Below are positions 1 through 58,317 of a stretch of DNA of 58,317 nt, in pieces; position 1 is the first letter of the stretch, and every line of letters starts with the position of its first letter. The position numbers and the translations under genes are program-made. The notes below the pieces were generated by a model that saw nothing but the letters and a program-made list of their open reading frames with translations, did not search any database and was not told where the DNA came from. The stretch comes from an uncultured Pelagibacteraceae bacterium (GTDB lineage: Bacteria; Pseudomonadota; Alphaproteobacteria; Pelagibacterales; Pelagibacteraceae): the NCBI GenBank assembly GCA_902516425.1, contig CABXYE010000004.1, positions 5,001 through 63,317 of the forward strand. The letters are read 5' to 3'.

Positions 1-717
1 ATGCTTTCGTTCCTCAGTGTCAGTAATGATCCAGAAAGCTGCCTTCGCAATTGGTATTCTTTCTAATATCTACGAATTTCACCTCTACACTAGAAATTCT
101 GCTTTCCTCTATCATACTCTAGCTGAAAAGTTTTGATGGCAGTTCCAGAGTTAAGCTCTGGGATTTCACCACCAACTTTTTCAACCACCTACGAACTCTT
201 TAAGCCCAGTAATTCCGAACTACGCTAGGTCCCTTCGTATTACCGCGGCTGCTGGCACGAAGTTAGCCGGACCTTCTTATTCGGGTACAGTCATTTTCTT
301 CCCCGACGAAAGAGCTTTACAACCCAAAGGCCTTCTTCACTCACGCGGCATCGCTGCATCAGAGTTTCCTCCATTGTGCAAGATTCCCCACTGCTGCCTC
401 CCGTAGGAGTTTGGGCCGTGTCTCAGTCCCAATGTGGCTGATCATCCTCTCAAATCAGCTATTGATCAAAGTCTTGGTAAGCTATTACCTTACCAACTAA
501 CTAATCAAGTGCAGGCTCATCCATTGGTGCATAAAGCTTTCTCCGTAAAGACTTATCCAGTATTAGCACAAGTTTCCTCGTGTTATTCCAGGCCAAAGGG
601 TAGATACCTACATGTTACTCACCCGTCTGCCACTAAGTATTGCTACTTCGTTCGACTTGCATGTGTTAGGCGTGCCGCCAGCGTACGTTCTGAGCCATGA
701 TCAAACTCTCAAGTTTA
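1..717 (-). rRNA. rrs: 16S ribosomal RNA, 5' part (cut by window edge)
   Basis: The reverse complement starts near 717 with the universal 16S 5' region (GAGTTTGATCATGGCTCAG, then GCTGGCGGCACGCC) and runs off the window at base 1, around E. coli position 770. The universal 519 region (complement of ACCGCGGCTGCTGGCAC) lies at about 242-258. A stretch at 286-307 matches, from memory, the SAR11-441R probe target, which points to Pelagibacterales. The mature 5' end is estimated from alignment and may be off by a few bases. Confidence 0.97.
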
Positions 718-726
718 AAAACGGCG

Positions 727-818
727 CACACTAGCTTCTATATAAATTCTAAGAATAAAATTTATATAATGTTGAAGTGTGTACGACAAATTTTGGTAAC
801 CTTAACCGTCCACACTTC
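727..818 (-). promoter_or_regulatory. 16S leader with competing inverted repeats
   Basis: Just upstream of the 16S 5' end, CACACT (727-732) can pair with AGTGTG (776-781), continued inward by TATATAAAT (739-747) with ATTTATATA (760-768). The same GAAGTGTG (774-781) can instead pair with CACACTTC (811-818), so two leader hairpins are mutually exclusive. A 16-bp perfect palindrome centred on GAATTC follows at 851-866. These are probably rRNA leader and processing structures; the function is inferred. Confidence 0.4.
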
Positions 819-919
819 TCTTCTTAAAATATGTACTTTTTAAATAGCTAATTGGGAATTCCCAATAACTTTCACTAATTATTAGATATAACCTACAAAC
901 TAGTTGAGAAAGTTTGTTG

Positions 920-947
920 CTTATAGGCTAAAATTATAGGAAATCAA
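920..947 (-). promoter_or_regulatory. Candidate rRNA promoter
   Basis: On the minus strand, TTGATT (complement of 942-947) lies 16 bp before TATAAG (complement of 920-925), about 200 bp upstream of mature 16S. The background is very AT-rich and the -10 is imperfect, so this is only a candidate. The gene-free stretch 718-1047 otherwise holds the leader repeats and the palindrome at 961-1010. Confidence 0.3.
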
Positions 948-960
948 GCATATAACATTA

Positions 961-1010
961 AAAAAAACTCAAAAAACCCTTATTTTTGGGGTTTTTTTTG
1001 ATTTTTTTTT
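961..1010. terminator. Bidirectional terminator-like palindrome
   Basis: AAAAAACCC (971-979) pairs with GGGTTTTTT (989-997), and flanking A-rich and T-rich tracts with an imperfect match extend the symmetry to about 961-1010. Either strand would give a hairpin followed by U residues. It lies between divergent genes (16S to the left, M23 peptidase to the right), so it ends neither gene. It may insulate the rRNA promoter from read-through. Confidence 0.55.
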
Positions 1011-1047
1011 AGTGTTAAGCTAGTAATTGAAAATTTAAAATTTTTTA

Positions 1048-2340
1048 ATGTTCAGTAAATTTAAACTCAAAATAAAGATTAAAAATGAGGTAACAGCACT
1101 AGGTGTATTGTTGATTATTACTATAGTTTTTACCACTTACTATAATTTTACAAAAAAAAAAACCCACGACAATTATAAAGATATAATCAATAATATTTAT
1201 TTTAAAAAAACAGTTAATCATTTTTTAAACAAATTAGAGCCAAGATTTAAAAAAATAACTCACGAAATTAAAATTGGTGAAACTTTTAACAATATATTAG
1301 AAAAGTACTATATTGATAATAAAGAAATTTTAGTAATTAATGAAAAACTTTCAAAAAAAATAAATATAAACAAGTTAAAAACAAATCAAAAAATTTATTT
1401 GACAATCGATCAGGCTAATAAAACGGTAAAAAAACTTATTTTTCAAATTTCAAATAAAGAGAGAATTATTTTAACTCAAGATCTAGAGAAAAATACATAC
1501 AATCAAGAAATAGTTCTCACTAAACTTGAAAAAAATATTATTTATAACGAAAATATTATTCTTCAAAGCTTGTATAAATCAGCAATTGATAAAGAAATTC
1601 CAGCTGGTGTAATTGTTGAATTTGCGAGAATTTATGGATTTCAGGTTGATTTTCAAAGAGATATTAAAAAAAGAGATAGATTCCAAATAATGTATGAAGT
1701 CTTTATTGATGAAAAAAATAAAATAATTGAAACTGGAAATATATTATTTGCTAATTTAATTTTAACAGGTAAAGAAAATTCGCTTTATTACTTCGACAAA
1801 GAGGGAAGTAATGGTCATTATGATAAAAACGGAAAAAGTGTTAGAAAAGCTCTTATGAAAACACCAATTAATGGTGCAAGATTATCATCACCTTTTGGTA
1901 TGAGGAAACATCCGATAGATGGTTTTAATAAAATGCATAAAGGAACTGACTTTGCTGCACCAATGGGAACACCTATAATGGCATCAGGATCAGGTGTTAT
2001 TAAAAAAGCTGGTTGGTGTGGAGGTGGTGGAAATTGTGTTGTCATAAAACATAATTCAACTTATCAAACTGTATATGCTCACATGTCTAAATTTGCAAAA
2101 GGAATTAGAGGTGGCGTAAGAGTAAAACAAAGTCAAATCATTGGATATGTTGGATCAACTGGGAAATCTACAGGTCCACATTTACACTACGAAGTCATTG
2201 TTAATGGAAAGAAAATAAATTCACAAACTCTTAAATTGCCATCTGGAAAAATTTTAAAAGGAAACGATCGAAAATTATTTGAAACAAAAAAAATAAGGTT
2301 GGATGTTTTGAAATCTGAAAAAATAATAGGCCTAAATTAA
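1048..2340 (+). CDS. M23 family murein endopeptidase (MepM/NlpD-like)
   Basis: A 430-residue envelope protein with an N-terminal membrane anchor at about residues 16-33, a LysM/OapA-like region at about 70-120 and a C-terminal lysostaphin-type M23 domain (about 275-390). The zinc ligands are visible: HKGTD (H297, D301) and HLH (H378, H380), plus the YAH motif (H345). Such enzymes cut peptide cross-links in peptidoglycan during growth or division. The ATG at 1048 gives a complete anchor. The gene is read away from the rRNA operon, and its stop directly abuts that of the convergent DUF4167 gene. The exact orthologue (MepM or a regulator lacking activity) is not certain, but the metal ligands suggest an active enzyme. 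Confidence 0.9.
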   Translation: MFSKFKLKIKIKNEVTALGVLLIITIVFTTYYNFTKKKTHDNYKDIINNIYFKKTVNHFLNKLEPRFKKITHEIKIGETFNNILEKYYIDNKEILVINEKLSKKININKLKTNQKIYLTIDQANKTVKKLIFQISNKERIILTQDLEKNTYNQEIVLTKLEKNIIYNENIILQSLYKSAIDKEIPAGVIVEFARIYGFQVDFQRDIKKRDRFQIMYEVFIDEKNKIIETGNILFANLILTGKENSLYYFDKEGSNGHYDKNGKSVRKALMKTPINGARLSSPFGMRKHPIDGFNKMHKGTDFAAPMGTPIMASGSGVIKKAGWCGGGGNCVVIKHNSTYQTVYAHMSKFAKGIRGGVRVKQSQIIGYVGSTGKSTGPHLHYEVIVNGKKINSQTLKLPSGKILKGNDRKLFETKKIRLDVLKSEKIIGLN

Positions 2341-2727
2341 TTAATTTTTTTCTGGTTGAGTTTCTATCTTTTCACTCTTTTCTTCTATTAAAATTTGTTC
2401 ATCACTATCAGAAGACTTTTCAATAATTTTATTTCTCTTTTTTAAATCTTGATCATTTAAAATCCTCATAAAATGATCTGCATGTTGAAAATAGTTTTCA
2501 GAGAGTATCTTATCTCCATTTGATAAGGCTTCTCTAGCAAGATTATTGTATTTTTCTATAAGCTTTGATGCGTTATGATTATTTCTACCAGGGATTTTTC
2601 TTTTAAAATTTTCATTATTATTAAAACTTGTTCCAAATTTCGAACGATCAGCGTTTGGTTTAAAACCCCTATCATTTCTTCGAAAATTGTTTCTTCTAAA
2701 ATTATTATTGTTTCTAAATGTTACCAT
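2341..2727 (-). CDS. DUF4167 domain protein
   Basis: A small basic protein of 128 residues from the preferred start. The N-terminus is Asn/Arg/Phe-rich and low-complexity. It is followed by a helical core (about residues 50-95, with LIEKYNNLAREALSNGD and ENYFQHADHF) that matches the alphaproteobacterial DUF4167 family. The Arg/Asn-rich tail suggests nucleic-acid binding, which is inference. An upstream ATG at 2751 would add 8 residues and overlap prmC by 17 bp; the ATG at 2727 follows the prmC stop more naturally. It is last in the lysC-ispG-prfA-prmC operon, the usual place in this class. The acidic C-terminal tail (about 100-128) is Glu-rich. Cellular role unknown. Confidence 0.75.
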   Translation of the reverse strand: MVTFRNNNNFRRNNFRRNDRGFKPNADRSKFGTSFNNNENFKRKIPGRNNHNASKLIEKYNNLAREALSNGDKILSENYFQHADHFMRILNDQDLKKRNKIIEKSSDSDEQILIEEKSEKIETQPEKN

Positions 2728-2734
2728 ATGAAAA

Positions 2735-3577
2735 TTATATTTTTGTACCAACTACGCAACGATCATTTTTAGCTAAGTCTTTTACAATTTTGTTAATGTA
2801 AAAACCATTTTGTTTTAATATTTTTTTTACCTCATTTTTTTGATCATAAGCAATTTCTAAAATAAGTTTGCCACGACATTTTATCAGTTCAGATGATTTT
2901 TTTACTGTTTTTCTGATTTCTGATAATCCGTCTATTCCACCGTTAAGAGCTACATGTGGCTCAAAATCCTTTATTTCCCGATTTAAATTATTTAAATTAA
3001 AAAATTTAATATAAGGTGGATTAGATATAATCAAATCATATTTGCCTAAAATTAAATTGTCAACATCTGATTTTATTAATTTTAATCTATTATTTACTTT
3101 AAGCTTTTTTGCGTTAATTTTAGTGATTTGAAGACATTCCTTTCGAATATCAACTCCAGTTCCAAAAAAAGATTTTTTTTCTTTTAAAACTGATAAAATA
3201 ATACATCCACTTCCAGTCCCAACTTCTAAAAAATTGATCCTTTTTTTGTTTTTATAAATCTCTAAAACTTGCTCAATAATTAATTCAGTATCTGGTCTTG
3301 GAATTAATACATTCGAATTTAAATCGAAATCATATTTCCAAAAAGATTTGGATCCAATCAAATACGCAACTGGTTTACCTTTCAAACGATTTGAAATTAG
3401 TTTTCTAAAATTTAAATATTGCTTATTATTTAATTCATTTTTGGAGTTAACAATTAAATATTTTCTATCTTTTTTTAACACTTTTGACATTAAAATTTCA
3501 CTATCTAACTGAGCAGAATATATCCTATTATCTTTTAATTCAGAAACTGCGTAATTAATTGCCTTACAAATATCCAT
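2735..3577 (-). CDS. prmC: Release factor glutamine methyltransferase PrmC (HemK)
   Basis: A 280-residue SAM-dependent enzyme that methylates the Gln of the GGQ motif in release factors. It has an N-terminal helical domain, the SAM-binding EVGTGSG motif (118-124) and the catalytic NPPY motif (186-189). It lies immediately downstream of prfA, its substrate's gene, with no spacer, the standard prfA-prmC pair. Length is normal for the family. Confidence 0.95.
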   Translation of the reverse strand: MDICKAINYAVSELKDNRIYSAQLDSEILMSKVLKKDRKYLIVNSKNELNNKQYLNFRKLISNRLKGKPVAYLIGSKSFWKYDFDLNSNVLIPRPDTELIIEQVLEIYKNKKRINFLEVGTGSGCIILSVLKEKKSFFGTGVDIRKECLQITKINAKKLKVNNRLKLIKSDVDNLILGKYDLIISNPPYIKFFNLNNLNREIKDFEPHVALNGGIDGLSEIRKTVKKSSELIKCRGKLILEIAYDQKNEVKKILKQNGFYINKIVKDLAKNDRCVVGTKI

Positions 3578-4651
3578 TTAATTTAAAGTATTTAAACTTT
3601 CCTCTTGAGCTTGCAAGGTTAGAGCTTCGGTCATTTCATCAAAAATTTCTCCCTCTAAAAATTCCTCTAATTTATGTAATGTTAAATTTATTCTATGATC
3701 AGTGACTCTTCCTTGTGGAAAATTATATGTTCTAATTCTTTCTGATCTATCGCCTGAACCAATTTTACTTTTTCTATCTTTGGATCTTTCTTTATCTAAT
3801 CTTGATCTTTCGAGCTCGTATAGTCTAGATCTGAGTATTTTCATTCCCTTAGATTTATTTTTATGCTGAGACTTCTCATCTTGTTGGGAGACTGATAACC
3901 CGGTCGGTATATGTGTTATCCTTACTGCGCTATCTGTTGTATTCACTGATTGTCCTCCTGGTCCCCCTGCTCTAAAAACATCTATTCTCAAATCAGACTC
4001 GTTTATCTTAAGATCTACTTCCTCAGCCTCTGGCAACACTGCAACTGTTGCTGCCGACGTGTGAACCCTGCCTTGTGTTTCAGTATCTGGTACTCTTTGC
4101 ACTCTATGAACTCCACTTTCATATTTTAATGATGAATAAATATTATCTCCTTTAATTGATGCAATTACCTCTTTTAAGCCACCTGCCTCACTTCTAGAGA
4201 TTGATATTAATTCAACTATCCATTTTTTTTTATGACTAACTTTTTCATACATCTTAAAAAGGTCCGAAGCAAATAAACTTGCTTCTAATCCGCCTGTCCC
4301 AGCTCTAATTTCAATGATTGCATCTTTTTTATCAGCCTCATCTTTTGGCAATAAAAATAGCTTGAGCTTTTTTTCATCATTTTGATTTTCTAATTTAAGA
4401 TTGCTTAATTCTAGCTCAGCCATTTTAATCAGTTCAAAATCAGAGTTTTTATCATCTAAAATTTTCTGTAACTCAGATCTATTTTTTTCATAAGAAATAT
4501 ATTTTTTTGCATTATGAATAATCTCATTCAAATCAGCATATTCTTTTGACTTTTCTGCAAAAATTTTTTTGTCAATTTTACCTAATGATAAATCCTTCTC
4601 TAGTAATGAGTGTTTACTAATCAAATCTTCAATTGTCTTAAATGGTATCAT
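3578..4651 (-). CDS. prfA: Peptide chain release factor 1
   Basis: A 357-residue class I release factor recognising UAA and UAG. The GGQ motif that triggers peptidyl-tRNA hydrolysis is at 232-234 within [11 protein letters not shown]. The stop-codon selectivity tripeptide is PDT (188-190), fitting the PxT rule of RF1 (RF2 has SPF). Its start overlaps the end of ispG by 14 bp, and prmC follows directly. Together these imply coupled translation in one operon. Confidence 0.97.
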
Positions 4652-5750
4652 TCTGACTATCTTCTATTTCTGAGACTTTTCTTTCAACCTCAGTTATTAT
4701 CTTTTCAATCATTTCACTGGTTAAAACTTTTTCAGATTGTATGCCTGATAAATACAGCATATTATTTCCTTTTTGACCCCCAGTTATTCCTACATCTGTC
4801 ATTGCCGCTTCACCAGGTCCATTTACCACGCAACCTATTACAGATAGAGTGATTGGTGTTTTTATATGTGAAAGTTTTTTTTCCAGGACTTTTACGGTTT
4901 CAATTACCTGAAATCCTTGTCTAGCACACGAAGGGCAAGAAATTATTTTAACTCCTCTTTCCCTCAAACCTAAGGATTTTAATATCTCATTTCCAATTTT
5001 TACTTCTTCAACTGGATTATCTGATAAAGATACCCTTATCGTGTCACCTATTCCATCTAATAGTAAAACGCCTAATCCAATTGACGATTTAATACTTCCA
5101 GGTAAATAACTCCCTGCCTCAGTAATGCCTAAATGTAAAGGGTAGTCTGTAACTTTGGATAATTGACGATAAGCTTCAATTGATAAAAAAACATCTGATG
5201 ATTTTACGCTTACCTTTAAATTATCAAAGTCCTCATCCTCTAAAATTTTAATATTTCTTAAAGCACTTTCGACTAAAGCCTCAGGACAAGGTTCTTTGTA
5301 TTTTTCTAAAATATCTTTTTCTAGTGATCCTGCGTTAACTCCAACTCTGATAGAACAACTATTATCACGCGCAGCTTTAATTATTTCTTTTATTTTATAT
5401 ATACTTCCTATATTACCAGGATTTATTCTTAAACAACTTGCGCCATTTTCTGCTGCTTCAATTGCTCTTTTATAATGAAAATGTATGTCAGCAACTATGG
5501 GAACATCAACATGCTTAGTTATTTCTTTTAAAGCTTTTGATGATGCCTCATCAGGGCAAGAGACTCTTACTATATCTGCCCCTTCGCTATAAATTTCATT
5601 TATTTGTTTAATAGTCCCTTTTATATCTGTGGTAAGAGTATTAGTCATCGATTGCACTGAAATTGGATTATTTCCACCAACTTTAACTTTTCCTACTTTT
5701 ACTTCTTTTGTTTTTCTTCTTTTTATATCTCTAAAAGGTCTAATACTCAT
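4638..5750 (-). CDS. ispG: 4-hydroxy-3-methylbut-2-enyl diphosphate synthase IspG
   Basis: A 370-residue iron-sulfur enzyme of the MEP isoprenoid pathway that converts MEcPP to HMBPP. The N-terminal TIM barrel starts with the QSMTNT motif (33-38). The C-terminal domain carries the [4Fe-4S] cysteines C272 and C275 (CPSC) and C307, and the catalytic Glu in NGPGE (E314). The start ATG overlaps the lysC stop as ATGA, so the two are translationally coupled. No insertion domain of the plant type is present. Confidence 0.97.
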
Positions 5751-6967
5751 TTTTTTTGACTCAATTTAAATTCTTTATGCAATGCAATTAATGCTTTTTG
5801 TGTATCTTTTTTATCAATCAAAACAGAGATTTTTATTTCAGATGTTGAAATTACTTTTATATTAATTTTTTTATTACCAAGTGTTTGAAACATTCTAAAA
5901 GTTACTCCAGGTGTTGTTATCATACCAACACCAATAATTGAAATTTTTGAAACACCTTTTTCAAACAATAATTTTCGGTAATTAATACTATTATTATGAT
6001 GGATAATTTTTTTTGTTTTATTAAGATCTTCTGTTTTAATTGTAAATGTTAAATCTGTTTCCTGTCCATTAGCAGAAATATTTTGAACAACCATATCCAC
6101 ATTAATCAAGTTTTTTGATAAAGGTTTAAATATAGCTGCAGCAACACCAGGCTTATCTTTAACACCTATAAGTGATACTTTAGAATCATTTTGAGTTGAT
6201 GAAATCCCTGTCACTATTTTATTATTAAATATATTTGATCTTTTGGTTATTAATGTTCCAGATTTTTTTTTAAAAGACGATTTTACTTCTATATCAATTC
6301 TATTTAATCTTGCATCTTGGATTGAAACTGGTTGCATAACCTTGGCACCAAGTGAAGCCATTTCAAGCATTTCTTCATAAGAGATAATTCTAATTTTTTT
6401 TGCCTTTTTTAATTTATTTGGATCAGTTGTGTATACTCCTTCTACATCAGTATAGATTATACATCTTTTGGCTTTAAAAAATTTAGCAACCATGATTGCA
6501 CTCGCATCAGACCCGCCTCTTCCAATGGTTGTAATTCTATTCTCGTTATTAATACCTTGGAAACCTGTGATAATTGGTATACCGCCCTGATCTAGAAATT
6601 TAATTATTTTATTTTTATTTATTTTATTAATCCTTGAGTTTTTATATGCTCCAGTAGTTAATATTGGAACTTGCCAAGACAACCAAGATCTAGATTTATA
6701 ACCTTTGTGGATTAATCTCCCTGCAATTAGAGAACAGGCTACCTGCTCTCCAGAGGAAACTAAAACATCATGTTCAGTGTCGCAAAAATTATTACTTATT
6801 TCCTTAGATTTCTTTATCAACTCATTTGTCACACCACTCATCGCTGATGAAACAACAATCACCTTATAATTTTTCTTTTTATAATCAGTAATTATTTCAG
6901 CAACTTTTTTAATCTTTTTGATCGTTCCAACTGAAGTGCCTCCAAATTTTAAAACTACAATTTTCAT
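5747..6967 (-). CDS. lysC: Aspartate kinase
   Basis: A 406-residue aspartokinase, the first step from aspartate to lysine/DAP, threonine and methionine. The N-terminal kinase signature is KFGGTS (7-12), and two ACT domains fill the C-terminal third (about 265-400), the usual feedback site for lysine or threonine. It is the first gene of the minus operon. The 69-bp divergent gap to ubiG is too short for a lysine riboswitch and shows none. It feeds the same pathway as dapD and dapE at 52.8-54.8 kb. Confidence 0.95.
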
Positions 6968-7036
6968 GGTAAACTATTTATTTTAAGTTAAAAAAATATT
7001 GAATAAATACATGTTGAATATAAAGTCAACTTACTA

Positions 7037-7765
7037 ATGAAAAATAACACAATTAATAAAAAAGAAATAGAAAAATTTTCTAAAATTGCTGAAGAATGGT
7101 GGAATCCTGAAGGTAAATTCAAGCCATTACATAAATTCAACCCTGTAAGAATTTCGTATATAAAAGATAATATAATTAAAACATTCAAACTAGATAATAA
7201 TAAAATTCCCTTAAAAAATTTAAGAATTCTTGATGTTGGTTGTGGTGGAGGTTTACTTTCAGAGCCAATGTGTAAATTGGGTGCTAATGTTACCGGAATT
7301 GATGCGTCTCAAAAAAATATTAATGTTGCAAAATTACATTCCAAAAGAAATGATCTCAGAATAAATTATTTTTGCTCATCTCCTGAGAAATTCAAAGTAA
7401 AAGAGAAGTTCGATGTGATATTAAATATGGAAATTGTAGAACATGTTGAAGATGTAAATCTTTTTTTAAATTCTTGTAGTAAACTTTTAAAAAAAAATGG
7501 CATAATGTTTATAGCTACTTTAAATAAAACTTTAAAATCCTATATATTCGCCATAATAGGAGCTGAATACATTTTAAGATGGCTCCCTATAGGAACGCAT
7601 GAATGGGAAAAGTTTTTAAAACCTGAGGAATTGATTTCAATATTAAAAAATAATGATTTAAAATTAGATAGGGTTGATGGTATGAATTTTAATATCTTCA
7701 CAGACAAATGGAACGTTGGTAAAGATAAGTCAATTAATTACATTGCCAAATTTATAAAAAATTAA
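7037..7765 (+). CDS. ubiG: Ubiquinone biosynthesis O-methyltransferase UbiG
   Basis: A 242-residue class I SAM methyltransferase catalysing the two O-methylations of ubiquinone synthesis. Family hallmarks are the N-terminal EEWWNPEGKFKPLH region (about 19-32), the SAM loop DVGCGGG (66-72) and the post-motif region containing NMEIVEHV. Read divergently from lysC, and its end overlaps the convergent DUF1178 gene by 4 bp. Length is normal. Confidence 0.94.
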   Translation: MKNNTINKKEIEKFSKIAEEWWNPEGKFKPLHKFNPVRISYIKDNIIKTFKLDNNKIPLKNLRILDVGCGGGLLSEPMCKLGANVTGIDASQKNINVAKLHSKRNDLRINYFCSSPEKFKVKEKFDVILNMEIVEHVEDVNLFLNSCSKLLKKNGIMFIATLNKTLKSYIFAIIGAEYILRWLPIGTHEWEKFLKPEELISILKNNDLKLDRVDGMNFNIFTDKWNVGKDKSINYIAKFIKN

Positions 7766-8193
7766 TTATTTTCATTTTTAACCCAAGGAATCATTCGCGC
7801 ATCTATACCTTCCTCTTTAAGTTCTTTTAAATCTTTTTTTGATGCAGTTCCATATATACCTTTATCAATTTTTTTATTATCATAATGAATAGATCGAGCC
7901 TCGTACGCAAAATTTTCACCAACATAATTAAAGTTACTTTTAATAAATTTTTGATATTCGTATATAGTTTCTTTAATTTTTTGATATTTCTGTAGACTCA
8001 TTTTTTCGTTCTTTTTACTTGAAATTTTATTCACAAATTTAGGGGCCATTAAATTTTTTTCTACCTTTAATGATCCACAACTATGACAATTGATTAACTT
8101 TTTCTTTTTAAGTTTGTCGTATTCTTTTGAAGATGCAAACCAACTATCAAAAATTAAGTCACATTTATTACAAAGTAAATTATATTTAATCAT
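7762..8193 (-). CDS. DUF1178 family protein
   Basis: A 143-residue protein with a four-cysteine zinc ribbon: C8 and C11 in LLCNKC, C36 and C39 in CHSCG. The family signature VEKNLMAP follows. This matches DUF1178, common in alphaproteobacteria and of unknown function. The C-terminal part ends with the conserved-looking DARMIPW stretch. The gene is convergent with ubiG with a 4-bp overlap, and lies downstream of argJ on the same strand with a 40-bp gap. Confidence 0.8.
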   Translation of the reverse strand: MIKYNLLCNKCDLIFDSWFASSKEYDKLKKKKLINCHSCGSLKVEKNLMAPKFVNKISSKKNEKMSLQKYQKIKETIYEYQKFIKSNFNYVGENFAYEARSIHYDNKKIDKGIYGTASKKDLKELKEEGIDARMIPWVKNENN

Positions 8194-8233
8194 TAAATCT
8201 TATATAATACTAACAAACTAAATATCAACATAG

Positions 8234-9535
8234 CTAGCTTCTATAATCTGAATTAATTTTAATATATTCGCTTGTTAAATCCATACTATAAACAGTAAAG
8301 TTTTTCTTTCCATTCCCAATATCAACGCTAATATTTATGTCAGAATTTTTCATATAATTGGCAGCGTCATTTTCATTATATTGACTATTAATTTTTCCTT
8401 TATTTACAATCATAAGGTCACCAAATTTTATAGATAGTTTATTCAAGTTAATATCAACCTCAGATTTTCCTATTGCCATAATTATTCTTCCCCAGTTGGG
8501 ATCTTCTCCAGCAATAGCTGTTTTAACCAATGGAGAATTAGCGATGGTAAAACATATTTTTTTTGCATCGTACTCAGTTTTAGAATTTGACACATTAATT
8601 GTTATAAACTTTGTGGCTCCTTCCCCATCTGCTACAACTCTTTTAGCTAAATTTAACAATAAACTATTTAAAGACTCATCAAAAGGTTTTACCTTCTTGT
8701 CATTGATACTTTTAATTAATGAATTTTTTGCTTTACCAGTTGAAAAAATTGAAATCATGTCATTTGTGCTTGTGTCACCATCACAAGAGATTGCGTTGAA
8801 AGTATTTTCAATATTCTTTTTTAATAATTTTTTTAAAACCTCGTTAGAGATATTTGCATCAGTAAAAATGTAGGCTAAAGTTGTGGCCATATTTGGCTGT
8901 ATCATGCCTGATCCTTTTGCAATTCCATAAATCTTCACTGACGTATTTCCAATCTTACATTCTTCCATTGCCATTTTTGGTTTTGTATCAGTTGTCATTA
9001 TTCCTAAAGCTGCTTTCATCCAAATATATTTATTTTGTGTATATTTTATATTTTTTATAAGATCTGGTATTTTAAATTTTATTTTTTCTTCAGGAAATTT
9101 TTCTCCAATTGTTCCTGTACACCCAAAAATAATATTTTTTGATTTTATTATTTTTGGTTCATCTTCATCTTCTTTCTGCTTGTCGTTTAATAATTTTGAA
9201 ACTGTATCTGCTACGTGTTGCATACTTCTATAGCCTTGATCACCTGTAAATGAATTAGCGTTCCTTGTGTTAATTATAAGTGAGAAAATTTTTTGAGTTT
9301 TTTGATTGAGATTCCATTTGATATTTTCTGACAAAATTTTGGACTTTGTGTAAACTGATGCAAAATTGGCTCCATCACGAAAATAGAACATTACTAAATC
9401 ATCTCTTTTAGAATTGTATAAATTGGCACTTACTGAAGATATTGATAGGCCATCAATATGATCAAGATCCTGAAATTCCCCCATTTTTCGACTAAGAGAT
9501 TTTGAGGCTAAAAAGTTTGATATATTAATTCCCAC
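8234..9535 (-). CDS. argJ: Bifunctional glutamate N-acetyltransferase/ornithine acetyltransferase ArgJ
   Basis: A 433-residue enzyme that recycles the acetyl group between acetylornithine and glutamate in arginine synthesis. ArgJ cleaves itself before a Thr nucleophile; the site is visible as MATTL, with Ala217 before Thr218, preceded by the conserved GSGMIQP. The C-terminal part has AGEDPNWGRI, another family signature. With argB, argD and argF also in the window, most of the cyclic acetyl-ornithine route is represented. Read divergently from secA. Confidence 0.95.
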   Translation of the reverse strand: MGINISNFLASKSLSRKMGEFQDLDHIDGLSISSVSANLYNSKRDDLVMFYFRDGANFASVYTKSKILSENIKWNLNQKTQKIFSLIINTRNANSFTGDQGYRSMQHVADTVSKLLNDKQKEDEDEPKIIKSKNIIFGCTGTIGEKFPEEKIKFKIPDLIKNIKYTQNKYIWMKAALGIMTTDTKPKMAMEECKIGNTSVKIYGIAKGSGMIQPNMATTLAYIFTDANISNEVLKKLLKKNIENTFNAISCDGDTSTNDMISIFSTGKAKNSLIKSINDKKVKPFDESLNSLLLNLAKRVVADGEGATKFITINVSNSKTEYDAKKICFTIANSPLVKTAIAGEDPNWGRIIMAIGKSEVDINLNKLSIKFGDLMIVNKGKINSQYNENDAANYMKNSDINISVDIGNGKKNFTVYSMDLTSEYIKINSDYRS

Positions 9536-9600
9536 GATATTTAAAATTTTAATTAAATGACTATATTAAAAGTTGTAATTAAAATGTATATCAAAAACAA

Positions 9601-12144
9601 ATGTTTAATCCCCTAAGCTTTATTTCTAAATTCATTAAATCTGGTAATAAGAAAGAGCTAGAAAGAATTGGTAAAATTGTAAGTCATATCAATATTTTAG
9701 AGCAAAATTACAAAAAACTTAATGATGATGAATTTCCTAAGAAAACTAATGAATTAAAAGAAAAAATCCAAAAAGGTCTTTCGCCAAAGCTAGTTATGCC
9801 AGAAGCGTTTGCCCTTTTAAGAGAGGCCTCATTCCGATCAAGAAATGAAAGACATTATGACGTTCAATTAATTGGGGGTATCGTTTTGCATGAAAATAAA
9901 ATTGCAGAAATGAGAACTGGTGAAGGCAAAACTCTTACAATTGCGTTAGCTGCATATTTAAATGCTTTAGTAGGTAAAGGTGTTCATATTGTTACTGTGA
10001 ATGATTATTTGGCTAAAAGGGACTCAATTGAAATGGGAAAAATTTTTAACTTTTTAGGTTTAACATCTGGTTACATAAACAATGATCAAAATGATCAAGA
10101 AAGAAAACAAAATTATGAATGTGACATTACCTATGCAACCAATAGCGAGTTAGGATTCGATTATCTTAGAGATAATATGAAATACTCAAAAAATGAAATG
10201 GTTCAAAGAGGACATCATTTTGCTATTGTAGATGAAATAGATTCATGCCTAATAGATGAAGCTAGAACACCTTTGGTGATTTCTGGGGCAGCAGAGGATA
10301 AAGCAAATCAATATATTGCTGTAGATAAAGTAATTAAATTATTAAATAAAAATGATTATGAAATTGATGAAAAAGATAGAAATATTTTATTAACTAACGA
10401 GGGTATTAATCATATTGAAAATTTATTTTCAAAAGCAGGGATATTAAAAAATAACAATTTTTATGATCCTGAAAATCTAGATTTAGTTCATTATGTAAAT
10501 CAAGCTTTAAGAGCAAACCATTTATTCAAAAAAGACAAAGATTATCTTATAAAAGAAAATAGCATAAAAATTGTTGATGAATTAACTGGCCGAATTTTAG
10601 AAGGTAGAAGATTTGGTGATGGTCTTCATCAAGCCATAGAAGCCAAGGAGAAAATAGAAATACAGGCTGAAAATCAAACATTAGCATCTATTACCTACCA
10701 AAATTATTTTAAGCTCTATGAAAAAATATCTGGTTGTACAGGAACAGCTGCCACAGAGTCCGAGGAATTTTTTGAAATTTATAACTTAAATGTAATTGTA
10801 ATTCCTACAAATAGAGAAATGATCAGAAAAGATTTTAATGATCAAATATTCCGTACCGAAAAAGAAAAAAATATTGCTATAATAAAAAAAATTAAAGAAT
10901 GTTATGAAAATAGTCAACCACTCTTGATCTTTACGTCAAGTGTAAGTAAATCTGAAGTTTATTCAAAACTACTAGACCAGCAAAAAATAAAACATATTGT
11001 TTTAAATGCAAAAAATCATGAAAATGAAGCTCAAGTAATAGCTAATGCTGGTAAAGCTAAGTCTATAATTATTACAACAAGTATTTCTGGAAGAGGTGTT
11101 GATATTCAACTAGGTGGAAAAAAGGGATCTACGGAAAATCAACAACTTAAAAAAGATAAAGAATATATTAAATCTTTGGGAGGATTATTTGTAATTGGGA
11201 CTGAGAGAATGGAGTCAAGAAGAGTAGATAATCAAGCTAGAGGAAGATCAGGTAGACAGGGAGATGAAGGTAGTTCTATATTTTATGTAAGCTTAGAAGA
11301 TGATTTAATGAGAATTTTTGGATCGGAGTCTATGAATAGTATTCTAAAAAAACTTGGGCTCAAGGATGGTGAAAGTATAAATCACCCTTGGATTAATAAG
11401 GCACTTGAAAGAGCTCAACAAAAAGTAGAGGCAAGAAATTTTGATATCAGAAAAACTTTGATAAAATTTGACAATGTTTTAAACGATCAGAGACAAGTAA
11501 TATTCTCTCAAAGAAAAGAGGCAATGAATAGTGAAAAAATTTTTGATTACTCAGATAAATTTTTATCTGAAATAATAGACAACTTAATAACGCTAAAAAT
11601 CAAAAAATTATCAAGTCCTAAAAACAACGAGTTTAATAATAAACTAAAGACTATTTTTGGCAAAAGTTTAGATGAAGATGAATATGAAAAATTGATTAAT
11701 TTAAACGATATTGAGTTAAAAAAAAATATTTTTGAAAAATTTAGACTAGCTAGAAATGCTAGATCTGAGGTTCTTGGGGAAAATCAATCAAAAGAAATCG
11801 AAAAAAGAATTCTTCTTCAATCTATTGATTATAACTGGAAATCACATATTCAATACCTAGAACAATTAAGACAAGTAATAGGTCTTAGGTCATACGGTCA
11901 AAGAGATCCGCTCATAGAATATAAGAAAGAAGCATTTAATTTGTTCTCAGATCTTCTTGAAAAATTGAAATTAGATTATGTAAAAATATTAATAAACCTA
12001 AAAGTTTACAACGAGCCTACTGAAAAATTAAATCAAAAAATTTCTAAAGAAAAATATAAAAATCTTGGTAAGAAAATAAATAGAAATGATCCTTGTCCTT
12101 GTGGGTCAGGTAAAAAGTTTAAAAAATGCTGTGGAGTTTTATAA
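9601..12144 (+). CDS. secA: Protein translocase ATPase SecA
   Basis: An 847-residue motor of the Sec translocon. Walker A is GEGKT (107-111), the DEAD-like box reads VDEID, and the second motor domain has GRSGRQGD. The C-terminus ends in the SEC-C zinc motif (C832, C834, C843, C844) used for SecB and lipid contact. Somewhat shorter than the roughly 900 residues of enterobacterial SecA, mostly in the linker before the zinc tail. The end overlaps accA by 6 bp, convergently. Confidence 0.98.
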   Translation: MFNPLSFISKFIKSGNKKELERIGKIVSHINILEQNYKKLNDDEFPKKTNELKEKIQKGLSPKLVMPEAFALLREASFRSRNERHYDVQLIGGIVLHENKIAEMRTGEGKTLTIALAAYLNALVGKGVHIVTVNDYLAKRDSIEMGKIFNFLGLTSGYINNDQNDQERKQNYECDITYATNSELGFDYLRDNMKYSKNEMVQRGHHFAIVDEIDSCLIDEARTPLVISGAAEDKANQYIAVDKVIKLLNKNDYEIDEKDRNILLTNEGINHIENLFSKAGILKNNNFYDPENLDLVHYVNQALRANHLFKKDKDYLIKENSIKIVDELTGRILEGRRFGDGLHQAIEAKEKIEIQAENQTLASITYQNYFKLYEKISGCTGTAATESEEFFEIYNLNVIVIPTNREMIRKDFNDQIFRTEKEKNIAIIKKIKECYENSQPLLIFTSSVSKSEVYSKLLDQQKIKHIVLNAKNHENEAQVIANAGKAKSIIITTSISGRGVDIQLGGKKGSTENQQLKKDKEYIKSLGGLFVIGTERMESRRVDNQARGRSGRQGDEGSSIFYVSLEDDLMRIFGSESMNSILKKLGLKDGESINHPWINKALERAQQKVEARNFDIRKTLIKFDNVLNDQRQVIFSQRKEAMNSEKIFDYSDKFLSEIIDNLITLKIKKLSSPKNNEFNNKLKTIFGKSLDEDEYEKLINLNDIELKKNIFEKFRLARNARSEVLGENQSKEIEKRILLQSIDYNWKSHIQYLEQLRQVIGLRSYGQRDPLIEYKKEAFNLFSDLLEKLKLDYVKILINLKVYNEPTEKLNQKISKEKYKNLGKKINRNDPCPCGSGKKFKKCCGVL

Positions 12145-13236
12145 TGTCAAAAAAATTATACCTAATAATATGATCATAACAATAGTTGTTATTAAAATGT
12201 TTTTTTTTGATTTTACTATTTCTTGAAGATTGTATCCTGTTGTTCGCACTGCACTTAAACTTTCAGGATTAGTTACAAAGCCCTTATTTCGTCCAATTTT
12301 TAAAAATTTATTTTTTCTATGATTAAGAATATCTTCTGCAGTCATTGTTTTAAACAAATCTAGATTTTTCGATATAGAGTTTTTAATATTTTCTAAAATT
12401 GTATCTCGATCTCTATGAGCGCCGCCCACTGGCTCAGTAATTATTTCATCAATTATGTTCAATTCTAATAAATCTTTTGCTGATAGTTTCATTGCCTTTG
12501 CCGCATCTAGCATTTTCTTTGGATCTCGCCAGAGTATAGTTGCACATCCCTCAGGAGAAATAACAGAATATATTGCATTTTCTAGCATTAAAACTTTATT
12601 TGAAGAAGCAAGAGCAATGGCACCACCTGACCCTCCTTCTCCTATCACTATTGCTAAATTTGGAACTTTTAATTTCATGCTGCATTCAATTGATCTCGCG
12701 ATTGCCTCTGCTTGCCCTCTTTCTTCCGCACCTACACCAGGGTAAGCGCCCGGCGTATCTATAAATGATATAATCGGTATATCAAACTTGTCTGCTAATT
12801 TCATGAGCCTGATAGTTTTTCTATACCCTTCTGGTCTCATCATGCCAAAATTTCTTTGTATCCTGGTTTCTAAATTTTCACCTTTTTCTTGTCCAATAAC
12901 TAAAACTGATTGTCCGTTAAATCTTGCCAAGCCAGTTATAACTGATTGATCTTCACCGTAATATCTATCACCTTCTAAAGATATAAAATCATCAAATAAA
13001 TTATCTATCAAATACTTTGACTTCGGTCTGTCTTCATGTCTTGCAACTAAAGTTATTTGCCAAGGGTCTAGATTGGAATAAATATTTTTGAGTTTTTTTT
13101 CTAATTCTACCTGAGTTTTAGAAATTTTTTTTGTATCCACTTCTGATAATCCTTCTTGGTTAAAAGGATCTTTTAATTTTTCCAATTCATTCTCAAGATT
13201 TTTTATATCTGACTCAAAATTAAGGTAATTTTTCAT
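12139..13236 (-). CDS. accA: Acetyl-CoA carboxylase carboxyltransferase subunit alpha, with C-terminal membrane helix
   Basis: A 365-residue subunit; with AccD it transfers carboxyl from biotin to acetyl-CoA to form malonyl-CoA. The core is ordinary: RHEDRPK, the DTPGAYPG loop, GEGGSGGA and the ISPEGCA motif. The family normally ends near 319 residues, around the stretch corresponding to MTAEDILNHR here. This protein continues about 45 residues further and finishes with a hydrophobic helix (about 344-364, with KSKK before it). That predicts a C-terminal membrane anchor, an inference from hydrophobicity. accD is at 34012. Confidence 0.95.
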   Translation of the reverse strand: MKNYLNFESDIKNLENELEKLKDPFNQEGLSEVDTKKISKTQVELEKKLKNIYSNLDPWQITLVARHEDRPKSKYLIDNLFDDFISLEGDRYYGEDQSVITGLARFNGQSVLVIGQEKGENLETRIQRNFGMMRPEGYRKTIRLMKLADKFDIPIISFIDTPGAYPGVGAEERGQAEAIARSIECSMKLKVPNLAIVIGEGGSGGAIALASSNKVLMLENAIYSVISPEGCATILWRDPKKMLDAAKAMKLSAKDLLELNIIDEIITEPVGGAHRDRDTILENIKNSISKNLDLFKTMTAEDILNHRKNKFLKIGRNKGFVTNPESLSAVRTTGYNLQEIVKSKKNILITTIVMIILLGIIFLTL

Positions 13237-13334
13237 TGGTCGAAATTATTACATAAATAAAGAAAATAACAATAAAATGTGAATGATACCATTATGTATT
13301 TGACTTAAATTAGCTAGAGTTTAAATATTAAATT

Positions 13335-15503
13335 ATGACCTCTAAATATCATTCTGTAAACCGATTGAAAGTATCAGAGGAGTTGTTTTTATTCGTAAAT
13401 ACTGAATTGCTAGAAGGAACTAATATATCTTCAGAGGAATTCTGGAAGGGTTTTGATGAGACAATTCATGAATTAGCAACAAAAAATAAAGAACTTATTG
13501 AAATAAGAGAAAACTTACAAAAAAAAATTAATAAATGGCATATAGATAACAAGGGTAAAGAAATAAAAATTGATGAATATAAAAAATTTTTAAAAGACAT
13601 TGGATATCTTAAAAATGAAGGTCCAGATTTTAAAATTGAAACTAAAAATGTGGATGAAGAGATTGCCTCAATAGCTGGTCCACAACTAGTTGTTCCTATA
13701 ATGAATGCAAGATACGCACTGAATGCCGCAAATGCTAGGTGGATGAGTATGTATGATAGTTTGTATGGCACTGATGTGATTGAGGAGTCTGAGGATAGCA
13801 CCTCTCAGAGATATGATCCAGAGCGTGGAGAACTTGTGATTAGATATGGTAGAGAATTTTTAGACAAGTATTTTGCTTTAAAAGATTTTAGCTGGAAAAA
13901 AATTACAGGAATAGCAATTCAAGATGGTGAATTAAAAGTTTTAAAAGGTGCTGATGTGACAAATCTTAAAGATAAAGAAAAATTTATTGGCCACCGCGGA
14001 GAAACTGATAGTCCCTCAGCCATTATATTAAAAAATAATAATTTGCATATTGAAATTTTAAAAAATCAAAGAGCATTTAGTGCTCAACAAGATCATGCAG
14101 GTATAAGTGATATAATATTAGAGTCTGCTATCTCTACAATTTGTGACAATGAGGATAGTGTTGCTGCTGTAGATGCTGCAGACAAAGTACTTTGCTATAG
14201 GAACTGGCTTGGACTTATGAAAGGTAATTTAGTAAGTCAATTTGAAAAAGAAGGTAAAACATTCGAAAGAAAGCTTAACCCCAATAGAAGCTATATTTCA
14301 CAAGATGGAAAACGTTTGAAATTACATGGTAGAAGTTTATTGCTAATAAGGAATGTTGGCCATCTGATGACAAATCCATCAATAATTTTAAAAGATGGCA
14401 GTGAGATTCCTGAAGGTTTAATGGATGCTTTCATAACAAGTGCTGCAGCTCTTCATGATTTAAAAAAGAAAGGTAACTCAAGAACTGGTTCAATTTATAT
14501 TGTAAAACCAAAAATGCATGGGCCAGATGAAACTGCCTTCACTAATGAAATTTTTACAAAGGTTGAGAAAGTATTGGGTTTAGAAAAATACACGTGTAAG
14601 ATTGGAATCATGGATGAAGAAAGACGTACCTCTTCAAACTTAAAAGAGTGTATTAGATCTTTAAAAAATAGAGTTTTTTTTATTAACACTGGTTTTCTTG
14701 ATCGGACTGGTGATGAAATGCACACATCAATGGAAGCTGGTCCAATGATCAAAAAGGGTGATATGAAGTCATCAAAGTGGATTGACGCATATGAAAATAA
14801 TAATGTTGATGTAGGATTATCTTGTGGTTTTTCTGGCATAGCACAAATAGGAAAAGGTATGTGGGCTATGCCTGATAAAATGAAAGATATGCTTGAACAA
14901 AAAACCAGCCACCTTAAAGCAGGTGCAAATTGTGCTTGGGTTCCATCACCAACTGCTGCAGCTCTCCATGCTCTTCATTACCATGAAATAGATATTTTTT
15001 ATGTTCAAAAACAATTAATTAAAAGAGATAAGGCCAAACTTGATGACTTATTAAATATTCCCATTGCAGATAGGCCTAATTGGTCAGTAGATGAAATAAA
15101 TAAAGAAATATCTAACTCCGCTCAAACATTATTAGGATACGTAGTAAGATGGATTGATCAAGGAGTGGGTTGTTCTAAAGTTCCAGATATAAACAACATT
15201 GGACTAATGGAGGATAGAGCTACTTTGAGAATTTCTTCTCAACACATAGCTAATTGGGTTCATCATGGCGTTACGACTAAAATACAAGTATTAGAAATAA
15301 TGAAACAAATGGCAAAGATTGTTGATAAACAAAACGAGAATGATCCAAAATATATTAAAATGAGTGATGATTATGAAAGATCTGTTGCATTTCAAACTGC
15401 TTGTGAACTAGTTTTTAAAGGTAAAGAACAACCATCAGGATATACAGAACCACTACTTCACTTCAATCGATTAAAAAAAAAGCTATCTAGAATTGGAATT
15501 TAG
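13335..15503 (+). CDS. glcB: Malate synthase G
   Basis: A 722-residue glyoxylate-bypass enzyme that condenses glyoxylate with acetyl-CoA to malate. Length and start fit isoform G: the N-terminal stretch FVNTELL and the core [19 protein letters not shown] and [10 protein letters not shown] motifs are all present. In described Candidatus Pelagibacter ubique strains this gene carries a glycine riboswitch. The 98-bp gap upstream here shows no such aptamer (see findings). The end overlaps recR convergently by 21 bp. Confidence 0.97.
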
Positions 15504-16100
15504 TTTAGATCTATGCTTAAATGCAGAGAGAAGTGTGCCATCATCTAAACTTTCTATTTCACCACCTATAGGCAAACCTTGAGCTAACTTTGTTACCTTT
15601 ACGTCAACATTTTTTAAACTATCCTGTATGTAAAATGCTGTTGTTTGACCTTCAACTGTAGCACTGGTTGCTAAAATGATTTCGTCAATTTTTTCTTTTT
15701 TTACTCTCTCAACAAGTGAATTAATCAACAAATCCTCTTTTCTCTGTCCAACTGAAGAAATAGTACCACCTAAAATGTGGAAATAGCCTTGAAAAACATT
15801 TGAATTTTCAATTGACCATTGATCAGCTATATTTTCAACTACACAGATTTGGTTATACTTTTTCTCTATGATCTTACAATTATCATAAGAACAATCGACA
15901 GCAGATGATTTTAAAATACCACAAATTTTACATCTAGAAATATTTTTATAAACCTCTGCAAGGGTTTTTGCCAAAGGCTTTACAAGTTCATCCCTATTAT
16001 TTATTAATTTTAAAACTATTCTTTTAGCTGATTTAGGTCCTAAACCAGGTAGTTTTGATATTAATTTAACGAGTTCTTCGATCTCAGAAGTATTTTGCAT
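15483..16100 (-). CDS. recR: Recombination protein RecR
   Basis: A 205-residue RecFOR-pathway protein that helps load RecA at gaps. It has an N-terminal helix-hairpin-helix ([12 protein letters not shown], about 17-28), a zinc finger (C57, C60, C70, C75) and a Toprim domain containing [14 protein letters not shown]. It follows ybaB and dnaX, the classic dnaX-ybaB-recR order, with a 3-bp gap from ybaB. Confidence 0.96.
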
Positions 16101-16103
16101 TTA

Positions 16104-16421
16104 CTATAATGGCCATTTAAATCCAGGTATCCCAAGTCCACCTGTTGCTTTTGAAATTTCTTCAGCTGTTTTTGTTTTGAGTTGTGACTTAGCGCTGTTA
16201 TGGGCAGCAACAATTAAATCTTCAATTATAGTTTTATCCTCTCTCATAATTTCCTCTGATAATTTGATTGATTGCATCTCTCCCTCTCCATCAAGTTCTA
16301 CTTTAACTGAATTCGAGCCTGAAACTCCTTCCACTTTTATTTCCTTAATTTTTTTCTGACTTTCTTTCATTTTTGATTCAAGTTCTTTTGCTTTATCTAA
16401 AATTTTTGTAAAATCAGTCAT
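16104..16421 (-). CDS. ybaB: YbaB/EbfC family nucleoid-associated protein
   Basis: A 105-residue DNA-binding protein of the YbaB/EbfC family: an N-terminal coiled-coil helix, then a beta sheet with VSGSNSVKVELDGEGEMQSI, ending TGGLGIPGF. The start at 16421 is preferred because AGAGGA lies about 8 bp upstream; an ATG at 16430 would add three residues. The start overlaps the dnaX stop, so translation is probably coupled. It sits between dnaX and recR as in most bacteria. Confidence 0.92.
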   Translation of the reverse strand: MTDFTKILDKAKELESKMKESQKKIKEIKVEGVSGSNSVKVELDGEGEMQSIKLSEEIMREDKTIIEDLIVAAHNSAKSQLKTKTAEEISKATGGLGIPGFKWPL

Positions 16422-18057
16422 TAAGCTCATCCTCTCCGGTTAGATTTATGTCAATTAATTCTGCATCAGGAAAATTATCTAATACATCTTTATAAACTTT
16501 TGAACTTTTTACTCCATCTATCAGGGATTCCTTAATTTTTTGTTTCTTCTCCTTCACTGAAATCTCACCTTTTGATTGACTTAAAGTAATTATCCATCTT
16601 TCATTCGTCCACTCAAATAATTTTGAAGAAAGCTCTTTAATGAAATTTTTATCTAATTTTTCATTAAAAGATATCTCAATTCTATTTTTTTCGAATTTTA
16701 CAAGATTTACATTTTTCTCCAATTCATATTTTAATTTAATTTCTTTTTTATATGAACATATCTTGATTAAATCATCTAATGATTGAACGATCATTTTTTT
16801 TTCTAACTTTGTCTCGGTTTGAAATTGAGGGTTACTTTTTTCTTCTTGAGATATATTCTTAATTTGATTGATAACTTTAGATCTGTCATCAATTTCTAAT
16901 TTTTGAAACGAAGATTTATTTTTCAAATCATTTTCAATTGTATTTTTTGTTTTGATTGAATTTAAGTAAATTAATCTTATTAAAAACATCTCAATAGATA
17001 TGTGTTGATTGGAGACAATGTTTAATTCCTCAAGAGAAGAAATTGTAAATTGCCAAAATAGAATAAAAATATTTTGGTCTGTTTGAATTGATATATTTTT
17101 AATCTTTTCGAAATCTTCATCGTTTAGAGAAAAATTTGTACTTTCTAATGTCAAAGAATTTATATTCTTGAAATAATATAACAACTCTAAAAATTCATTT
17201 ATAAAAACTTTTGGATCTACACCCTTGTCATAAATATTTCTGTAAATTTTTATGACACTAGACTCATCTCCACGTAAAATTAATTCAAATAAATCTATTA
17301 ATTGTGTTTTATCAAAAAAACCAAAAATTTTTTGTGCTGATTTTAAATCTAATTCAGTTTTTAAATTTAGAGTTAACAAAGCTCTATCTAACAAGGATAG
17401 TGCATCTCTCACCGAACCCTCAGAAATTTTCACTATTAATTTTAATGCATCATCAGTGATTTTACCCCCCTCTTTATCTTTAATATTTTTAATGTAAGTA
17501 AATAATTCTGATGATCTAATTCTTGATAAATCAAATCTTTGACATCTAGATACGACAGTAACTGGGATTTTTTTGATTTCAGTTGTTGCAAAAATAAATT
17601 TTAAGTATTCTGGTGGTTCTTCAAGAGTTTTCAACAAAGCATTAAATGCTTGTTTGCTTAGCATGTGAACTTCATCGATGATAAAGATTTTATACTTTGA
17701 AGAGGTCGGTCCATATCTAGAAAATTCAATTAATTCTCGCACATCATCAACGCCTGTTCTACTGGCAGCGTCCATCTCTAAAACATCAATATGATTTGAA
17801 CTAGTTATTGCATCACAATTATCACATTTAGTTTTACATTTATTTTCAATTCCATTTAAGCAATTAAGTGCTTTTGCAACTATTCTTGCAATAGTAGTTT
17901 TCCCCACCCCTCTTATCCCGGTAAATAAATATGCATTAGGAACTTTATTAGACTTTATTGAATTAGTTATGGTTTCTGCAATTACATCTTGACCAATAAG
18001 ATCGTCAAAATTTTGTGGTCTATATTTAAGTGCTAATACTTTTGAATTATTACTCAT
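16414..18057 (-). CDS. dnaX: DNA polymerase III subunit gamma/tau
   Basis: A 547-residue clamp-loader ATPase. Walker A is GIRGVGKT (47-54), the zinc cysteines are C66, C74, C78 and C81, Walker B reads FIIDEVHM, and the SRC arginine-finger motif is in VSRCQRF. Domain III and a tau-like C-terminal region follow; I did not identify a frameshift signal for gamma. The start codon lies only 9 nt after the predicted 3' end of SRP RNA, and no Shine-Dalgarno is visible. dnaX is therefore probably expressed from the ffs promoter. Confidence 0.96.
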   Translation of the reverse strand: MSNNSKVLALKYRPQNFDDLIGQDVIAETITNSIKSNKVPNAYLFTGIRGVGKTTIARIVAKALNCLNGIENKCKTKCDNCDAITSSNHIDVLEMDAASRTGVDDVRELIEFSRYGPTSSKYKIFIIDEVHMLSKQAFNALLKTLEEPPEYLKFIFATTEIKKIPVTVVSRCQRFDLSRIRSSELFTYIKNIKDKEGGKITDDALKLIVKISEGSVRDALSLLDRALLTLNLKTELDLKSAQKIFGFFDKTQLIDLFELILRGDESSVIKIYRNIYDKGVDPKVFINEFLELLYYFKNINSLTLESTNFSLNDEDFEKIKNISIQTDQNIFILFWQFTISSLEELNIVSNQHISIEMFLIRLIYLNSIKTKNTIENDLKNKSSFQKLEIDDRSKVINQIKNISQEEKSNPQFQTETKLEKKMIVQSLDDLIKICSYKKEIKLKYELEKNVNLVKFEKNRIEISFNEKLDKNFIKELSSKLFEWTNERWIITLSQSKGEISVKEKKQKIKESLIDGVKSSKVYKDVLDNFPDAELIDINLTGEDELND

Positions 18058-18066
18058 ATTTTTTTA

Positions 18067-18150
18067 GGAGACTAGAACCTGAAAAACTGTCCCTACGACT
18101 GCTTCCGTTAAGATCTGGTCGGATTCAAGCAGCATTCACCTCTAGCCTCC
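18067..18150 (-). ncRNA. ffs: Signal recognition particle RNA (4.5S type)
   Basis: The minus strand contains the SRP Alu-less hairpin core: ACCAGATCTTAACGGAAGCAG matches the 4.5S apical region CAGG...GGAAGCAG, with a URRC-type tetraloop (TAAC). The ends pair: GGAGGCTAGA at 18141-18150 with TCTAGTCTCC at 18067-18076. The 5' end agrees with a consensus promoter whose +1 falls at about 18150. SRP RNA next to dnaX is a known arrangement. No terminator follows before dnaX. Confidence 0.9.
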
Positions 18151-18157
18151 ACAATCT

Positions 18158-18187
18158 ATTATAACAGTAATAATTTCTGTACCACAA
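18158..18187 (-). promoter_or_regulatory. Promoter of ffs (and probably dnaX)
   Basis: On the minus strand, TTGTGG (complement of 18182-18187) and a perfect TATAAT (complement of 18158-18163) are separated by 18 bp. Initiation 7-8 nt downstream would fall exactly at the predicted 5' end of SRP RNA. It is one of the clearest housekeeping promoters in the window. Confidence 0.75.
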
Positions 18188-18194
18188 GAAAAGT

Positions 18195-19031
18195 TTACTT
18201 TTTTATTTGTCTTTGCTTGTCAGCTTCGAAAACACCTAGGACGTGAAAATCCTGACAGTGTAGTCCAAGATCTTCCAATGATTTTTGAACTTTCGGATCC
18301 TCTATATGGCCATCAAGATCACATAAAAAGAAAAAAGAGTCGAATGAATTTTTTTCAGGATAGCTTTGCAACTTTGTTAAATTTATTCCATTAATAGCAA
18401 ATCCACCTAAAGATTGATATAAAGCAGCAGGTTTGCTTTTAAGCTTAAATAAAAATGAAGTTATATATTTTTTTTTACCAAAATTCGGTTGTGATATATT
18501 TTTACCCATAACTAAAAATCTTGTTAAATTTTCACTCTCATTCTCAATATTTCTTTTTATTATTTCTAAATCATATATTTTTGCACTTAGTGAAGAAGCT
18601 ATAGCTGCTTTATCTTTATCTTTACTTTTTGATACCATTTTCGCTGAACCTGCTGTATCTGCTCTCACATGCTCTATCAAGTTATTAGTCTTTATAAATT
18701 TTGAGCACTGAGAAATAGCTTGTGCATGAGAATAAATATTTTTAATATCCTCAACCCTAGTACCAGGTAAGCCTAATAGGTTATGTTCTATTTTTTGAAA
18801 ATACTCAGCATAAATATTTAATCTGTATTTAAAGATTAAATATTCAATACCAATGTTTCCCGTAATTCTATTTGATTCTGGAATTATAATTTTTGAATTT
18901 GCTTCTTTAGAAGCATTTATAAAACAATCATCAAATGTTTTACAAGGAATAATTTCAGCATCTTTTTCTAATGATAAAGCTGCTAAATGTGAATATGCAC
19001 CATATATGCCCTGAAAATAAATTTTACTCAT
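18195..19031 (-). CDS. pheA: Prephenate dehydratase
   Basis: A 278-residue monofunctional PheA that converts prephenate to phenylpyruvate. The periplasmic-binding-like catalytic domain begins IYFQGIYGAYSH and ends with the LTRFLVMG motif (the TRF catalytic triplet). The C-terminal ACT domain has the family's phenylalanine-binding layout. No chorismate mutase domain is fused. Its ATG shares a base with the kdsB stop (TAATG), so the two are co-translated. Confidence 0.94.
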   Translation of the reverse strand: MSKIYFQGIYGAYSHLAALSLEKDAEIIPCKTFDDCFINASKEANSKIIIPESNRITGNIGIEYLIFKYRLNIYAEYFQKIEHNLLGLPGTRVEDIKNIYSHAQAISQCSKFIKTNNLIEHVRADTAGSAKMVSKSKDKDKAAIASSLSAKIYDLEIIKRNIENESENLTRFLVMGKNISQPNFGKKKYITSFLFKLKSKPAALYQSLGGFAINGINLTKLQSYPEKNSFDSFFFLCDLDGHIEDPKVQKSLEDLGLHCQDFHVLGVFEADKQRQIKK

Positions 19032-19765
19032 TATGATTTATATTCCATTATTTTTTTTATGGCTATAAAATCTTCTTTTGTATCTACTCCAATTGGTGAA
19101 GATTTTGCTAAAGCGACGTTGACATGGATGTTATTATCTAGTGCCCTTAATTGTTCTAATTTATATTTAATTTCATTTGAAGACTGCTCATAAGAAATAA
19201 ATTTTTTAAGTGTCTCTAATTGATAACAATAAATTCCTAAATGATGGTAAATATTCTGTTCATTACCATCAAATTTTCTTAAAAAATTTAATGCAAGTGG
19301 GAATTGAGAGGTTTCTAAATTCTTTTCTGTAATTACTTTAACTATATTCTCATTTTTATATATTTTCTTATCGTCAATTTTAGATGCTAAAGTTCCTATA
19401 TTTGATTTAAACTTTATCATTTGTTTTTGCAAATTTTGAATATCCTCTACTTTCATCAATGGCTCGTCCCCTTGTAAGTTCATTACTAATTCTATATCAG
19501 TTCTTCCAATTTTCTTTATAGCTTCAAAGACTCTATCAGTTCCTGTTTTATGGACATTACTTGTTAAGATTGCCTCACCGCCATTTTTCTTTATATCATC
19601 TACTATCTCTTGGTCTTCTGTGGCAACATAAACCTCTCCGATATTCGAGTCTCGAGCTTTTTGAAAAACATGTGATATAATGGATAATCCTTTGATTTTT
19701 AACAATGGTTTTCCTGGTAATCTCTTAGCTGATAATCTGGATGGAATTATGATAAGTGTGTTCAT
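19031..19765 (-). CDS. kdsB: 3-deoxy-manno-octulosonate cytidylyltransferase
   Basis: A 244-residue CMP-Kdo synthetase activating Kdo for lipid A glycosylation. The signature PSRLSAKRLPGKPL lies at the N-terminus (8-21), and LQGDEP marks the catalytic nucleotide-binding site. Kdo synthesis is also represented by kdsD at 24.8 kb. The adjacency kdsB-pheA next to a divergent membrane cytochrome c is conserved in several alphaproteobacteria. Confidence 0.95.
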   Translation of the reverse strand: MNTLIIIPSRLSAKRLPGKPLLKIKGLSIISHVFQKARDSNIGEVYVATEDQEIVDDIKKNGGEAILTSNVHKTGTDRVFEAIKKIGRTDIELVMNLQGDEPLMKVEDIQNLQKQMIKFKSNIGTLASKIDDKKIYKNENIVKVITEKNLETSQFPLALNFLRKFDGNEQNIYHHLGIYCYQLETLKKFISYEQSSNEIKYKLEQLRALDNNIHVNVALAKSSPIGVDTKEDFIAIKKIMEYKS

Positions 19766-19870
19766 TGATATTTTTATTTAAGTCTACAATATAAACAGAG
19801 GCAAAATTGTACATTAAAATATAAGCAATTTCATATTTATAATGTTATACGTTCAAATAATTTTTAAAAA

Positions 19871-20413
19871 ATGGATTCTTTCGAGTTAAACAAATTAATT
19901 GCTGCGGTATTAATGGTAGCACTTCTTATTATTGGTATTGGTAAACTATCAAATGTTATTTTTCATGTCGAAAAACCTGAAACACCAGGATATTCGGTTG
20001 ATGTTGGTCAGGTAGTCACAACTAGCACTCAATCAATATCTGAAACTAGTGAGGAAAAAATTGACATATCTGCTTTAATGGCGCTAGGAGATATTAAAAC
20101 TGGTGAAAAAATTTTCAAAAAATGTGCTGCATGCCATTCAATTGTTAAAGGTGGAAAAAATAATATAGGTCCAGCTCTATATAATGTTGTTGGTAGAAAT
20201 GTTGCAGCTGTTAGTGATTACAAATATTCAAAAGCGCTGATCGGATATGATAAAGAATGGACTTTTGAGGAACTTAACGGTTACTTAATAAAACCAGCTA
20301 AGTGGATTAAAGGAACTAAGATGGCCTTTGCTGGATTGAGAAAAGAAAAAGATAGAGCATCAGTTATTTTATATTTGAATCAAAATTCTGACAATCCGCT
20401 GCCATTACCTTAA
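19871..20413 (+). CDS. Membrane-anchored c-type cytochrome (CycM-like)
   Basis: A 180-residue protein with an N-terminal signal anchor (about residues 9-30), a flexible Ser/Thr/Glu-rich linker (40-66) and one cytochrome c domain. The heme motif is CAACH (C85, C88, H89) and the probable axial Met is M151 in KGTKMAF. It resembles CycM/cytochrome c552, which shuttles electrons from bc1 to an aa3 oxidase. Divergent from kdsB, as cycM is in related genomes. The stop overlaps argF convergently by 9 bp. Confidence 0.88.
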   Translation: MDSFELNKLIAAVLMVALLIIGIGKLSNVIFHVEKPETPGYSVDVGQVVTTSTQSISETSEEKIDISALMALGDIKTGEKIFKKCAACHSIVKGGKNNIGPALYNVVGRNVAAVSDYKYSKALIGYDKEWTFEELNGYLIKPAKWIKGTKMAFAGLRKEKDRASVILYLNQNSDNPLPLP

Positions 20414-21334
20414 TTTACCAAAGCAATAAAGTAATATAGATTTTTGAACGTGAACTCTATTAAGTGCTTGATGCCAAACTTTAGATTGTTTGCTTAAAAA
20501 AACTTCATCATTGACCTCACTTCCTCTTGGTAAACAATGAAGAAAAATACAATCTTTTTTAGCAAAACTCATTAATTTTTTATCAATCGTAAATTTTTTA
20601 AAGGAGTTTAATTTTTTTCTTTTATTAACTTTATCGTTCATAGAAATAACCTTATCTGAAAAAATAACATCAGCACCCTCAGCTGCTTTTTTTGGATCAT
20701 AGAAAATAGAAACTTTATTTCTTTTTTTTTTAATATAATTGATAATTTTTTGATCAGGTTGATAATTTTTTGGACAACCAATTTTTAGTTTAAAGGAAAA
20801 TTTAGTTGAAGCAGCAATCAAAGAGTTTAAAACGTTATTTGAGTCCCCAATCCAAGAAATGCTTAACTTAGATATTGCTTTCTTTTTTATTTCTTCAACT
20901 GTAAATACATCAGATAAAATTTGTGTAGGATGTGAAGATGGACTTAATCCATTTATAATTGGAATTGATAAATATTTACCAAATTCCTCTAACATAAAAT
21001 CATTACCTGTTCTGAACATAAAAGCGTTTCCAAAATTTGACAATATTTTTGCTGTATCCTCAATACTTTCGCCTCCTTTCGATAAATGAAGTTCATCTGG
21101 TCTTAGTGTTAAGGTACTTCCACCCAGTTGTTTGATTGCTAAATAAAAACTTAATCTTGTTCTTAAACTCGATTTTTCAAACATTTGTATCAGTAACTTG
21201 CCTCTTAAAGGTGCGCCTTTATCACTTTCAAGATTATTAAGCTTTTTTCTTGCCTTCTTTCTTTTTTTAGCATCAATTAAAATTTTTCTAAGATCTTTGG
21301 CTGGAATATCTTCAAGATTGATAAAATGTTTCAT
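20405..21334 (-). CDS. argF: Ornithine carbamoyltransferase
   Basis: A 309-residue enzyme that makes citrulline from ornithine and carbamoyl phosphate. The carbamoyl-phosphate motif is SSLRTR (55-60), the ornithine-side motif reads HCLPRG (usually HCLPA), and HPTQ is present. It lies downstream of argD with a 1-bp gap, forming an argD-argF pair as in other alphaproteobacteria. Length is normal. Confidence 0.95.
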   Translation of the reverse strand: MKHFINLEDIPAKDLRKILIDAKKRKKARKKLNNLESDKGAPLRGKLLIQMFEKSSLRTRLSFYLAIKQLGGSTLTLRPDELHLSKGGESIEDTAKILSNFGNAFMFRTGNDFMLEEFGKYLSIPIINGLSPSSHPTQILSDVFTVEEIKKKAISKLSISWIGDSNNVLNSLIAASTKFSFKLKIGCPKNYQPDQKIINYIKKKRNKVSIFYDPKKAAEGADVIFSDKVISMNDKVNKRKKLNSFKKFTIDKKLMSFAKKDCIFLHCLPRGSEVNDEVFLSKQSKVWHQALNRVHVQKSILLYCFGKLR

Positions 21335-21335
21335 C

Positions 21336-22502
21336 TTATTTTAGCTCAGTACAAACCTTATTTATAATTTTTAATGCTTGATCTAACTCACTTTTTTTTA
21401 CATTTAATGGAGGTAAAATACGCACTACATTTTCAGCCGCTCTTATTGTTAATAATTTATTGTCCATCAGTTTCTTAATAAATCTTGATTGATCTTTATA
21501 AAGTTGAACCCCAACTAACAAACCTCTTCCTCTTATTTCTTTAATAATTCTTGGGTATTTTTGTTTAATGAAATTTAAATTCCAAAGAAAATATTTTGAT
21601 AACTTCTTAACATTATTCAGAAACTTCCTATTAGAAACTATATCCATAACTGTATTTCCTACCGCCATGGCTAACGGGTTGCCTCCAAATGTAGATCCAT
21701 GAGTTCCCGGCGTCATTCCAGCTGCAACTTTTTTATTCATCAAAACTGCACCAATTGGAAATCCACCTCCAATACCTTTGGCTATAGGCACTATATCAGG
21801 TTTAATTTTAGACTGATCAAATGCAAAAAAATCACCTGATCTTCCAACACCATCTTGGACGGAGTCCGCTATTAGTAATATTTTCTTTTTGTTGCAAAGT
21901 TTTCTTAATTCTCTCAAGCAAAAATCTGGTATTACTTTTATGCCTCCCTCACCCATAATATTTTCAATCATGATTGCTGCTGTATTTTTGTTAATTTTTT
22001 TTTTTAAAGATTTGTGATCTCCAAATATAAAATGGTCAAATCCAGGAACTTTTGGACCAAATCCCTCTGTCATTTTTTTTGAACCACTAGCAAAAATACT
22101 TGCTATAGTTCTTCCATGAAAAGAATTTTTTACACATAAAATTCTATTTTTATTAGGTTTTCCAATTGAATAAAAATATCGTCTAGCAACTTTAATAGCA
22201 GCTTCAGTAGCCTCTGCACCACTATTTTGAAACATAACATAATCTGCAAACGTTTTCTGACATAGCTTCTTTGCTAATTTTTCTCCTTCTGGAATTTCGA
22301 AAGCGTTCGATACATGCCAAAGTTTTTTTGATTGATCTTTAATAGTTTTTATCAATTTTGGGTTTGAATGACCTAAACAATTAACTGCGATACCCTGAAC
22401 AAAATCTAAATATTTAGAACCATTCGCGGTATACAAGTAAGCTCCTTTACCTCTTTTAAAAGAAATTTTTTTTCTATTATAATTTTTTGTTAAATAACTC
22501 AT
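21336..22502 (-). CDS. argD: Acetylornithine aminotransferase
   Basis: A 388-residue class III PLP transaminase of arginine synthesis, possibly also acting as N-succinyl-DAP aminotransferase in the lysine pathway. The PLP lysine is in the AKGIGGG motif, and NSGAEATEAA and HGSTFGGNP are present. The usual DEVQTGVGRTG stretch reads DSVQDGVGRSG: the PLP-binding Asp and the Gln are kept, but the adjacent Glu is Ser. First gene of the argD-argF pair. Confidence 0.94.
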   Translation of the reverse strand: MSYLTKNYNRKKISFKRGKGAYLYTANGSKYLDFVQGIAVNCLGHSNPKLIKTIKDQSKKLWHVSNAFEIPEGEKLAKKLCQKTFADYVMFQNSGAEATEAAIKVARRYFYSIGKPNKNRILCVKNSFHGRTIASIFASGSKKMTEGFGPKVPGFDHFIFGDHKSLKKKINKNTAAIMIENIMGEGGIKVIPDFCLRELRKLCNKKKILLIADSVQDGVGRSGDFFAFDQSKIKPDIVPIAKGIGGGFPIGAVLMNKKVAAGMTPGTHGSTFGGNPLAMAVGNTVMDIVSNRKFLNNVKKLSKYFLWNLNFIKQKYPRIIKEIRGRGLLVGVQLYKDQSRFIKKLMDNKLLTIRAAENVVRILPPLNVKKSELDQALKIINKVCTELK

Positions 22503-22514
22503 AAATTTTTTTAT

Positions 22515-22547
22515 ACTTGTATATTTAAAGAATACATCGATACAAGT
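22515..22547. promoter_or_regulatory. Inverted repeat in the argD-gcrA divergent region
   Basis: ACTTGTAT (22515-22522) and ATACAAGT (22540-22547) form a perfect 8-bp inverted repeat with a 17-bp spacer, starting 13 bp upstream of the argD start. It could be a dyad operator or a leader hairpin for argD. I cannot assign a regulator. No GANTC site occurs in this 165-bp intergenic region. Confidence 0.35.
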
Positions 22548-22667
22548 TAGGATTGAAAAGTTTTCTTAATTGATTTGTTAATAACTCTAATTAAAAACTT
22601 GTTATTTATCACTTGATCACTTTATATAGTACTTTATTCATATAAATATACATTATATAGATAACTT

Positions 22668-23162
22668 ATGAGTTGGAATGAAGAAAAAGTTGCAAAACTA
22701 AAGGAATTATGGGGCAAAGGAAACACTGCGAGTCAAATAGCAGAAATTATAGGTGGAATTAGTCGTAACGCAGTAATTGGTAAAGCTCATCGATTAAACC
22801 TTTCAGCAAAGATAAAGGCGAGGATAAGTTCTAGAAACCAAAACAATAAAATAGAAAAAGATGAAAATAGAGACAATTCTAAAAAAGGTAAAAGAAATAG
22901 GTTTAGATCTTTACTTATTGAAAAAGATTTTGAACCAGAAAACCCAAAACAGTTAGAGGAATTAGATGACAATACTTGTAAATGGCCCATTGGTCATCCT
23001 GATGAAAAGTCATTTTATTTTTGCGGAAGAAGTTCGTTAAAAGATTTTTCTTATTGTAAACTTCACTTGCTCTATGCTTATCAGCCGAAAGGTAAAAAAG
23101 AGGGCACAGATGATAAAGAAGAAATTCCAAATTATATAGGAAAAGAAATAAAAGTTGGTTAA
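22668..23162 (+). CDS. gcrA: GcrA cell cycle regulator family protein
   Basis: A 164-residue member of the GcrA family, which in Caulobacter binds sigma-70 and stimulates promoters carrying methylated GANTC sites. The N-terminal helix-turn-helix is canonical (SWNEEKVAKLKELW, then GGISRNAVIGKAHRL). The C-terminal sigma-binding half has TCKWPIGHP, FYFCGR and YCKLH. The middle (about 55-85) is Lys/Arg/Asn-rich linker. Divergent from argD and convergent with the NDUFA9-like gene. Confidence 0.94.
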   Translation: MSWNEEKVAKLKELWGKGNTASQIAEIIGGISRNAVIGKAHRLNLSAKIKARISSRNQNNKIEKDENRDNSKKGKRNRFRSLLIEKDFEPENPKQLEELDDNTCKWPIGHPDEKSFYFCGRSSLKDFSYCKLHLLYAYQPKGKKEGTDDKEEIPNYIGKEIKVG

Positions 23163-23175
23163 AAAAAGCTATTAA

Positions 23176-24150
23176 TTATATTTTTTTTTCATTATTACTT
23201 AAATACTTTTCTGTCGAAAATTGACCACCTTCCCTCCACATGTAAGAATATTTTTTTACCTCTTTGTAAAATTGAAGTTTGCTTGGTATACCAATTTCTG
23301 TATTGGATTTATATTTTCCAGATAATACGTTGTCATATTTTAATAATCTAAGTTGGTCTTGTGTCAATAGAGGCTTTGGGAACAATTGAAAAAATTTCGC
23401 AGACAAATTAGCTAAAGGTAAAGGAAGAGATATGAGTAATCTTTTTTTTCCAATTAAATCCAATAATATTTTTATAATTTCTTTAAAGGATAAAGTTTGA
23501 GGTCCAACACATTCAATTATTTGAGAATTAACATTTTTTGATAAAGTATAATAAATTATATCTGTCAGATCAGAACAGTGTATTGGCATAAATTTAGTTT
23601 TACCAGAATAATATAGCGGAAAAAAAGGTAACAAATTTAATAAAGTCATAAATTGAGTACTAAAATTATCTGAGTCTGAAAATACAACTGATGGTCTTAA
23701 TATTATTGTCCTTGAAAAATTACTTAATATTTCTTTTTCACCATTAAGTTTTGTTTTAGCATACTCAGAGTCTACTGCATCATTAATACCTAAAGCAGAT
23801 AAATGAATAAATTTTTCAAGTTCATACTTTTTACAAAGTTTTGCTAAAAGAGACGGAAAAATTGTATGTATATTTTTAAATGTACTACTTTTCTTCTCAT
23901 ACAAAATTCCAACTAGATTGATACAAAAATCTGATTTTTCAAATAGTGTTTGAATTTTTTTTTCTTCAAAAATGTTTGCCTCTACAATTTCAATATATCC
24001 TGCATTTGCTTGTGTTTTAATTCTCAATCCTTTTTGATGTAAATTTCTTGTTACAACAGTAACTTTGATGTTATTTTTTGTAAGTTTTCTTATTAAGTTT
24101 CTTCCTATTGCACCACTTCCACCAAAAATTAGACAATTTTTTGCTTTCAT
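23176..24150 (-). CDS. NAD(P)-binding protein, complex I NDUFA9-like subunit family
   Basis: A 324-residue extended short-chain dehydrogenase-like protein. The nucleotide-binding loop is GGSGAIG (10-16), and INLVGILYEKK plus FIHLSALG follow the NDUFA9/39-kDa complex I accessory subunit pattern. The catalytic YxxxK region is partly present as SEYAKTK. In alphaproteobacteria such genes are often annotated as complex I NDUFA9 subunit family. Membership in complex I here is inference, as no nuo genes are nearby. Divergent from rnd with a 16-bp gap. Confidence 0.82.
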   Translation of the reverse strand: MKAKNCLIFGGSGAIGRNLIRKLTKNNIKVTVVTRNLHQKGLRIKTQANAGYIEIVEANIFEEKKIQTLFEKSDFCINLVGILYEKKSSTFKNIHTIFPSLLAKLCKKYELEKFIHLSALGINDAVDSEYAKTKLNGEKEILSNFSRTIILRPSVVFSDSDNFSTQFMTLLNLLPFFPLYYSGKTKFMPIHCSDLTDIIYYTLSKNVNSQIIECVGPQTLSFKEIIKILLDLIGKKRLLISLPLPLANLSAKFFQLFPKPLLTQDQLRLLKYDNVLSGKYKSNTEIGIPSKLQFYKEVKKYSYMWREGGQFSTEKYLSNNEKKI

Positions 24151-24166
24151 ATATAAATATTTAAAA

Positions 24167-24778
24167 ATGAATATTGATATTAAACTTCATAAAAATGATT
24201 TACCAGATGATTTAAAATTAGGCAATGTTATAGCTGTAGATGGGGAATTCATGGGGTTAAATACTAGACGAGATCCCTTATGTTTAATTCAAATTTCGAC
24301 AGGTAAATCAGATGCACATATAGTCCAATTAGACAGATCAAGCTATGAGGCACCCAATCTAGTAAATATATTAAACGACAAAAATATTACAAAAATTTTC
24401 CATTATGGGCGAGCAGATTTAGCACATATAAAATATTATCTTAAAACCGAGACAAATAATATTTTAGATACAAAAATTGCCTCAAAACTATCGAGATCTT
24501 ACTCTGATAATCATTCTCTAAAAACACTTATTAAGGAATTTATAAATATTGATATAAGCAAACAATTTCAAAATTCTGATTTTGGGGGGGATCTTAGTTC
24601 TGCTCAATTAAAATATTGTGCGAATGATGTTCTATATCTTCATAAAATTCATGATGAGTTGAATAAAATTTTAGTTAGAGAAAAAAGAATAGACCTTTAT
24701 AAAAATTGTTTAAAATTTTTAAAGACTAGAGTGGAGCTTGATTTAGCTTTATTCAAAGATGATATATGGTCTCATTGA
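24167..24778 (+). CDS. rnd: Ribonuclease D-like 3'-5' exonuclease
   Basis: A 203-residue DEDDy exonuclease: D25 and E27 in VDGEFMG, DP-LCLIQIS, HYGRADLAHI and a C-terminal YCANDVLYL with the Tyr/Asp pair. It consists of the exonuclease domain alone; the HRDC domains of E. coli RNase D are absent, as in many alphaproteobacteria. The ATG at 24167 is chosen because a longer frame from 24065 would run into the divergent neighbour. It shares TGATG with kdsD. Confidence 0.9.
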   Translation: MNIDIKLHKNDLPDDLKLGNVIAVDGEFMGLNTRRDPLCLIQISTGKSDAHIVQLDRSSYEAPNLVNILNDKNITKIFHYGRADLAHIKYYLKTETNNILDTKIASKLSRSYSDNHSLKTLIKEFINIDISKQFQNSDFGGDLSSAQLKYCANDVLYLHKIHDELNKILVREKRIDLYKNCLKFLKTRVELDLALFKDDIWSH

Positions 24779-25749
24779 TGAAAAAATTAAATTATAAAAA
24801 TATAGCTAAAGAAGTAATAAATTTAGAAATTTTAGCGCTTCAAAAATTAAAAAAATCTCTGGACAGAAATTTTGATAAAGCAGTCAATGCGATTGTTAAT
24901 TGCCAATCAAAAATTATCTTATGTGGAGTCGGCAAAAGTGGTATTATTGCAAATAAAATATCTGCAACACTTTCATCGATAGGTACACCATCATTTTCTT
25001 TATCTGCTGGAGATTGCTCGCACGGAGATATGGGAAGTATCTCTAAAAAAGATGTATTAATTTTAATTAGTTATTCAGGAAATTCTAGTGAATTAAAAAA
25101 TATTATTAATTATGCTAATAGAAATAAAATTTTATTAATTGGTATTACCTCAAAAAAAAAATCAGATCTTTACAAAAATAGTGATATAGGTCTCGTAACA
25201 CCTGAGGTCAAAGAAGCTGGGCTAAATATTGTTCCAACATCAAGCACAATAAATCAACTAAGCCTTGGAGATGCCTTGGCTATATCAACTTTAAAAAAAA
25301 AAAAAATTAATAATATTGATTTTAAAAAATTTCATCCTTCTGGAAGTTTAGGTGAAAAATTAAAAACAGTAGAGGACTTAATGCTTACAAACAAAAAAAT
25401 ACCTTTTATTGACGAAAATACTACAATGAAAGAGGCTTTAACTATTATGACAAAAAAAAAGTTGGGAACACTAATTGCAAGAAATAGAAAGAAAATTACA
25501 ACTGGTATTATTACTGATGGACAAGTGAGAAGATTTAGCTCAAAAAATATAAATTTAAATAGATTAAAAGTAAAGAATGTAATGACAAATAAACCAATAA
25601 TGATAGAAAAAAACACCTTGGCAACAAAAGCGCTTTCAATAATGAATGAAGAAAAAATTACATGCCTTTGTGTTTATGGAAAGAAAAAAAAATCTAAAAC
25701 AATCGGAATTATACATATTCATAATATTTTAGATAAAAAAATATACTAA
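24778..25749 (+). CDS. kdsD: Arabinose-5-phosphate isomerase (KpsF/GutQ family)
   Basis: A 323-residue enzyme making arabinose-5-phosphate for Kdo. An N-terminal SIS domain holds CGVGKSGIIANK, SYSGNSSEL and the PTSSTINQL motif, followed by two CBS domains (about 205-320). The start overlaps the rnd stop (TGATG); an upstream start four codons earlier is possible but less likely. Followed by lptC and lptB, so the operon is devoted to LPS precursor supply and export. Confidence 0.93.
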   Translation: MKKLNYKNIAKEVINLEILALQKLKKSLDRNFDKAVNAIVNCQSKIILCGVGKSGIIANKISATLSSIGTPSFSLSAGDCSHGDMGSISKKDVLILISYSGNSSELKNIINYANRNKILLIGITSKKKSDLYKNSDIGLVTPEVKEAGLNIVPTSSTINQLSLGDALAISTLKKKKINNIDFKKFHPSGSLGEKLKTVEDLMLTNKKIPFIDENTTMKEALTIMTKKKLGTLIARNRKKITTGIITDGQVRRFSSKNINLNRLKVKNVMTNKPIMIEKNTLATKALSIMNEEKITCLCVYGKKKKSKTIGIIHIHNILDKKIY

Positions 25750-25754
25750 TCTTT

Positions 25755-26408
25755 ATGAATAAAAAAATTACAATTCAATTTATATTATTAATACTGTTGA
25801 TAATTTTAAGTATAGGTTTTTATAATAAATATTTTTTTGATAAAGAAATAGAAAATAAGGGAACCACTCTAAAATTAGATGAGAAAAAAAAACAACCAGC
25901 TGGTAAAGAAAAAGATGAGTCTAATATAATTGAAAATTTAAAGTACACCTCAAAAGATTTACTGGGAAATACCTACATAGTGGAGGCCGTATCAGCTAAA
26001 TTTTTTGATAAATCATTTGGAGATGAAACTTTTGATAAAGATGCATTATCAAGACAAGTGATCGGAGTTGAAAATAATATTAGATTAAGTGATGTCAGAG
26101 CAAAAATAATTCAAAAAAACAATGATATCATTTACATTAAGTCAAAAATTGCTGATTACGATAAAGTTAGTAATAATACTATCTTTAAAATTAATGCTAG
26201 TGTTCAATATCAAGAACAAAAAATTGATGCCAACATAATTAAATTAGATTTTTTAAAAAATTATATAGAAATTCTTGAAAATGTTCATTATATCAACGAA
26301 AATACTAGCATATTTGCTGACAAGGTTGAGATAGATTTGATAAATAAAAAATTAAAAATTTCCATGAGAGAGCAAAAAGATAAGGTTTTCATTACTAGTA
26401 AATATTAA
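25755..26408 (+). CDS. lptC: LPS export protein LptC
   Basis: A 217-residue bitopic protein with one N-terminal membrane helix (about 4-25), a charged linker, and a beta-rich periplasmic domain (about 60-210) of the LptC/OstA type. Sequence conservation in LptC is low; the assignment rests on topology, length and position between kdsD and lptB. In most alphaproteobacteria lptA stands between lptC and lptB; here lptB starts 1 bp after the lptC stop. Confidence 0.8.
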   Translation: MNKKITIQFILLILLIILSIGFYNKYFFDKEIENKGTTLKLDEKKKQPAGKEKDESNIIENLKYTSKDLLGNTYIVEAVSAKFFDKSFGDETFDKDALSRQVIGVENNIRLSDVRAKIIQKNNDIIYIKSKIADYDKVSNNTIFKINASVQYQEQKIDANIIKLDFLKNYIEILENVHYINENTSIFADKVEIDLINKKLKISMREQKDKVFITSKY

Positions 26409-26409
26409 A

Positions 26410-27186
26410 ATGGCAATTATTAAAAAATTTCGAATAAAAAATTTCAAACAAGAAGAAGAACTTTTAAAACTTGAAAAAGTTTCTGTTTTTTTTGGTAAGA
26501 GAAAAATTTTAGAAGACTTAAATTTAAAATTAAATAAAGGTGAAATATTGGGATTACTAGGTCCAAATGGTGTTGGAAAGTCAACTATATTTAATATTAT
26601 TATCGGATTAATAAAACCAAATTTTGGGTCTGTGTTTATAGGAACAAAAAATGTAACAAATGATCCAATTTTTTATAGAACGAAAAAATATAAAATTGGA
26701 TATGTCCCACAACATGGTGGTTACTTTCATGATCTTACTTTAAAGGAAAATTTGAAGGCAATTAGTGAAATTGCAATCAAAGATAAGAAATTAAGAGATG
26801 AAAGAATTAATCTATTAATTTCTAAATTTGAGTTAGAAGCTTTACAAAATATTAAGGCAGACTACCTATCAGGCGGCCAAAAAAAACGTCTTGTTATTTC
26901 TTTGGCATTGTTGAGCAATCCTAAAATTTTATTATTAGATGAACCATTTGCTGCCCTAGATATAATGACAATTAAAAACCTCCAACAAATTATTGTTGAT
27001 TTACAAACTCAAAGCAATATTTCAATAATTTTATGTGATCATCAAGCAAGAGACTTACTATCTTGTGTTGACATAGCAATGGTGCTTTCAAATGGTAAAG
27101 TAATAGCTAAGGATACACCAAATAATCTTATCAAAAATATAGATGCACAAAATGCTTACTTTGGTGACTCATTTAAATTTAATTAG
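26410..27186 (+). CDS. lptB: LPS export ABC transporter ATP-binding protein LptB
   Basis: A 258-residue ABC ATPase. Walker A is GPNGVGKST (51-59), the Q-loop is in GYVPQHGGYF, the signature is LSGGQ, and Walker B reads ILLLDEPFAALD. It would power LPS extraction with LptF/G. The family's usual LSGGERRR reads LSGGQKKR, a mild divergence; a generic ABC ATPase is possible, but position after lptC supports LptB. No rpoN or hpf follows, unlike in many relatives; aroA does. Confidence 0.88.
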   Translation: MAIIKKFRIKNFKQEEELLKLEKVSVFFGKRKILEDLNLKLNKGEILGLLGPNGVGKSTIFNIIIGLIKPNFGSVFIGTKNVTNDPIFYRTKKYKIGYVPQHGGYFHDLTLKENLKAISEIAIKDKKLRDERINLLISKFELEALQNIKADYLSGGQKKRLVISLALLSNPKILLLDEPFAALDIMTIKNLQQIIVDLQTQSNISIILCDHQARDLLSCVDIAMVLSNGKVIAKDTPNNLIKNIDAQNAYFGDSFKFN

Positions 27187-27188
27187 TA

Positions 27189-28511
27189 ATGTCCCAAGTA
27201 AAAATTTACGAAAAAATCAAAAACTTTAATAAAAGTCTCACAATTGAAGGTGATAAAAGTTTATCCATAAGATGGGCTCTACTATCTTCACAATCAAGTT
27301 CAAAGTGTAAATCTTATAACTTATTGCTTTCTGAGGATGTAATCAGTACTTTAAATTGTTTGAAAAAACTTGGTGTCAAAGTTAAAATTCAAAAGAATTA
27401 TTGTGAGATACACGGAGTTGGTCTTAATGGATTTAAATATAAAAAAAACTTAATTTTAAACGCTGGTAATTCTGGCACATTAGGAAGGCTAATAATGGGT
27501 CTATTGGTGCACAGTAAAAAAAATATAATTATTAAAGGAGACAAAAGTTTATCAAATAGAGATTTTTTAAGAGTTGCATCACCATTGAAAAAATTTGGAG
27601 CAAAAATTCTAACTAATTCAGGAAAATTACCTGTTAAAATAAAAGGGACTGATAAAGCAACCCCAATTGAATATAATGAGACAAGAGGCTCAGCGCAATG
27701 TAAGAGTTCGGTAATGTTGGCAGCTTTAAATACTAATGGAGAAACAATTATTAAAGCAAAGAAATCTAGAAATCATAGTGAACTATTATTTGAGCATTTA
27801 AATTTACCAATCAAAATTAAAAAAGAGGGAAATTATGACCTAATTAAAATTAAAGGTAAAAGTAAAATACCTCAATTAAATTATAAAATTCCATCTGACA
27901 TAAGCTCAAGTGCTTTTTTTATTGTTTTAACTGCTCTTTCGAAAAATTCAAAGTTAAGAATAAAAAATGTTAATATTAATTCTTCCCGAACTGGTATTCT
28001 AAATATTCTTAAAATGATGGGAGTAAAAATTATAAAAAGAAATATCAGAAGTTATAAAGGTGAAAAAATCGCTGACTTGATAATCAAAAGCACTAAAGAG
28101 TTAAAACCAATTGACTGTCCAATAAAACTAAATAGTGCTGCAATAGATGAGTTTTTATTGATATTTCTTCTTGCAGCAAAAGCACGTGGTATTTCTTATT
28201 TTAAAAATTTATCAGAACTTAATCACAAGGAAAGCCCTAGGCTAAAATGGGGATCAAAAATTTTAAATGAGCTTGGAATTAAAAATATTGTTAAAAATGG
28301 AAATATTAAAATTTTTGGTAATCCAAAAATTACTGTTAATAAAAAAATTATAATTAAAAATTTTATGAAAGATCATCGGGTTTTTATGACGTGTGTTGTC
28401 GCGGCTCTTTCATTTGGTGGGGCTTGGTTAATTAACAATAAAGAGTCCGTAAATACCTCCTTTCCCACATTTTTAAAAAAAATGAGAGAACTGGGTGCAA
28501 AAATTATGTAA
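27189..28511 (+). CDS. aroA: 3-phosphoshikimate 1-carboxyvinyltransferase (EPSP synthase)
   Basis: A 440-residue EPSP synthase joining PEP and shikimate-3-phosphate. Substrate-binding motifs include GDKSLSIRWA (21-30) and NAGNSGTLGR (91-100), plus the KESPRLKWG region and DHRVFMT near the C-terminus. The GNSGT form is closer to class II than to the enterobacterial GNAGTAMRP. It ends the rnd-kdsD-lptC-lptB operon and supplies chorismate to trp and phe. The usual next gene, cmk, is missing. Confidence 0.93.
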   Translation: MSQVKIYEKIKNFNKSLTIEGDKSLSIRWALLSSQSSSKCKSYNLLLSEDVISTLNCLKKLGVKVKIQKNYCEIHGVGLNGFKYKKNLILNAGNSGTLGRLIMGLLVHSKKNIIIKGDKSLSNRDFLRVASPLKKFGAKILTNSGKLPVKIKGTDKATPIEYNETRGSAQCKSSVMLAALNTNGETIIKAKKSRNHSELLFEHLNLPIKIKKEGNYDLIKIKGKSKIPQLNYKIPSDISSSAFFIVLTALSKNSKLRIKNVNINSSRTGILNILKMMGVKIIKRNIRSYKGEKIADLIIKSTKELKPIDCPIKLNSAAIDEFLLIFLLAAKARGISYFKNLSELNHKESPRLKWGSKILNELGIKNIVKNGNIKIFGNPKITVNKKIIIKNFMKDHRVFMTCVVAALSFGGAWLINNKESVNTSFPTFLKKMRELGAKIM

Positions 28512-28668
28512 TTATTATCTTTTACGCAATTCAGCCAAAAAGACCATATTTTCTAAGATATCATCAAATTAAAGAAGGTTATTAATAAAAATTCATTCTT
28601 GATTAAAAGCTTAAATTTAACTAAAAGAGCGTGTTTAAAAAAAAGAAATTTATTAAAAGACTAAATTA

Positions 28669-30396
28669 ATGGAAATTTATAAAGATCTTTCAAGCGCGGC
28701 GTCTAAAGAGTTTGAAAAACTTCTCAATAGTCAACTTTCAAAAGTCACAATTGAAGAAGGTAAAATCATTGAAGGTAAGATTAACAAGATAACAGAAAAG
28801 TTTGTCTTTTTATTTGTGGAAGGTTTAAAAAGTGAGCCAGTATTAGATATTAATGAGCTTAAAAGTATGGGGCTTTCAGAAAAAATAAAAGTAGGTGAAA
28901 CTATTCCAGTATTATTAGAAAAAATCGAGGATAAAAACGGAGAAGTAATTGTCTCTGCTAGTAAAGCTCAGAAAATTAAAGGTTGGAACAAACTTGTTGA
29001 AGCATATGAAAAAAATGAACCAATAATGGGAAAAATAACGTCAAAATGTAAGGGTGGATGCATCGTCGAACATCTAGATACTGGTTCTTTAATGTTTTTA
29101 CCTGGGTCACAAATCAGTGATAAGCCCTTAAAAGACATAAGTCATTTAATAAATGAACCACAAAAGTTTGCATTAATAAAGTTAGATAAAATCAGAGGTA
29201 ATGCATGTGTTTCAAGAAGAGAAATAATTTCTTCTTTTAAAAAAGAAGATAAAGCAAAAATTATAGAAAAATATAAAGTAGGTGATATCATTAAGAACGC
29301 AGAGGTGAAAGGATACAGTTCATTTGGATGTTTCTTTAACGTAAGTGATGAATTAGATGTTTTGGTGCACCTTCAAGAAATTTCATACAGTAGAGTGAAT
29401 CACCCTGATGAAGTGTTCAATATTGGAGAAAAACATGATTTAAAAGTCATAAGCGTTGACAAAGAAAAACTACAGGTTGGTTGTTCTGTAAAACAATTAT
29501 CTCCAGACCCTTTTGAACACATTGAAAATTACGAGTTGAACAAAGTTTACAAAGCTAAGGTAGTGAAGATAATGGACTTTGGCGCTTTTTGTGAGTTAGA
29601 GCCAGGCTTAACTACTTTGTTGCATTCGAGCGAATTAAGTTGGACCAAAAAAAACGTCTCAGCAAAAAAGATGTTTAAGGTTGGAGATGAGATAGATTGT
29701 ATAATCACTGAAATTGATAAGGATAAAAGAAGAGTTGCAATATCACATAGATTAACCAAGGATAATCCTTTCGAAACTTTTGAAAAAAAATATCCAGTGG
29801 GTGCAATCGTTGAAGGTAAAATTTCTAATAAAAACGAGTATTCATTGTTTGTGAATATTGAAGATTTAAATATAGATACATTTTTACATTGTAATGACTT
29901 AACCTATTTAAACAATGGTGATCAAGAATTAGATAAATATAAAAAAGGTGACTTAATTAAAGTCAAAGTTTTAGAGATTAAAACCACAGAGCAAAAAATT
30001 AGGGTTGGTTTAAAACAACTACAACCTGATCCTTTTGATTGGTTTAAGGATAAAAATGTTAACCAAATAATTACTGTAAAAATTATATCAACTGACAACA
30101 AAGGTCTCATTGTAAGACCTGAGGGTTGTGAAATGGACTTTAATATAAAAAAAAACCAAATAGCTATAGATCCTTCAGATGCTAGACCTTCAAGATTTAC
30201 TGGAGGAGAAAGAATTGACTGTGCAATTTTAGAGATTAGTTTTGACAAAAGAAAGGTGACTTTAAGTATCAAGCTGTTAGAAGAAATTCAAAAAAAAGAG
30301 GCTTTAGATAAATATGGAAATGAAGATTCAGGGAAAAATTTACCATTTTCTTCTTTATCAGAAGATCTAATGAAAAGAACAAAAAAGAAAGACTAA
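28669..30396 (+). CDS. rpsA: 30S ribosomal protein S1
   Basis: A 575-residue protein made of S1/OB-fold repeats that recruits mRNA to the ribosome. Repeats are seen in GFCCF-like stretches such as GYSSFGCFFNVSDELDVLVH and MDFGAFCELEPGL, with later, weaker copies. Length is typical for six-domain alphaproteobacterial S1. ihfB follows as in most proteobacteria. The 157-bp leader before it has no ORF and no structure I could recognise, though autogenous control is common in the family. Confidence 0.96.
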   Translation: MEIYKDLSSAASKEFEKLLNSQLSKVTIEEGKIIEGKINKITEKFVFLFVEGLKSEPVLDINELKSMGLSEKIKVGETIPVLLEKIEDKNGEVIVSASKAQKIKGWNKLVEAYEKNEPIMGKITSKCKGGCIVEHLDTGSLMFLPGSQISDKPLKDISHLINEPQKFALIKLDKIRGNACVSRREIISSFKKEDKAKIIEKYKVGDIIKNAEVKGYSSFGCFFNVSDELDVLVHLQEISYSRVNHPDEVFNIGEKHDLKVISVDKEKLQVGCSVKQLSPDPFEHIENYELNKVYKAKVVKIMDFGAFCELEPGLTTLLHSSELSWTKKNVSAKKMFKVGDEIDCIITEIDKDKRRVAISHRLTKDNPFETFEKKYPVGAIVEGKISNKNEYSLFVNIEDLNIDTFLHCNDLTYLNNGDQELDKYKKGDLIKVKVLEIKTTEQKIRVGLKQLQPDPFDWFKDKNVNQIITVKIISTDNKGLIVRPEGCEMDFNIKKNQIAIDPSDARPSRFTGGERIDCAILEISFDKRKVTLSIKLLEEIQKKEALDKYGNEDSGKNLPFSSLSEDLMKRTKKKD

Positions 30397-30412
30397 AATT
30401 CAGTAGAAAAAT

Positions 30413-30706
30413 TTGGCGTTTGTTAAATCAAAATTACTAAAACAACTATCAAAAGATTATCCTAATTTTTTAAAAAAAGATTTAACCAAATTCATAGAAA
30501 TAGTATTAAGTGAAATAAAGAAGACACTCAAACGTGGAGAGAGGGTGGAATTAAGAAATTTTGGAGTATTTTCAACAAAAATACAAAAAGCAAGAATCTC
30601 CAGAAATCCTAAAACAGGTGAAAAAGTTAGCACTCCTGAAAAAAAAACAATTCACTTCAAAATGTCTAAAGATTTGTATAAAAATTTAAATAATGAAAAA
30701 AAATAA
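30413..30706 (+). CDS. ihfB: Integration host factor beta-type HU/IHF protein
   Basis: A 97-residue HU/IHF DNA-bending protein. The core GERVELRNFGVFSTK (about 43-57) and the intercalating-arm motif RNPKTGEK match the family. Position after rpsA supports IhfB over HU. No ATG fits; the frame opens with TTG at 30413, which puts the N-terminus in register with other IhfB proteins. The weak start may keep expression below that of rpsA. Its 3' end overlaps pyrF by 14 bp. Confidence 0.88.
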   Translation: MAFVKSKLLKQLSKDYPNFLKKDLTKFIEIVLSEIKKTLKRGERVELRNFGVFSTKIQKARISRNPKTGEKVSTPEKKTIHFKMSKDLYKNLNNEKK

Positions 30707-31367
30707 AATATTTGTTGCTTGTGATAGCATTAATATTTTAAAGATAAAAAAAATTATTAAAGAAACAGCTAATAAGGATCTTAAGATTGGATACAAATTT
30801 GGATTAGAATTTCTTAATTCCAAGAATGGAAGAAAATTTTTAGTAAATTTAAAAAACAAGACTACTTTCATAGATCTTAAACTTCATGATATTCCAAATA
30901 CTTGTGTATCAACAATAAAAGCTATTAAGGACTTAAAAGTCAATTATTTAACTATTCACATAAGTTCTGGCTTGGATAATCTAAAAGCATGTAAAAAAAT
31001 TTCGGGTAAAATTAAATTAATTGGAGTTACAATTCTTACCTCTTTAGACAATAAGTCTTTAAAAGAAATTGGTTTTGATAAAAAGGTAAAACAACTTGTT
31101 TTGCATCAAGCTAAATTAGCAAATAAAGCTAAATTAGATGCTATAGTTTGCAGTGCCCAAGAAGTAAATATAGTTAAAAAAGTATTTAAAAAAGAAATAA
31201 TAACACCTGGAATCCGATTTAATTCGAACTTAAACGATCAGAAAAGAGTCCTTAGTCCGAGACAAGCTTATCAAAATGGTAGTGATTGGTTAGTAATAGG
31301 AAGGCCCATTACTAAAGGCAATATAAAAAAAAATATTTCAGTATTAATCGATCATCTCAATAAATGA
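30693..31367 (+). CDS. pyrF: Orotidine 5'-phosphate decarboxylase
   Basis: A 224-residue enzyme for the last step of UMP synthesis. The catalytic DLKLHDIPNT motif (61-70) supplies the D-K-D charge network (D61, K63, D66), and the phosphate-binding end has VIGRPI. It sits between ihfB and trpF with overlaps on both sides (14 bp and ATGA), in the alphaproteobacterial order ihfB-pyrF-trpF-trpB-trpA. Confidence 0.95.
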   Translation: MKKNKIFVACDSINILKIKKIIKETANKDLKIGYKFGLEFLNSKNGRKFLVNLKNKTTFIDLKLHDIPNTCVSTIKAIKDLKVNYLTIHISSGLDNLKACKKISGKIKLIGVTILTSLDNKSLKEIGFDKKVKQLVLHQAKLANKAKLDAIVCSAQEVNIVKKVFKKEIITPGIRFNSNLNDQKRVLSPRQAYQNGSDWLVIGRPITKGNIKKNISVLIDHLNK

Positions 31368-31993
31368 CCCTCAAATTAAAAATCTGTGGGGTCTCAGACT
31401 TCAATACACTTGAGTACATAGTAAATCATAAGTATCCTCCGCATTTTATTGGATTTATAGTAAATTACCCAAAATCAAAAAGGTATATAAATACAAAAAA
31501 ACTAAAAAGACTATTTAATATCAATAAGAAAAAATCTTTATATGTTGCCGTTTTAGTTAATCCAGAAAAAAAGATTCTTGAGGAAATAAAAGATTTACCT
31601 TTTGATTATTATCAAATTTACAACTGTGATGCTGATAAAATTCAATCTATTAAAAAAACTTATAAAAAGAAAATTATAGTAGCTCTTACTATTGAAAATT
31701 ATCAGGATGTTCAAAATTATGAGCTGTACAAAAATGTATCTGATATTTATTTATTTGATAGCAAGGGATATGAAAAAAGTATGTCGTTCGATCACGATTT
31801 ATTAAGAAATATTCAATTTAACAAAGATGTTATGTTGGCTGGAAATATACAGATCAATGATGATCTTGAAAAATATAAGGAAATAGCCGATATTATTGAT
31901 ATATCTGGCGGATTAGAAACTTCTGGATTAAAAGATATTTCCAAAATAGAAATTTTCTTAAATAGGTTAAAAAATTTAAACAATGATACTTAA
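31364..31993 (+). CDS. trpF: Phosphoribosylanthranilate isomerase
   Basis: A 209-residue TIM barrel of tryptophan synthesis. The catalytic Cys lies in LKICGV (5-10); the general-acid Asp is probably in the LFDSKG stretch. The C-terminal phosphate loop reads DISGGLETSGLKD, whereas the usual form is DVSSGVE. The start overlaps pyrF by 4 bp (ATGA), and the end overlaps trpB by 11 bp. Part of trpF-trpB-trpA. Confidence 0.92.
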   Translation: MTLKLKICGVSDFNTLEYIVNHKYPPHFIGFIVNYPKSKRYINTKKLKRLFNINKKKSLYVAVLVNPEKKILEEIKDLPFDYYQIYNCDADKIQSIKKTYKKKIIVALTIENYQDVQNYELYKNVSDIYLFDSKGYEKSMSFDHDLLRNIQFNKDVMLAGNIQINDDLEKYKEIADIIDISGGLETSGLKDISKIEIFLNRLKNLNNDT

Positions 31994-33212
31994 AAAAAAT
32001 ATTCCCTTAATTGACCAACATGACAAAAATGGTTTTTGGGGAGGAAAATTTGGTGGCAGTTTTATCCCTGAGACACTTAAAAAACCAGTTGAAGATCTTA
32101 CAATTAAATTTGAAAAATTACGAAAAGACAAAAAATTTTTAAAAAAGAGAGACTTCTATTTTAAAAATTATATCGGTTCTCCTACGTCTTTCATAAAATT
32201 AGAAAAATTATCTAATCATTTAGGTGGTGCTCAAATTTGGGCAAAAGTAGTTTCAGAGGCAAATGGTGGTGCACATAAAATATATAATGCGACAGTTCAC
32301 GCTTTGATATGCAAAGCTATGGGTAAAAAATATATAGTTGGAGACACAGGAGCTGGCTACGCAGGTAAGATGTTAAGTATGGCTGCTAAAAAATTTAACC
32401 TTAAATGTAAAATTTTTATGGGCGCAAAGGATATTAAAAGACAAAAACCAAATTGTGATGCAATTAGAAAAAACGGAGCTGAAATAGTACCAGTATACTC
32501 TGGTAGTCAAACTTTAGTTGATGCGGTAAGCGAGTGTATGAGATATTGGGTCTCAAATTGTGAAAAATGTCATATGGCAGTTGGGAGCACAGTTGGCCCG
32601 AATATATTTGTGAAAATTTGCGGATGGTCAACTTCTCAAATATCTAGAGAATTAAAAGAGCAGTTAAAAAGAGAATTTAAAAAGATTCCAAATAAAATAA
32701 AACTTATTAACTGTGTTGGAGGAGGAAGTTCAGCTTATGGTTTCTGGAGTGAATTTATAGATTATGACAAAAAACAAATTGAGTTAATAGGAGTAGAAGC
32801 AGGAGGGCCAAAAAAATCAAAACTTCATGCAGCTCCTTTGAGTAGAAATGCAAAAATTGGAATTTTACATGGAGCCGCATCTTATGTATGTCAGAATAAA
32901 GAAGGACAAATTCATGAAACAGAGTCTATCAGCGCAGGTTTAGATTATCCTGGTGTCAGTCCAATTCATTGTTTTTTAAAAGATACTAAAAGAGCAAGAT
33001 ATACTTATGCAACTGATGAGGAGGCTTTAAACGCATTTAAATTAGTTACTAAATTTGAAAAATTAAATCCTAGTCTTGAACCAAGCCATGCTTTTGCAGA
33101 AGCTATTAAAATTGCACCTAAATTAAGTAAAGATACAGTTTGTATTGTTAATTCATGCGGTGATGCAAAAAAAGATAGGGATATTCTAATAGAAAGATTG
33201 GGAAAATATTAA
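31983..33212 (+). CDS. trpB: Tryptophan synthase beta chain, divergent
   Basis: A 409-residue PLP enzyme joining indole and serine. It aligns along the whole length of TrpB: GGAHK with the PLP Lys (K99), MGAKD, GGGSS (247-250) and ISAGLDYPGV. Several near-invariant residues differ: ETGAGQHG is DTGAGYAG (121-128), so catalytic Glu109 (Salmonella numbering) is Asp and Gln114/His115 are Tyr/Ala. The C-terminal SGRGDKD becomes CGDAKKD (Ser377 to Cys392), and Lys167 is Val179. Context between trpF and trpA supports TrpB; catalytic consequences are inference. Confidence 0.88.
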   Translation: MILKKNIPLIDQHDKNGFWGGKFGGSFIPETLKKPVEDLTIKFEKLRKDKKFLKKRDFYFKNYIGSPTSFIKLEKLSNHLGGAQIWAKVVSEANGGAHKIYNATVHALICKAMGKKYIVGDTGAGYAGKMLSMAAKKFNLKCKIFMGAKDIKRQKPNCDAIRKNGAEIVPVYSGSQTLVDAVSECMRYWVSNCEKCHMAVGSTVGPNIFVKICGWSTSQISRELKEQLKREFKKIPNKIKLINCVGGGSSAYGFWSEFIDYDKKQIELIGVEAGGPKKSKLHAAPLSRNAKIGILHGAASYVCQNKEGQIHETESISAGLDYPGVSPIHCFLKDTKRARYTYATDEEALNAFKLVTKFEKLNPSLEPSHAFAEAIKIAPKLSKDTVCIVNSCGDAKKDRDILIERLGKY

Positions 33213-34015
33213 TGGATGAGTCTTTAATCAACCGGGCGTTTAAAATAGCCAAGAGTGAAGATAGGCCTGCTCTTTTAACCTACACAGTTGCAGGAGATAA
33301 TAACAAAAGAAAATCGCTGGAAATTTTAAAATCAATATCCAAATATGCTGATATTTGTGAATTAGGTTTTCCACATAACACTCCAATCGCTGATGGAGGT
33401 CAGATACAGACTAGTTCTTATCGTGCCATAAAAAACGGAATAAAAATAAATGATGTGTTTTCTATCGTGAGTGAATTTAAAAAAGCTAAAAAAAATAAAC
33501 CAGTTATCTTGATGGGCTACTATAATATGATCTATCAATATAATGAAAATAGATTTATTGCAAAATGCAAAAAGTCAAAAGTTGATGGTTTAATAGTTGT
33601 TGATTTACCCTATCCAGAGAATAAATCTTTTGCCTTAAAATGTAAAAAAAACAAAATCAATTTCATTCAGCTTATTGCACCTACAACTTCAAAATTGAGA
33701 TTAAAAAAAATTATAAGAGATTCCCATGATATGATTTATTACATTAGTATGTTATCTACTACAGGTGGAAAGTTAAAAGTTTCTCCAAAAAAGATAATTC
33801 AGGAATATCAAAAAATAAAAAAATTAGATAGATTCAAAAAAGTTGTAATTGGATTCGGTATCACAGAAAAAACCATAAAATTGCTTAAAAGTGCTGATGG
33901 ATTGGTTGTTGGAAGCGCAATTTGTAAGGAAATTACTAAATCATTAGAGAAAAGACAAAATGCTGTCACAAAGGTTACTAATGTAGTAAGGAAGTTAAAA
34001 GATCAAATAAGATGA
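33212..34015 (+). CDS. trpA: Tryptophan synthase alpha chain, divergent
   Basis: A 267-residue TIM barrel that splits indole-3-glycerol phosphate to feed indole to TrpB. Both catalytic acids are present: Glu50 in CELGFP and Asp61 in IADGG (E. coli E49, D60). The active-site loop PFSDP reads PHNTP, so Asp56, the partner of TrpB Lys167 in the E. coli/Salmonella complex, is Thr57. Loop 6 reads STTGGK. Its first base overlaps the trpB stop, and its end overlaps accD (ATGA), the usual trpB-trpA-accD-folC order. Confidence 0.9.
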   Translation: MDESLINRAFKIAKSEDRPALLTYTVAGDNNKRKSLEILKSISKYADICELGFPHNTPIADGGQIQTSSYRAIKNGIKINDVFSIVSEFKKAKKNKPVILMGYYNMIYQYNENRFIAKCKKSKVDGLIVVDLPYPENKSFALKCKKNKINFIQLIAPTTSKLRLKKIIRDSHDMIYYISMLSTTGGKLKVSPKKIIQEYQKIKKLDRFKKVVIGFGITEKTIKLLKSADGLVVGSAICKEITKSLEKRQNAVTKVTNVVRKLKDQIR

Positions 34016-34944
34016 ACTGGATTACTAAAATAATTAAAGCAAGTGAAAAAATCAAAACTGCTATACACAAAAGAGCTTCGAAAGAAGATATTGCTAACAG
34101 TGATTGGACATCATGTTGTAAGGGTCCAATTTTAAAAAAAGACTTAGAACAAAATCTTTGGGTTTGTCCTGATTGCAATAAACATCATAGAATTAAACCA
34201 AAACAAAGATTTGATATTTTTTTTGGAAAAAATAATTATGAGATTTTTAAAACACCAATTCCAAAAGATGATCCTTTAGATTGGACTGACTCAAAATCAT
34301 ATAAAGACAGACTAAAAAGTGCTAGAAAAAAAACTGGAATGGATTGTGGGATGATGGTTGTTGCTGGAACAATTAATAATATCAAAATCACTGCAGTAGC
34401 ATCTGATTTTGAATTTTTAGGAGCCTCAATGGCAGCTGCTGAAGGAGAAGCTTTTTTATATGGCATTCAACATGCAATAGAAAACAAAACGCCATTTGTT
34501 TGTTTTAGTTCTGGTGGTGGCATGAGAATGATGGAAAGCCTCATTTCTTTATCTCAAATGACAAGAACTACAATAGCTATAAATGAACTAAAAAAAAATA
34601 ATCTTCCATATTTAGTCTGTTTAACAGATCCAACAGCAGGTGGAATAACAGCTTCATATGCAATGTTAGGAGATTTGCATATCGCAGAGTCTGATCATGC
34701 TCTTATAGCTTTTGCAGGCGCGCGTGTTATCGAGGGAACAGTTAAAGAGAGTCTACCTGAAAATTTTCAAAAAAGCTCCTATGTTCAAAAAACTGGATTT
34801 GTAGACTTAATTTTAAATAGAACAGATCTTCGAGAAAAAATCGGTATGCTAATATCAATTTTATTAAATAAAGATCCTGTTATAAGATCTGAGGAAAATG
34901 AAACTTCAGAAAATTCTCAATCACTTACAAAAGCTGCATCCTAA
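34012..34944 (+). CDS. accD: Acetyl-CoA carboxylase carboxyltransferase subunit beta
   Basis: A 310-residue partner of AccA. The crotonase-like core is intact (FSSGGGMRMMES, DPTAGGITASYAM, GARVIEGT). The N-terminal zinc ribbon is unusual: where relatives have C-x2-C, this protein has adjacent Cys residues in WTSCCKGP, while the second pair CPDC is normal. Metal binding may be altered. The end overlaps folC by 47 bp, and the start overlaps trpA by 4 bp. Confidence 0.94.
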   Translation: MNWITKIIKASEKIKTAIHKRASKEDIANSDWTSCCKGPILKKDLEQNLWVCPDCNKHHRIKPKQRFDIFFGKNNYEIFKTPIPKDDPLDWTDSKSYKDRLKSARKKTGMDCGMMVVAGTINNIKITAVASDFEFLGASMAAAEGEAFLYGIQHAIENKTPFVCFSSGGGMRMMESLISLSQMTRTTIAINELKKNNLPYLVCLTDPTAGGITASYAMLGDLHIAESDHALIAFAGARVIEGTVKESLPENFQKSSYVQKTGFVDLILNRTDLREKIGMLISILLNKDPVIRSEENETSENSQSLTKAAS

Positions 34945-36163
34945 AGAAATAGATCTAAGCTTACACCGTATTAAAGATCTTTGTGAAAAACTAGGTAATC
35001 CTCAAGATAAAATTAAAGCAATATCCGTAGTAGGAACTAATGGCAAACAGTCAACTATAAACGCAATTTTTTCAATTTTAAAAGAGGCTAAAATTAGTTG
35101 TAATGTTTACACAAGTCCTCACATACAAAAAATAAATGAAAGATTTATTTTCAATAATCAAAAACTAAACGATGGTGAGTTAATAGACCTTTTTGAGGAA
35201 GTAGAAAAAATAAATGATAAAAATCCATTAACTTTTTTTGAAGCTTTAAGTGCTTGTTACTTTTATAAAGCTGCTAAGTACCCAAATAACATAAATCTCA
35301 TCGAAGCAGGCTTATTTCATAGATTTGATGCAACTAATATTCTTAAAAAGAATTTAGCAAGTGTTGTATGTTCTATAAGCAAAGATCACCTTGATTGGTT
35401 GCCAACAGATCAACAAACAATAGAAAAAATAATATTTGAAAAAACATCCTCCCTATTAAATTCTAATATTATCGTATCAAAACAAAATTCTAGAGATACA
35501 ACTGATTGTATTAAAAAAACAATTTCAAAAAATTCATCCAATAAACTTTTCTTTAATGAAGATTTCAGTTTTTCAAAACGAGAAAATGGTTTTTTTTATT
35601 ATGAAGATAAATATGGTGGTTTAAAACTTCCTCTTCCAAACATTCTTGGACAATTTCAATTAGAAAATATTTCAAGTGCGATTGCAACTATAAGACTTTT
35701 AGATATTGATATAAAAAATGAAAATATTAAAAAAGGAATAACAAAAATTGATAATATGGCAAGACTTCAAGAGATAAAATCTGGAAAATTGAAAGAATTA
35801 GTTAAAGATAATACACTATTGTTAGACGGAAGCCATAACGAAGACGGCTCAAGAGTATTAAATGAATATCTTAAAACTTTAGATTGTAACAAACATGTTA
35901 TTGTGGGAATGATGGCTAATAAAGATCACAAAAAATATATAAGTTATTTTAAAGATATTTCCTCTTTAACAACGGTTGATATACCTAACCAACCAAACTC
36001 TATAAGCGGAAAAAAATTAAAAGAAATCTTTAAGGATTTATCAAATGTTGAATATAAAGAGAGTATTGAAATGGCAGTTAAATCTATTCCTTTAGAAAAA
36101 GATGATTTATTATTAATTACAGGATCTTTATATTTAGCGGGTGAAGTATTAAATTTAAACTAA
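34898..36163 (+). CDS. folC: Folylpolyglutamate synthase/dihydrofolate synthase
   Basis: A 421-residue Mur-ligase-like enzyme adding glutamate to folates. Its N-terminus LQKLHPKEIDLSLHRI matches FolC and fixes the start inside accD. The P-loop reads GTNGKQST (46-53) rather than the usual GTNGKGS(T/V), and later motifs include SKDHLDWL and DGSHNEDG. It is the last gene of the trp-acc-fol operon and ends with a 4-bp convergent overlap with the thioredoxin gene. Confidence 0.92.
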   Translation: MKLQKILNHLQKLHPKEIDLSLHRIKDLCEKLGNPQDKIKAISVVGTNGKQSTINAIFSILKEAKISCNVYTSPHIQKINERFIFNNQKLNDGELIDLFEEVEKINDKNPLTFFEALSACYFYKAAKYPNNINLIEAGLFHRFDATNILKKNLASVVCSISKDHLDWLPTDQQTIEKIIFEKTSSLLNSNIIVSKQNSRDTTDCIKKTISKNSSNKLFFNEDFSFSKRENGFFYYEDKYGGLKLPLPNILGQFQLENISSAIATIRLLDIDIKNENIKKGITKIDNMARLQEIKSGKLKELVKDNTLLLDGSHNEDGSRVLNEYLKTLDCNKHVIVGMMANKDHKKYISYFKDISSLTTVDIPNQPNSISGKKLKEIFKDLSNVEYKESIEMAVKSIPLEKDDLLLITGSLYLAGEVLNLN

Positions 36164-36477
36164 ATATTTTTATCTAAAAATTCTTTCATGTGGCTCTCGG
36201 GAACTCCACCGACTTTTCTATCAACTTCAACTCCTTTTTTATAGATAATTACTGTTGGTACTCCTCTTATACCTGCAGCACTTCCAGTGTTAATTCCACC
36301 GTCCTCTATATCTGCATAATAAAATCCAGCTTTGTTTTTATATTCCTCAGCAAGTTTATCCATAATTGGTTTTAAGGTTTTACAAGGCCCACACCAAGCA
36401 GCACTGAACTGAATTACAGAAATATCTTCACTTTTAATTTTATTTTCAAAATCTTCGTCTTTAAAATTTACGAGCAT
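36160..36477 (-). CDS. trxA: Thioredoxin
   Basis: A 105-residue thioredoxin fold with the active-site WCGPC and the cis-Pro loop GVPTV, where GVPT is the family signature. No signal peptide from the preferred start at 36477 (MLVNF), so probably cytoplasmic; an upstream ATG at 36510 would add a short hydrophobic stretch that does not look like an export signal. Downstream of the nuclease genes on the same strand, so it may be co-transcribed with them. Confidence 0.88.
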   Translation of the reverse strand: MLVNFKDEDFENKIKSEDISVIQFSAAWCGPCKTLKPIMDKLAEEYKNKAGFYYADIEDGGINTGSAAGIRGVPTVIIYKKGVEVDRKVGGVPESHMKEFLDKNI

Positions 36478-36510
36478 AATAATTTCTATAAACTTTAATA
36501 TTAATGTCAA

Positions 36511-37947
36511 CTATGCAATTTCATATTTTTTTTCAATTGACATAATAAAATCATTAATTTCATCTAACTTTTTTAATTCATTTTTATCATCTCTTTTATC
36601 TGCTTGATCTCTCAAATAGTCAATTTCATTGTATGCCATATTTACAGTTTGCCACTTCTCTTTATTTTTGCTCAATATTCTTCTGGCAATTTCACTTTTG
36701 ATGTTTTTATATAACTCAGGTGGTAAAATTTGCGGTGCTTCTTGATAAATAATCTTTTGACCAAACCAACTACATCTTTTATCTTGAAATTTATCCAGTA
36801 ATCTCAACTTATCTTCCCAAGATGAACTATGCCAGGTTTTAAAAAGAGCAGTATCTCTATTAGGAATAAATTTTTCGTACAAAGTTTCCTCAGGTAATAG
36901 ATCCTCTTGAGTTTTAGTTTGCTCTTTTTCCTCTGCTATCTCTCTATTTATAGTTTGTATTTTCTTACAAAAATTCTCACTACTTCTAACTATTTGTGCT
37001 CTTTTTCTAATTGTTTCTAAATCTAAATCTGAATAAGGTTTCTGTTTAAGAGCAAATTGTCTATCTAAAATTACTGGAGCTTTATTAGTTTTTAAAACTC
37101 GTAAAGCCTTGGGACTAAATTTTTTTAAGATATCTCTTAATTGATTTACTGGTAAGTTTAATAATGGTTCTGGATCTCTTCTTAGGTCCCAAGCATATCC
37201 CCAGGCAGCATAGGTTGGGTGAAAACAGTGATTAGGATGCAATGTGCTAGTAAGATACATCATATTTCTACCCTTCACATTTTCAAAGATAGAATATATG
37301 CCCTCATTTTTTAGAAACGTTTCTACGTTAGTTTTTGTTGATGTTTTTAAAAAAATTTCCCAATTTTCTTTATGCTTATCCTTAATGATTCTTAAAACTT
37401 TTAATGAATTTTGAGCATCAACATAAGCGGTATGGCTCGCTGAAGTATCAAAACCTTGCATTCTAGATAAAGATTCTAATGCAAGGCTTGGGTTCCCTGC
37501 TTCTGTCAATTCTGTTTTTAAAGTTTCAGGATTTAAAGTTTGAGCAGCTCTTGCTATGTGTAACCCATCATGTTCTTGATTGGGTGATGAATGAGTCGTA
37601 TATGGGTACCGGTTCCCTTTAAAAAAATTGAAATGAAACATTCTTCTATCAAAATTTAAATTTGACCATCCAATAAACATTGCTGGAGCACATTTAGAAA
37701 AAAAGTTTTCAACAGCACCTAAAAAATCATAATGTGAGTAATTACCCTTGGTTAGTAAATCAATACTAGTTGAGTTAACAAGTAGAGCCTTTGCGCTTGG
37801 AACTTCGCCCTCTGGCATTCTTCCTCTAATATTTAATTTTCCCATCTCTTTTAAATTTTTATCGACCACAACTGCCCCAACTTCAATTATTGATCCCCAA
37901 ATAGTGCTGTTGGTCGTTTCAGTATCGTAAATTACTATTTTATCCAT
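36511..37947 (-). CDS. sbcB: Exodeoxyribonuclease I-like 3'-5' exonuclease
   Basis: A 478-residue protein with an N-terminal DEDDh exonuclease domain: D8 and E10 in YDTET, D100 in NLNFD, H172 and D177 in HTAYVD. A long C-terminal region (about 190-478) has the ExoI-type extension, including HPNHCF and WGYAWDLR. In E. coli, SbcB degrades 3' ssDNA and limits RecF-pathway recombination. Homology to SbcB is clear by layout but distant. It is third in the rmuC, PD-(D/E)XK nuclease, sbcB, trxA array. Confidence 0.85.
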   Translation of the reverse strand: MDKIVIYDTETTNSTIWGSIIEVGAVVVDKNLKEMGKLNIRGRMPEGEVPSAKALLVNSTSIDLLTKGNYSHYDFLGAVENFFSKCAPAMFIGWSNLNFDRRMFHFNFFKGNRYPYTTHSSPNQEHDGLHIARAAQTLNPETLKTELTEAGNPSLALESLSRMQGFDTSASHTAYVDAQNSLKVLRIIKDKHKENWEIFLKTSTKTNVETFLKNEGIYSIFENVKGRNMMYLTSTLHPNHCFHPTYAAWGYAWDLRRDPEPLLNLPVNQLRDILKKFSPKALRVLKTNKAPVILDRQFALKQKPYSDLDLETIRKRAQIVRSSENFCKKIQTINREIAEEKEQTKTQEDLLPEETLYEKFIPNRDTALFKTWHSSSWEDKLRLLDKFQDKRCSWFGQKIIYQEAPQILPPELYKNIKSEIARRILSKNKEKWQTVNMAYNEIDYLRDQADKRDDKNELKKLDEINDFIMSIEKKYEIA

Positions 37948-37955
37948 TTTTATTT

Positions 37956-38636
37956 CTAATTTGATAGTTCATTAAATTTTTTTAGTCTTCCTAAAAACAG
38001 GTTCTGATAAGTAATCAATTCAGGCCCTTGAATTTTAAATTCTTGGAATAAATTATCGACTGTACAAACCAGAATTACACAAGAAGTGATGTTTGTTTTA
38101 TACACAATATTATGTGCTAAAGAGTACGCGCTTGTTTGTAAAAACCATGAGTCTATATACTCAACTTTTTTTGGTTTATTAGATTGCTTGAAATCAATTA
38201 TACAACTTTGACCATCATAAACTCCAACACAGTCAGCAGTTCCTGCATATTTTTCAGGATAATAAAGAGTGCATTCAACTCCCCATATTTCCTCTAACCT
38301 ATTTTTTAAACCTTTATCAATAATTTCTTTAGCCATAGATTTGTATTGTTCTGCATCTTCGAAAAAACTTAGATTTTCTCTTCCCAAAAGAAAAGATTCT
38401 AAATAATTATGCATTTTTGAGCCTCGACTGCTCGCAGCTTTTGTAATTGCTTCAGCTTCCTTTTGACCAGTTCTCTCTCGCCAATTGGCTAAAGCTGCTT
38501 TATCTTCTTCAGATTTGGTTGCGTCTAAAATTGAAGTAACACTTGGTAGTTTTGACTCTCCTAGTACGTATCTTCTGATTCCTTCTATCGTCGCTCTTGA
38601 CGATGATGGATAATCATATTTCTTATTCCATTGCAT
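37956..38636 (-). CDS. PD-(D/E)XK nuclease, MGME1/phage exonuclease-like
   Basis: A 226-residue RecB/lambda-exonuclease-type nuclease from the start at 38636 (MQWNKKYDYP). Motifs in order are LPSVTSIL (30-37), RGSKMHNYLE (71-80), the Glu of GVECTL (E121), GTAD (D135), the catalytic DFK (148-150) and QTSAYS (167-172). This is the pattern of mitochondrial genome maintenance exonuclease 1 and related phage exonucleases. An ATG at 38705 would add 23 residues overlapping rmuC and looks unlikely. Function is inferred: processing of ssDNA or flap ends. Confidence 0.8.
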   Translation of the reverse strand: MQWNKKYDYPSSSRATIEGIRRYVLGESKLPSVTSILDATKSEEDKAALANWRERTGQKEAEAITKAASSRGSKMHNYLESFLLGRENLSFFEDAEQYKSMAKEIIDKGLKNRLEEIWGVECTLYYPEKYAGTADCVGVYDGQSCIIDFKQSNKPKKVEYIDSWFLQTSAYSLAHNIVYKTNITSCVILVCTVDNLFQEFKIQGPELITYQNLFLGRLKKFNELSN

Positions 38637-38673
38637 GAAGTTTCTTATAATCGTAATTAAAGGAAAAAAGAAA

Positions 38674-39774
38674 TTAATTTTTGAACTGTTTATTTCTTTC
38701 AACAAATTTTTCTACATTCTCCGTTTGAACAGCTTTCTCAACCTGCTCGGGATCTTTTATATTTTCTAAAGTTCTACTAATTGATCTTGCATCAGTACCA
38801 AACTTATCTACCACAATCATCGCTTCTTCTAATTTTTTTCTAAGTGTAATTATGTTATCAAAATGTTTCCCAAATCTTGTGGTGATAGTTTTTAGATGAT
38901 TATATATTTCTGTAGCTCCCTTTTGAACTTTCAGTGATTGAAAGCCCATATGTAAGGATTGTAAATAAGCTGAAAGAGTATTAGGGCCACAAATTACTAT
39001 TTTATATTTTTTCATTAATTCTTGAGTTAATAGTTCTTTGGTGCTTGGATCTTGATATTCAGTCAATTCTTTATAAAGACTCTCTGTTGGTGCATACACT
39101 ATTGCAAAATCTGTTGATTTAGGTGGAACTATATATTTTTCCATTACACTTTTAGCTTTGGCCTTAAATGCACTTGCTAGTTTTGTTCTAGCATCAGCAA
39201 CGGCTTTTTTATCATCTGCATCATAAGCATCTGTGATTGCTTTAAATTTTTCTACTGGAAAATGAGAATCTACTGGAACTAAAACATCTCCTTGAAGCTT
39301 GATTGCAAATTCCACATTTTCACTAGTATCTTCTTTCATCTTAACATTAGTCAGAAATTGTGAGGCAGGTAATAAATCTTTGATAAGCGAGTCTAAAGAA
39401 AACTCTGCAAGAGTTCCGTATTTTTTAACTCCAGCTAAAATTTTGGTAATGCCCTCTTGGCTTTGATTTAATAATTGTACTTGTTGATTAAAATTACCAA
39501 CTTTCTCATCAACTTTAGTAAGGGCCTCAGTCATATCTTTTGTAACTCCTGTTGAAAGAGCGTTAAAGGAAGTCGACATAGTACCAAGTGAAGTATTGAT
39601 AGTATTATTTAAGGTATCTTTTAATGTAACAATTTCTGTTTTTAAATTGGCTATTTCTTCAGCCTCTTTATTTTCACCTATCTCTTCGTTAGTTGTTTTC
39701 TGCTTGATAATCAAAAAGATAGCTGCGGCGACACCCGCAAGGATTAATAATAAAATGATAGTTTCAATGTTCAT
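38674..39774 (-). CDS. rmuC: RmuC family DNA recombination protein
   Basis: A 366-residue protein with an N-terminal membrane helix (about 5-24), a coiled coil (about 35-115) and the conserved RmuC nuclease-like domain (about 150-345). The latter includes VPVDSHFP, a stretch around FAIVYAPTE, and GPNTLSAYLQSL. RmuC limits inversions between short repeats in E. coli and belongs to the PD-(D/E)XK-like superfamily. It heads the nuclease cluster. Its leader carries a GC-rich inverted repeat. Confidence 0.9.
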   Translation of the reverse strand: MNIETIILLLILAGVAAAIFLIIKQKTTNEEIGENKEAEEIANLKTEIVTLKDTLNNTINTSLGTMSTSFNALSTGVTKDMTEALTKVDEKVGNFNQQVQLLNQSQEGITKILAGVKKYGTLAEFSLDSLIKDLLPASQFLTNVKMKEDTSENVEFAIKLQGDVLVPVDSHFPVEKFKAITDAYDADDKKAVADARTKLASAFKAKAKSVMEKYIVPPKSTDFAIVYAPTESLYKELTEYQDPSTKELLTQELMKKYKIVICGPNTLSAYLQSLHMGFQSLKVQKGATEIYNHLKTITTRFGKHFDNIITLRKKLEEAMIVVDKFGTDARSISRTLENIKDPEQVEKAVQTENVEKFVERNKQFKN

Positions 39775-39787
39775 ATTACTCTTATAA

Positions 39788-39845
39788 CCGCATTATTTAT
39801 AAATTAAATGCATATATATTTTATTTAAAAAACCAGTTAATGCGG
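39788..39845. promoter_or_regulatory. Inverted repeat in the rmuC leader
   Basis: CCGCATTA (39788-39795) and TAATGCGG (39838-39845) are perfect inverse copies separated by 42 AT-rich bases, starting 14 bp upstream of the rmuC start. In this AT-rich genome the CCGC/GCGG arms stand out. It could be a dyad operator, a leader stem-loop, or a terminator-like structure for transcription from the right. Regulator unknown. Confidence 0.4.
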
Positions 39846-39859
39846 CTATTATTAATAAT

Positions 39860-39931
39860 ATGAGCAATACAAACAAGAAAAAAATTCCTAGAAAAAAAAT
39901 TGTTAGTAAAAGAGAAAAGGATAAAGTTTAA
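39860..39931 (+). CDS. Possible 23-residue Lys-rich peptide
   Basis: An ATG at 39860 opens a 23-codon frame rich in Lys and Arg, ending TAA two bases before the next small ORF. There is no clear ribosome site and no family match I can recall. It is listed because it is in tandem with the membrane peptide at 39934 and fills an otherwise empty gap. It may equally be chance in AT-rich DNA. Confidence 0.2.
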   Translation: MSNTNKKKIPRKKIVSKREKDKV

Positions 39932-39933
39932 AT

Positions 39934-40065
39934 ATGGATTTTTTATTTCTGTTTAAAATTGTGATTGTTATTGGAATTTTAACAGCACTTTATGCAATAT
40001 TAAGAAATTTAGATATTATCAAAATAATCCTCGTTTATTTTAAGGATAAATTATTTGGAAAGTAA
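39934..40065 (+). CDS. Hypothetical 43-residue single-helix membrane peptide
   Basis: A 43-codon frame encoding MDFLFLFKIVIVIG and so on: one strongly hydrophobic helix (about 3-24), then a basic tail ending in KDKLFGK. An AAAGG-like sequence lies upstream but with long spacing. It overlaps the convergent end of hisG by 15 bp. I do not recognise a family. The coherent helix plus positive tail suggests a real small membrane protein, but no homology evidence is available. Confidence 0.4.
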   Translation: MDFLFLFKIVIVIGILTALYAILRNLDIIKIILVYFKDKLFGK

Positions 40066-40737
40066 TTGAATTAATTTCTTTAATCCTTTTTTTTTTGAAT
40101 TTTTCCTTGATGTAAAAATACATGCTTGCGACTTGAGAATTTCACCATCTTTTAAAACTCTCAAATTATTAGCTTTTAAGGTTTCACCTGTAGAACTGAT
40201 ATCAGTGATTAATTCTGCTGATCCTGTAAAAGGATAAACTTCCGTTGCCCCAAGACTTTCAACCAATCTAAATTGAGTGACACCTTTTGAAAATAAAAAC
40301 TCTTTTGTTAAATTTGGATATTTAGTTGCAACTCTTAACCTTTTTTTCTTTTTATCTCTAAATTCAAAAGCAATTTCCTCAAGGTCAGCTATTGTTTGAA
40401 CATCAATCCAAGGGTCAGGAATAGCAACGACTAAATCAGCTTTTCCAAAACTTAATTTTTTATTTACATTAATTTTCTTTTGAGTGTTAATTTCACTTTC
40501 TTTAAATAGATCAAACCCTGAAAAACCAATGTCTAAAGAATTATCCCCTAGTCTCTCTATAATTTCTCTTGCGTGTAAATATAAAATTTTGATATTTTTT
40601 TTGTTCTTAATTGAACCAATTAAATCTCTCTCTCCTCTTTCTGAGATAAGATTAAATTTTCTTTTTTTAAAAATTTTTAAAACATCTTTTCTTAATCTAC
40701 CTTTACTTGGAATTCCTATATTTATCATATTGTCCAT
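40051..40737 (-). CDS. hisG: ATP phosphoribosyltransferase, short form
   Basis: A 228-residue HisG of the short type, which lacks the C-terminal regulatory domain and needs HisZ for activity and feedback. Motifs are IGIPSKGRLRKDVL near the N-terminus, DIGFSGFDLF, and LVESLGATEVYPFTGSA with the phosphate-binding loop near residue 175. hisZ lies 2 bp upstream, consistent with an octameric HisG-HisZ complex performing the first step of histidine synthesis. Confidence 0.94.
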   Translation of the reverse strand: MDNMINIGIPSKGRLRKDVLKIFKKRKFNLISERGERDLIGSIKNKKNIKILYLHAREIIERLGDNSLDIGFSGFDLFKESEINTQKKINVNKKLSFGKADLVVAIPDPWIDVQTIADLEEIAFEFRDKKKKRLRVATKYPNLTKEFLFSKGVTQFRLVESLGATEVYPFTGSAELITDISSTGETLKANNLRVLKDGEILKSQACIFTSRKNSKKKGLKKLIQLLSK

Positions 40738-40739
40738 GA

Positions 40740-41792
40740 TTAGTAATTTAAGTTTAAAGCAGCTCCTACTGCTGAGACTTGATTTTTAGAACCTAGATCA
40801 GAGATTAATTGATCATATCTGCCACCATTTATAATATTCTTAATTTTATTATTTGATTTAATATCAATTTTAAAAACCATTCCTGTGTAATATTCAAGTT
40901 GTCTTCCAAAGGAAGTTGAAAAAATTACGTTTAGCTTTGATACTTTGTTGTTCGAAATTGGAAAATATTTTTGATCTACCACCAAATTAATATGGTATTT
41001 TTTAAAAAATTTATTTAGTTCTTTAGCAGCTGTATTTATTGGACATTTAATTTTTAAAAACTCTTTAATAATTTTAGATACATTTTTTCCCTTACTTGCA
41101 CGCCTTGGGTCTTTAATTTTGTTATCAAACCTACTTAAAATTTCTTCGATAGATCTACCTGCTATGATCAATGATTTATCCTCCTTTAGCATTTTTAGAT
41201 AACGTTTCTTGTCAATTTCAACTATAGTTGGGTCTACATCTGAATTTGTCTCTAATCTTTTTAGTAAATCATTAAAATAATCTTCTCTCCAAAAGTGCCT
41301 ACATAATCTTAATTTCCATCTTTTTGGAATGTCCAATTTTGATATTAAAAGATTGAAAATTTCTACATTTCCAAGCGTTAGTTTTCCTGAAGAATATTTT
41401 AATTTTGTTAAAGAATTTAAAGATGTATTTATTATTTCTTTATCATCAATTTTTTCATTTTTTGAACCAATAATTTCAAATCCTATTTGATCTCTAATAA
41501 TAGAATCTTTTTTATTTTGAGATTTTCTATAAGCCTGACCGCTATAAAATATTTTTTCCTTTCCTTTGAAATTATTTTCTAAATATCTAAGGCATGAAAC
41601 TATTGTTAAATCAGGACGCAAACACAGCTCATTTCCATTTCGATCAGTAAATGAAAAAATAAATTTTCTAAAATTCTCGCCTGATCTTTGTACAATATGA
41701 TTTGTTTCAACTATCGATGGCAATTCGATATACTTAAATCCTTTAGACTTTACAGATCTAAGGATTTTTTCAGATAAGTTTTTTGATTTCAT
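40740..41792 (-). CDS. hisZ: ATP phosphoribosyltransferase regulatory subunit HisZ
   Basis: A 350-residue HisRS-like protein lacking the anticodon-binding domain. Motif 2 is degenerate (KIFYSGQAYRK) but LRPDLTI is present; the C-terminus retains GGRYDQLISDLG. Such paralogues activate short HisG. It overlaps the hisS end by 23 bp, so its synthesis is probably coupled to that of the true HisRS upstream. Divergent sequence is normal for this family. Confidence 0.9.
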   Translation of the reverse strand: MKSKNLSEKILRSVKSKGFKYIELPSIVETNHIVQRSGENFRKFIFSFTDRNGNELCLRPDLTIVSCLRYLENNFKGKEKIFYSGQAYRKSQNKKDSIIRDQIGFEIIGSKNEKIDDKEIINTSLNSLTKLKYSSGKLTLGNVEIFNLLISKLDIPKRWKLRLCRHFWREDYFNDLLKRLETNSDVDPTIVEIDKKRYLKMLKEDKSLIIAGRSIEEILSRFDNKIKDPRRASKGKNVSKIIKEFLKIKCPINTAAKELNKFFKKYHINLVVDQKYFPISNNKVSKLNVIFSTSFGRQLEYYTGMVFKIDIKSNNKIKNIINGGRYDQLISDLGSKNQVSAVGAALNLNY

Positions 41793-43164
41793 TTATCAAA
41801 TTTGATTTAGGAATTATTTGGCTGTTTTCACCCTTAACACCTCTAAGATCTTTAATAGTTACTGTATTATCTTTAAATTCATTTTCTCCACAAATGACCG
41901 CAATTGGTAACTCACGTTTATTCGCTAATTCAAGTTGCTTTCCTAGATTTTTTTTGACACTTAAAAATACCTCAGCATTTATATTATTTTCTCTTAATAA
42001 ATTGACTATCTCATAATAATTCTTCAAAAATTTTTGATCCATTACACAAACTAAAACTGGTTTTTGATCCTCTACTTTAATTTGATTCAACTGAATTAAT
42101 GCAAATAGTAATCGATCAACTCCAAAACTAATTCCTGTCCCAGGAACATCAACCCCTCTAAATCTTGAAATAAGTTTGGCGTATGAACCTCCTGAACAAA
42201 TGCTGCCCAACTCAATCTCTTTACCCTTGTTGTTAGTGACTTTAAAATTTAAGTTGGTCTCAACAATAAAATCTGAATAATAAGCAAGTCCCCTAACTAT
42301 AGTAAAATTTGTTTTAACTTGCTTTAAATTTGATCCGTATCCAAGAATTTCAAATACATCTTCTAATTCTTTTATTCCTTCTTGAGATTTAGGGTTTTTT
42401 AAATTTTCTTTTAATTCTTTTAAATCTTTTATTTTTAAAAAATTTAATATTTGTGTTGCTTGATCATCTGATAAATTAGCTCCTTTAGTTATAGCACCAC
42501 TTTTGTCTTTTCTCTCCTTTTTGAGCAAATCTTCAACTCCTTTAAGGCCAAATCCTGGTTTATCGAGTTTATCTATGGCTCTAATAACTTTTGTTTGTTT
42601 TTCTTCAGAAATTTTTAAATCATCAATTAAACCCTGAACTATTTTTCTGTTACTCACATTAATAGTAAATTGATCTTTTTTTAATCCACAATCTGCTAGT
42701 GTGCTTGATATTAAATAACAAAGCTCTGCATTTGCTTGTGCAGGATTAACATTTCCAACTATATCAAAATCTGCTTGCGTAAATTCTCTGTATCGACCAT
42801 TTCCAGCTTTTTCATTTCTGAATACATTTTGAATTTGATATCGCTTGAAGATTGATGGAAGTTCCTGGTTGTTTTGAGCATAAAATCTTGCAAGAGGACT
42901 TGAGAGATCATAACGAAGAGTTATATTCTTATCACCATCCTTAAATGAGAATACATCAGACATAGGATTAGCTTCATCTTCTGCCAAAAAAGATCCAATA
43001 TTTTCTGCAATTTCGAACGAAGGAGTTTCTAGAGCTTCTGCTCCGAATTTTATAAAATTATTCTCAATAGCCTCTAAAAGCTTTTTTTTGAAAAGAATTT
43101 TTTTATTCCAACGATCTTCAAATCCTGGAGGTAATCCAGGAATTAATTTTTTTTCTTTATTCAT
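41770..43164 (-). CDS. hisS: Histidyl-tRNA synthetase
   Basis: A 464-residue class II synthetase. Motif 1 lies in the N-terminal third, LRYDLSSPLARF precedes motif 2, which reads VFRNEKAGNGRYREF with TQADFDIVG behind it. This form resembles eukaryote-like HisRS more than the bacterial PMFRYERPQKGRYRQF type. Histidine A/B motifs appear in GLAYYSDFIVE and GGSYAKL, and an anticodon-binding domain is at the end. The start codon is only 6 nt after the CCA end of tRNA-His, without a visible Shine-Dalgarno. Confidence 0.95.
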   Translation of the reverse strand: MNKEKKLIPGLPPGFEDRWNKKILFKKKLLEAIENNFIKFGAEALETPSFEIAENIGSFLAEDEANPMSDVFSFKDGDKNITLRYDLSSPLARFYAQNNQELPSIFKRYQIQNVFRNEKAGNGRYREFTQADFDIVGNVNPAQANAELCYLISSTLADCGLKKDQFTINVSNRKIVQGLIDDLKISEEKQTKVIRAIDKLDKPGFGLKGVEDLLKKERKDKSGAITKGANLSDDQATQILNFLKIKDLKELKENLKNPKSQEGIKELEDVFEILGYGSNLKQVKTNFTIVRGLAYYSDFIVETNLNFKVTNNKGKEIELGSICSGGSYAKLISRFRGVDVPGTGISFGVDRLLFALIQLNQIKVEDQKPVLVCVMDQKFLKNYYEIVNLLRENNINAEVFLSVKKNLGKQLELANKRELPIAVICGENEFKDNTVTIKDLRGVKGENSQIIPKSNLINEIKKLI

Positions 43165-43170
43165 TTTTTT

Positions 43171-43245
43171 TGGTACCCGGGCTGAGAATCGAACTCAAAC
43201 TTAAAGTTCCACAAACTTTCGTGCTAACCGTTACACCACCCAGGC
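43171..43245 (-). tRNA. tRNA-His (GTG), CCA encoded
   Basis: Folding by eye: acceptor GCCTGGG/CCCGGGT (two G-U pairs), D arm GTGT...GCAC, anticodon stem AAAGT/ACTTT around the loop TTGTGGA (anticodon GTG), T arm TTGAG/CTCAG with the loop TTCGATT, discriminator A, and CCA encoded. The base at position -1 is T, so the G-1 usual for tRNA-His is not encoded; this matches the derived alphaproteobacterial type. It precedes hisS by 6 nt. Confidence 0.95.
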
Positions 43246-43410
43246 ATTCCTTGTTTTTATATTATTTTTGTGTGAATTTAAAATTATATTACAATAAATA
43301 GCCTATAGACTATGAAAACAGATTTTGTGTGTGCTATTTGAAAAAATTATTAAATTATCATTTATAATCATGCAGGTCTTTTATGACAAATATTTTAATT
43401 ATTCAACCCC

Positions 43411-43453
43411 TAAAAGAAAAGGACGCTTCCTAATTATTATAGAAAACGCCCTT
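43411..43453 (-). terminator. Rho-independent terminator of cspA
   Basis: On the minus strand, 13 consecutive pairs (several G-U) form between 43441-43453 and 43419-43431, with a 9-nt loop, followed by a short U-rich run (TTCTTTTA). It starts 16 bp after the cspA stop and separates cspA from the tRNA-His-hisS unit. It is the clearest terminator in the window. Confidence 0.7.
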
Positions 43454-43468
43454 ATTAAATATTGTCAA

Positions 43469-43681
43469 TTAATCTAATTTTTTTAAATTAATTGCAGAAG
43501 GACCTTTTGGACCATCCTCTAATGTAAATTCTAATTTATCTCCCTCATTTAAAAATCTCATACCTGCGGCTTTGACAGCGCTTGCGTGAACAAATGCATC
43601 TTTTTCTTTATCTTCTCTCTCAATAAAACCAAAGCCTTTGGTTGGATTGAACCACTTTACTTTTCCTTTTAATGTACTCAT
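43469..43681 (-). CDS. Cold shock protein (CspA family)
   Basis: A 70-residue OB-fold protein binding single-stranded RNA/DNA. RNP1 is KGFGFIE and RNP2 is DAFVHAS. It acts as an RNA chaperone and is often abundant in SAR11-type cells (the abundance is general knowledge, not shown here). A strong terminator follows. The tRNA-Phe 3' end is 76 nt upstream of its start, so a tRNA-containing primary transcript is possible. Confidence 0.96.
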
Positions 43682-43757
43682 CTTATTTCTTAGTCCTTTT
43701 GTTATTTGTTATAATTAGAAGTTAATTTTTTATTTTAAAAATTTCAAGATATTTTGA

Positions 43758-43832
43758 TGGTGCCTCGGGAAGGATTCGCACCTCCGACACAAGCCTTTTC
43801 AGGGCTCTGCTCTACTCCTGAGCTACCGAGGC
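43758..43832 (-). tRNA. tRNA-Phe (GAA), CCA encoded, atypical elbow
   Basis: Acceptor GCCTCGG/CCGAGGC, discriminator A and CCA are present. The anticodon stem GAGCC/GGCTT closes a CTGAAAA loop (anticodon GAA). The T loop is TGCGAAT, with G where T55 is expected. The 7-nt D loop AGGAGTA lacks the usual GG doublet (18-19). Both changes touch the D-loop/T-loop elbow. The 5' end is 5 nt after the infA stop, so it is probably processed from the infA transcript. Confidence 0.93.
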
Positions 43833-43837
43833 AAAAT

Positions 43838-44053
43838 TTAACCCCTAAAGATTATTCTGCCTTTTGTGAGGTCATAAGGGGTCATTTCTACAGTAACATT
43901 ATCACCTTGTAACACTCTAATTCTATTTTTTCTTAATTTGCCAGCTGTATGCGCTGTAACAATATGGCCATTTTCTAATTTAACTCTAAACATTGCGTTT
44001 GGTAATAAGTCAGTAACCTTGCCTTTGAATTCAAGTAAATCTTGTTTTGACAA
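43838..44053 (-). CDS. infA: Translation initiation factor IF-1
   Basis: A 71-residue OB-fold factor that binds the ribosomal A site during initiation. The sequence is near-canonical: [29 protein letters not shown] and [12 protein letters not shown]. It follows hisD by 2 bp and is followed 5 nt later by tRNA-Phe. In relatives infA also lies near hisD. Confidence 0.98.
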
Positions 44054-44055
44054 AT

Positions 44056-45339
44056 TTATTTTCTCCTAATTCTTTTTTTAACGGATTGAGCATGTGCAAC
44101 TAACCCTTCATAATTTGCAAGAGTTATAACTGATGGTCCAAGCTTTTCAATACCCTTTTTTGATAAGTTAATATATGAAATTCTTTTATAAAATTCATTA
44201 ACACTTATACCGCTTGAAAATTTAGCTGAACCATTAGTTGGTAATATGTGGTTTGATCCAATATTATAATCAGTCATTGCCATCACTGCATATTTGCCTA
44301 AACATATAGATCCAGCATTTTTTATTTTGTTAATAAATGACTTATGATTTTTTACATTCAATTCTAAATGTTCAGGTGCAATCCGATTAACTACTTTAAT
44401 AATCTCTTTATCTGAACTTATATGAATTAAAATACCATTTTCAATTAAACTTTTTTTTGCGATTGATCTTCTTGGAATCTTTTTTAATTGTTTTGAAATT
44501 TCTATTTTTACTTTCTTAATTAGATCTTTACTTTTTGAAATTAAAATACACTGAGCAAGTTCATCATGTTCTGCTTGACCTATAAGATCACTAGCTATCC
44601 ACTCTGGGTTTGAAAATCTATCTCCAACTATGGTAACTTCAGATGGCCCTGCTATCATCCCTTCAACTCCAACGTCTCCAAAAACTTCTTTTTTAGCAGC
44701 TGCTACATAAATGTTACCTGGTCCGACAATCTTACTTACCTTATTAATTTTTTTTGTCCCATAAGCTACTGCTGCAATCGCAGAGGGACCACCAATAGAA
44801 TATATTTCATTAATCTTGCATTTTTTAGCTGCGTATAAAACAGCTGGATTTTGTTTTCCTTTATAACCTGGATTAAGCATAATTATTCTTTTTACGCCTG
44901 CAACTATTGCAGGAATAGCGTTCATTAAAACACTTGATGGATAAGATGCTGTTGATCCTGGTACGTAAATTGCAACCGACTCTATTGGTAAATATTTGTA
45001 TTCAAGCTTATTATTGAAACTATCGGTATATGAAATATTTTTGAATTTTTGTAATGAGTGAAACTTATAAATTCTTGAATAGGCAAGATCGATTGCTTTT
45101 TTTACTTTTAAATCCAATGATTTAACAGATTTAATAATGTTTTTTTGATTAGGTTTAATTATTTTATTATGATTAAATTTTTTTTCATATCTTAATAATG
45201 CACCATCACCGTTTTTTTTCACATCATTAATTATTTTTGTCACTGAAACTGAGTTTATTTGGACTTTTGCTTTTCTTTTCAATAATAAAGTTTCAAGTGT
45301 TTTACTAAAATTTCTTAAATTACTACTTAATATTCTCAT
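44056..45339 (-). CDS. hisD: Histidinol dehydrogenase
   Basis: A 427-residue zinc enzyme for the last two oxidations of histidine synthesis. Landmarks are [15 protein letters not shown] (NAD side), [36 protein letters not shown], and the zinc and catalytic region [10 protein letters not shown] with RIAPEHLEL. Its start shares a base with the end of the DUF2948 gene, the arrangement found across alphaproteobacteria. Confidence 0.96.
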
Positions 45340-45731
45340 TATTTAATTTCATTTTGATCTTCTAATCTTACTTCAATTGTTTCTGTAGTCAAAACAATGT
45401 GGCAATTATTACTAAATATTAAATTTATTTCATAATCGTCTTTATTTTTCAAATAATCGATACCTATCAAATCTAAAATTTTTTCTGAATTAGATTGGTC
45501 AATATTTTTTGCCTTTACTTTATCAACAAAATCAAATCTGCATATACTGCTGATTTTCTTGTTTATTTGTTCAGACTCAATTCTTATCCTTTCAATTGAT
45601 AGTAAAAATACTTTGCTAGATGCAAGATACTTAATATTATCAACTTTTGTTTTTGAACCAGAAATACAAGCTGAAATCATTTGTAACCCTTCTTGATCAT
45701 TCGCAATTATTTTTGCTAAATATCTACTCAT
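45339..45731 (-). CDS. DUF2948 family protein
   Basis: A 130-residue protein that by length, position and pattern fits DUF2948, found between murA and hisD in alphaproteobacteria. It has an N-terminal stretch LAKIIANDQEGLQMISACISGSKTK in two parts, a middle SICRFDFVDKVKAKNI, and a C-terminal half (LDLIGIDYL and IVLTTETIEVRLED). No catalytic motif is visible; function unknown. It overlaps murA by 8 bp. Confidence 0.75.
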   Translation of the reverse strand: MSRYLAKIIANDQEGLQMISACISGSKTKVDNIKYLASSKVFLLSIERIRIESEQINKKISSICRFDFVDKVKAKNIDQSNSEKILDLIGIDYLKNKDDYEINLIFSNNCHIVLTTETIEVRLEDQNEIK

Positions 45732-46989
45732 AATTAAGTCTTTTAATTCTTACTCCAATTTTTTTTAATTTATTTTCTATATTTTCATAACCTCTATCTA
45801 AATGATAAATTCTATGAATTATTGACTTCCCTTTGGAAACCATCGCAGCTAAAACTAACGAAACCGAGGCTCTAAGATCACTAGACATCAGTTCAGCACC
45901 TATAAATTTTGTATTTCCTTCAACAAAAGCCTTATTTTTTTTTATAATGATTTTTGCCCCAAGCCTTCTTAACTCCGCAACATGCATAAATCTATTTTCG
46001 AAAATATTTTCAGTAATATAACTTTTTCCGTTAGCTTTGCACATCAAGACCATCAGTTGAGATTGCATATCAGTGGCAACGCCTGGGTATTCTCCAGTTT
46101 TGATGTTTGTAACTGATTTTATATTTTTTGGACCTTTTATCGATAATTTTTTTTTATAAATTTTAATTTTTGCTCCAAACTTTTTTAATAAATTTAATTC
46201 TGTATTAATTATCTTTGCATCGAAATTCAAAACGTCTAAATTTCCACCTGTAATTGTTGCGGCAACACAGAATGTACCTGCTTCGATTCTATCAGACATG
46301 ACAGAATATTCTGTCTTGTTTAAAGTTGTTACTCCAACAATTTTACAAGTTCTTCCTTTCCAAGTAATATTTGCACCCCCCAAATTCAAAAAGTTTGTAA
46401 GATCCTTGATTTCAGGTTCAACTGCGCAATTTTTTAGAATAGTAATCCCTTTCGCTAAGCACGCTGCTATAATAGAATTTTCAGTTGCCCCAACACTTAT
46501 TTTGGGAAATTTAATTGTTGCGCCTTTTAATTTGCCTTTAGATTTAGCTAAAATATACCCATCTTTCAAAATATAATCCATCCCAAGTTTTTTGAGAGCG
46601 TCTAAATGATAATTAATCGGTCTGGCACCAATTAAGCATCCACCTGGTAGGGATATTTTTGATTGAAAATATTTTGCTACCAAAGGGCCCAAAACTAAAA
46701 TCGAACCTCTCATAGTTTTAACAAGAGAATAACTTGCAAAAGTTTTTATCTTTTTTTTGTTATATATTTTGGCAATTCTTCTATCCTTAGATAAAATAAC
46801 TTTTGACCCTAAAGATCTCAACAAACTAATCATTGTATTAATATCTTTTACTTTTGGTAAATTTTTAATAATCACTGGTTTATTAAATAATAATGTAGCT
46901 GCCAAAATTGGAAGAGAAGAATTCTTAGATCCTGAAATTTTAATTTCCCCCCTTATTTTACTTGGGCCTTCTATAGAAAACTTTTCCAT
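45724..46989 (-). CDS. murA: UDP-N-acetylglucosamine 1-carboxyvinyltransferase
   Basis: A 421-residue enzyme for the first committed step of peptidoglycan synthesis. The catalytic Cys is C118 in LPGGCLIGARP, the residue attacked by fosfomycin in sensitive enzymes. GEYPGVATDMQSQ and LMSSDLRAS are present. It follows dcd with a 3-bp gap and overlaps DUF2948. It is an EPSP-synthase-fold relative of AroA, but the motifs separate the two. Confidence 0.97.
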   Translation of the reverse strand: MEKFSIEGPSKIRGEIKISGSKNSSLPILAATLLFNKPVIIKNLPKVKDINTMISLLRSLGSKVILSKDRRIAKIYNKKKIKTFASYSLVKTMRGSILVLGPLVAKYFQSKISLPGGCLIGARPINYHLDALKKLGMDYILKDGYILAKSKGKLKGATIKFPKISVGATENSIIAACLAKGITILKNCAVEPEIKDLTNFLNLGGANITWKGRTCKIVGVTTLNKTEYSVMSDRIEAGTFCVAATITGGNLDVLNFDAKIINTELNLLKKFGAKIKIYKKKLSIKGPKNIKSVTNIKTGEYPGVATDMQSQLMVLMCKANGKSYITENIFENRFMHVAELRRLGAKIIIKKNKAFVEGNTKFIGAELMSSDLRASVSLVLAAMVSKGKSIIHRIYHLDRGYENIENKLKKIGVRIKRLNYE

Positions 46990-46992
46990 AAA

Positions 46993-47553
46993 TTACTTTT
47001 TAATTTTAGCCAACTGAATAGTGGTCTGACCCTGATACTTGCCATTTTTAGATTTATAAGTTGTCTCTGGTTGTGTATCTGACTTGAAGAATAAAAATTG
47101 AGCTATGCCTTCATTAGAATATACTTTTGCTGGGTTTGGGGTTGTATTACTCAACTCTATAACAATATTTCCCTCAAATTCATTTTCGATAGGGGTTACA
47201 TTGCAAATAATTCCTGTTCTTGCATAAGTGCTTTTACCCACACAGATACATAAAACATCTTTTGGTATTCGGAAATATTCAATAGTTTTTGCCAAAACGA
47301 AAGAATTAGGTGGAATAATGCAATAAGAACCTTTTCTTTCAATAAAATTATCATCAGAAAAATTTTTGGGATCTACTAAAGAATTATTAACATTAGTAAA
47401 TATTCTATACTCATCAGATATTCTAACATCATAACCCATGCTACTTAATCCATAAGATATTTTACCTTCGGAAATTTGGTGGTCTAAAAATGGTTCAATC
47501 ATATTGTGCTCTTTGCACATCTTTTTTATCCATGTATCAGGCTGGATAGACAT
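46993..47553 (-). CDS. dcd: dCTP deaminase
   Basis: A 186-residue enzyme converting dCTP to dUTP for thymidylate synthesis. The motifs are [10 protein letters not shown], the catalytic Glu region [16 protein letters not shown], and EGIAQFLFF. It resembles the monofunctional Dcd. The start forms TAATG with the stop of the 33-residue upstream ORF, so translation is likely coupled. Confidence 0.95.
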
Positions 47554-47654
47554 TATTTACTTTTCTTTTTATTTTTTTTTTGAAAAATTTTTCTTTTTTT
47601 TAAATTTTTTCTTAGAGCAAAACTTAATCGCTCATTTTTATTTTTTACAATCAT
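47553..47654 (-). CDS. Small Lys-rich conserved-type protein (33 aa)
   Basis: A 33-residue frame whose start overlaps the previous gene's stop (ATGA) and whose stop overlaps the dcd start (TAATG). It reads [17 protein letters not shown] and ends in a basic KKRKIFQKK tail. The pattern RLxxALRxNLxxRKxQ occurs, as I recall, in small alphaproteobacterial proteins of unknown function. Dual overlap and the motif argue it is real despite its size. Confidence 0.6.
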
Positions 47655-47851
47655 TTTTTATTTGGGTTTGTAAGAAAATCTAAAGTAATTGGTTTAGATG
47701 CATCCAATACTTTTTCTTTATCATCCTCTTTTTTAGCTCCCTCTTTTGCTAAACGTTTTGCCTTTTTTTCAGCAAGCTTTCTCTCTCTTTTAGCTTGCTT
47801 CTCCATTAGTTTGGCGCTTTTAGTGGATTTATAATCGTAATGAATGCCCAT
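47651..47851 (-). CDS. Hypothetical Lys/Glu-rich protein (66 aa)
   Basis: A 66-residue protein with a highly charged helical middle (AKRERKLAEKKAKRLAKEG, about 24-42) and a short conserved-looking tail, KPITLDFLTNP. I do not assign a family. It heads the operon of 33-aa ORF, dcd, murA, DUF2948 and hisD, and is translationally coupled to the next frame. The basic coiled helix suggests RNA or ribosome association, which is speculation. Confidence 0.6.
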   Translation of the reverse strand: MGIHYDYKSTKSAKLMEKQAKRERKLAEKKAKRLAKEGAKKEDDKEKVLDASKPITLDFLTNPNKK

Positions 47852-47903
47852 AAAATTTTTTCTAAGGTATAAATCATATTACACAAAAAATTAAGGCAAT
47901 AAT

Positions 47904-47933
47904 TTGAAAAAAATGCTTTATTGTTAATAAAAT
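47904..47933 (+). promoter_or_regulatory. Promoter of tRNA-Thr
   Basis: TTGAAA (47904-47909) and TAAAAT (47928-47933) are separated by 18 bp and lie 15 bp upstream of the tRNA 5' end, placing a start point at about 47940. The spacing and position fit a housekeeping promoter for the solitary tRNA. Confidence 0.5.
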
Positions 47934-47948
47934 AGATTATTGCTAAAT

Positions 47949-48022
47949 GCTCCTGTAGTTAAATGGTATAACAAGTCCTTGGTAAGGACTAATTCCCTGG
48001 TCAGTACAGGGTGGGAGCACCA
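47949..48022 (+). tRNA. tRNA-Thr (GGT), CCA encoded, atypical T arm
   Basis: Acceptor GCTCCTG/TGGGAGC (two G-U pairs), D arm GTTA/TAAC with loop AATGGTA, anticodon stem AGTCC/GGACT around TTGGTAA (anticodon GGT), discriminator A and CCA. The T stem CCCTG/CAGGG is perfect, but its 7-nt loop is GTCAGTA instead of the TTCRANY pattern, so T54 and A58 are lost. The CCA end abuts the stop codon of the convergent membrane-protein gene. Confidence 0.8.
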
Positions 48023-48745
48023 CTAGTTTTTATAAAACAGTTTTCTAAGAAAAATTGTGAGTAATACTAAACTAAAAAAAGCTAAAATAGGAATATATAT
48101 ATTGGGAGAGAGTATAATGTCTGCAAAACCTGGGACTTCAACATTCTCTTCAATAATTTTTTCTAGTCCATCCCCAATTGAAACTGCAAGAAAAATTTGT
48201 GGAATAATTCCAACAAATGTTGCATAAAAAAAGTTAGATATCTTTACATTGAAAAGTGTTGGCAAAAGACAGCTAAGTTGCCAAGGAACACCGCCTATAA
48301 ACCGATAAATTAATAAGTAAATAAATTCAGAGTTTTTAAATTTTATTTCAAGTGTCTCAAATCTGTTCAAAAATTTTTCTTTGATTATATCTTTTAAAAA
48401 ATAATTTCCAAAAATATAAAGAAAGGTAGCACCTATACTTAAGCCTAAAACTACAACAATAGTTCCAGTCCATTTACCTAAAATAAATCCACCTAAAAGA
48501 GCTATTGGGGATCCAAATCCTAAAAGTGGAAATACCCATAAAATTGTTAAAAACAAAAAAACTGTAGATACTAGAAATAAGTTTGAACTTTTTAACTCAA
48601 GAAAATATAATCTATTTTCTTTTATAAATTCATATGATGTTAATTCTTGAAGACTAAATTTTGAAAAAAATAAAAATAAAAATATAATAAGTAAAGTTAA
48701 GTAAGATAAACCTATAAATAATTTAATCTTTTTACTTTTTTCCAT
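48023..48745 (-). CDS. TVP38/TMEM64 (VTT domain) family membrane protein
   Basis: A 240-residue integral membrane protein with an N-terminal helix (about 8-28), further helices, and the VTT/SNARE-associated core: GFGSPIALLGGFILG, the middle GLSIGATFLYIFG, and FIGGVPWQLSCLLP. A final helix closes the C-terminus (about 214-234). Related DedA/TVP38 proteins are linked to lipid scrambling and membrane homeostasis. No operon partner: its stop touches tRNA-Thr, and its start is divergent from rpmH. Confidence 0.85.
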   Translation of the reverse strand: MEKSKKIKLFIGLSYLTLLIIFLFLFFSKFSLQELTSYEFIKENRLYFLELKSSNLFLVSTVFLFLTILWVFPLLGFGSPIALLGGFILGKWTGTIVVVLGLSIGATFLYIFGNYFLKDIIKEKFLNRFETLEIKFKNSEFIYLLIYRFIGGVPWQLSCLLPTLFNVKISNFFYATFVGIIPQIFLAVSIGDGLEKIIEENVEVPGFADIILSPNIYIPILAFFSLVLLTIFLRKLFYKN

Positions 48746-48776
48746 AATTAATTATCGTATTTTTAAAATCTTATAT

Positions 48777-48805
48777 TTGCTATTTATATATTTAATTACT
48801 ATAAA
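48777..48805 (+). promoter_or_regulatory. Promoter of rpmH-rnpA-yidD-yidC
   Basis: TTGCTA (48777-48782) and TATAAA (48800-48805) are separated by exactly 17 bp, 33 bp upstream of the rpmH ATG. This is a close match to a housekeeping sigma-70 promoter and is the only good one between the VTT gene and rpmH. Confidence 0.6.
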
Positions 48806-48837
48806 GATCGAAATTTAATTAAAACTAAATCACTTAT

Positions 48838-48978
48838 ATGAAAAGAACATATCAACCTTCAAAAATCAAAAGAGCTAGAAAACACGGCTTTAGATCTAAA
48901 ATGAAGTCTAAAGGAGGAAAAAAACTTTTAGCTAGAAGAAGGGCTAGAGGAAGAAAATCACTAACTGTATCTGGTTGA
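48838..48978 (+). CDS. rpmH: 50S ribosomal protein L34
   Basis: A 46-residue very basic protein: [19 protein letters not shown] at the N-terminus and [16 protein letters not shown] at the end, matching L34 throughout. First gene of the conserved rpmH-rnpA-yidD-yidC block. The stop overlaps an alternative TTG start of rnpA, though the ATG 2 bp further on is the likely start. Confidence 0.97.
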
Positions 48979-48980
48979 TA

Positions 48981-49322
48981 ATGAAAAGCAAACTCCTTGC
49001 TCTTTCTAAAAATGATGAATTTCAATCATTGATCAAAAGTAAAAAAATATCTAACAAATATGTTACAATATTTTTTGGTCGTCTAACTAAAAAAGATGAA
49101 AGTAAATTAAATATTTCATTTGTCACTAAAAGAAAAATTGGAAATGCAATAAAGAGAAATAAAATAAAAAGACGGCTTAGAAACATTATGAATGAAGCAA
49201 GTAAAAAAATATCAATAAATTTAAAATATTCATATCTTGTTATTGCTAAGCCAACTATGTTAAACAATGAATTTAAGAAAATAAAAGAATGCTTATTTCA
49301 AGAATTTGAAAAAATTAAATAA
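48981..49322 (+). CDS. rnpA: Ribonuclease P protein component
   Basis: A 113-residue basic protein that assists RNase P RNA in trimming tRNA 5' ends. The RNR-like motif reads NAIKRNKIKRRLRNIM. The start is chosen at the ATG of 48981 rather than a TTG at 48975 that overlaps rpmH. Its stop shares a base with the yidD start (TAATG). Confidence 0.92.
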   Translation: MKSKLLALSKNDEFQSLIKSKKISNKYVTIFFGRLTKKDESKLNISFVTKRKIGNAIKRNKIKRRLRNIMNEASKKISINLKYSYLVIAKPTMLNNEFKKIKECLFQEFEKIK

Positions 49323-49561
49323 TGAATATTATAACTTTTGCTTTAATTAAACTTATCACTCTCTACAAATATTTGATAAGTCCTTTCATTGGTCATTCAT
49401 GTAGATACTTACCAACTTGCTCTGAGTATAGCATTGAGGCCTTAAAGACATTTGGTTTAATTAAAGGTCTTTTCTTAAGTTTTAAAAGAATTGTATCTTG
49501 TAATCCTTGGAGCAAGGGGGGGTTTGATCCAATAAAAAAAGATATCAAGGTTAAAAAGTAA
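49322..49561 (+). CDS. yidD: Membrane protein insertion efficiency factor YidD
   Basis: A 79-residue amphipathic protein with the family core LISPFIGHSCRYLPTCSEY (about 20-38) and RIVSCNPWSKGGFDP at the end. It assists YidC in inner-membrane insertion. It overlaps both rnpA (TAATG) and yidC (TAATG), showing tight coupling. Confidence 0.95.
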   Translation: MNIITFALIKLITLYKYLISPFIGHSCRYLPTCSEYSIEALKTFGLIKGLFLSFKRIVSCNPWSKGGFDPIKKDIKVKK

Positions 49562-51240
49562 TGGACTCAAAAAATACAATTGCTGCCATAGCATTATCTT
49601 CTGCAGTAATAGTTTTATACTCACTGTTCTTCATTCCTGAAAAATCACCAACAAATCAAAATTTAGTCGAAAAAGAAAAAGTAGAGCAAACCACAGATAC
49701 ACCCTCATTAGATCAAAAAAAAACTTTAATCCAAATTTCCAGAGAAGATGCTTTAAATGAAAATGAGAGAGCAGAATTCGAAAACTCAAATATTGTGGGA
49801 TCAATATCTCTTAAGGGTGGTGCTATAGATGACCTAACTTTTAAAAATTACAATATTGAACTAGACGGAAATAAAAAAGTAACCTTGTTGGGTCCTAGAA
49901 ATATCGAAGAAGGTTATCTAATAGAGAGTGGTTTCGTAACCTCAGACAAGAATATAGACATTCCAAATTCGGAAACTATATGGTCTTTAGTGGGGAATAA
50001 AAAATTAACTGAAAATTCTCCAATAAAGTTATCTTGGACAAATAACCAAGGAATCACATTTGAGAAAGAAATTTCATTAGATGAAAAATATTTATTTTCT
50101 ATCAAACAAAGAGTTCGTAATTCTACAAATAAGAAATATGATTTTTATTCTTATGGGCAAATTATAAGAAACGAAATACCAGATATAATCGATTTTTTAA
50201 TACTTCATGAGGGACTGATAGCAACCCTAGATGATGAGCTAATCGAAGAAGATTATGATGATATTCAAGAAAAAAAATTTGCAAAAATAGCTGAAAAAGG
50301 ATGGTTAGGAATTAGTGATAAATATTGGATAACATCACTAATACCACCCAAAAATAAAAAGTTCAAAACTACATTTGATTATAAGGACAAATTTAGAGCA
50401 AATTTTATAGCGACAGATCCACTTGAATTACAGGCAAATAGTTTAATAGAGGAAGAATTACAAATAATAGTTGCAGCAAAAAGAGTTGATGTTATTGATG
50501 GATATGCAAAAGATCTTGCTATCGATAAGTTTGACTTAGTTATTGATTGGGGTTTCTTATATTTTATCACAAAACCTTTGTTTTTTGGTATTGACTATTT
50601 TTTTAAATTACTTGGTAATTATGGTTTAGCAATTATAGCTATAACAATCTGTATTCGTTTAGTCTTCTTTCCTTTAGCAAATTTTTCTTTTAGAAGTATG
50701 GCAAAAATGAAAGCTCTTACTCCTGAAATGGCAAGGCTAAAGGAACTACATAAAAATGATAAGATGAAATTACAACAAGAGATGATGGCTCTTTATAAAA
50801 AAGAGAAAGTTAATCCAATGTCTGGTTGCCTACCGATTCTAGTTCAAATTCCAGTTTTTTTTGCTTTATACAAAGTTTTGTTCGTAACAATAGAAATGAG
50901 ACATATGCCATTTTATGGCTGGATTCATGATTTAAGTGAACGGGATCCGACAAGTATATTTAATTTATTTGGCTTGATACCTTATGATGTACCTTCTTTT
51001 TTAATGATTGGTGCTTGGCCAGTCGCAATGGGAATATCAATGTGGGTACAGCAAAAATTAAATCCTGCGCCGACTGACCCTATGCAAGCTAAAATATTTA
51101 TGTTTTTTCCTCTTTTTTTGACTGTAATACTTGCACCATTTCCTAGCGGATTGGTAATTTATTGGACTGTGAATAATATTTTAACTATGGCCCAACAAGT
51201 TTTCATAATGAAAAGAACCACAGTTAAAACTGTTACTTAA
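49561..51240 (+). CDS. yidC: Membrane protein insertase YidC
   Basis: A 559-residue Oxa1-family insertase. It has an N-terminal membrane anchor (about 5-23), a large periplasmic beta domain (about 60-330) and a C-terminal insertase core. The core contains RLVFFPLANFSFRSMAKM (with the hydrophilic-groove Arg) in the first core helix, then NPMSGCLPILVQIPVFFALY and WTVNNILTMAQQ. The engB gene often found next in other bacteria is not here; argB follows after 30 bp. Confidence 0.97.
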   Translation: MDSKNTIAAIALSSAVIVLYSLFFIPEKSPTNQNLVEKEKVEQTTDTPSLDQKKTLIQISREDALNENERAEFENSNIVGSISLKGGAIDDLTFKNYNIELDGNKKVTLLGPRNIEEGYLIESGFVTSDKNIDIPNSETIWSLVGNKKLTENSPIKLSWTNNQGITFEKEISLDEKYLFSIKQRVRNSTNKKYDFYSYGQIIRNEIPDIIDFLILHEGLIATLDDELIEEDYDDIQEKKFAKIAEKGWLGISDKYWITSLIPPKNKKFKTTFDYKDKFRANFIATDPLELQANSLIEEELQIIVAAKRVDVIDGYAKDLAIDKFDLVIDWGFLYFITKPLFFGIDYFFKLLGNYGLAIIAITICIRLVFFPLANFSFRSMAKMKALTPEMARLKELHKNDKMKLQQEMMALYKKEKVNPMSGCLPILVQIPVFFALYKVLFVTIEMRHMPFYGWIHDLSERDPTSIFNLFGLIPYDVPSFLMIGAWPVAMGISMWVQQKLNPAPTDPMQAKIFMFFPLFLTVILAPFPSGLVIYWTVNNILTMAQQVFIMKRTTVKTVT

Positions 51241-51270
51241 AATTTTTAATTATTACACAAAAATAAATAA

Positions 51271-52119
51271 ATGAATTTAAAAAAAATACTTCCTAAAGAT
51301 GGACCTCCAATAAATGAAGTATCTAAATATATTGAGAAATATAAAAATAACTTATTAATTATTAAATATGGAGGAAATGTTTTTATAGACAGAAATATTT
51401 TTAATAACTTTATTAAAGATATCAATATACTAAATAACTTAGGTATTTCAATTGCAGTAGTTCATGGAGGAGGTCCTAGAATAAAAAGAGAATTAGACAA
51501 ATCAAATATTCAATCTAAATTTATAAGAGGTTTAAGAGTAACTGATGAGAATATAATTAATATTGTTGAAACTGTGTTAATTGATTTTAATAACGATATC
51601 GTGAATTCCCTAAAAAAACATGGGACTGAAGCAATTTCAATTCATACAAAAAAGAATAACATTATTGAAGTAATTCCAGAGTCTAAAGAACTTGGTTATG
51701 TTGGAATACCAAAGACAATTGATAGTGGTGTTATAGAGAAAATTCTTAGTAAGAGACAGGTGCCTATAATTTCACCATTGGGCCTAGGATTAGATAATAG
51801 ATCATATAATATTAACGGAGATATAGCGGCTGGTGCAATTGCTAAATCATTAAAATCTAGAAGACTTTTTTTAATGACTAATGTTGAAGGAGTTTTAGAC
51901 AAAGAAAAAAAACTAATTGATGAAATTTCTTCATCAGAAATTTTGAAGATGGTTCAGGATAATACTATTACCGAGGGCATGATACCTAAAATTAATACTT
52001 GTTTAGATGCGGTTAACAATGGAGTTACAGCGGTTGGTATTATTGATGGAAGAAAGAAGCACTCAATATTATTTGAAATTTTTTCTGATAAAGGTTCAGG
52101 AACTTTAATAAGAAAATGA
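51271..52119 (+). CDS. argB: Acetylglutamate kinase
   Basis: A 282-residue amino-acid kinase phosphorylating N-acetylglutamate. Motifs are IIKYGGNVF (usually KYGGNAM), VVHGGGPRI, and LFLMTNVEGV with the C-terminal EGMIPKINTC. The hallmark N-terminal helix of arginine-inhibited enzymes is probably present (about 15-30). It overlaps the HAD gene by ATGA. Confidence 0.95.
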   Translation: MNLKKILPKDGPPINEVSKYIEKYKNNLLIIKYGGNVFIDRNIFNNFIKDINILNNLGISIAVVHGGGPRIKRELDKSNIQSKFIRGLRVTDENIINIVETVLIDFNNDIVNSLKKHGTEAISIHTKKNNIIEVIPESKELGYVGIPKTIDSGVIEKILSKRQVPIISPLGLGLDNRSYNINGDIAAGAIAKSLKSRRLFLMTNVEGVLDKEKKLIDEISSSEILKMVQDNTITEGMIPKINTCLDAVNNGVTAVGIIDGRKKHSILFEIFSDKGSGTLIRK

Positions 52120-52808
52120 AAAATTTTAAAAAAATGAAGTATCTTTTGCTTGACCTTGATGGGGTTTGTTATGGAAAGCATAATAACTACCCATTAGAAA
52201 AAGTATTTGGTCAAGTATCAAAAAGAATGACTATGTTCATATCTGAAAGATTGAAAATAAGTATGGAAGATGCAAAAAAATTACAAACTAATTATTTTTA
52301 TAAGTATAATACGAGCTTAAATGGATTGATGATACATCATGACATACCCCCAGAAGAATTTCTTAAATATGTTCATACAATAGATCTTTCATTTATGAAA
52401 GAGGATAAAATTATGAGGAATGAGCTTGAAAATTTAGATATGGAAAAATTTATTTTTACAAACGGAAGTGCTGAACACGCACAAAATATTTTAACTCACT
52501 TAGGTATTTATGATCTCTTTGGAAGGGAGAAAGTTTTTGACATCAAGGATGCCGGATATGTACCTAAACCTGAAGCAAAAACTTTTGATTTGATGGTTAA
52601 AAAATTTGAAATAAATCCAAAAGAAACCATTTATATAGAAGATATCGCTAAAAACTTAAGTATCGGTCACGAGCGTGGATGTGCAACTGTTTGGTTAATT
52701 AATGATGAGCATTTTGGTAAGATGGACTCTGATAAAGACTATATCTCTCATAAAATTGAAAATCTGTCTTTATTTCTTAAGGAAATAAGGTTATTAAAAA
52801 CTCAATAA
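52116..52808 (+). CDS. HAD hydrolase, pyrimidine 5'-nucleotidase-like
   Basis: A 230-residue haloacid-dehalogenase hydrolase. Motif I is LLLDLDGVCY, with the nucleophile Asp followed by the acid Asp; motif II is FIFTNGS; motif III/IV is KPEAKTFD then IYIEDIAKN. The overall pattern resembles SDT1-type pyrimidine 5'-nucleotidases annotated in alphaproteobacteria between argB and dapD. The physiological substrate is not shown by sequence. Confidence 0.85.
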   Translation: MKNFKKMKYLLLDLDGVCYGKHNNYPLEKVFGQVSKRMTMFISERLKISMEDAKKLQTNYFYKYNTSLNGLMIHHDIPPEEFLKYVHTIDLSFMKEDKIMRNELENLDMEKFIFTNGSAEHAQNILTHLGIYDLFGREKVFDIKDAGYVPKPEAKTFDLMVKKFEINPKETIYIEDIAKNLSIGHERGCATVWLINDEHFGKMDSDKDYISHKIENLSLFLKEIRLLKTQ

Positions 52809-52811
52809 ATT

Positions 52812-53639
52812 ATGTCTTTAGAAAAAATTATTAATGATGCCTGGGAAAATAAAGACCAAGTAAATCAAAATTCGGATAAATCACTAAAGGATGCAATTAA
52901 TCAGATAATAAGTGATTTAGATAATGGTAAGTCCCGTGTAGCTGAGAAGATAAACGGTAAATGGGTTACTCATCAACATTTAAAGAAGGCAATTATGTTA
53001 AGTTTTCGAATTTACCCTATGGAAAATTTAAATGGTCCATATAGTAGTTGGTATGATAAATCACATTTATTAAAAGGTAAAACAGCTGGATGGTCAAAAG
53101 AGGATCATGAGAAAGCAGGTTTTCGTATGGTTCCTAACTCGCCTGTAAGAAAAGGATCCTTCGTTGGTAAGAATGCTGTACTTATGCCATGTTATGTAAA
53201 TATAGGCGCATATATTGACGAAGGTACAATGATTGATACCTTTGCGAGAGCAGGTAGCTGTTGTCAAATTGGAAAAAACTGTCACATATCAGCTGGATCA
53301 GGAGTGGGGGGCGTATTAGAACCAGCCCAGGCACTACCAACTATAATTGAGGATAATGTTTTTTTAGGAGCTATGTCTGAAGTAGTAGAAGGTGTTATTG
53401 TTGGTGAGGGATCTGTTTTAAGTATGGGAATGTATATTGGTCAATCAACAAAAATAGTTAATAGAAAAACTGGTGAAATCTTTTATGGTAAAATACCCCC
53501 CTACTCGGTAGTGGTTCCAGGCTCATTACCAGATAAAAATAACTCCTCTGCGCCATCTTTATATTGTGCAGTAATAATTAAACAGGTAGATGAAAAAACA
53601 AGATCTAAAACATCTATAAACGACCTTTTAAGAGATTAA
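52812..53639 (+). CDS. dapD: Tetrahydrodipicolinate N-succinyltransferase
   Basis: A 275-residue left-handed beta-helix acyltransferase of the succinylase lysine/DAP route. Hexapeptide repeats are clear from [18 protein letters not shown] onward, ending with the [13 protein letters not shown] loop. It is followed 2 bp later by dapE, the next-but-one enzyme. The aminotransferase step between them may be done by ArgD. Confidence 0.96.
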
Positions 53640-53641
53640 TA

Positions 53642-54799
53642 ATGAAAACTTTAAATGAGTTAAAATTAGCTAAAGAGCTAATTAAGTTTCCATCTATAAC
53701 ACCTGTTGATGCAGGGGTGATGAAATTTCTTGATGTAAAATTAAAAAAACTTGGTTTCAAGACAAAAATTTTAGAATTTAAAGAAAAAGGTTTTAAGCCT
53801 GTTAAAAATTTATATGCAAGGCTAGGAACTAAAGAACCTAACTTATGTTTTGCGGGTCACCTAGATGTTGTGCCTCCAGGAAATATAAAAGACTGGACAA
53901 TTAATCCATTTAGACCATTAGTAAAAAAAGGATACTTGATTGGAAGAGGCGCTAATGACATGAAAAGTTCAATTGCAGCTTTTGTTTCTGCAGTAAGCAT
54001 TTTTTTATCAAAAAATAAAAAATTTGATGGATCAATTAGTTTATTAGTCACAGGTGATGAGGAAGGTGATGCAATTAATGGTACAAGAAAGGTAGTGGAA
54101 TATTTAAAAAAAAAGAAAGAGAAAATTAATTTTTGCCTAGTTGGTGAACCAACAAATCCAAATAAATTAGGTGAAATGATAAAAATTGGTCGAAGAGGTA
54201 GTTTAACTGGTAAATTAACTATATTAGGTCTTCAAGGACATGTAGCATATCCTCATAGGGCGAATAATCCATCGACTATAATTGTCAAAGTTTTAAAAGA
54301 ATTTAAAGATATAAAGTTTGACAAAGGAACAAAAGATTTCCAACCTACAAACTTAGAAGTAACAAAAATTAAAATAAATAATACTGCTGACAATATTATT
54401 CCAGCAACAGCAGAGGCAACATTCAATATTAGGTTTAACAATAAACATTCGTCAAAGTCTTTAATGAAAAGATTAAATAAAATTCTTGTTAGAATTAATA
54501 AAAAAAATAAGTCAAAATTTAAAATTAATTATAGAGTTTCTGGTGAATCTTTTTTGACTAAACCAAATAAAACAACTTTTATGATACAAAATATTATAAA
54601 GAAAATTACTAAGATAAAACCAAAATTATCCACCACTGGCGGAACATCAGATTTAAGATTCATAAAAAAAATATCGCCTGGTCTAGAGTTTGGTCTAGTT
54701 GGCAAGACTATGCATAAAGTAGACGAAGCTGTATCTGTAAAAGATTTAAAAAATTTAACAAATATTTATGAGAGAATTTTGTACAATTACTTCAAATGA
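53642..54799 (+). CDS. dapE: Succinyl-diaminopimelate desuccinylase
   Basis: A 385-residue M20 di-zinc hydrolase. The metal ligands are in FAGHLDVVPPG, RGANDMKSS and GDEEGDAING, with the last His in KTMHKVDE. The dimerisation lid domain lies around 180-290. Length fits DapE. It forms dapD-dapE, and its end overlaps the HDAC-like gene by 4 bp (ATGA). Confidence 0.95.
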   Translation: MKTLNELKLAKELIKFPSITPVDAGVMKFLDVKLKKLGFKTKILEFKEKGFKPVKNLYARLGTKEPNLCFAGHLDVVPPGNIKDWTINPFRPLVKKGYLIGRGANDMKSSIAAFVSAVSIFLSKNKKFDGSISLLVTGDEEGDAINGTRKVVEYLKKKKEKINFCLVGEPTNPNKLGEMIKIGRRGSLTGKLTILGLQGHVAYPHRANNPSTIIVKVLKEFKDIKFDKGTKDFQPTNLEVTKIKINNTADNIIPATAEATFNIRFNNKHSSKSLMKRLNKILVRINKKNKSKFKINYRVSGESFLTKPNKTTFMIQNIIKKITKIKPKLSTTGGTSDLRFIKKISPGLEFGLVGKTMHKVDEAVSVKDLKNLTNIYERILYNYFK

Positions 54800-55719
54800 A
54801 AACTGCAATTATAAATTCTGAGTCTTATGAGAAACATAACACTGGTGATGGTCATCCGGAACAATCTAAGAGAGTGATTGTTATAAAAGAAAAGTTAAAA
54901 AAAAGAAAAGATTTAATCTGGCATAAACCATCCAATGTACCTGAAGATATTTTATCTATGACACATTCAAAGAAATATATAGATAATTTAAAAAAATCTT
55001 TTCCTCAAAAAGGTCTTAAATTTTTAGATGGAGATACTGTTGTATCACCTGAAAGTAAAAAGGCAGTATTTGATGCTGCAGGTTCAACAATCAGAGCAAT
55101 AGATGGTATAGAAAACAAGCAATTTAAAAAAGCATTTTGTTTAGCTAGACCTCCAGGGCATCATGCAGAAAGAGATAGAGCAATGGGATTCTGCTGTTTA
55201 TCAAATGCTGGAATAGCAACGAATTATTTAATAAATAAGTATAAATATAAAAAAATTGCTTGCGTAGATTTCGATGTGCACTGGGGTAATGGGAATTACG
55301 ACGTCATGCGTAATAACAAGAATTCTTTATATATCTCAACTCATCAATATCCTTTCTATCCTGGAGGAGGAACTGATAAAGATAAAGGTGACTTTAATAA
55401 TTCTCTTAATATACCCTTACCAGCAGGTACGAATTCAGAGCAATATTTTAATGCATTTGCCAGAGTTTTAGACAGATTAGTGGAATATAAACCGGACTTT
55501 TTATTGTTCTCAGCTGGATTTGATGCGCACAAAGACGATCCTTTGGCCCAATTTCAATTAAGTTCTAAAGACTTTTATGAAATAACTAAAAGAACTTTAC
55601 AAGCTACGAATAAATTTACAGGAGGTAAAGTTGTTTCAATACTTGAAGGCGGATATGATTTAAATGCCTTAGCAGAAAGTGCAAATGAACATGTTAATGC
55701 GTTAATAGAATTCAATTGA
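54796..55719 (+). CDS. Histone deacetylase-fold hydrolase (class II/AcuC/APAH-like)
   Basis: A 307-residue arginase/deacetylase-fold protein. The zinc and catalytic residues are visible: RPPGHH (H122, H123), DFDVHWGNGN (D160, H162), FSAGFDAH (D243) and EGGYD (Y287). The usual DVHHGNG reads DVHWGNG. In bacteria such enzymes deacetylate polyamines, acetoin-pathway proteins or unknown substrates. Overlap with dapE hints at co-expression, and a SET-domain gene follows after 30 bp. Confidence 0.9.
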   Translation: MKTAIINSESYEKHNTGDGHPEQSKRVIVIKEKLKKRKDLIWHKPSNVPEDILSMTHSKKYIDNLKKSFPQKGLKFLDGDTVVSPESKKAVFDAAGSTIRAIDGIENKQFKKAFCLARPPGHHAERDRAMGFCCLSNAGIATNYLINKYKYKKIACVDFDVHWGNGNYDVMRNNKNSLYISTHQYPFYPGGGTDKDKGDFNNSLNIPLPAGTNSEQYFNAFARVLDRLVEYKPDFLLFSAGFDAHKDDPLAQFQLSSKDFYEITKRTLQATNKFTGGKVVSILEGGYDLNALAESANEHVNALIEFN

Positions 55720-55749
55720 AAAATAATCAATAAATAAAAAATCACCTAA

Positions 55750-56241
55750 ATGAAACTATATAGAATTAAAAAATCTAAAATTGATAAAAGAGGGAGGGGT
55801 CTTTTCGCTACTCAGAATATCAAAGAAGGTACAAAAATAATTAATTATGTTGGAAAAATTATTACTAATAAACAAGTTGATAAGTCAAACAAGTTTAACA
55901 ATAAAAAACCAATTTACTTATTTACATTGAATAAAAGATATACACTTGATGGAGATTTTTCATGGAATACTGCAGGACTAGTAAATCACAGTTGTGATAA
56001 TAACTGTGACTATAATGGAAAAGGATTGAGGGTATGGATTACTGCGATCAGAAATATTAAGAAGGGAGAGGAATTTACTTGTGATTATGGTTTTGGTTTT
56101 GATGAAGATTTTAAACAATTTCCATGTAAATGTGGATCAAGAAACTGTTGTGGCTATATTGTGAGAGCTGAATCAAGATGGCGAATTAATAAAAAGTTTG
56201 CGATGAATAATAAAAAAAAATTAATAAACAATTCTCATTAA
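55750..56241 (+). CDS. SET-domain protein lysine methyltransferase, with post-SET cysteines
   Basis: A 163-residue protein consisting of a SET domain (about 1-118) and a post-SET-like Cys cluster. Motifs are GRGLFATQNIKEGT, the SAM-binding NHSCDNNC (N79-H80-S81-C82), and GEEFTCDYGF with the catalytic Tyr113. The Cys residues CKCGSRNCCG (C126, C128, C133, C134) follow the eukaryote-like post-SET pattern. Bacterial SET proteins methylate histones of hosts, ribosomal proteins or chromatin proteins; the target here is unknown. Its end overlaps truA by 21 bp. Confidence 0.9.
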   Translation: MKLYRIKKSKIDKRGRGLFATQNIKEGTKIINYVGKIITNKQVDKSNKFNNKKPIYLFTLNKRYTLDGDFSWNTAGLVNHSCDNNCDYNGKGLRVWITAIRNIKKGEEFTCDYGFGFDEDFKQFPCKCGSRNCCGYIVRAESRWRINKKFAMNNKKKLINNSH

Positions 56242-56961
56242 GTAAAGACCTTCTGGGGGTGCTGGTGGGGCGCAAAGAGACCTTCTTTTTGAATTTAGAG
56301 CATTCTCAAACTTTTGAAGTGACCATTTTTTTTCTCCAAGATATTTCAAACATCCAACCATTGAACGTACTTGTTTTTGTAAATATGATTGAGACTGAAA
56401 CTCTATTTGAATCTTATTTTTTGAAAATTTAATTTTTACAGATTTCATTGTTTTGATTGGACTTTTTGCTCTGCAACTTGAAGCTCTAAAAGTAGAAAAA
56501 TCTTTTGTTCCGATTAACTTTTTTGCACCTTTTTTCATTAAACCAACATTTAATTGTCTAATTACATGCCAACTTCTATCTTTTTCTAAAACAGGAATAC
56601 TCAAGCGATTATTTATTACATAATTGTATATTCTATTTTTAGCAGAATATCTTGCATGAAAGTCTTTATTTCTTTTTTTAAGGTCTATAATTGCAATATT
56701 ATCTTTATTTAAAAAATAGTTTATTGATTTAAGAAATTTATCTTTTTTTTTAATGGTTGTTTTACACTCAAAATGTGCTGATTGTCCTTTAGCATGAACG
56801 CCACGATCGAGTCTTCCAGCTCCAAACAATAAAATTTTTTGATCTAATAGGATCGATATTTGATCCTGTATTAGTCCTTGTACAGTTTTACCTTTTTTTT
56901 GGATTTGCCAGCCTCTGAAGTTTGTTCCTTCATATTCAATTATTATTTGATATTTAAACAT
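56221..56961 (-). CDS. truA: tRNA pseudouridine synthase A
   Basis: A 246-residue enzyme making pseudouridine at positions 38-40 of tRNAs. The catalytic Asp is D52, but the near-universal GRTDAGVHA reads GRLDRGVHA (49-57), with Thr and Ala replaced by Leu and Arg. Other motifs (FHARYSAKNRIYNY and SYLQKQVRSMVG) are normal. It overlaps fmt by 8 bp, completing a def-fmt-truA unit common in bacteria. Confidence 0.94.
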   Translation of the reverse strand: MFKYQIIIEYEGTNFRGWQIQKKGKTVQGLIQDQISILLDQKILLFGAGRLDRGVHAKGQSAHFECKTTIKKKDKFLKSINYFLNKDNIAIIDLKKRNKDFHARYSAKNRIYNYVINNRLSIPVLEKDRSWHVIRQLNVGLMKKGAKKLIGTKDFSTFRASSCRAKSPIKTMKSVKIKFSKNKIQIEFQSQSYLQKQVRSMVGCLKYLGEKKWSLQKFENALNSKRRSLCAPPAPPEGLYLMRIVY

Positions 56962-57886
56962 TTAATAACATTGATCCTTTTTTAATTTTTGATCCAAGCA
57001 TAAATTCAACATTTTTTTGAGGTCTTTTCCCCTGCCTTTGAATTTCAAGAATCTTTACTGATTTATTATCACCACAAGCAATTTCCAATTGATCTGAGAT
57101 AACTTCACCTGCTTTCCCTGAGCCATATCCTACCTCAGCTTTTAAAATCTTATACCTTTCACCACTAAAATCAAAAAAAGCACCTGGTGAAGGAAAAAGT
57201 CCATTGATTTTACCAATTATTTTTGATGCTTCGTTGCTCCAAACTATTTTACCTTCCTCCTTATCAATCTTTTTTGCGTAAGTTGCTTTAGAATGATCCT
57301 GTTCAAAAAACTTTACCTTATTCTCTAAAATATCATCAATGATATCTAGAATTTTATCAGCAGCTAAAAGGGATAATTTTTTGGAAACCTCTTTTGCATT
57401 ATTATTTGGATCAATTTTTATTTTATACAAATTACTTACAGGACCACTATCGAGTTCTTCATTTATTTTCATTATACTAATCCCAGTTTCACTCTCTAAA
57501 TTCATAATTGATCTTTGAATTGGGGCAGCCCCCCGCCATTTCGGAAGTAAAGATCCATGAATATTGATAAAACCATTTTTTGTTAAATTTAAATATTCTT
57601 TGGGAATTATCTGACCATAAGCTACAACAATTGCAAGATCTGCATTTAATTCTTCTAAAAATTTATATTCCTCCTCGTTATTTTTCAAATGACCAGGAGT
57701 TCTAAAATTCAGATTAAGTGTTTCAGAAATATCTTGGATTGGAGATTTGTTAATTTTTTGACCTCTGTGAGATTTTTTTGGCGGCTGAGTATATACAACA
57801 GAAATTGAGTGTCCATTTTGATACAAAGATTTTAGTACAGGGACAGCAAATAATGGTGTGCCCATAAAAATAATTCTTTTAGCCAT
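56954..57886 (-). CDS. fmt: Methionyl-tRNA formyltransferase
   Basis: A 310-residue enzyme that formylates initiator Met-tRNA. The N-terminal GTPLFAVPVL begins the Rossmann domain, NIHGSLLPKWRGAAPIQ carries the catalytic His and formyl-folate site, and a C-terminal OB-like domain binds tRNA (about 205-305). It directly abuts def, the enzyme that later removes the formyl group. Confidence 0.96.
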   Translation of the reverse strand: MAKRIIFMGTPLFAVPVLKSLYQNGHSISVVYTQPPKKSHRGQKINKSPIQDISETLNLNFRTPGHLKNNEEEYKFLEELNADLAIVVAYGQIIPKEYLNLTKNGFINIHGSLLPKWRGAAPIQRSIMNLESETGISIMKINEELDSGPVSNLYKIKIDPNNNAKEVSKKLSLLAADKILDIIDDILENKVKFFEQDHSKATYAKKIDKEEGKIVWSNEASKIIGKINGLFPSPGAFFDFSGERYKILKAEVGYGSGKAGEVISDQLEIACGDNKSVKILEIQRQGKRPQKNVEFMLGSKIKKGSMLLNV

Positions 57887-58317
57887 TTAAACTATTATTC
57901 TACCGGGATTCTTTTGATTTTTTGAAATTTTTTTGATGATTAAATCTCTTTTTAGCTTAGATATGTGATCAATAATCAATTTTCCATCTAAATGATTTAT
58001 CTCATGCTGAAGACAAGTAGATAAAAGACCATCACATTTCAAGTTTTTTGCTTTTCCCTCGATATCAATAAATTCTACTTCACAAATTTTAGGCCTTTCA
58101 ATCTCAATGAAGGTATCAGGTATTGATAAACACCCCTCTTCATAAATCGATGTTTCATTGCTTAACTTTTTAATAACAGGGTTAATAAATGTTAATGGTT
58201 GTTTTTTTTCGTCTTTACTAGAAACATCTATTACTAAAATCCTTTTTAAAATACCAACTTGAACTGCAGCTAAACCGATACCATTAGAATTATACATTGT
58301 GTCAAATAAATCTTTTA
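57887..58317 (-). CDS. def: Peptide deformylase, N-terminus beyond the window
   Basis: A metal-dependent deformylase. The frame stays open to the right edge, with KDLFDT before the first internal Met, as in full-length Def. All three motifs are present: GIGLAAVQVG (Q-containing motif 1), EGCLSIP (metal Cys) and QHEINHLDG (two metal His and the catalytic Glu). About 30 N-terminal residues are missing. It pairs with fmt downstream. Confidence 0.96.
   Translation of the reverse strand, partial: KDLFDTMYNSNGIGLAAVQVGILKRILVIDVSSKDEKKQPLTFINPVIKKLSNETSIYEEGCLSIPDTFIEIERPKICEVEFIDIEGKAKNLKCDGLLSTCLQHEINHLDGKLIIDHISKLKRDLIIKKISKNQKNPGRIIV

Follow-up and report, generated by a model that had tools for sequence, protein, structure and literature searches.

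Allostery and substrate channelling have their textbook example in tryptophan synthase, a picture built on a few enzymes, in which a salt bridge joins Lys167 of the beta subunit to Asp56 of the alpha subunit. The locus studied here resembles the TrpB1/TrpA complexes of Salmonella, E. coli and Pyrococcus in family, operon context and alpha-beta pairing, as well as in Lys87, Arg141, Asp305, Glu350 and alpha Glu49 and Asp60; unlike them, the type described here (the focal, or "V", type) deviates in its majority residue at 26 of the 81 beta columns that are invariant in 51 other proteobacterial TrpBs, including Glu109, His115, Asn89, Asn236 and Arg379-Asp381, and the Lys167/Asp56 charge pair is missing from it. 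In the available sections of earlier work, Tyr279 is linked to both Lys167 and Asp56, the bridge between these two going unstated (PMC8187860), Glu109 touches the indole nucleophile and Gln114Ala by itself shifts the intermediates of the Salmonella enzyme (PMC9512447); according to the title of Brzovic et al. 1992, cited in PMC9512447, Asp in place of Glu109 alters substrate specificity in Salmonella. The mutual activation of the Salmonella subunits amounts to about 30-fold for alpha and 10-fold for beta (PMC9512447). The TrpB2 or TrpB-like enzymes (TIGR01415, NF009057) are PLP-fold relatives of our TrpB.

As for SAR11 itself, Kagan et al. 2008 (PMC2395257), in the portion available, described a distinct SAR11 trpB_1 cluster that includes HTCC1062 and is separate from other trpB_1; the trpB studied here is very probably a member of it. 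The text of that paper lacks the word "residue" and uses "active site" a single time, in a general sense, and its available portion mentions neither the salt bridge nor alternative trpBA types at the same locus. Gene sweeps and hypervariable-region exchange in SAR11 (PMC12374537, PMC2217521) are similar in that gene units are exchanged by homologous recombination, but the exchanged units in the available parts of these papers are nitrate reductase and cell-surface genes, and tryptophan, trpB or trp are absent from the main texts; a third SAR11 hotspot, of other metabolic functions, is itemised in a supplement (PMC12374537, as far as available).

Our preferred reading, with a probability of about 82% for its three parts jointly, is that the locus encodes the SAR11 cell's ordinary tryptophan synthase in role, that its design is SAR11-specific within the TrpB1 family, and that SAR11 genomes exchange the pair.

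The locus and its altered residues

The window, i.e., the whole stretch of 58,317 nt that was analysed, carries trpB at 31983..33212 (409 aa; phmmer 7.6e-99 to a TrpB structure) and trpA at 33212..34015 (267 aa; PF00290, and 207.1 bits against TIGR00262 for a cut-off of 102.35), the stop of the first overlapping the start of the second; both genes lie exactly where an earlier sequence-only reading had placed them. The left neighbour is trpF (31364..31993, PF00697) and the right neighbour, at 34012..34944, is a gene that we take by recognition to be accD and that marks the abrupt boundary of the exchanged unit on its right side. All features given here are on the + strand, and trpB sits within the usual SAR11 gene order trpFBA-accD-folC.

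Residues are numbered after E. coli TrpB and TrpA, the alignment reference, whose numbering we took as equal to that of Salmonella. The comparison set (n = 51) consists of E. coli, the 30 top-scoring loci and 20 chosen from lower ranks, a few of its members being second copies of one genome; at 10 of the 51 loci, no TrpA was found in the stretch retrieved. The 118 focal-type loci amount to 113 distinct TrpB cores, five pairs being an identical sequence fetched twice. L001, L122-L127 (duplicates), L003 (another enzyme), L040 and L140 (split gene) were left out of the residue counts, L040 being itself a focal-type locus.

The earlier reading had proposed that the beta active site is altered around a conserved catalytic core, and the alignment to E. 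coli confirms it. Window TrpB carries R77V, N89Y (Tyr101, 32283..32285), E109D (Asp121, 32343..32345), Q114Y and H115A (Tyr126-Ala127, 32358..32363), K167V (Val179, 32517..32519; the beta side of the charge pair), N236S (Ser250, 32730..32732, in the phosphate loop GGGSN), S377C, R379D, G380A and D381K; the last four rewrite the start of SGRGDKD, with Cys-Gly-Asp-Ala-Lys at Ser377-Gly-Arg-Gly-Asp381 (33156..33170). Catalytic Lys87 (Lys99, 32277..32279), Arg141 (Arg153, 32439..32441), its partner Asp305 (Asp321, 32943..32945) and Glu350 (Glu366, 33078..33080) are unchanged. TrpA carries D56T (Thr57, 33380..33382; the alpha side of the pair), F54H and G181S (Ser182, 33755..33757, in mobile loop L6), and keeps Tyr175 and the catalytic acids Glu49 (Glu50, 33359..33361) and Asp60 (Asp61, 33392..33394).

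Glu109, His115, Asn89, Asn236, Arg77, Arg379, Gly380 and Asp381 are each found in 51/51 comparison TrpBs, while position 114 is Gln in 44 and Met in 7, and position 167 is Lys in 49 and Arg in 2. Position 377 is Ser in 38 and Cys in 13, so that the Cys for Ser377 reported earlier is a true substitution and yet an ordinary one. In the focal type, Tyr89, Asp109, Tyr114, Ala115, Val167 and Ser236 are each present at 118/118 loci; at alpha 181, Ser in 117/117 stands against Gly in 41/41 comparison TrpAs, and deeper members have any of Ser, Asn and Gly. Among lower-scoring or fragmentary matches from 19 further genomes, Asp109 and Val167 are kept wherever covered and positions 114-115 vary (Tyr-Ala, Tyr-Asn, Met-Asn, Met-Phe); Asp109, Val167 and Ser236 are present in all focal-type sequences examined, where the position is covered. 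Leaving out each comparison TrpB in turn gave at most 3 lone deviations at invariant columns per protein, and the divergence of the focal type at these columns is beyond chance. The rewritten active site and subunit contact matter because the relatives compared keep these residues almost invariably.

Could the changes simply mean that a small genome is decaying or that selection on the pair has relaxed? The genome is indeed reduced and AT-rich, with a GC3 of 0.17 for trpB, but this value lies inside the range of the neighbouring genes (0.15-0.23), Asp109, Ala115, Tyr89, Ser236 and others are fixed across the 113 distinct sequences, and the sole internal stop among the matches listed is one TGA in G656; we regard decay as highly improbable.

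Copy number, role and class of the enzyme

The TrpB of the window scores 383.6 bits against TIGR00263, just below the equivalog cut-off of 392.45; among the other SAR11 types, M (406.5) and H (406.6) are above it and L (314.3) is below. Its best matches are LBCA and "beta chain 1" structures (1e-95 or better), "beta chain 2" structures matching at about 3e-13 only, and it has the adjacent trpA, the catalytic Lys87 and the Asp305 of TrpB1 without the Glu109. Membership in TrpB2 was considered and rejected (88 bits against TIGR01415, cut-off 518.85; 86 against NF009057, cut-off 366).

The focal type is the commonest TrpB type among the SAR11 genomes searched. Of the 257 genomes of the order, 218 have a match with E < 1e-160, part of which were covered by the residue-by-residue check, and all 80 named loci among the best 80 of 569 relatives belong to Pelagibacter, Pelagibacteraceae or Pelagibacterales. 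An exact search of 385 class genomes for the DNA pattern of GDTGAGYAG found this focal motif in 5 (the genome of the window and four others of the same family) and none outside SAR11. The focal residues are also present in two single-contig SAR11 genomes, G446 and G447, which are presumably those of HTCC1062 and HTCC7211.

A second canonical trpAB elsewhere would have made this pair a paralogue with another role. In the window's own genome, our search returned a single match for TrpA and a single full-length one for TrpB; this assembly is 71% complete and so does not directly exclude a copy in its missing part. A neofunctionalised paralogue, using another donor or nucleophile and not acting as the cell's tryptophan synthase, would fit the many altered residues that are otherwise invariant, and the fact that the change at Glu109 concerns the very residue contacting the indole nucleophile and altering specificity in Salmonella (PMC9512447, in part, and the 1992 title). 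Against it, a PLP-fold family search of 17 SAR11 genomes found a single TrpB in each (12 of the focal type) and an IGPS match in all 17, although four other SAR11 genomes do carry an extra, weakly matching TrpB-like gene; the trpFBA locus is standard; and the cultured strains HTCC1062 and HTCC7211 grow in artificial seawater with pyruvate, glycine, methionine and vitamins, tryptophan being unlisted in the available description of the medium (PMC8437039). We find a paralogue very unlikely. On these genetic grounds, the focal-type enzyme would produce the tryptophan of the cell.

The alpha-beta charge pair and coupling

The loss of Lys167 and Asp56 together, which the sequence-only reading had pointed out, is reproduced well beyond the window: beta 167 is Lys or Arg exactly when alpha 56 is Asp or Glu in 175/175 scorable pairs (one further pair has a gap), and additional alpha/beta pairs checked for matched charge state agree in 5/5 and 17/17 cases. 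One has to keep in mind that the tree of types is compatible with just one or two losses, so that this agreement does not represent many independent events. Repeated independent loss was dropped as a proposal: a clade of V+M+571+L is unrejected on TrpB (p-AU 0.668) and present on TrpA.

Most likely, in our view, the pair is a functional enzyme of the TrpB1 family in which the alpha-beta coupling has changed. TrpA would still produce indole and TrpB would join it to the serine-derived aminoacrylate; Asp109, a shorter carboxylate, would serve the indole N1 in place of Glu109; the hydrogen bonds that link Gln114 to Asn145/Arg148 would be replaced, Arg148 being lost too; and the Asp56/Lys167 pair would no longer be used in alpha-beta signalling, so that coupling may be weaker or routed elsewhere. 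With Arg141 and Asp305, the intra-beta closure residues, intact, the allosteric machinery would be partly retained. The re-tuned complex suggested earlier, in which allostery or kinetics would differ, is consistent with these residues, and changed coupling, taken alone, seems to us probable. An AlphaFold2 model built from 8 sequences was too poor for use (mean pLDDT 66.5).

The coupling part alone is contested by the idea of a working synthase whose kinetics and allostery are practically unchanged, with substitutions that offset one another and a charge pair whose loss is silent. The retention of Arg141, Asp305, Lys87, Glu350 and alpha Glu49 and Asp60 speaks for it, as does the variability already seen at position 114 (7 Met in 51); Glu109, His115, Asn89 and Asn236 are nevertheless 51/51 elsewhere, and the Gln114Ala change alone is enough to shift intermediates in Salmonella (PMC9512447, available part). 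We hold such silent compensation to be rather unlikely.

Probable exchange of trpBA types between SAR11 genomes

At least four deeply divergent trpBA types occur at a single locus in SAR11 and appear to be exchanged with both genes together, an observation that is new within the literature searched. TrpB identity is just 35-36% between genomes whose AccD are 93-97% identical; between L131 and L103, for example, identity is 91% for RpsA, 87% for PyrF, 57% for TrpF, 36% for TrpB, 32% for TrpA, 97% for AccD and 96% for FolC, and the DNA identity profile jumps abruptly at the trpA/accD junction, where we place the breakpoint. Counted on gene trees of 92 loci (possible minimum 3, maximum 11; eight sister-family loci left out), type changes number 11 for rpsA, 10 for pyrF, 6 for trpF, 3 for TrpB, 3 for TrpA, 10 for accD and 10 for folC. 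By this count (6 against 3 for TrpB) and by the DNA profile, trpF travels partly with trpBA. TrpA and TrpB types are concordant: 7 label changes, the lowest possible number, suffice on both trees, several deep joins of which are flagged for long branches.

The flanking genes reject a single H clade (p-AU 0.0012) and likewise a single L clade (5e-96). Their tree, for which every one of the 18 non-V loci and 18 of the 82 V loci were used, requires 14 type changes for a shuffled-label mean of 16.9, a value as low being reached in 3/200 shuffles, and types are less scattered on it than random labels, a point against exchange; this tree is a mixture, because the flanks themselves recombine. Since numerous SAR11 genomes were assembled from single cells or metagenomes, types H, N and L could be assembly chimaeras or contaminants, with no exchange at all, but the H type is found in G012 (one contig of 1,343,202 bases, 100% complete) and in six other genomes, and 18/18 non-V loci carry pyrF, trpF, accD and folC on the same fetched stretch, which leaves artefact a very slim chance.

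Viral scans confirmed no virus or phage with a focal, H or L type; the 19 matching records of the phage collection are all below 60% identity, the five listed being at 40.9-43.1%. Nor was an H-type donor seen among 190 class genomes of other alphaproteobacteria, since none of the 16 that match at E <= 1e-115 exceeds 51% identity.

The co-adapted trpBA pair would move between SAR11 genomes via homologous recombination in the flanking genes, the focal pair taking turns at one locus with other, deeply divergent pairs. More tentatively, it is possible that SAR11 maintains a standing set of at least four deeply distinct, alternative alpha-beta designs that compete for one locus and replace each other there in co-adapted pairs, since selection would favour variety in a housekeeping enzyme; such selection might act through niche-specific kinetics, or through an enemy (phage, toxin or antimetabolite) recognising the common form. 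Several designs of that set would lack residues thought indispensable.

SAR11, among the commonest bacterial groups of the ocean, runs a tryptophan synthase without several supposedly fixed residues. The order offers a natural series (the C, N/H, L, M and V types) that varies the catalytic acid, the carboxylate loop and the allosteric pair, by which the requirements for coupling become testable, and the pairwise exchange of diverged trpBA in one locus raises the separate question of what would make a core enzyme polymorphic.

Locus and family of the focal enzyme

The window belongs to SAR11: among relatives in named genomes, the best 80 of 569 are without exception (80/80) titled Pelagibacter, Pelagibacteraceae or Pelagibacterales. 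A family search bore out the identities of TrpF, TrpB and TrpA in the window; the remaining neighbour genes were named by recognition. Starts and stops overlap at three junctions (trpF/trpB, trpB/trpA and trpA/accD), which suggests translational coupling across trpF, trpB, trpA and accD. The window TrpB matched TrpB1 structures in a structure sequence search (best E 7.6e-99) and scored 383.6 bits against TIGR00263, slightly under the curated cut-off of 392.45. This cut-off is exceeded by a TrpB in 145 of 150 proteobacterial genomes surveyed, the window's own genome being counted in, with 545–658 bits among the matches listed; weaker matches, outside those listed, come from genomes G756 and G768.

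Across the order, 239 of 257 genomes have a match at E ≤ 1e-30, 218 of these at E below 1e-160, while the exact GDTGAGYAG pattern occurs in 5 of the 385 genomes of the class, all within the window's own family. In 7 of 149 near-complete SAR11 genomes (G492, G515, G574, G575, G578, G602 and G520), no TrpB was found at E ≤ 1e-30 or, with the TrpB profile, at 1e-10; either contigs are missing or these are true tryptophan auxotrophs. A separate SAR11 trpB_1 cluster was already described by Kagan et al. 2008 (PMC2395257), who report a single copy in HTCC1062, at the same locus, and argue that the gene has to be functional; in the text of that article, “residue” is absent and “active site” appears once, in a general sense only.

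Several trpBA types at the SAR11 trp locus

SAR11 holds several trpBA, all at the same locus, and not one. Type C is canonical, and the TrpB tree places it beside another member of the class, at support 93. On that tree, N and H form one clade and V (the focal type), M and G571 another; stem lengths, in changes per column, are 1.69 for the latter clade and 3.05 for L. The H-N and M-G571 joins are flagged as long-branch. All the non-canonical types may form a single clade (support 73, not starred). The TrpA tree, built from the 84 of 94 rows that have a TrpA, gives the same types as TrpB; V alone is not a clade there, the clade being V with M and G571. Comparing fetched loci L128–L135 with L042–L121, we observed at least four deeply diverged types alternating at the locus, trpB and trpA moving as a pair.

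Judged from sequence, the H- and N-type TrpBs look as odd as the focal type. In H (L035, L036, L128–L132) and N (L034, L136, L137), Glu109 is retained, Asp305 is replaced (Gln/Thr or Asn), and Gly259 and Gly261 both align to gaps. In TrpA of the H type, Glu takes the place of Asp60.

A flank tree of PyrF, TrpF, AccD and FolC from 36 loci (all 18 non-V and 18 of the 82 V) scatters the types, with 14 changes versus a minimum of 6, and rejects a single clade for H and also for L; random labels on this tree scatter more (mean 16.9; 14 or fewer in 3 of 200). On separate trees of each gene, from 92 loci (87 for rpsA) and with a possible range of 3 to 11, type changes were 11 for rpsA, 10 for pyrF, 6 for trpF, 3 each for TrpB and TrpA, and 10 each for accD and folC. 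Between L131 (H) and L103 (V), identity is 97% for AccD, 96% for FolC and 91% for RpsA, but 36% for TrpB and 32% for TrpA, a contrast repeated in L132/L072 and L130/L049. Identity changes abruptly at the trpA/accD junction, the right edge of the exchanged unit; at the left edge it drops inside trpF. Viral scans confirmed no phage carriage of the focal, H or L type, and a search of alphaproteobacterial genomes showed no outside donor of the H type.

SAR11 genomes are well known to recombine extensively (PMC7542561, PMC12374537). In the freely available literature on SAR11/Pelagibacter tryptophan synthase, trpB and tryptophan biosynthesis, no report of trpBA exchange was found; three papers on variation in SAR11 have no “tryptophan”, trpB or trp in their main texts, and one of them refers to its supplement for a hotspot with further metabolic genes. 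Compared with the four remaining H-type loci, which share their genus, L036, L128 and L129 are only about 30% identical in FolC and 44–69% in AccD; being so diverged, they suggest that other genes of the region may also exist in deep alternative forms.

Altered and retained residues

Alignment to E. coli TrpBA, the numbering reference, confirmed every substitution named in the sequence-only reading, although Ser377Cys is unremarkable, Cys being found in 13 of 51 comparison TrpBs from other proteobacteria. Glu109, His115, Asn89, Asn236, Arg77, Arg379, Gly380 and Asp381 are present in all 51 and all substituted in the window TrpB. Over the 81 columns invariant across this set, the focal majority residue deviates at 26; in a leave-one-out count, each comparison TrpB deviates from the other 50 at no more than 3 such columns. 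The other SAR11 types deviate at 0 (C), 13 (N), 19 (H), 24 (M), 26 (L) and 26 (G571). TrpB Lys87, Arg141, Asp305 and Glu350 and alpha Glu49, Asp60 and Tyr175 are intact in the focal type. Lower-scoring or fragmentary matches from 19 further genomes retain Asp109, Val167 and Ser236 wherever covered, positions 114-115 being variable.

When the enzyme is closed, Gln114 is described as bonding Asn145 and Arg148 (PMC9512447). The main V type has lost both Gln114 and Arg148 (position 148 is Ala/Ser in 118/118), whereas Arg148 is retained in M and G571, where residue 114 is Met; this suggests stepwise rebuilding of the region.

Also claimed from the sequence was a matched loss of beta Lys167 and alpha Asp56, and this held, with no mixed pair among all those scored. 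In Salmonella the two are joined by a salt bridge. Beta167 Lys/Arg accompanies alpha56 Asp/Glu in 41/41 comparison pairs and in 13/13 of types H, N and C; Val/Leu accompanies Thr/Ala/Cys in 121/121 scorable pairs of V, L, M and G571 (one additional V pair is gapped there), and 5 extra pairs and 17 scorable ones from additional genomes are concordant. The trees require two losses of the charge pair on TrpB and one on TrpA; a topology test did not reject a single loss on the TrpB tree.

In the focal enzyme, TrpA would cleave indole-glycerol phosphate with its usual acids, and TrpB would form the aminoacrylate on Lys99 (Lys87) and couple indole, whose N1 would be stabilised by Asp121 standing in for Glu109. 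Since the same exchange alters specificity and activity in Salmonella (Brzovic et al. 1992, by its title as cited in PMC9512447), the remaining focal substitutions may compensate for it. Closure within beta via Arg153-Asp321 is likely retained, and the alpha-beta signal through Asp56-Lys167 would be absent. Decay was also considered; the sequence argues instead for a constrained, altered design.

Probable role as the cell's tryptophan synthase

A second trpB, proposed as a check on the first reading, was sought in the window's own genome, and this 71% complete assembly gave one full-length TrpB match, one TrpA match and one IGPS. Among 17 SAR11 genomes (16 more than 90% complete, 12 of focal type), each has three or four PALP-fold enzymes, exactly one of them a TrpB, and an IGPS. 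In the one-contig genome G570, trpC, the IGPS gene, lies in two overlapping pieces (C1:930231-930997), from either a frameshift or a sequencing error.

An extra TrpB-like gene was seen in 4 of 36 SAR11 genomes searched (contigs G612:C14, G024:C7, G583:C14 and G631:C3), so an additional TrpB relative is possible within the group. These genes (454–459 aa frame, 145–153 bits on the TrpB profile) are, at a guess, TrpB2-like; in three of the four genomes the main TrpB is non-V, and G024 has no other TrpB. The V-type genome G045 has a comparable weak second match, on contig C8.

The focal residues are present in G446 and G447, which are probably the genomes of HTCC1062 and HTCC7211. The growth medium used for these two strains was artificial seawater supplemented with pyruvate, glycine, methionine and vitamins (PMC8437039). 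Given the single TrpB found alongside an IGPS, the medium of the cultured strains and the residues of their probable genomes, the focal variant very probably synthesises tryptophan in vivo.
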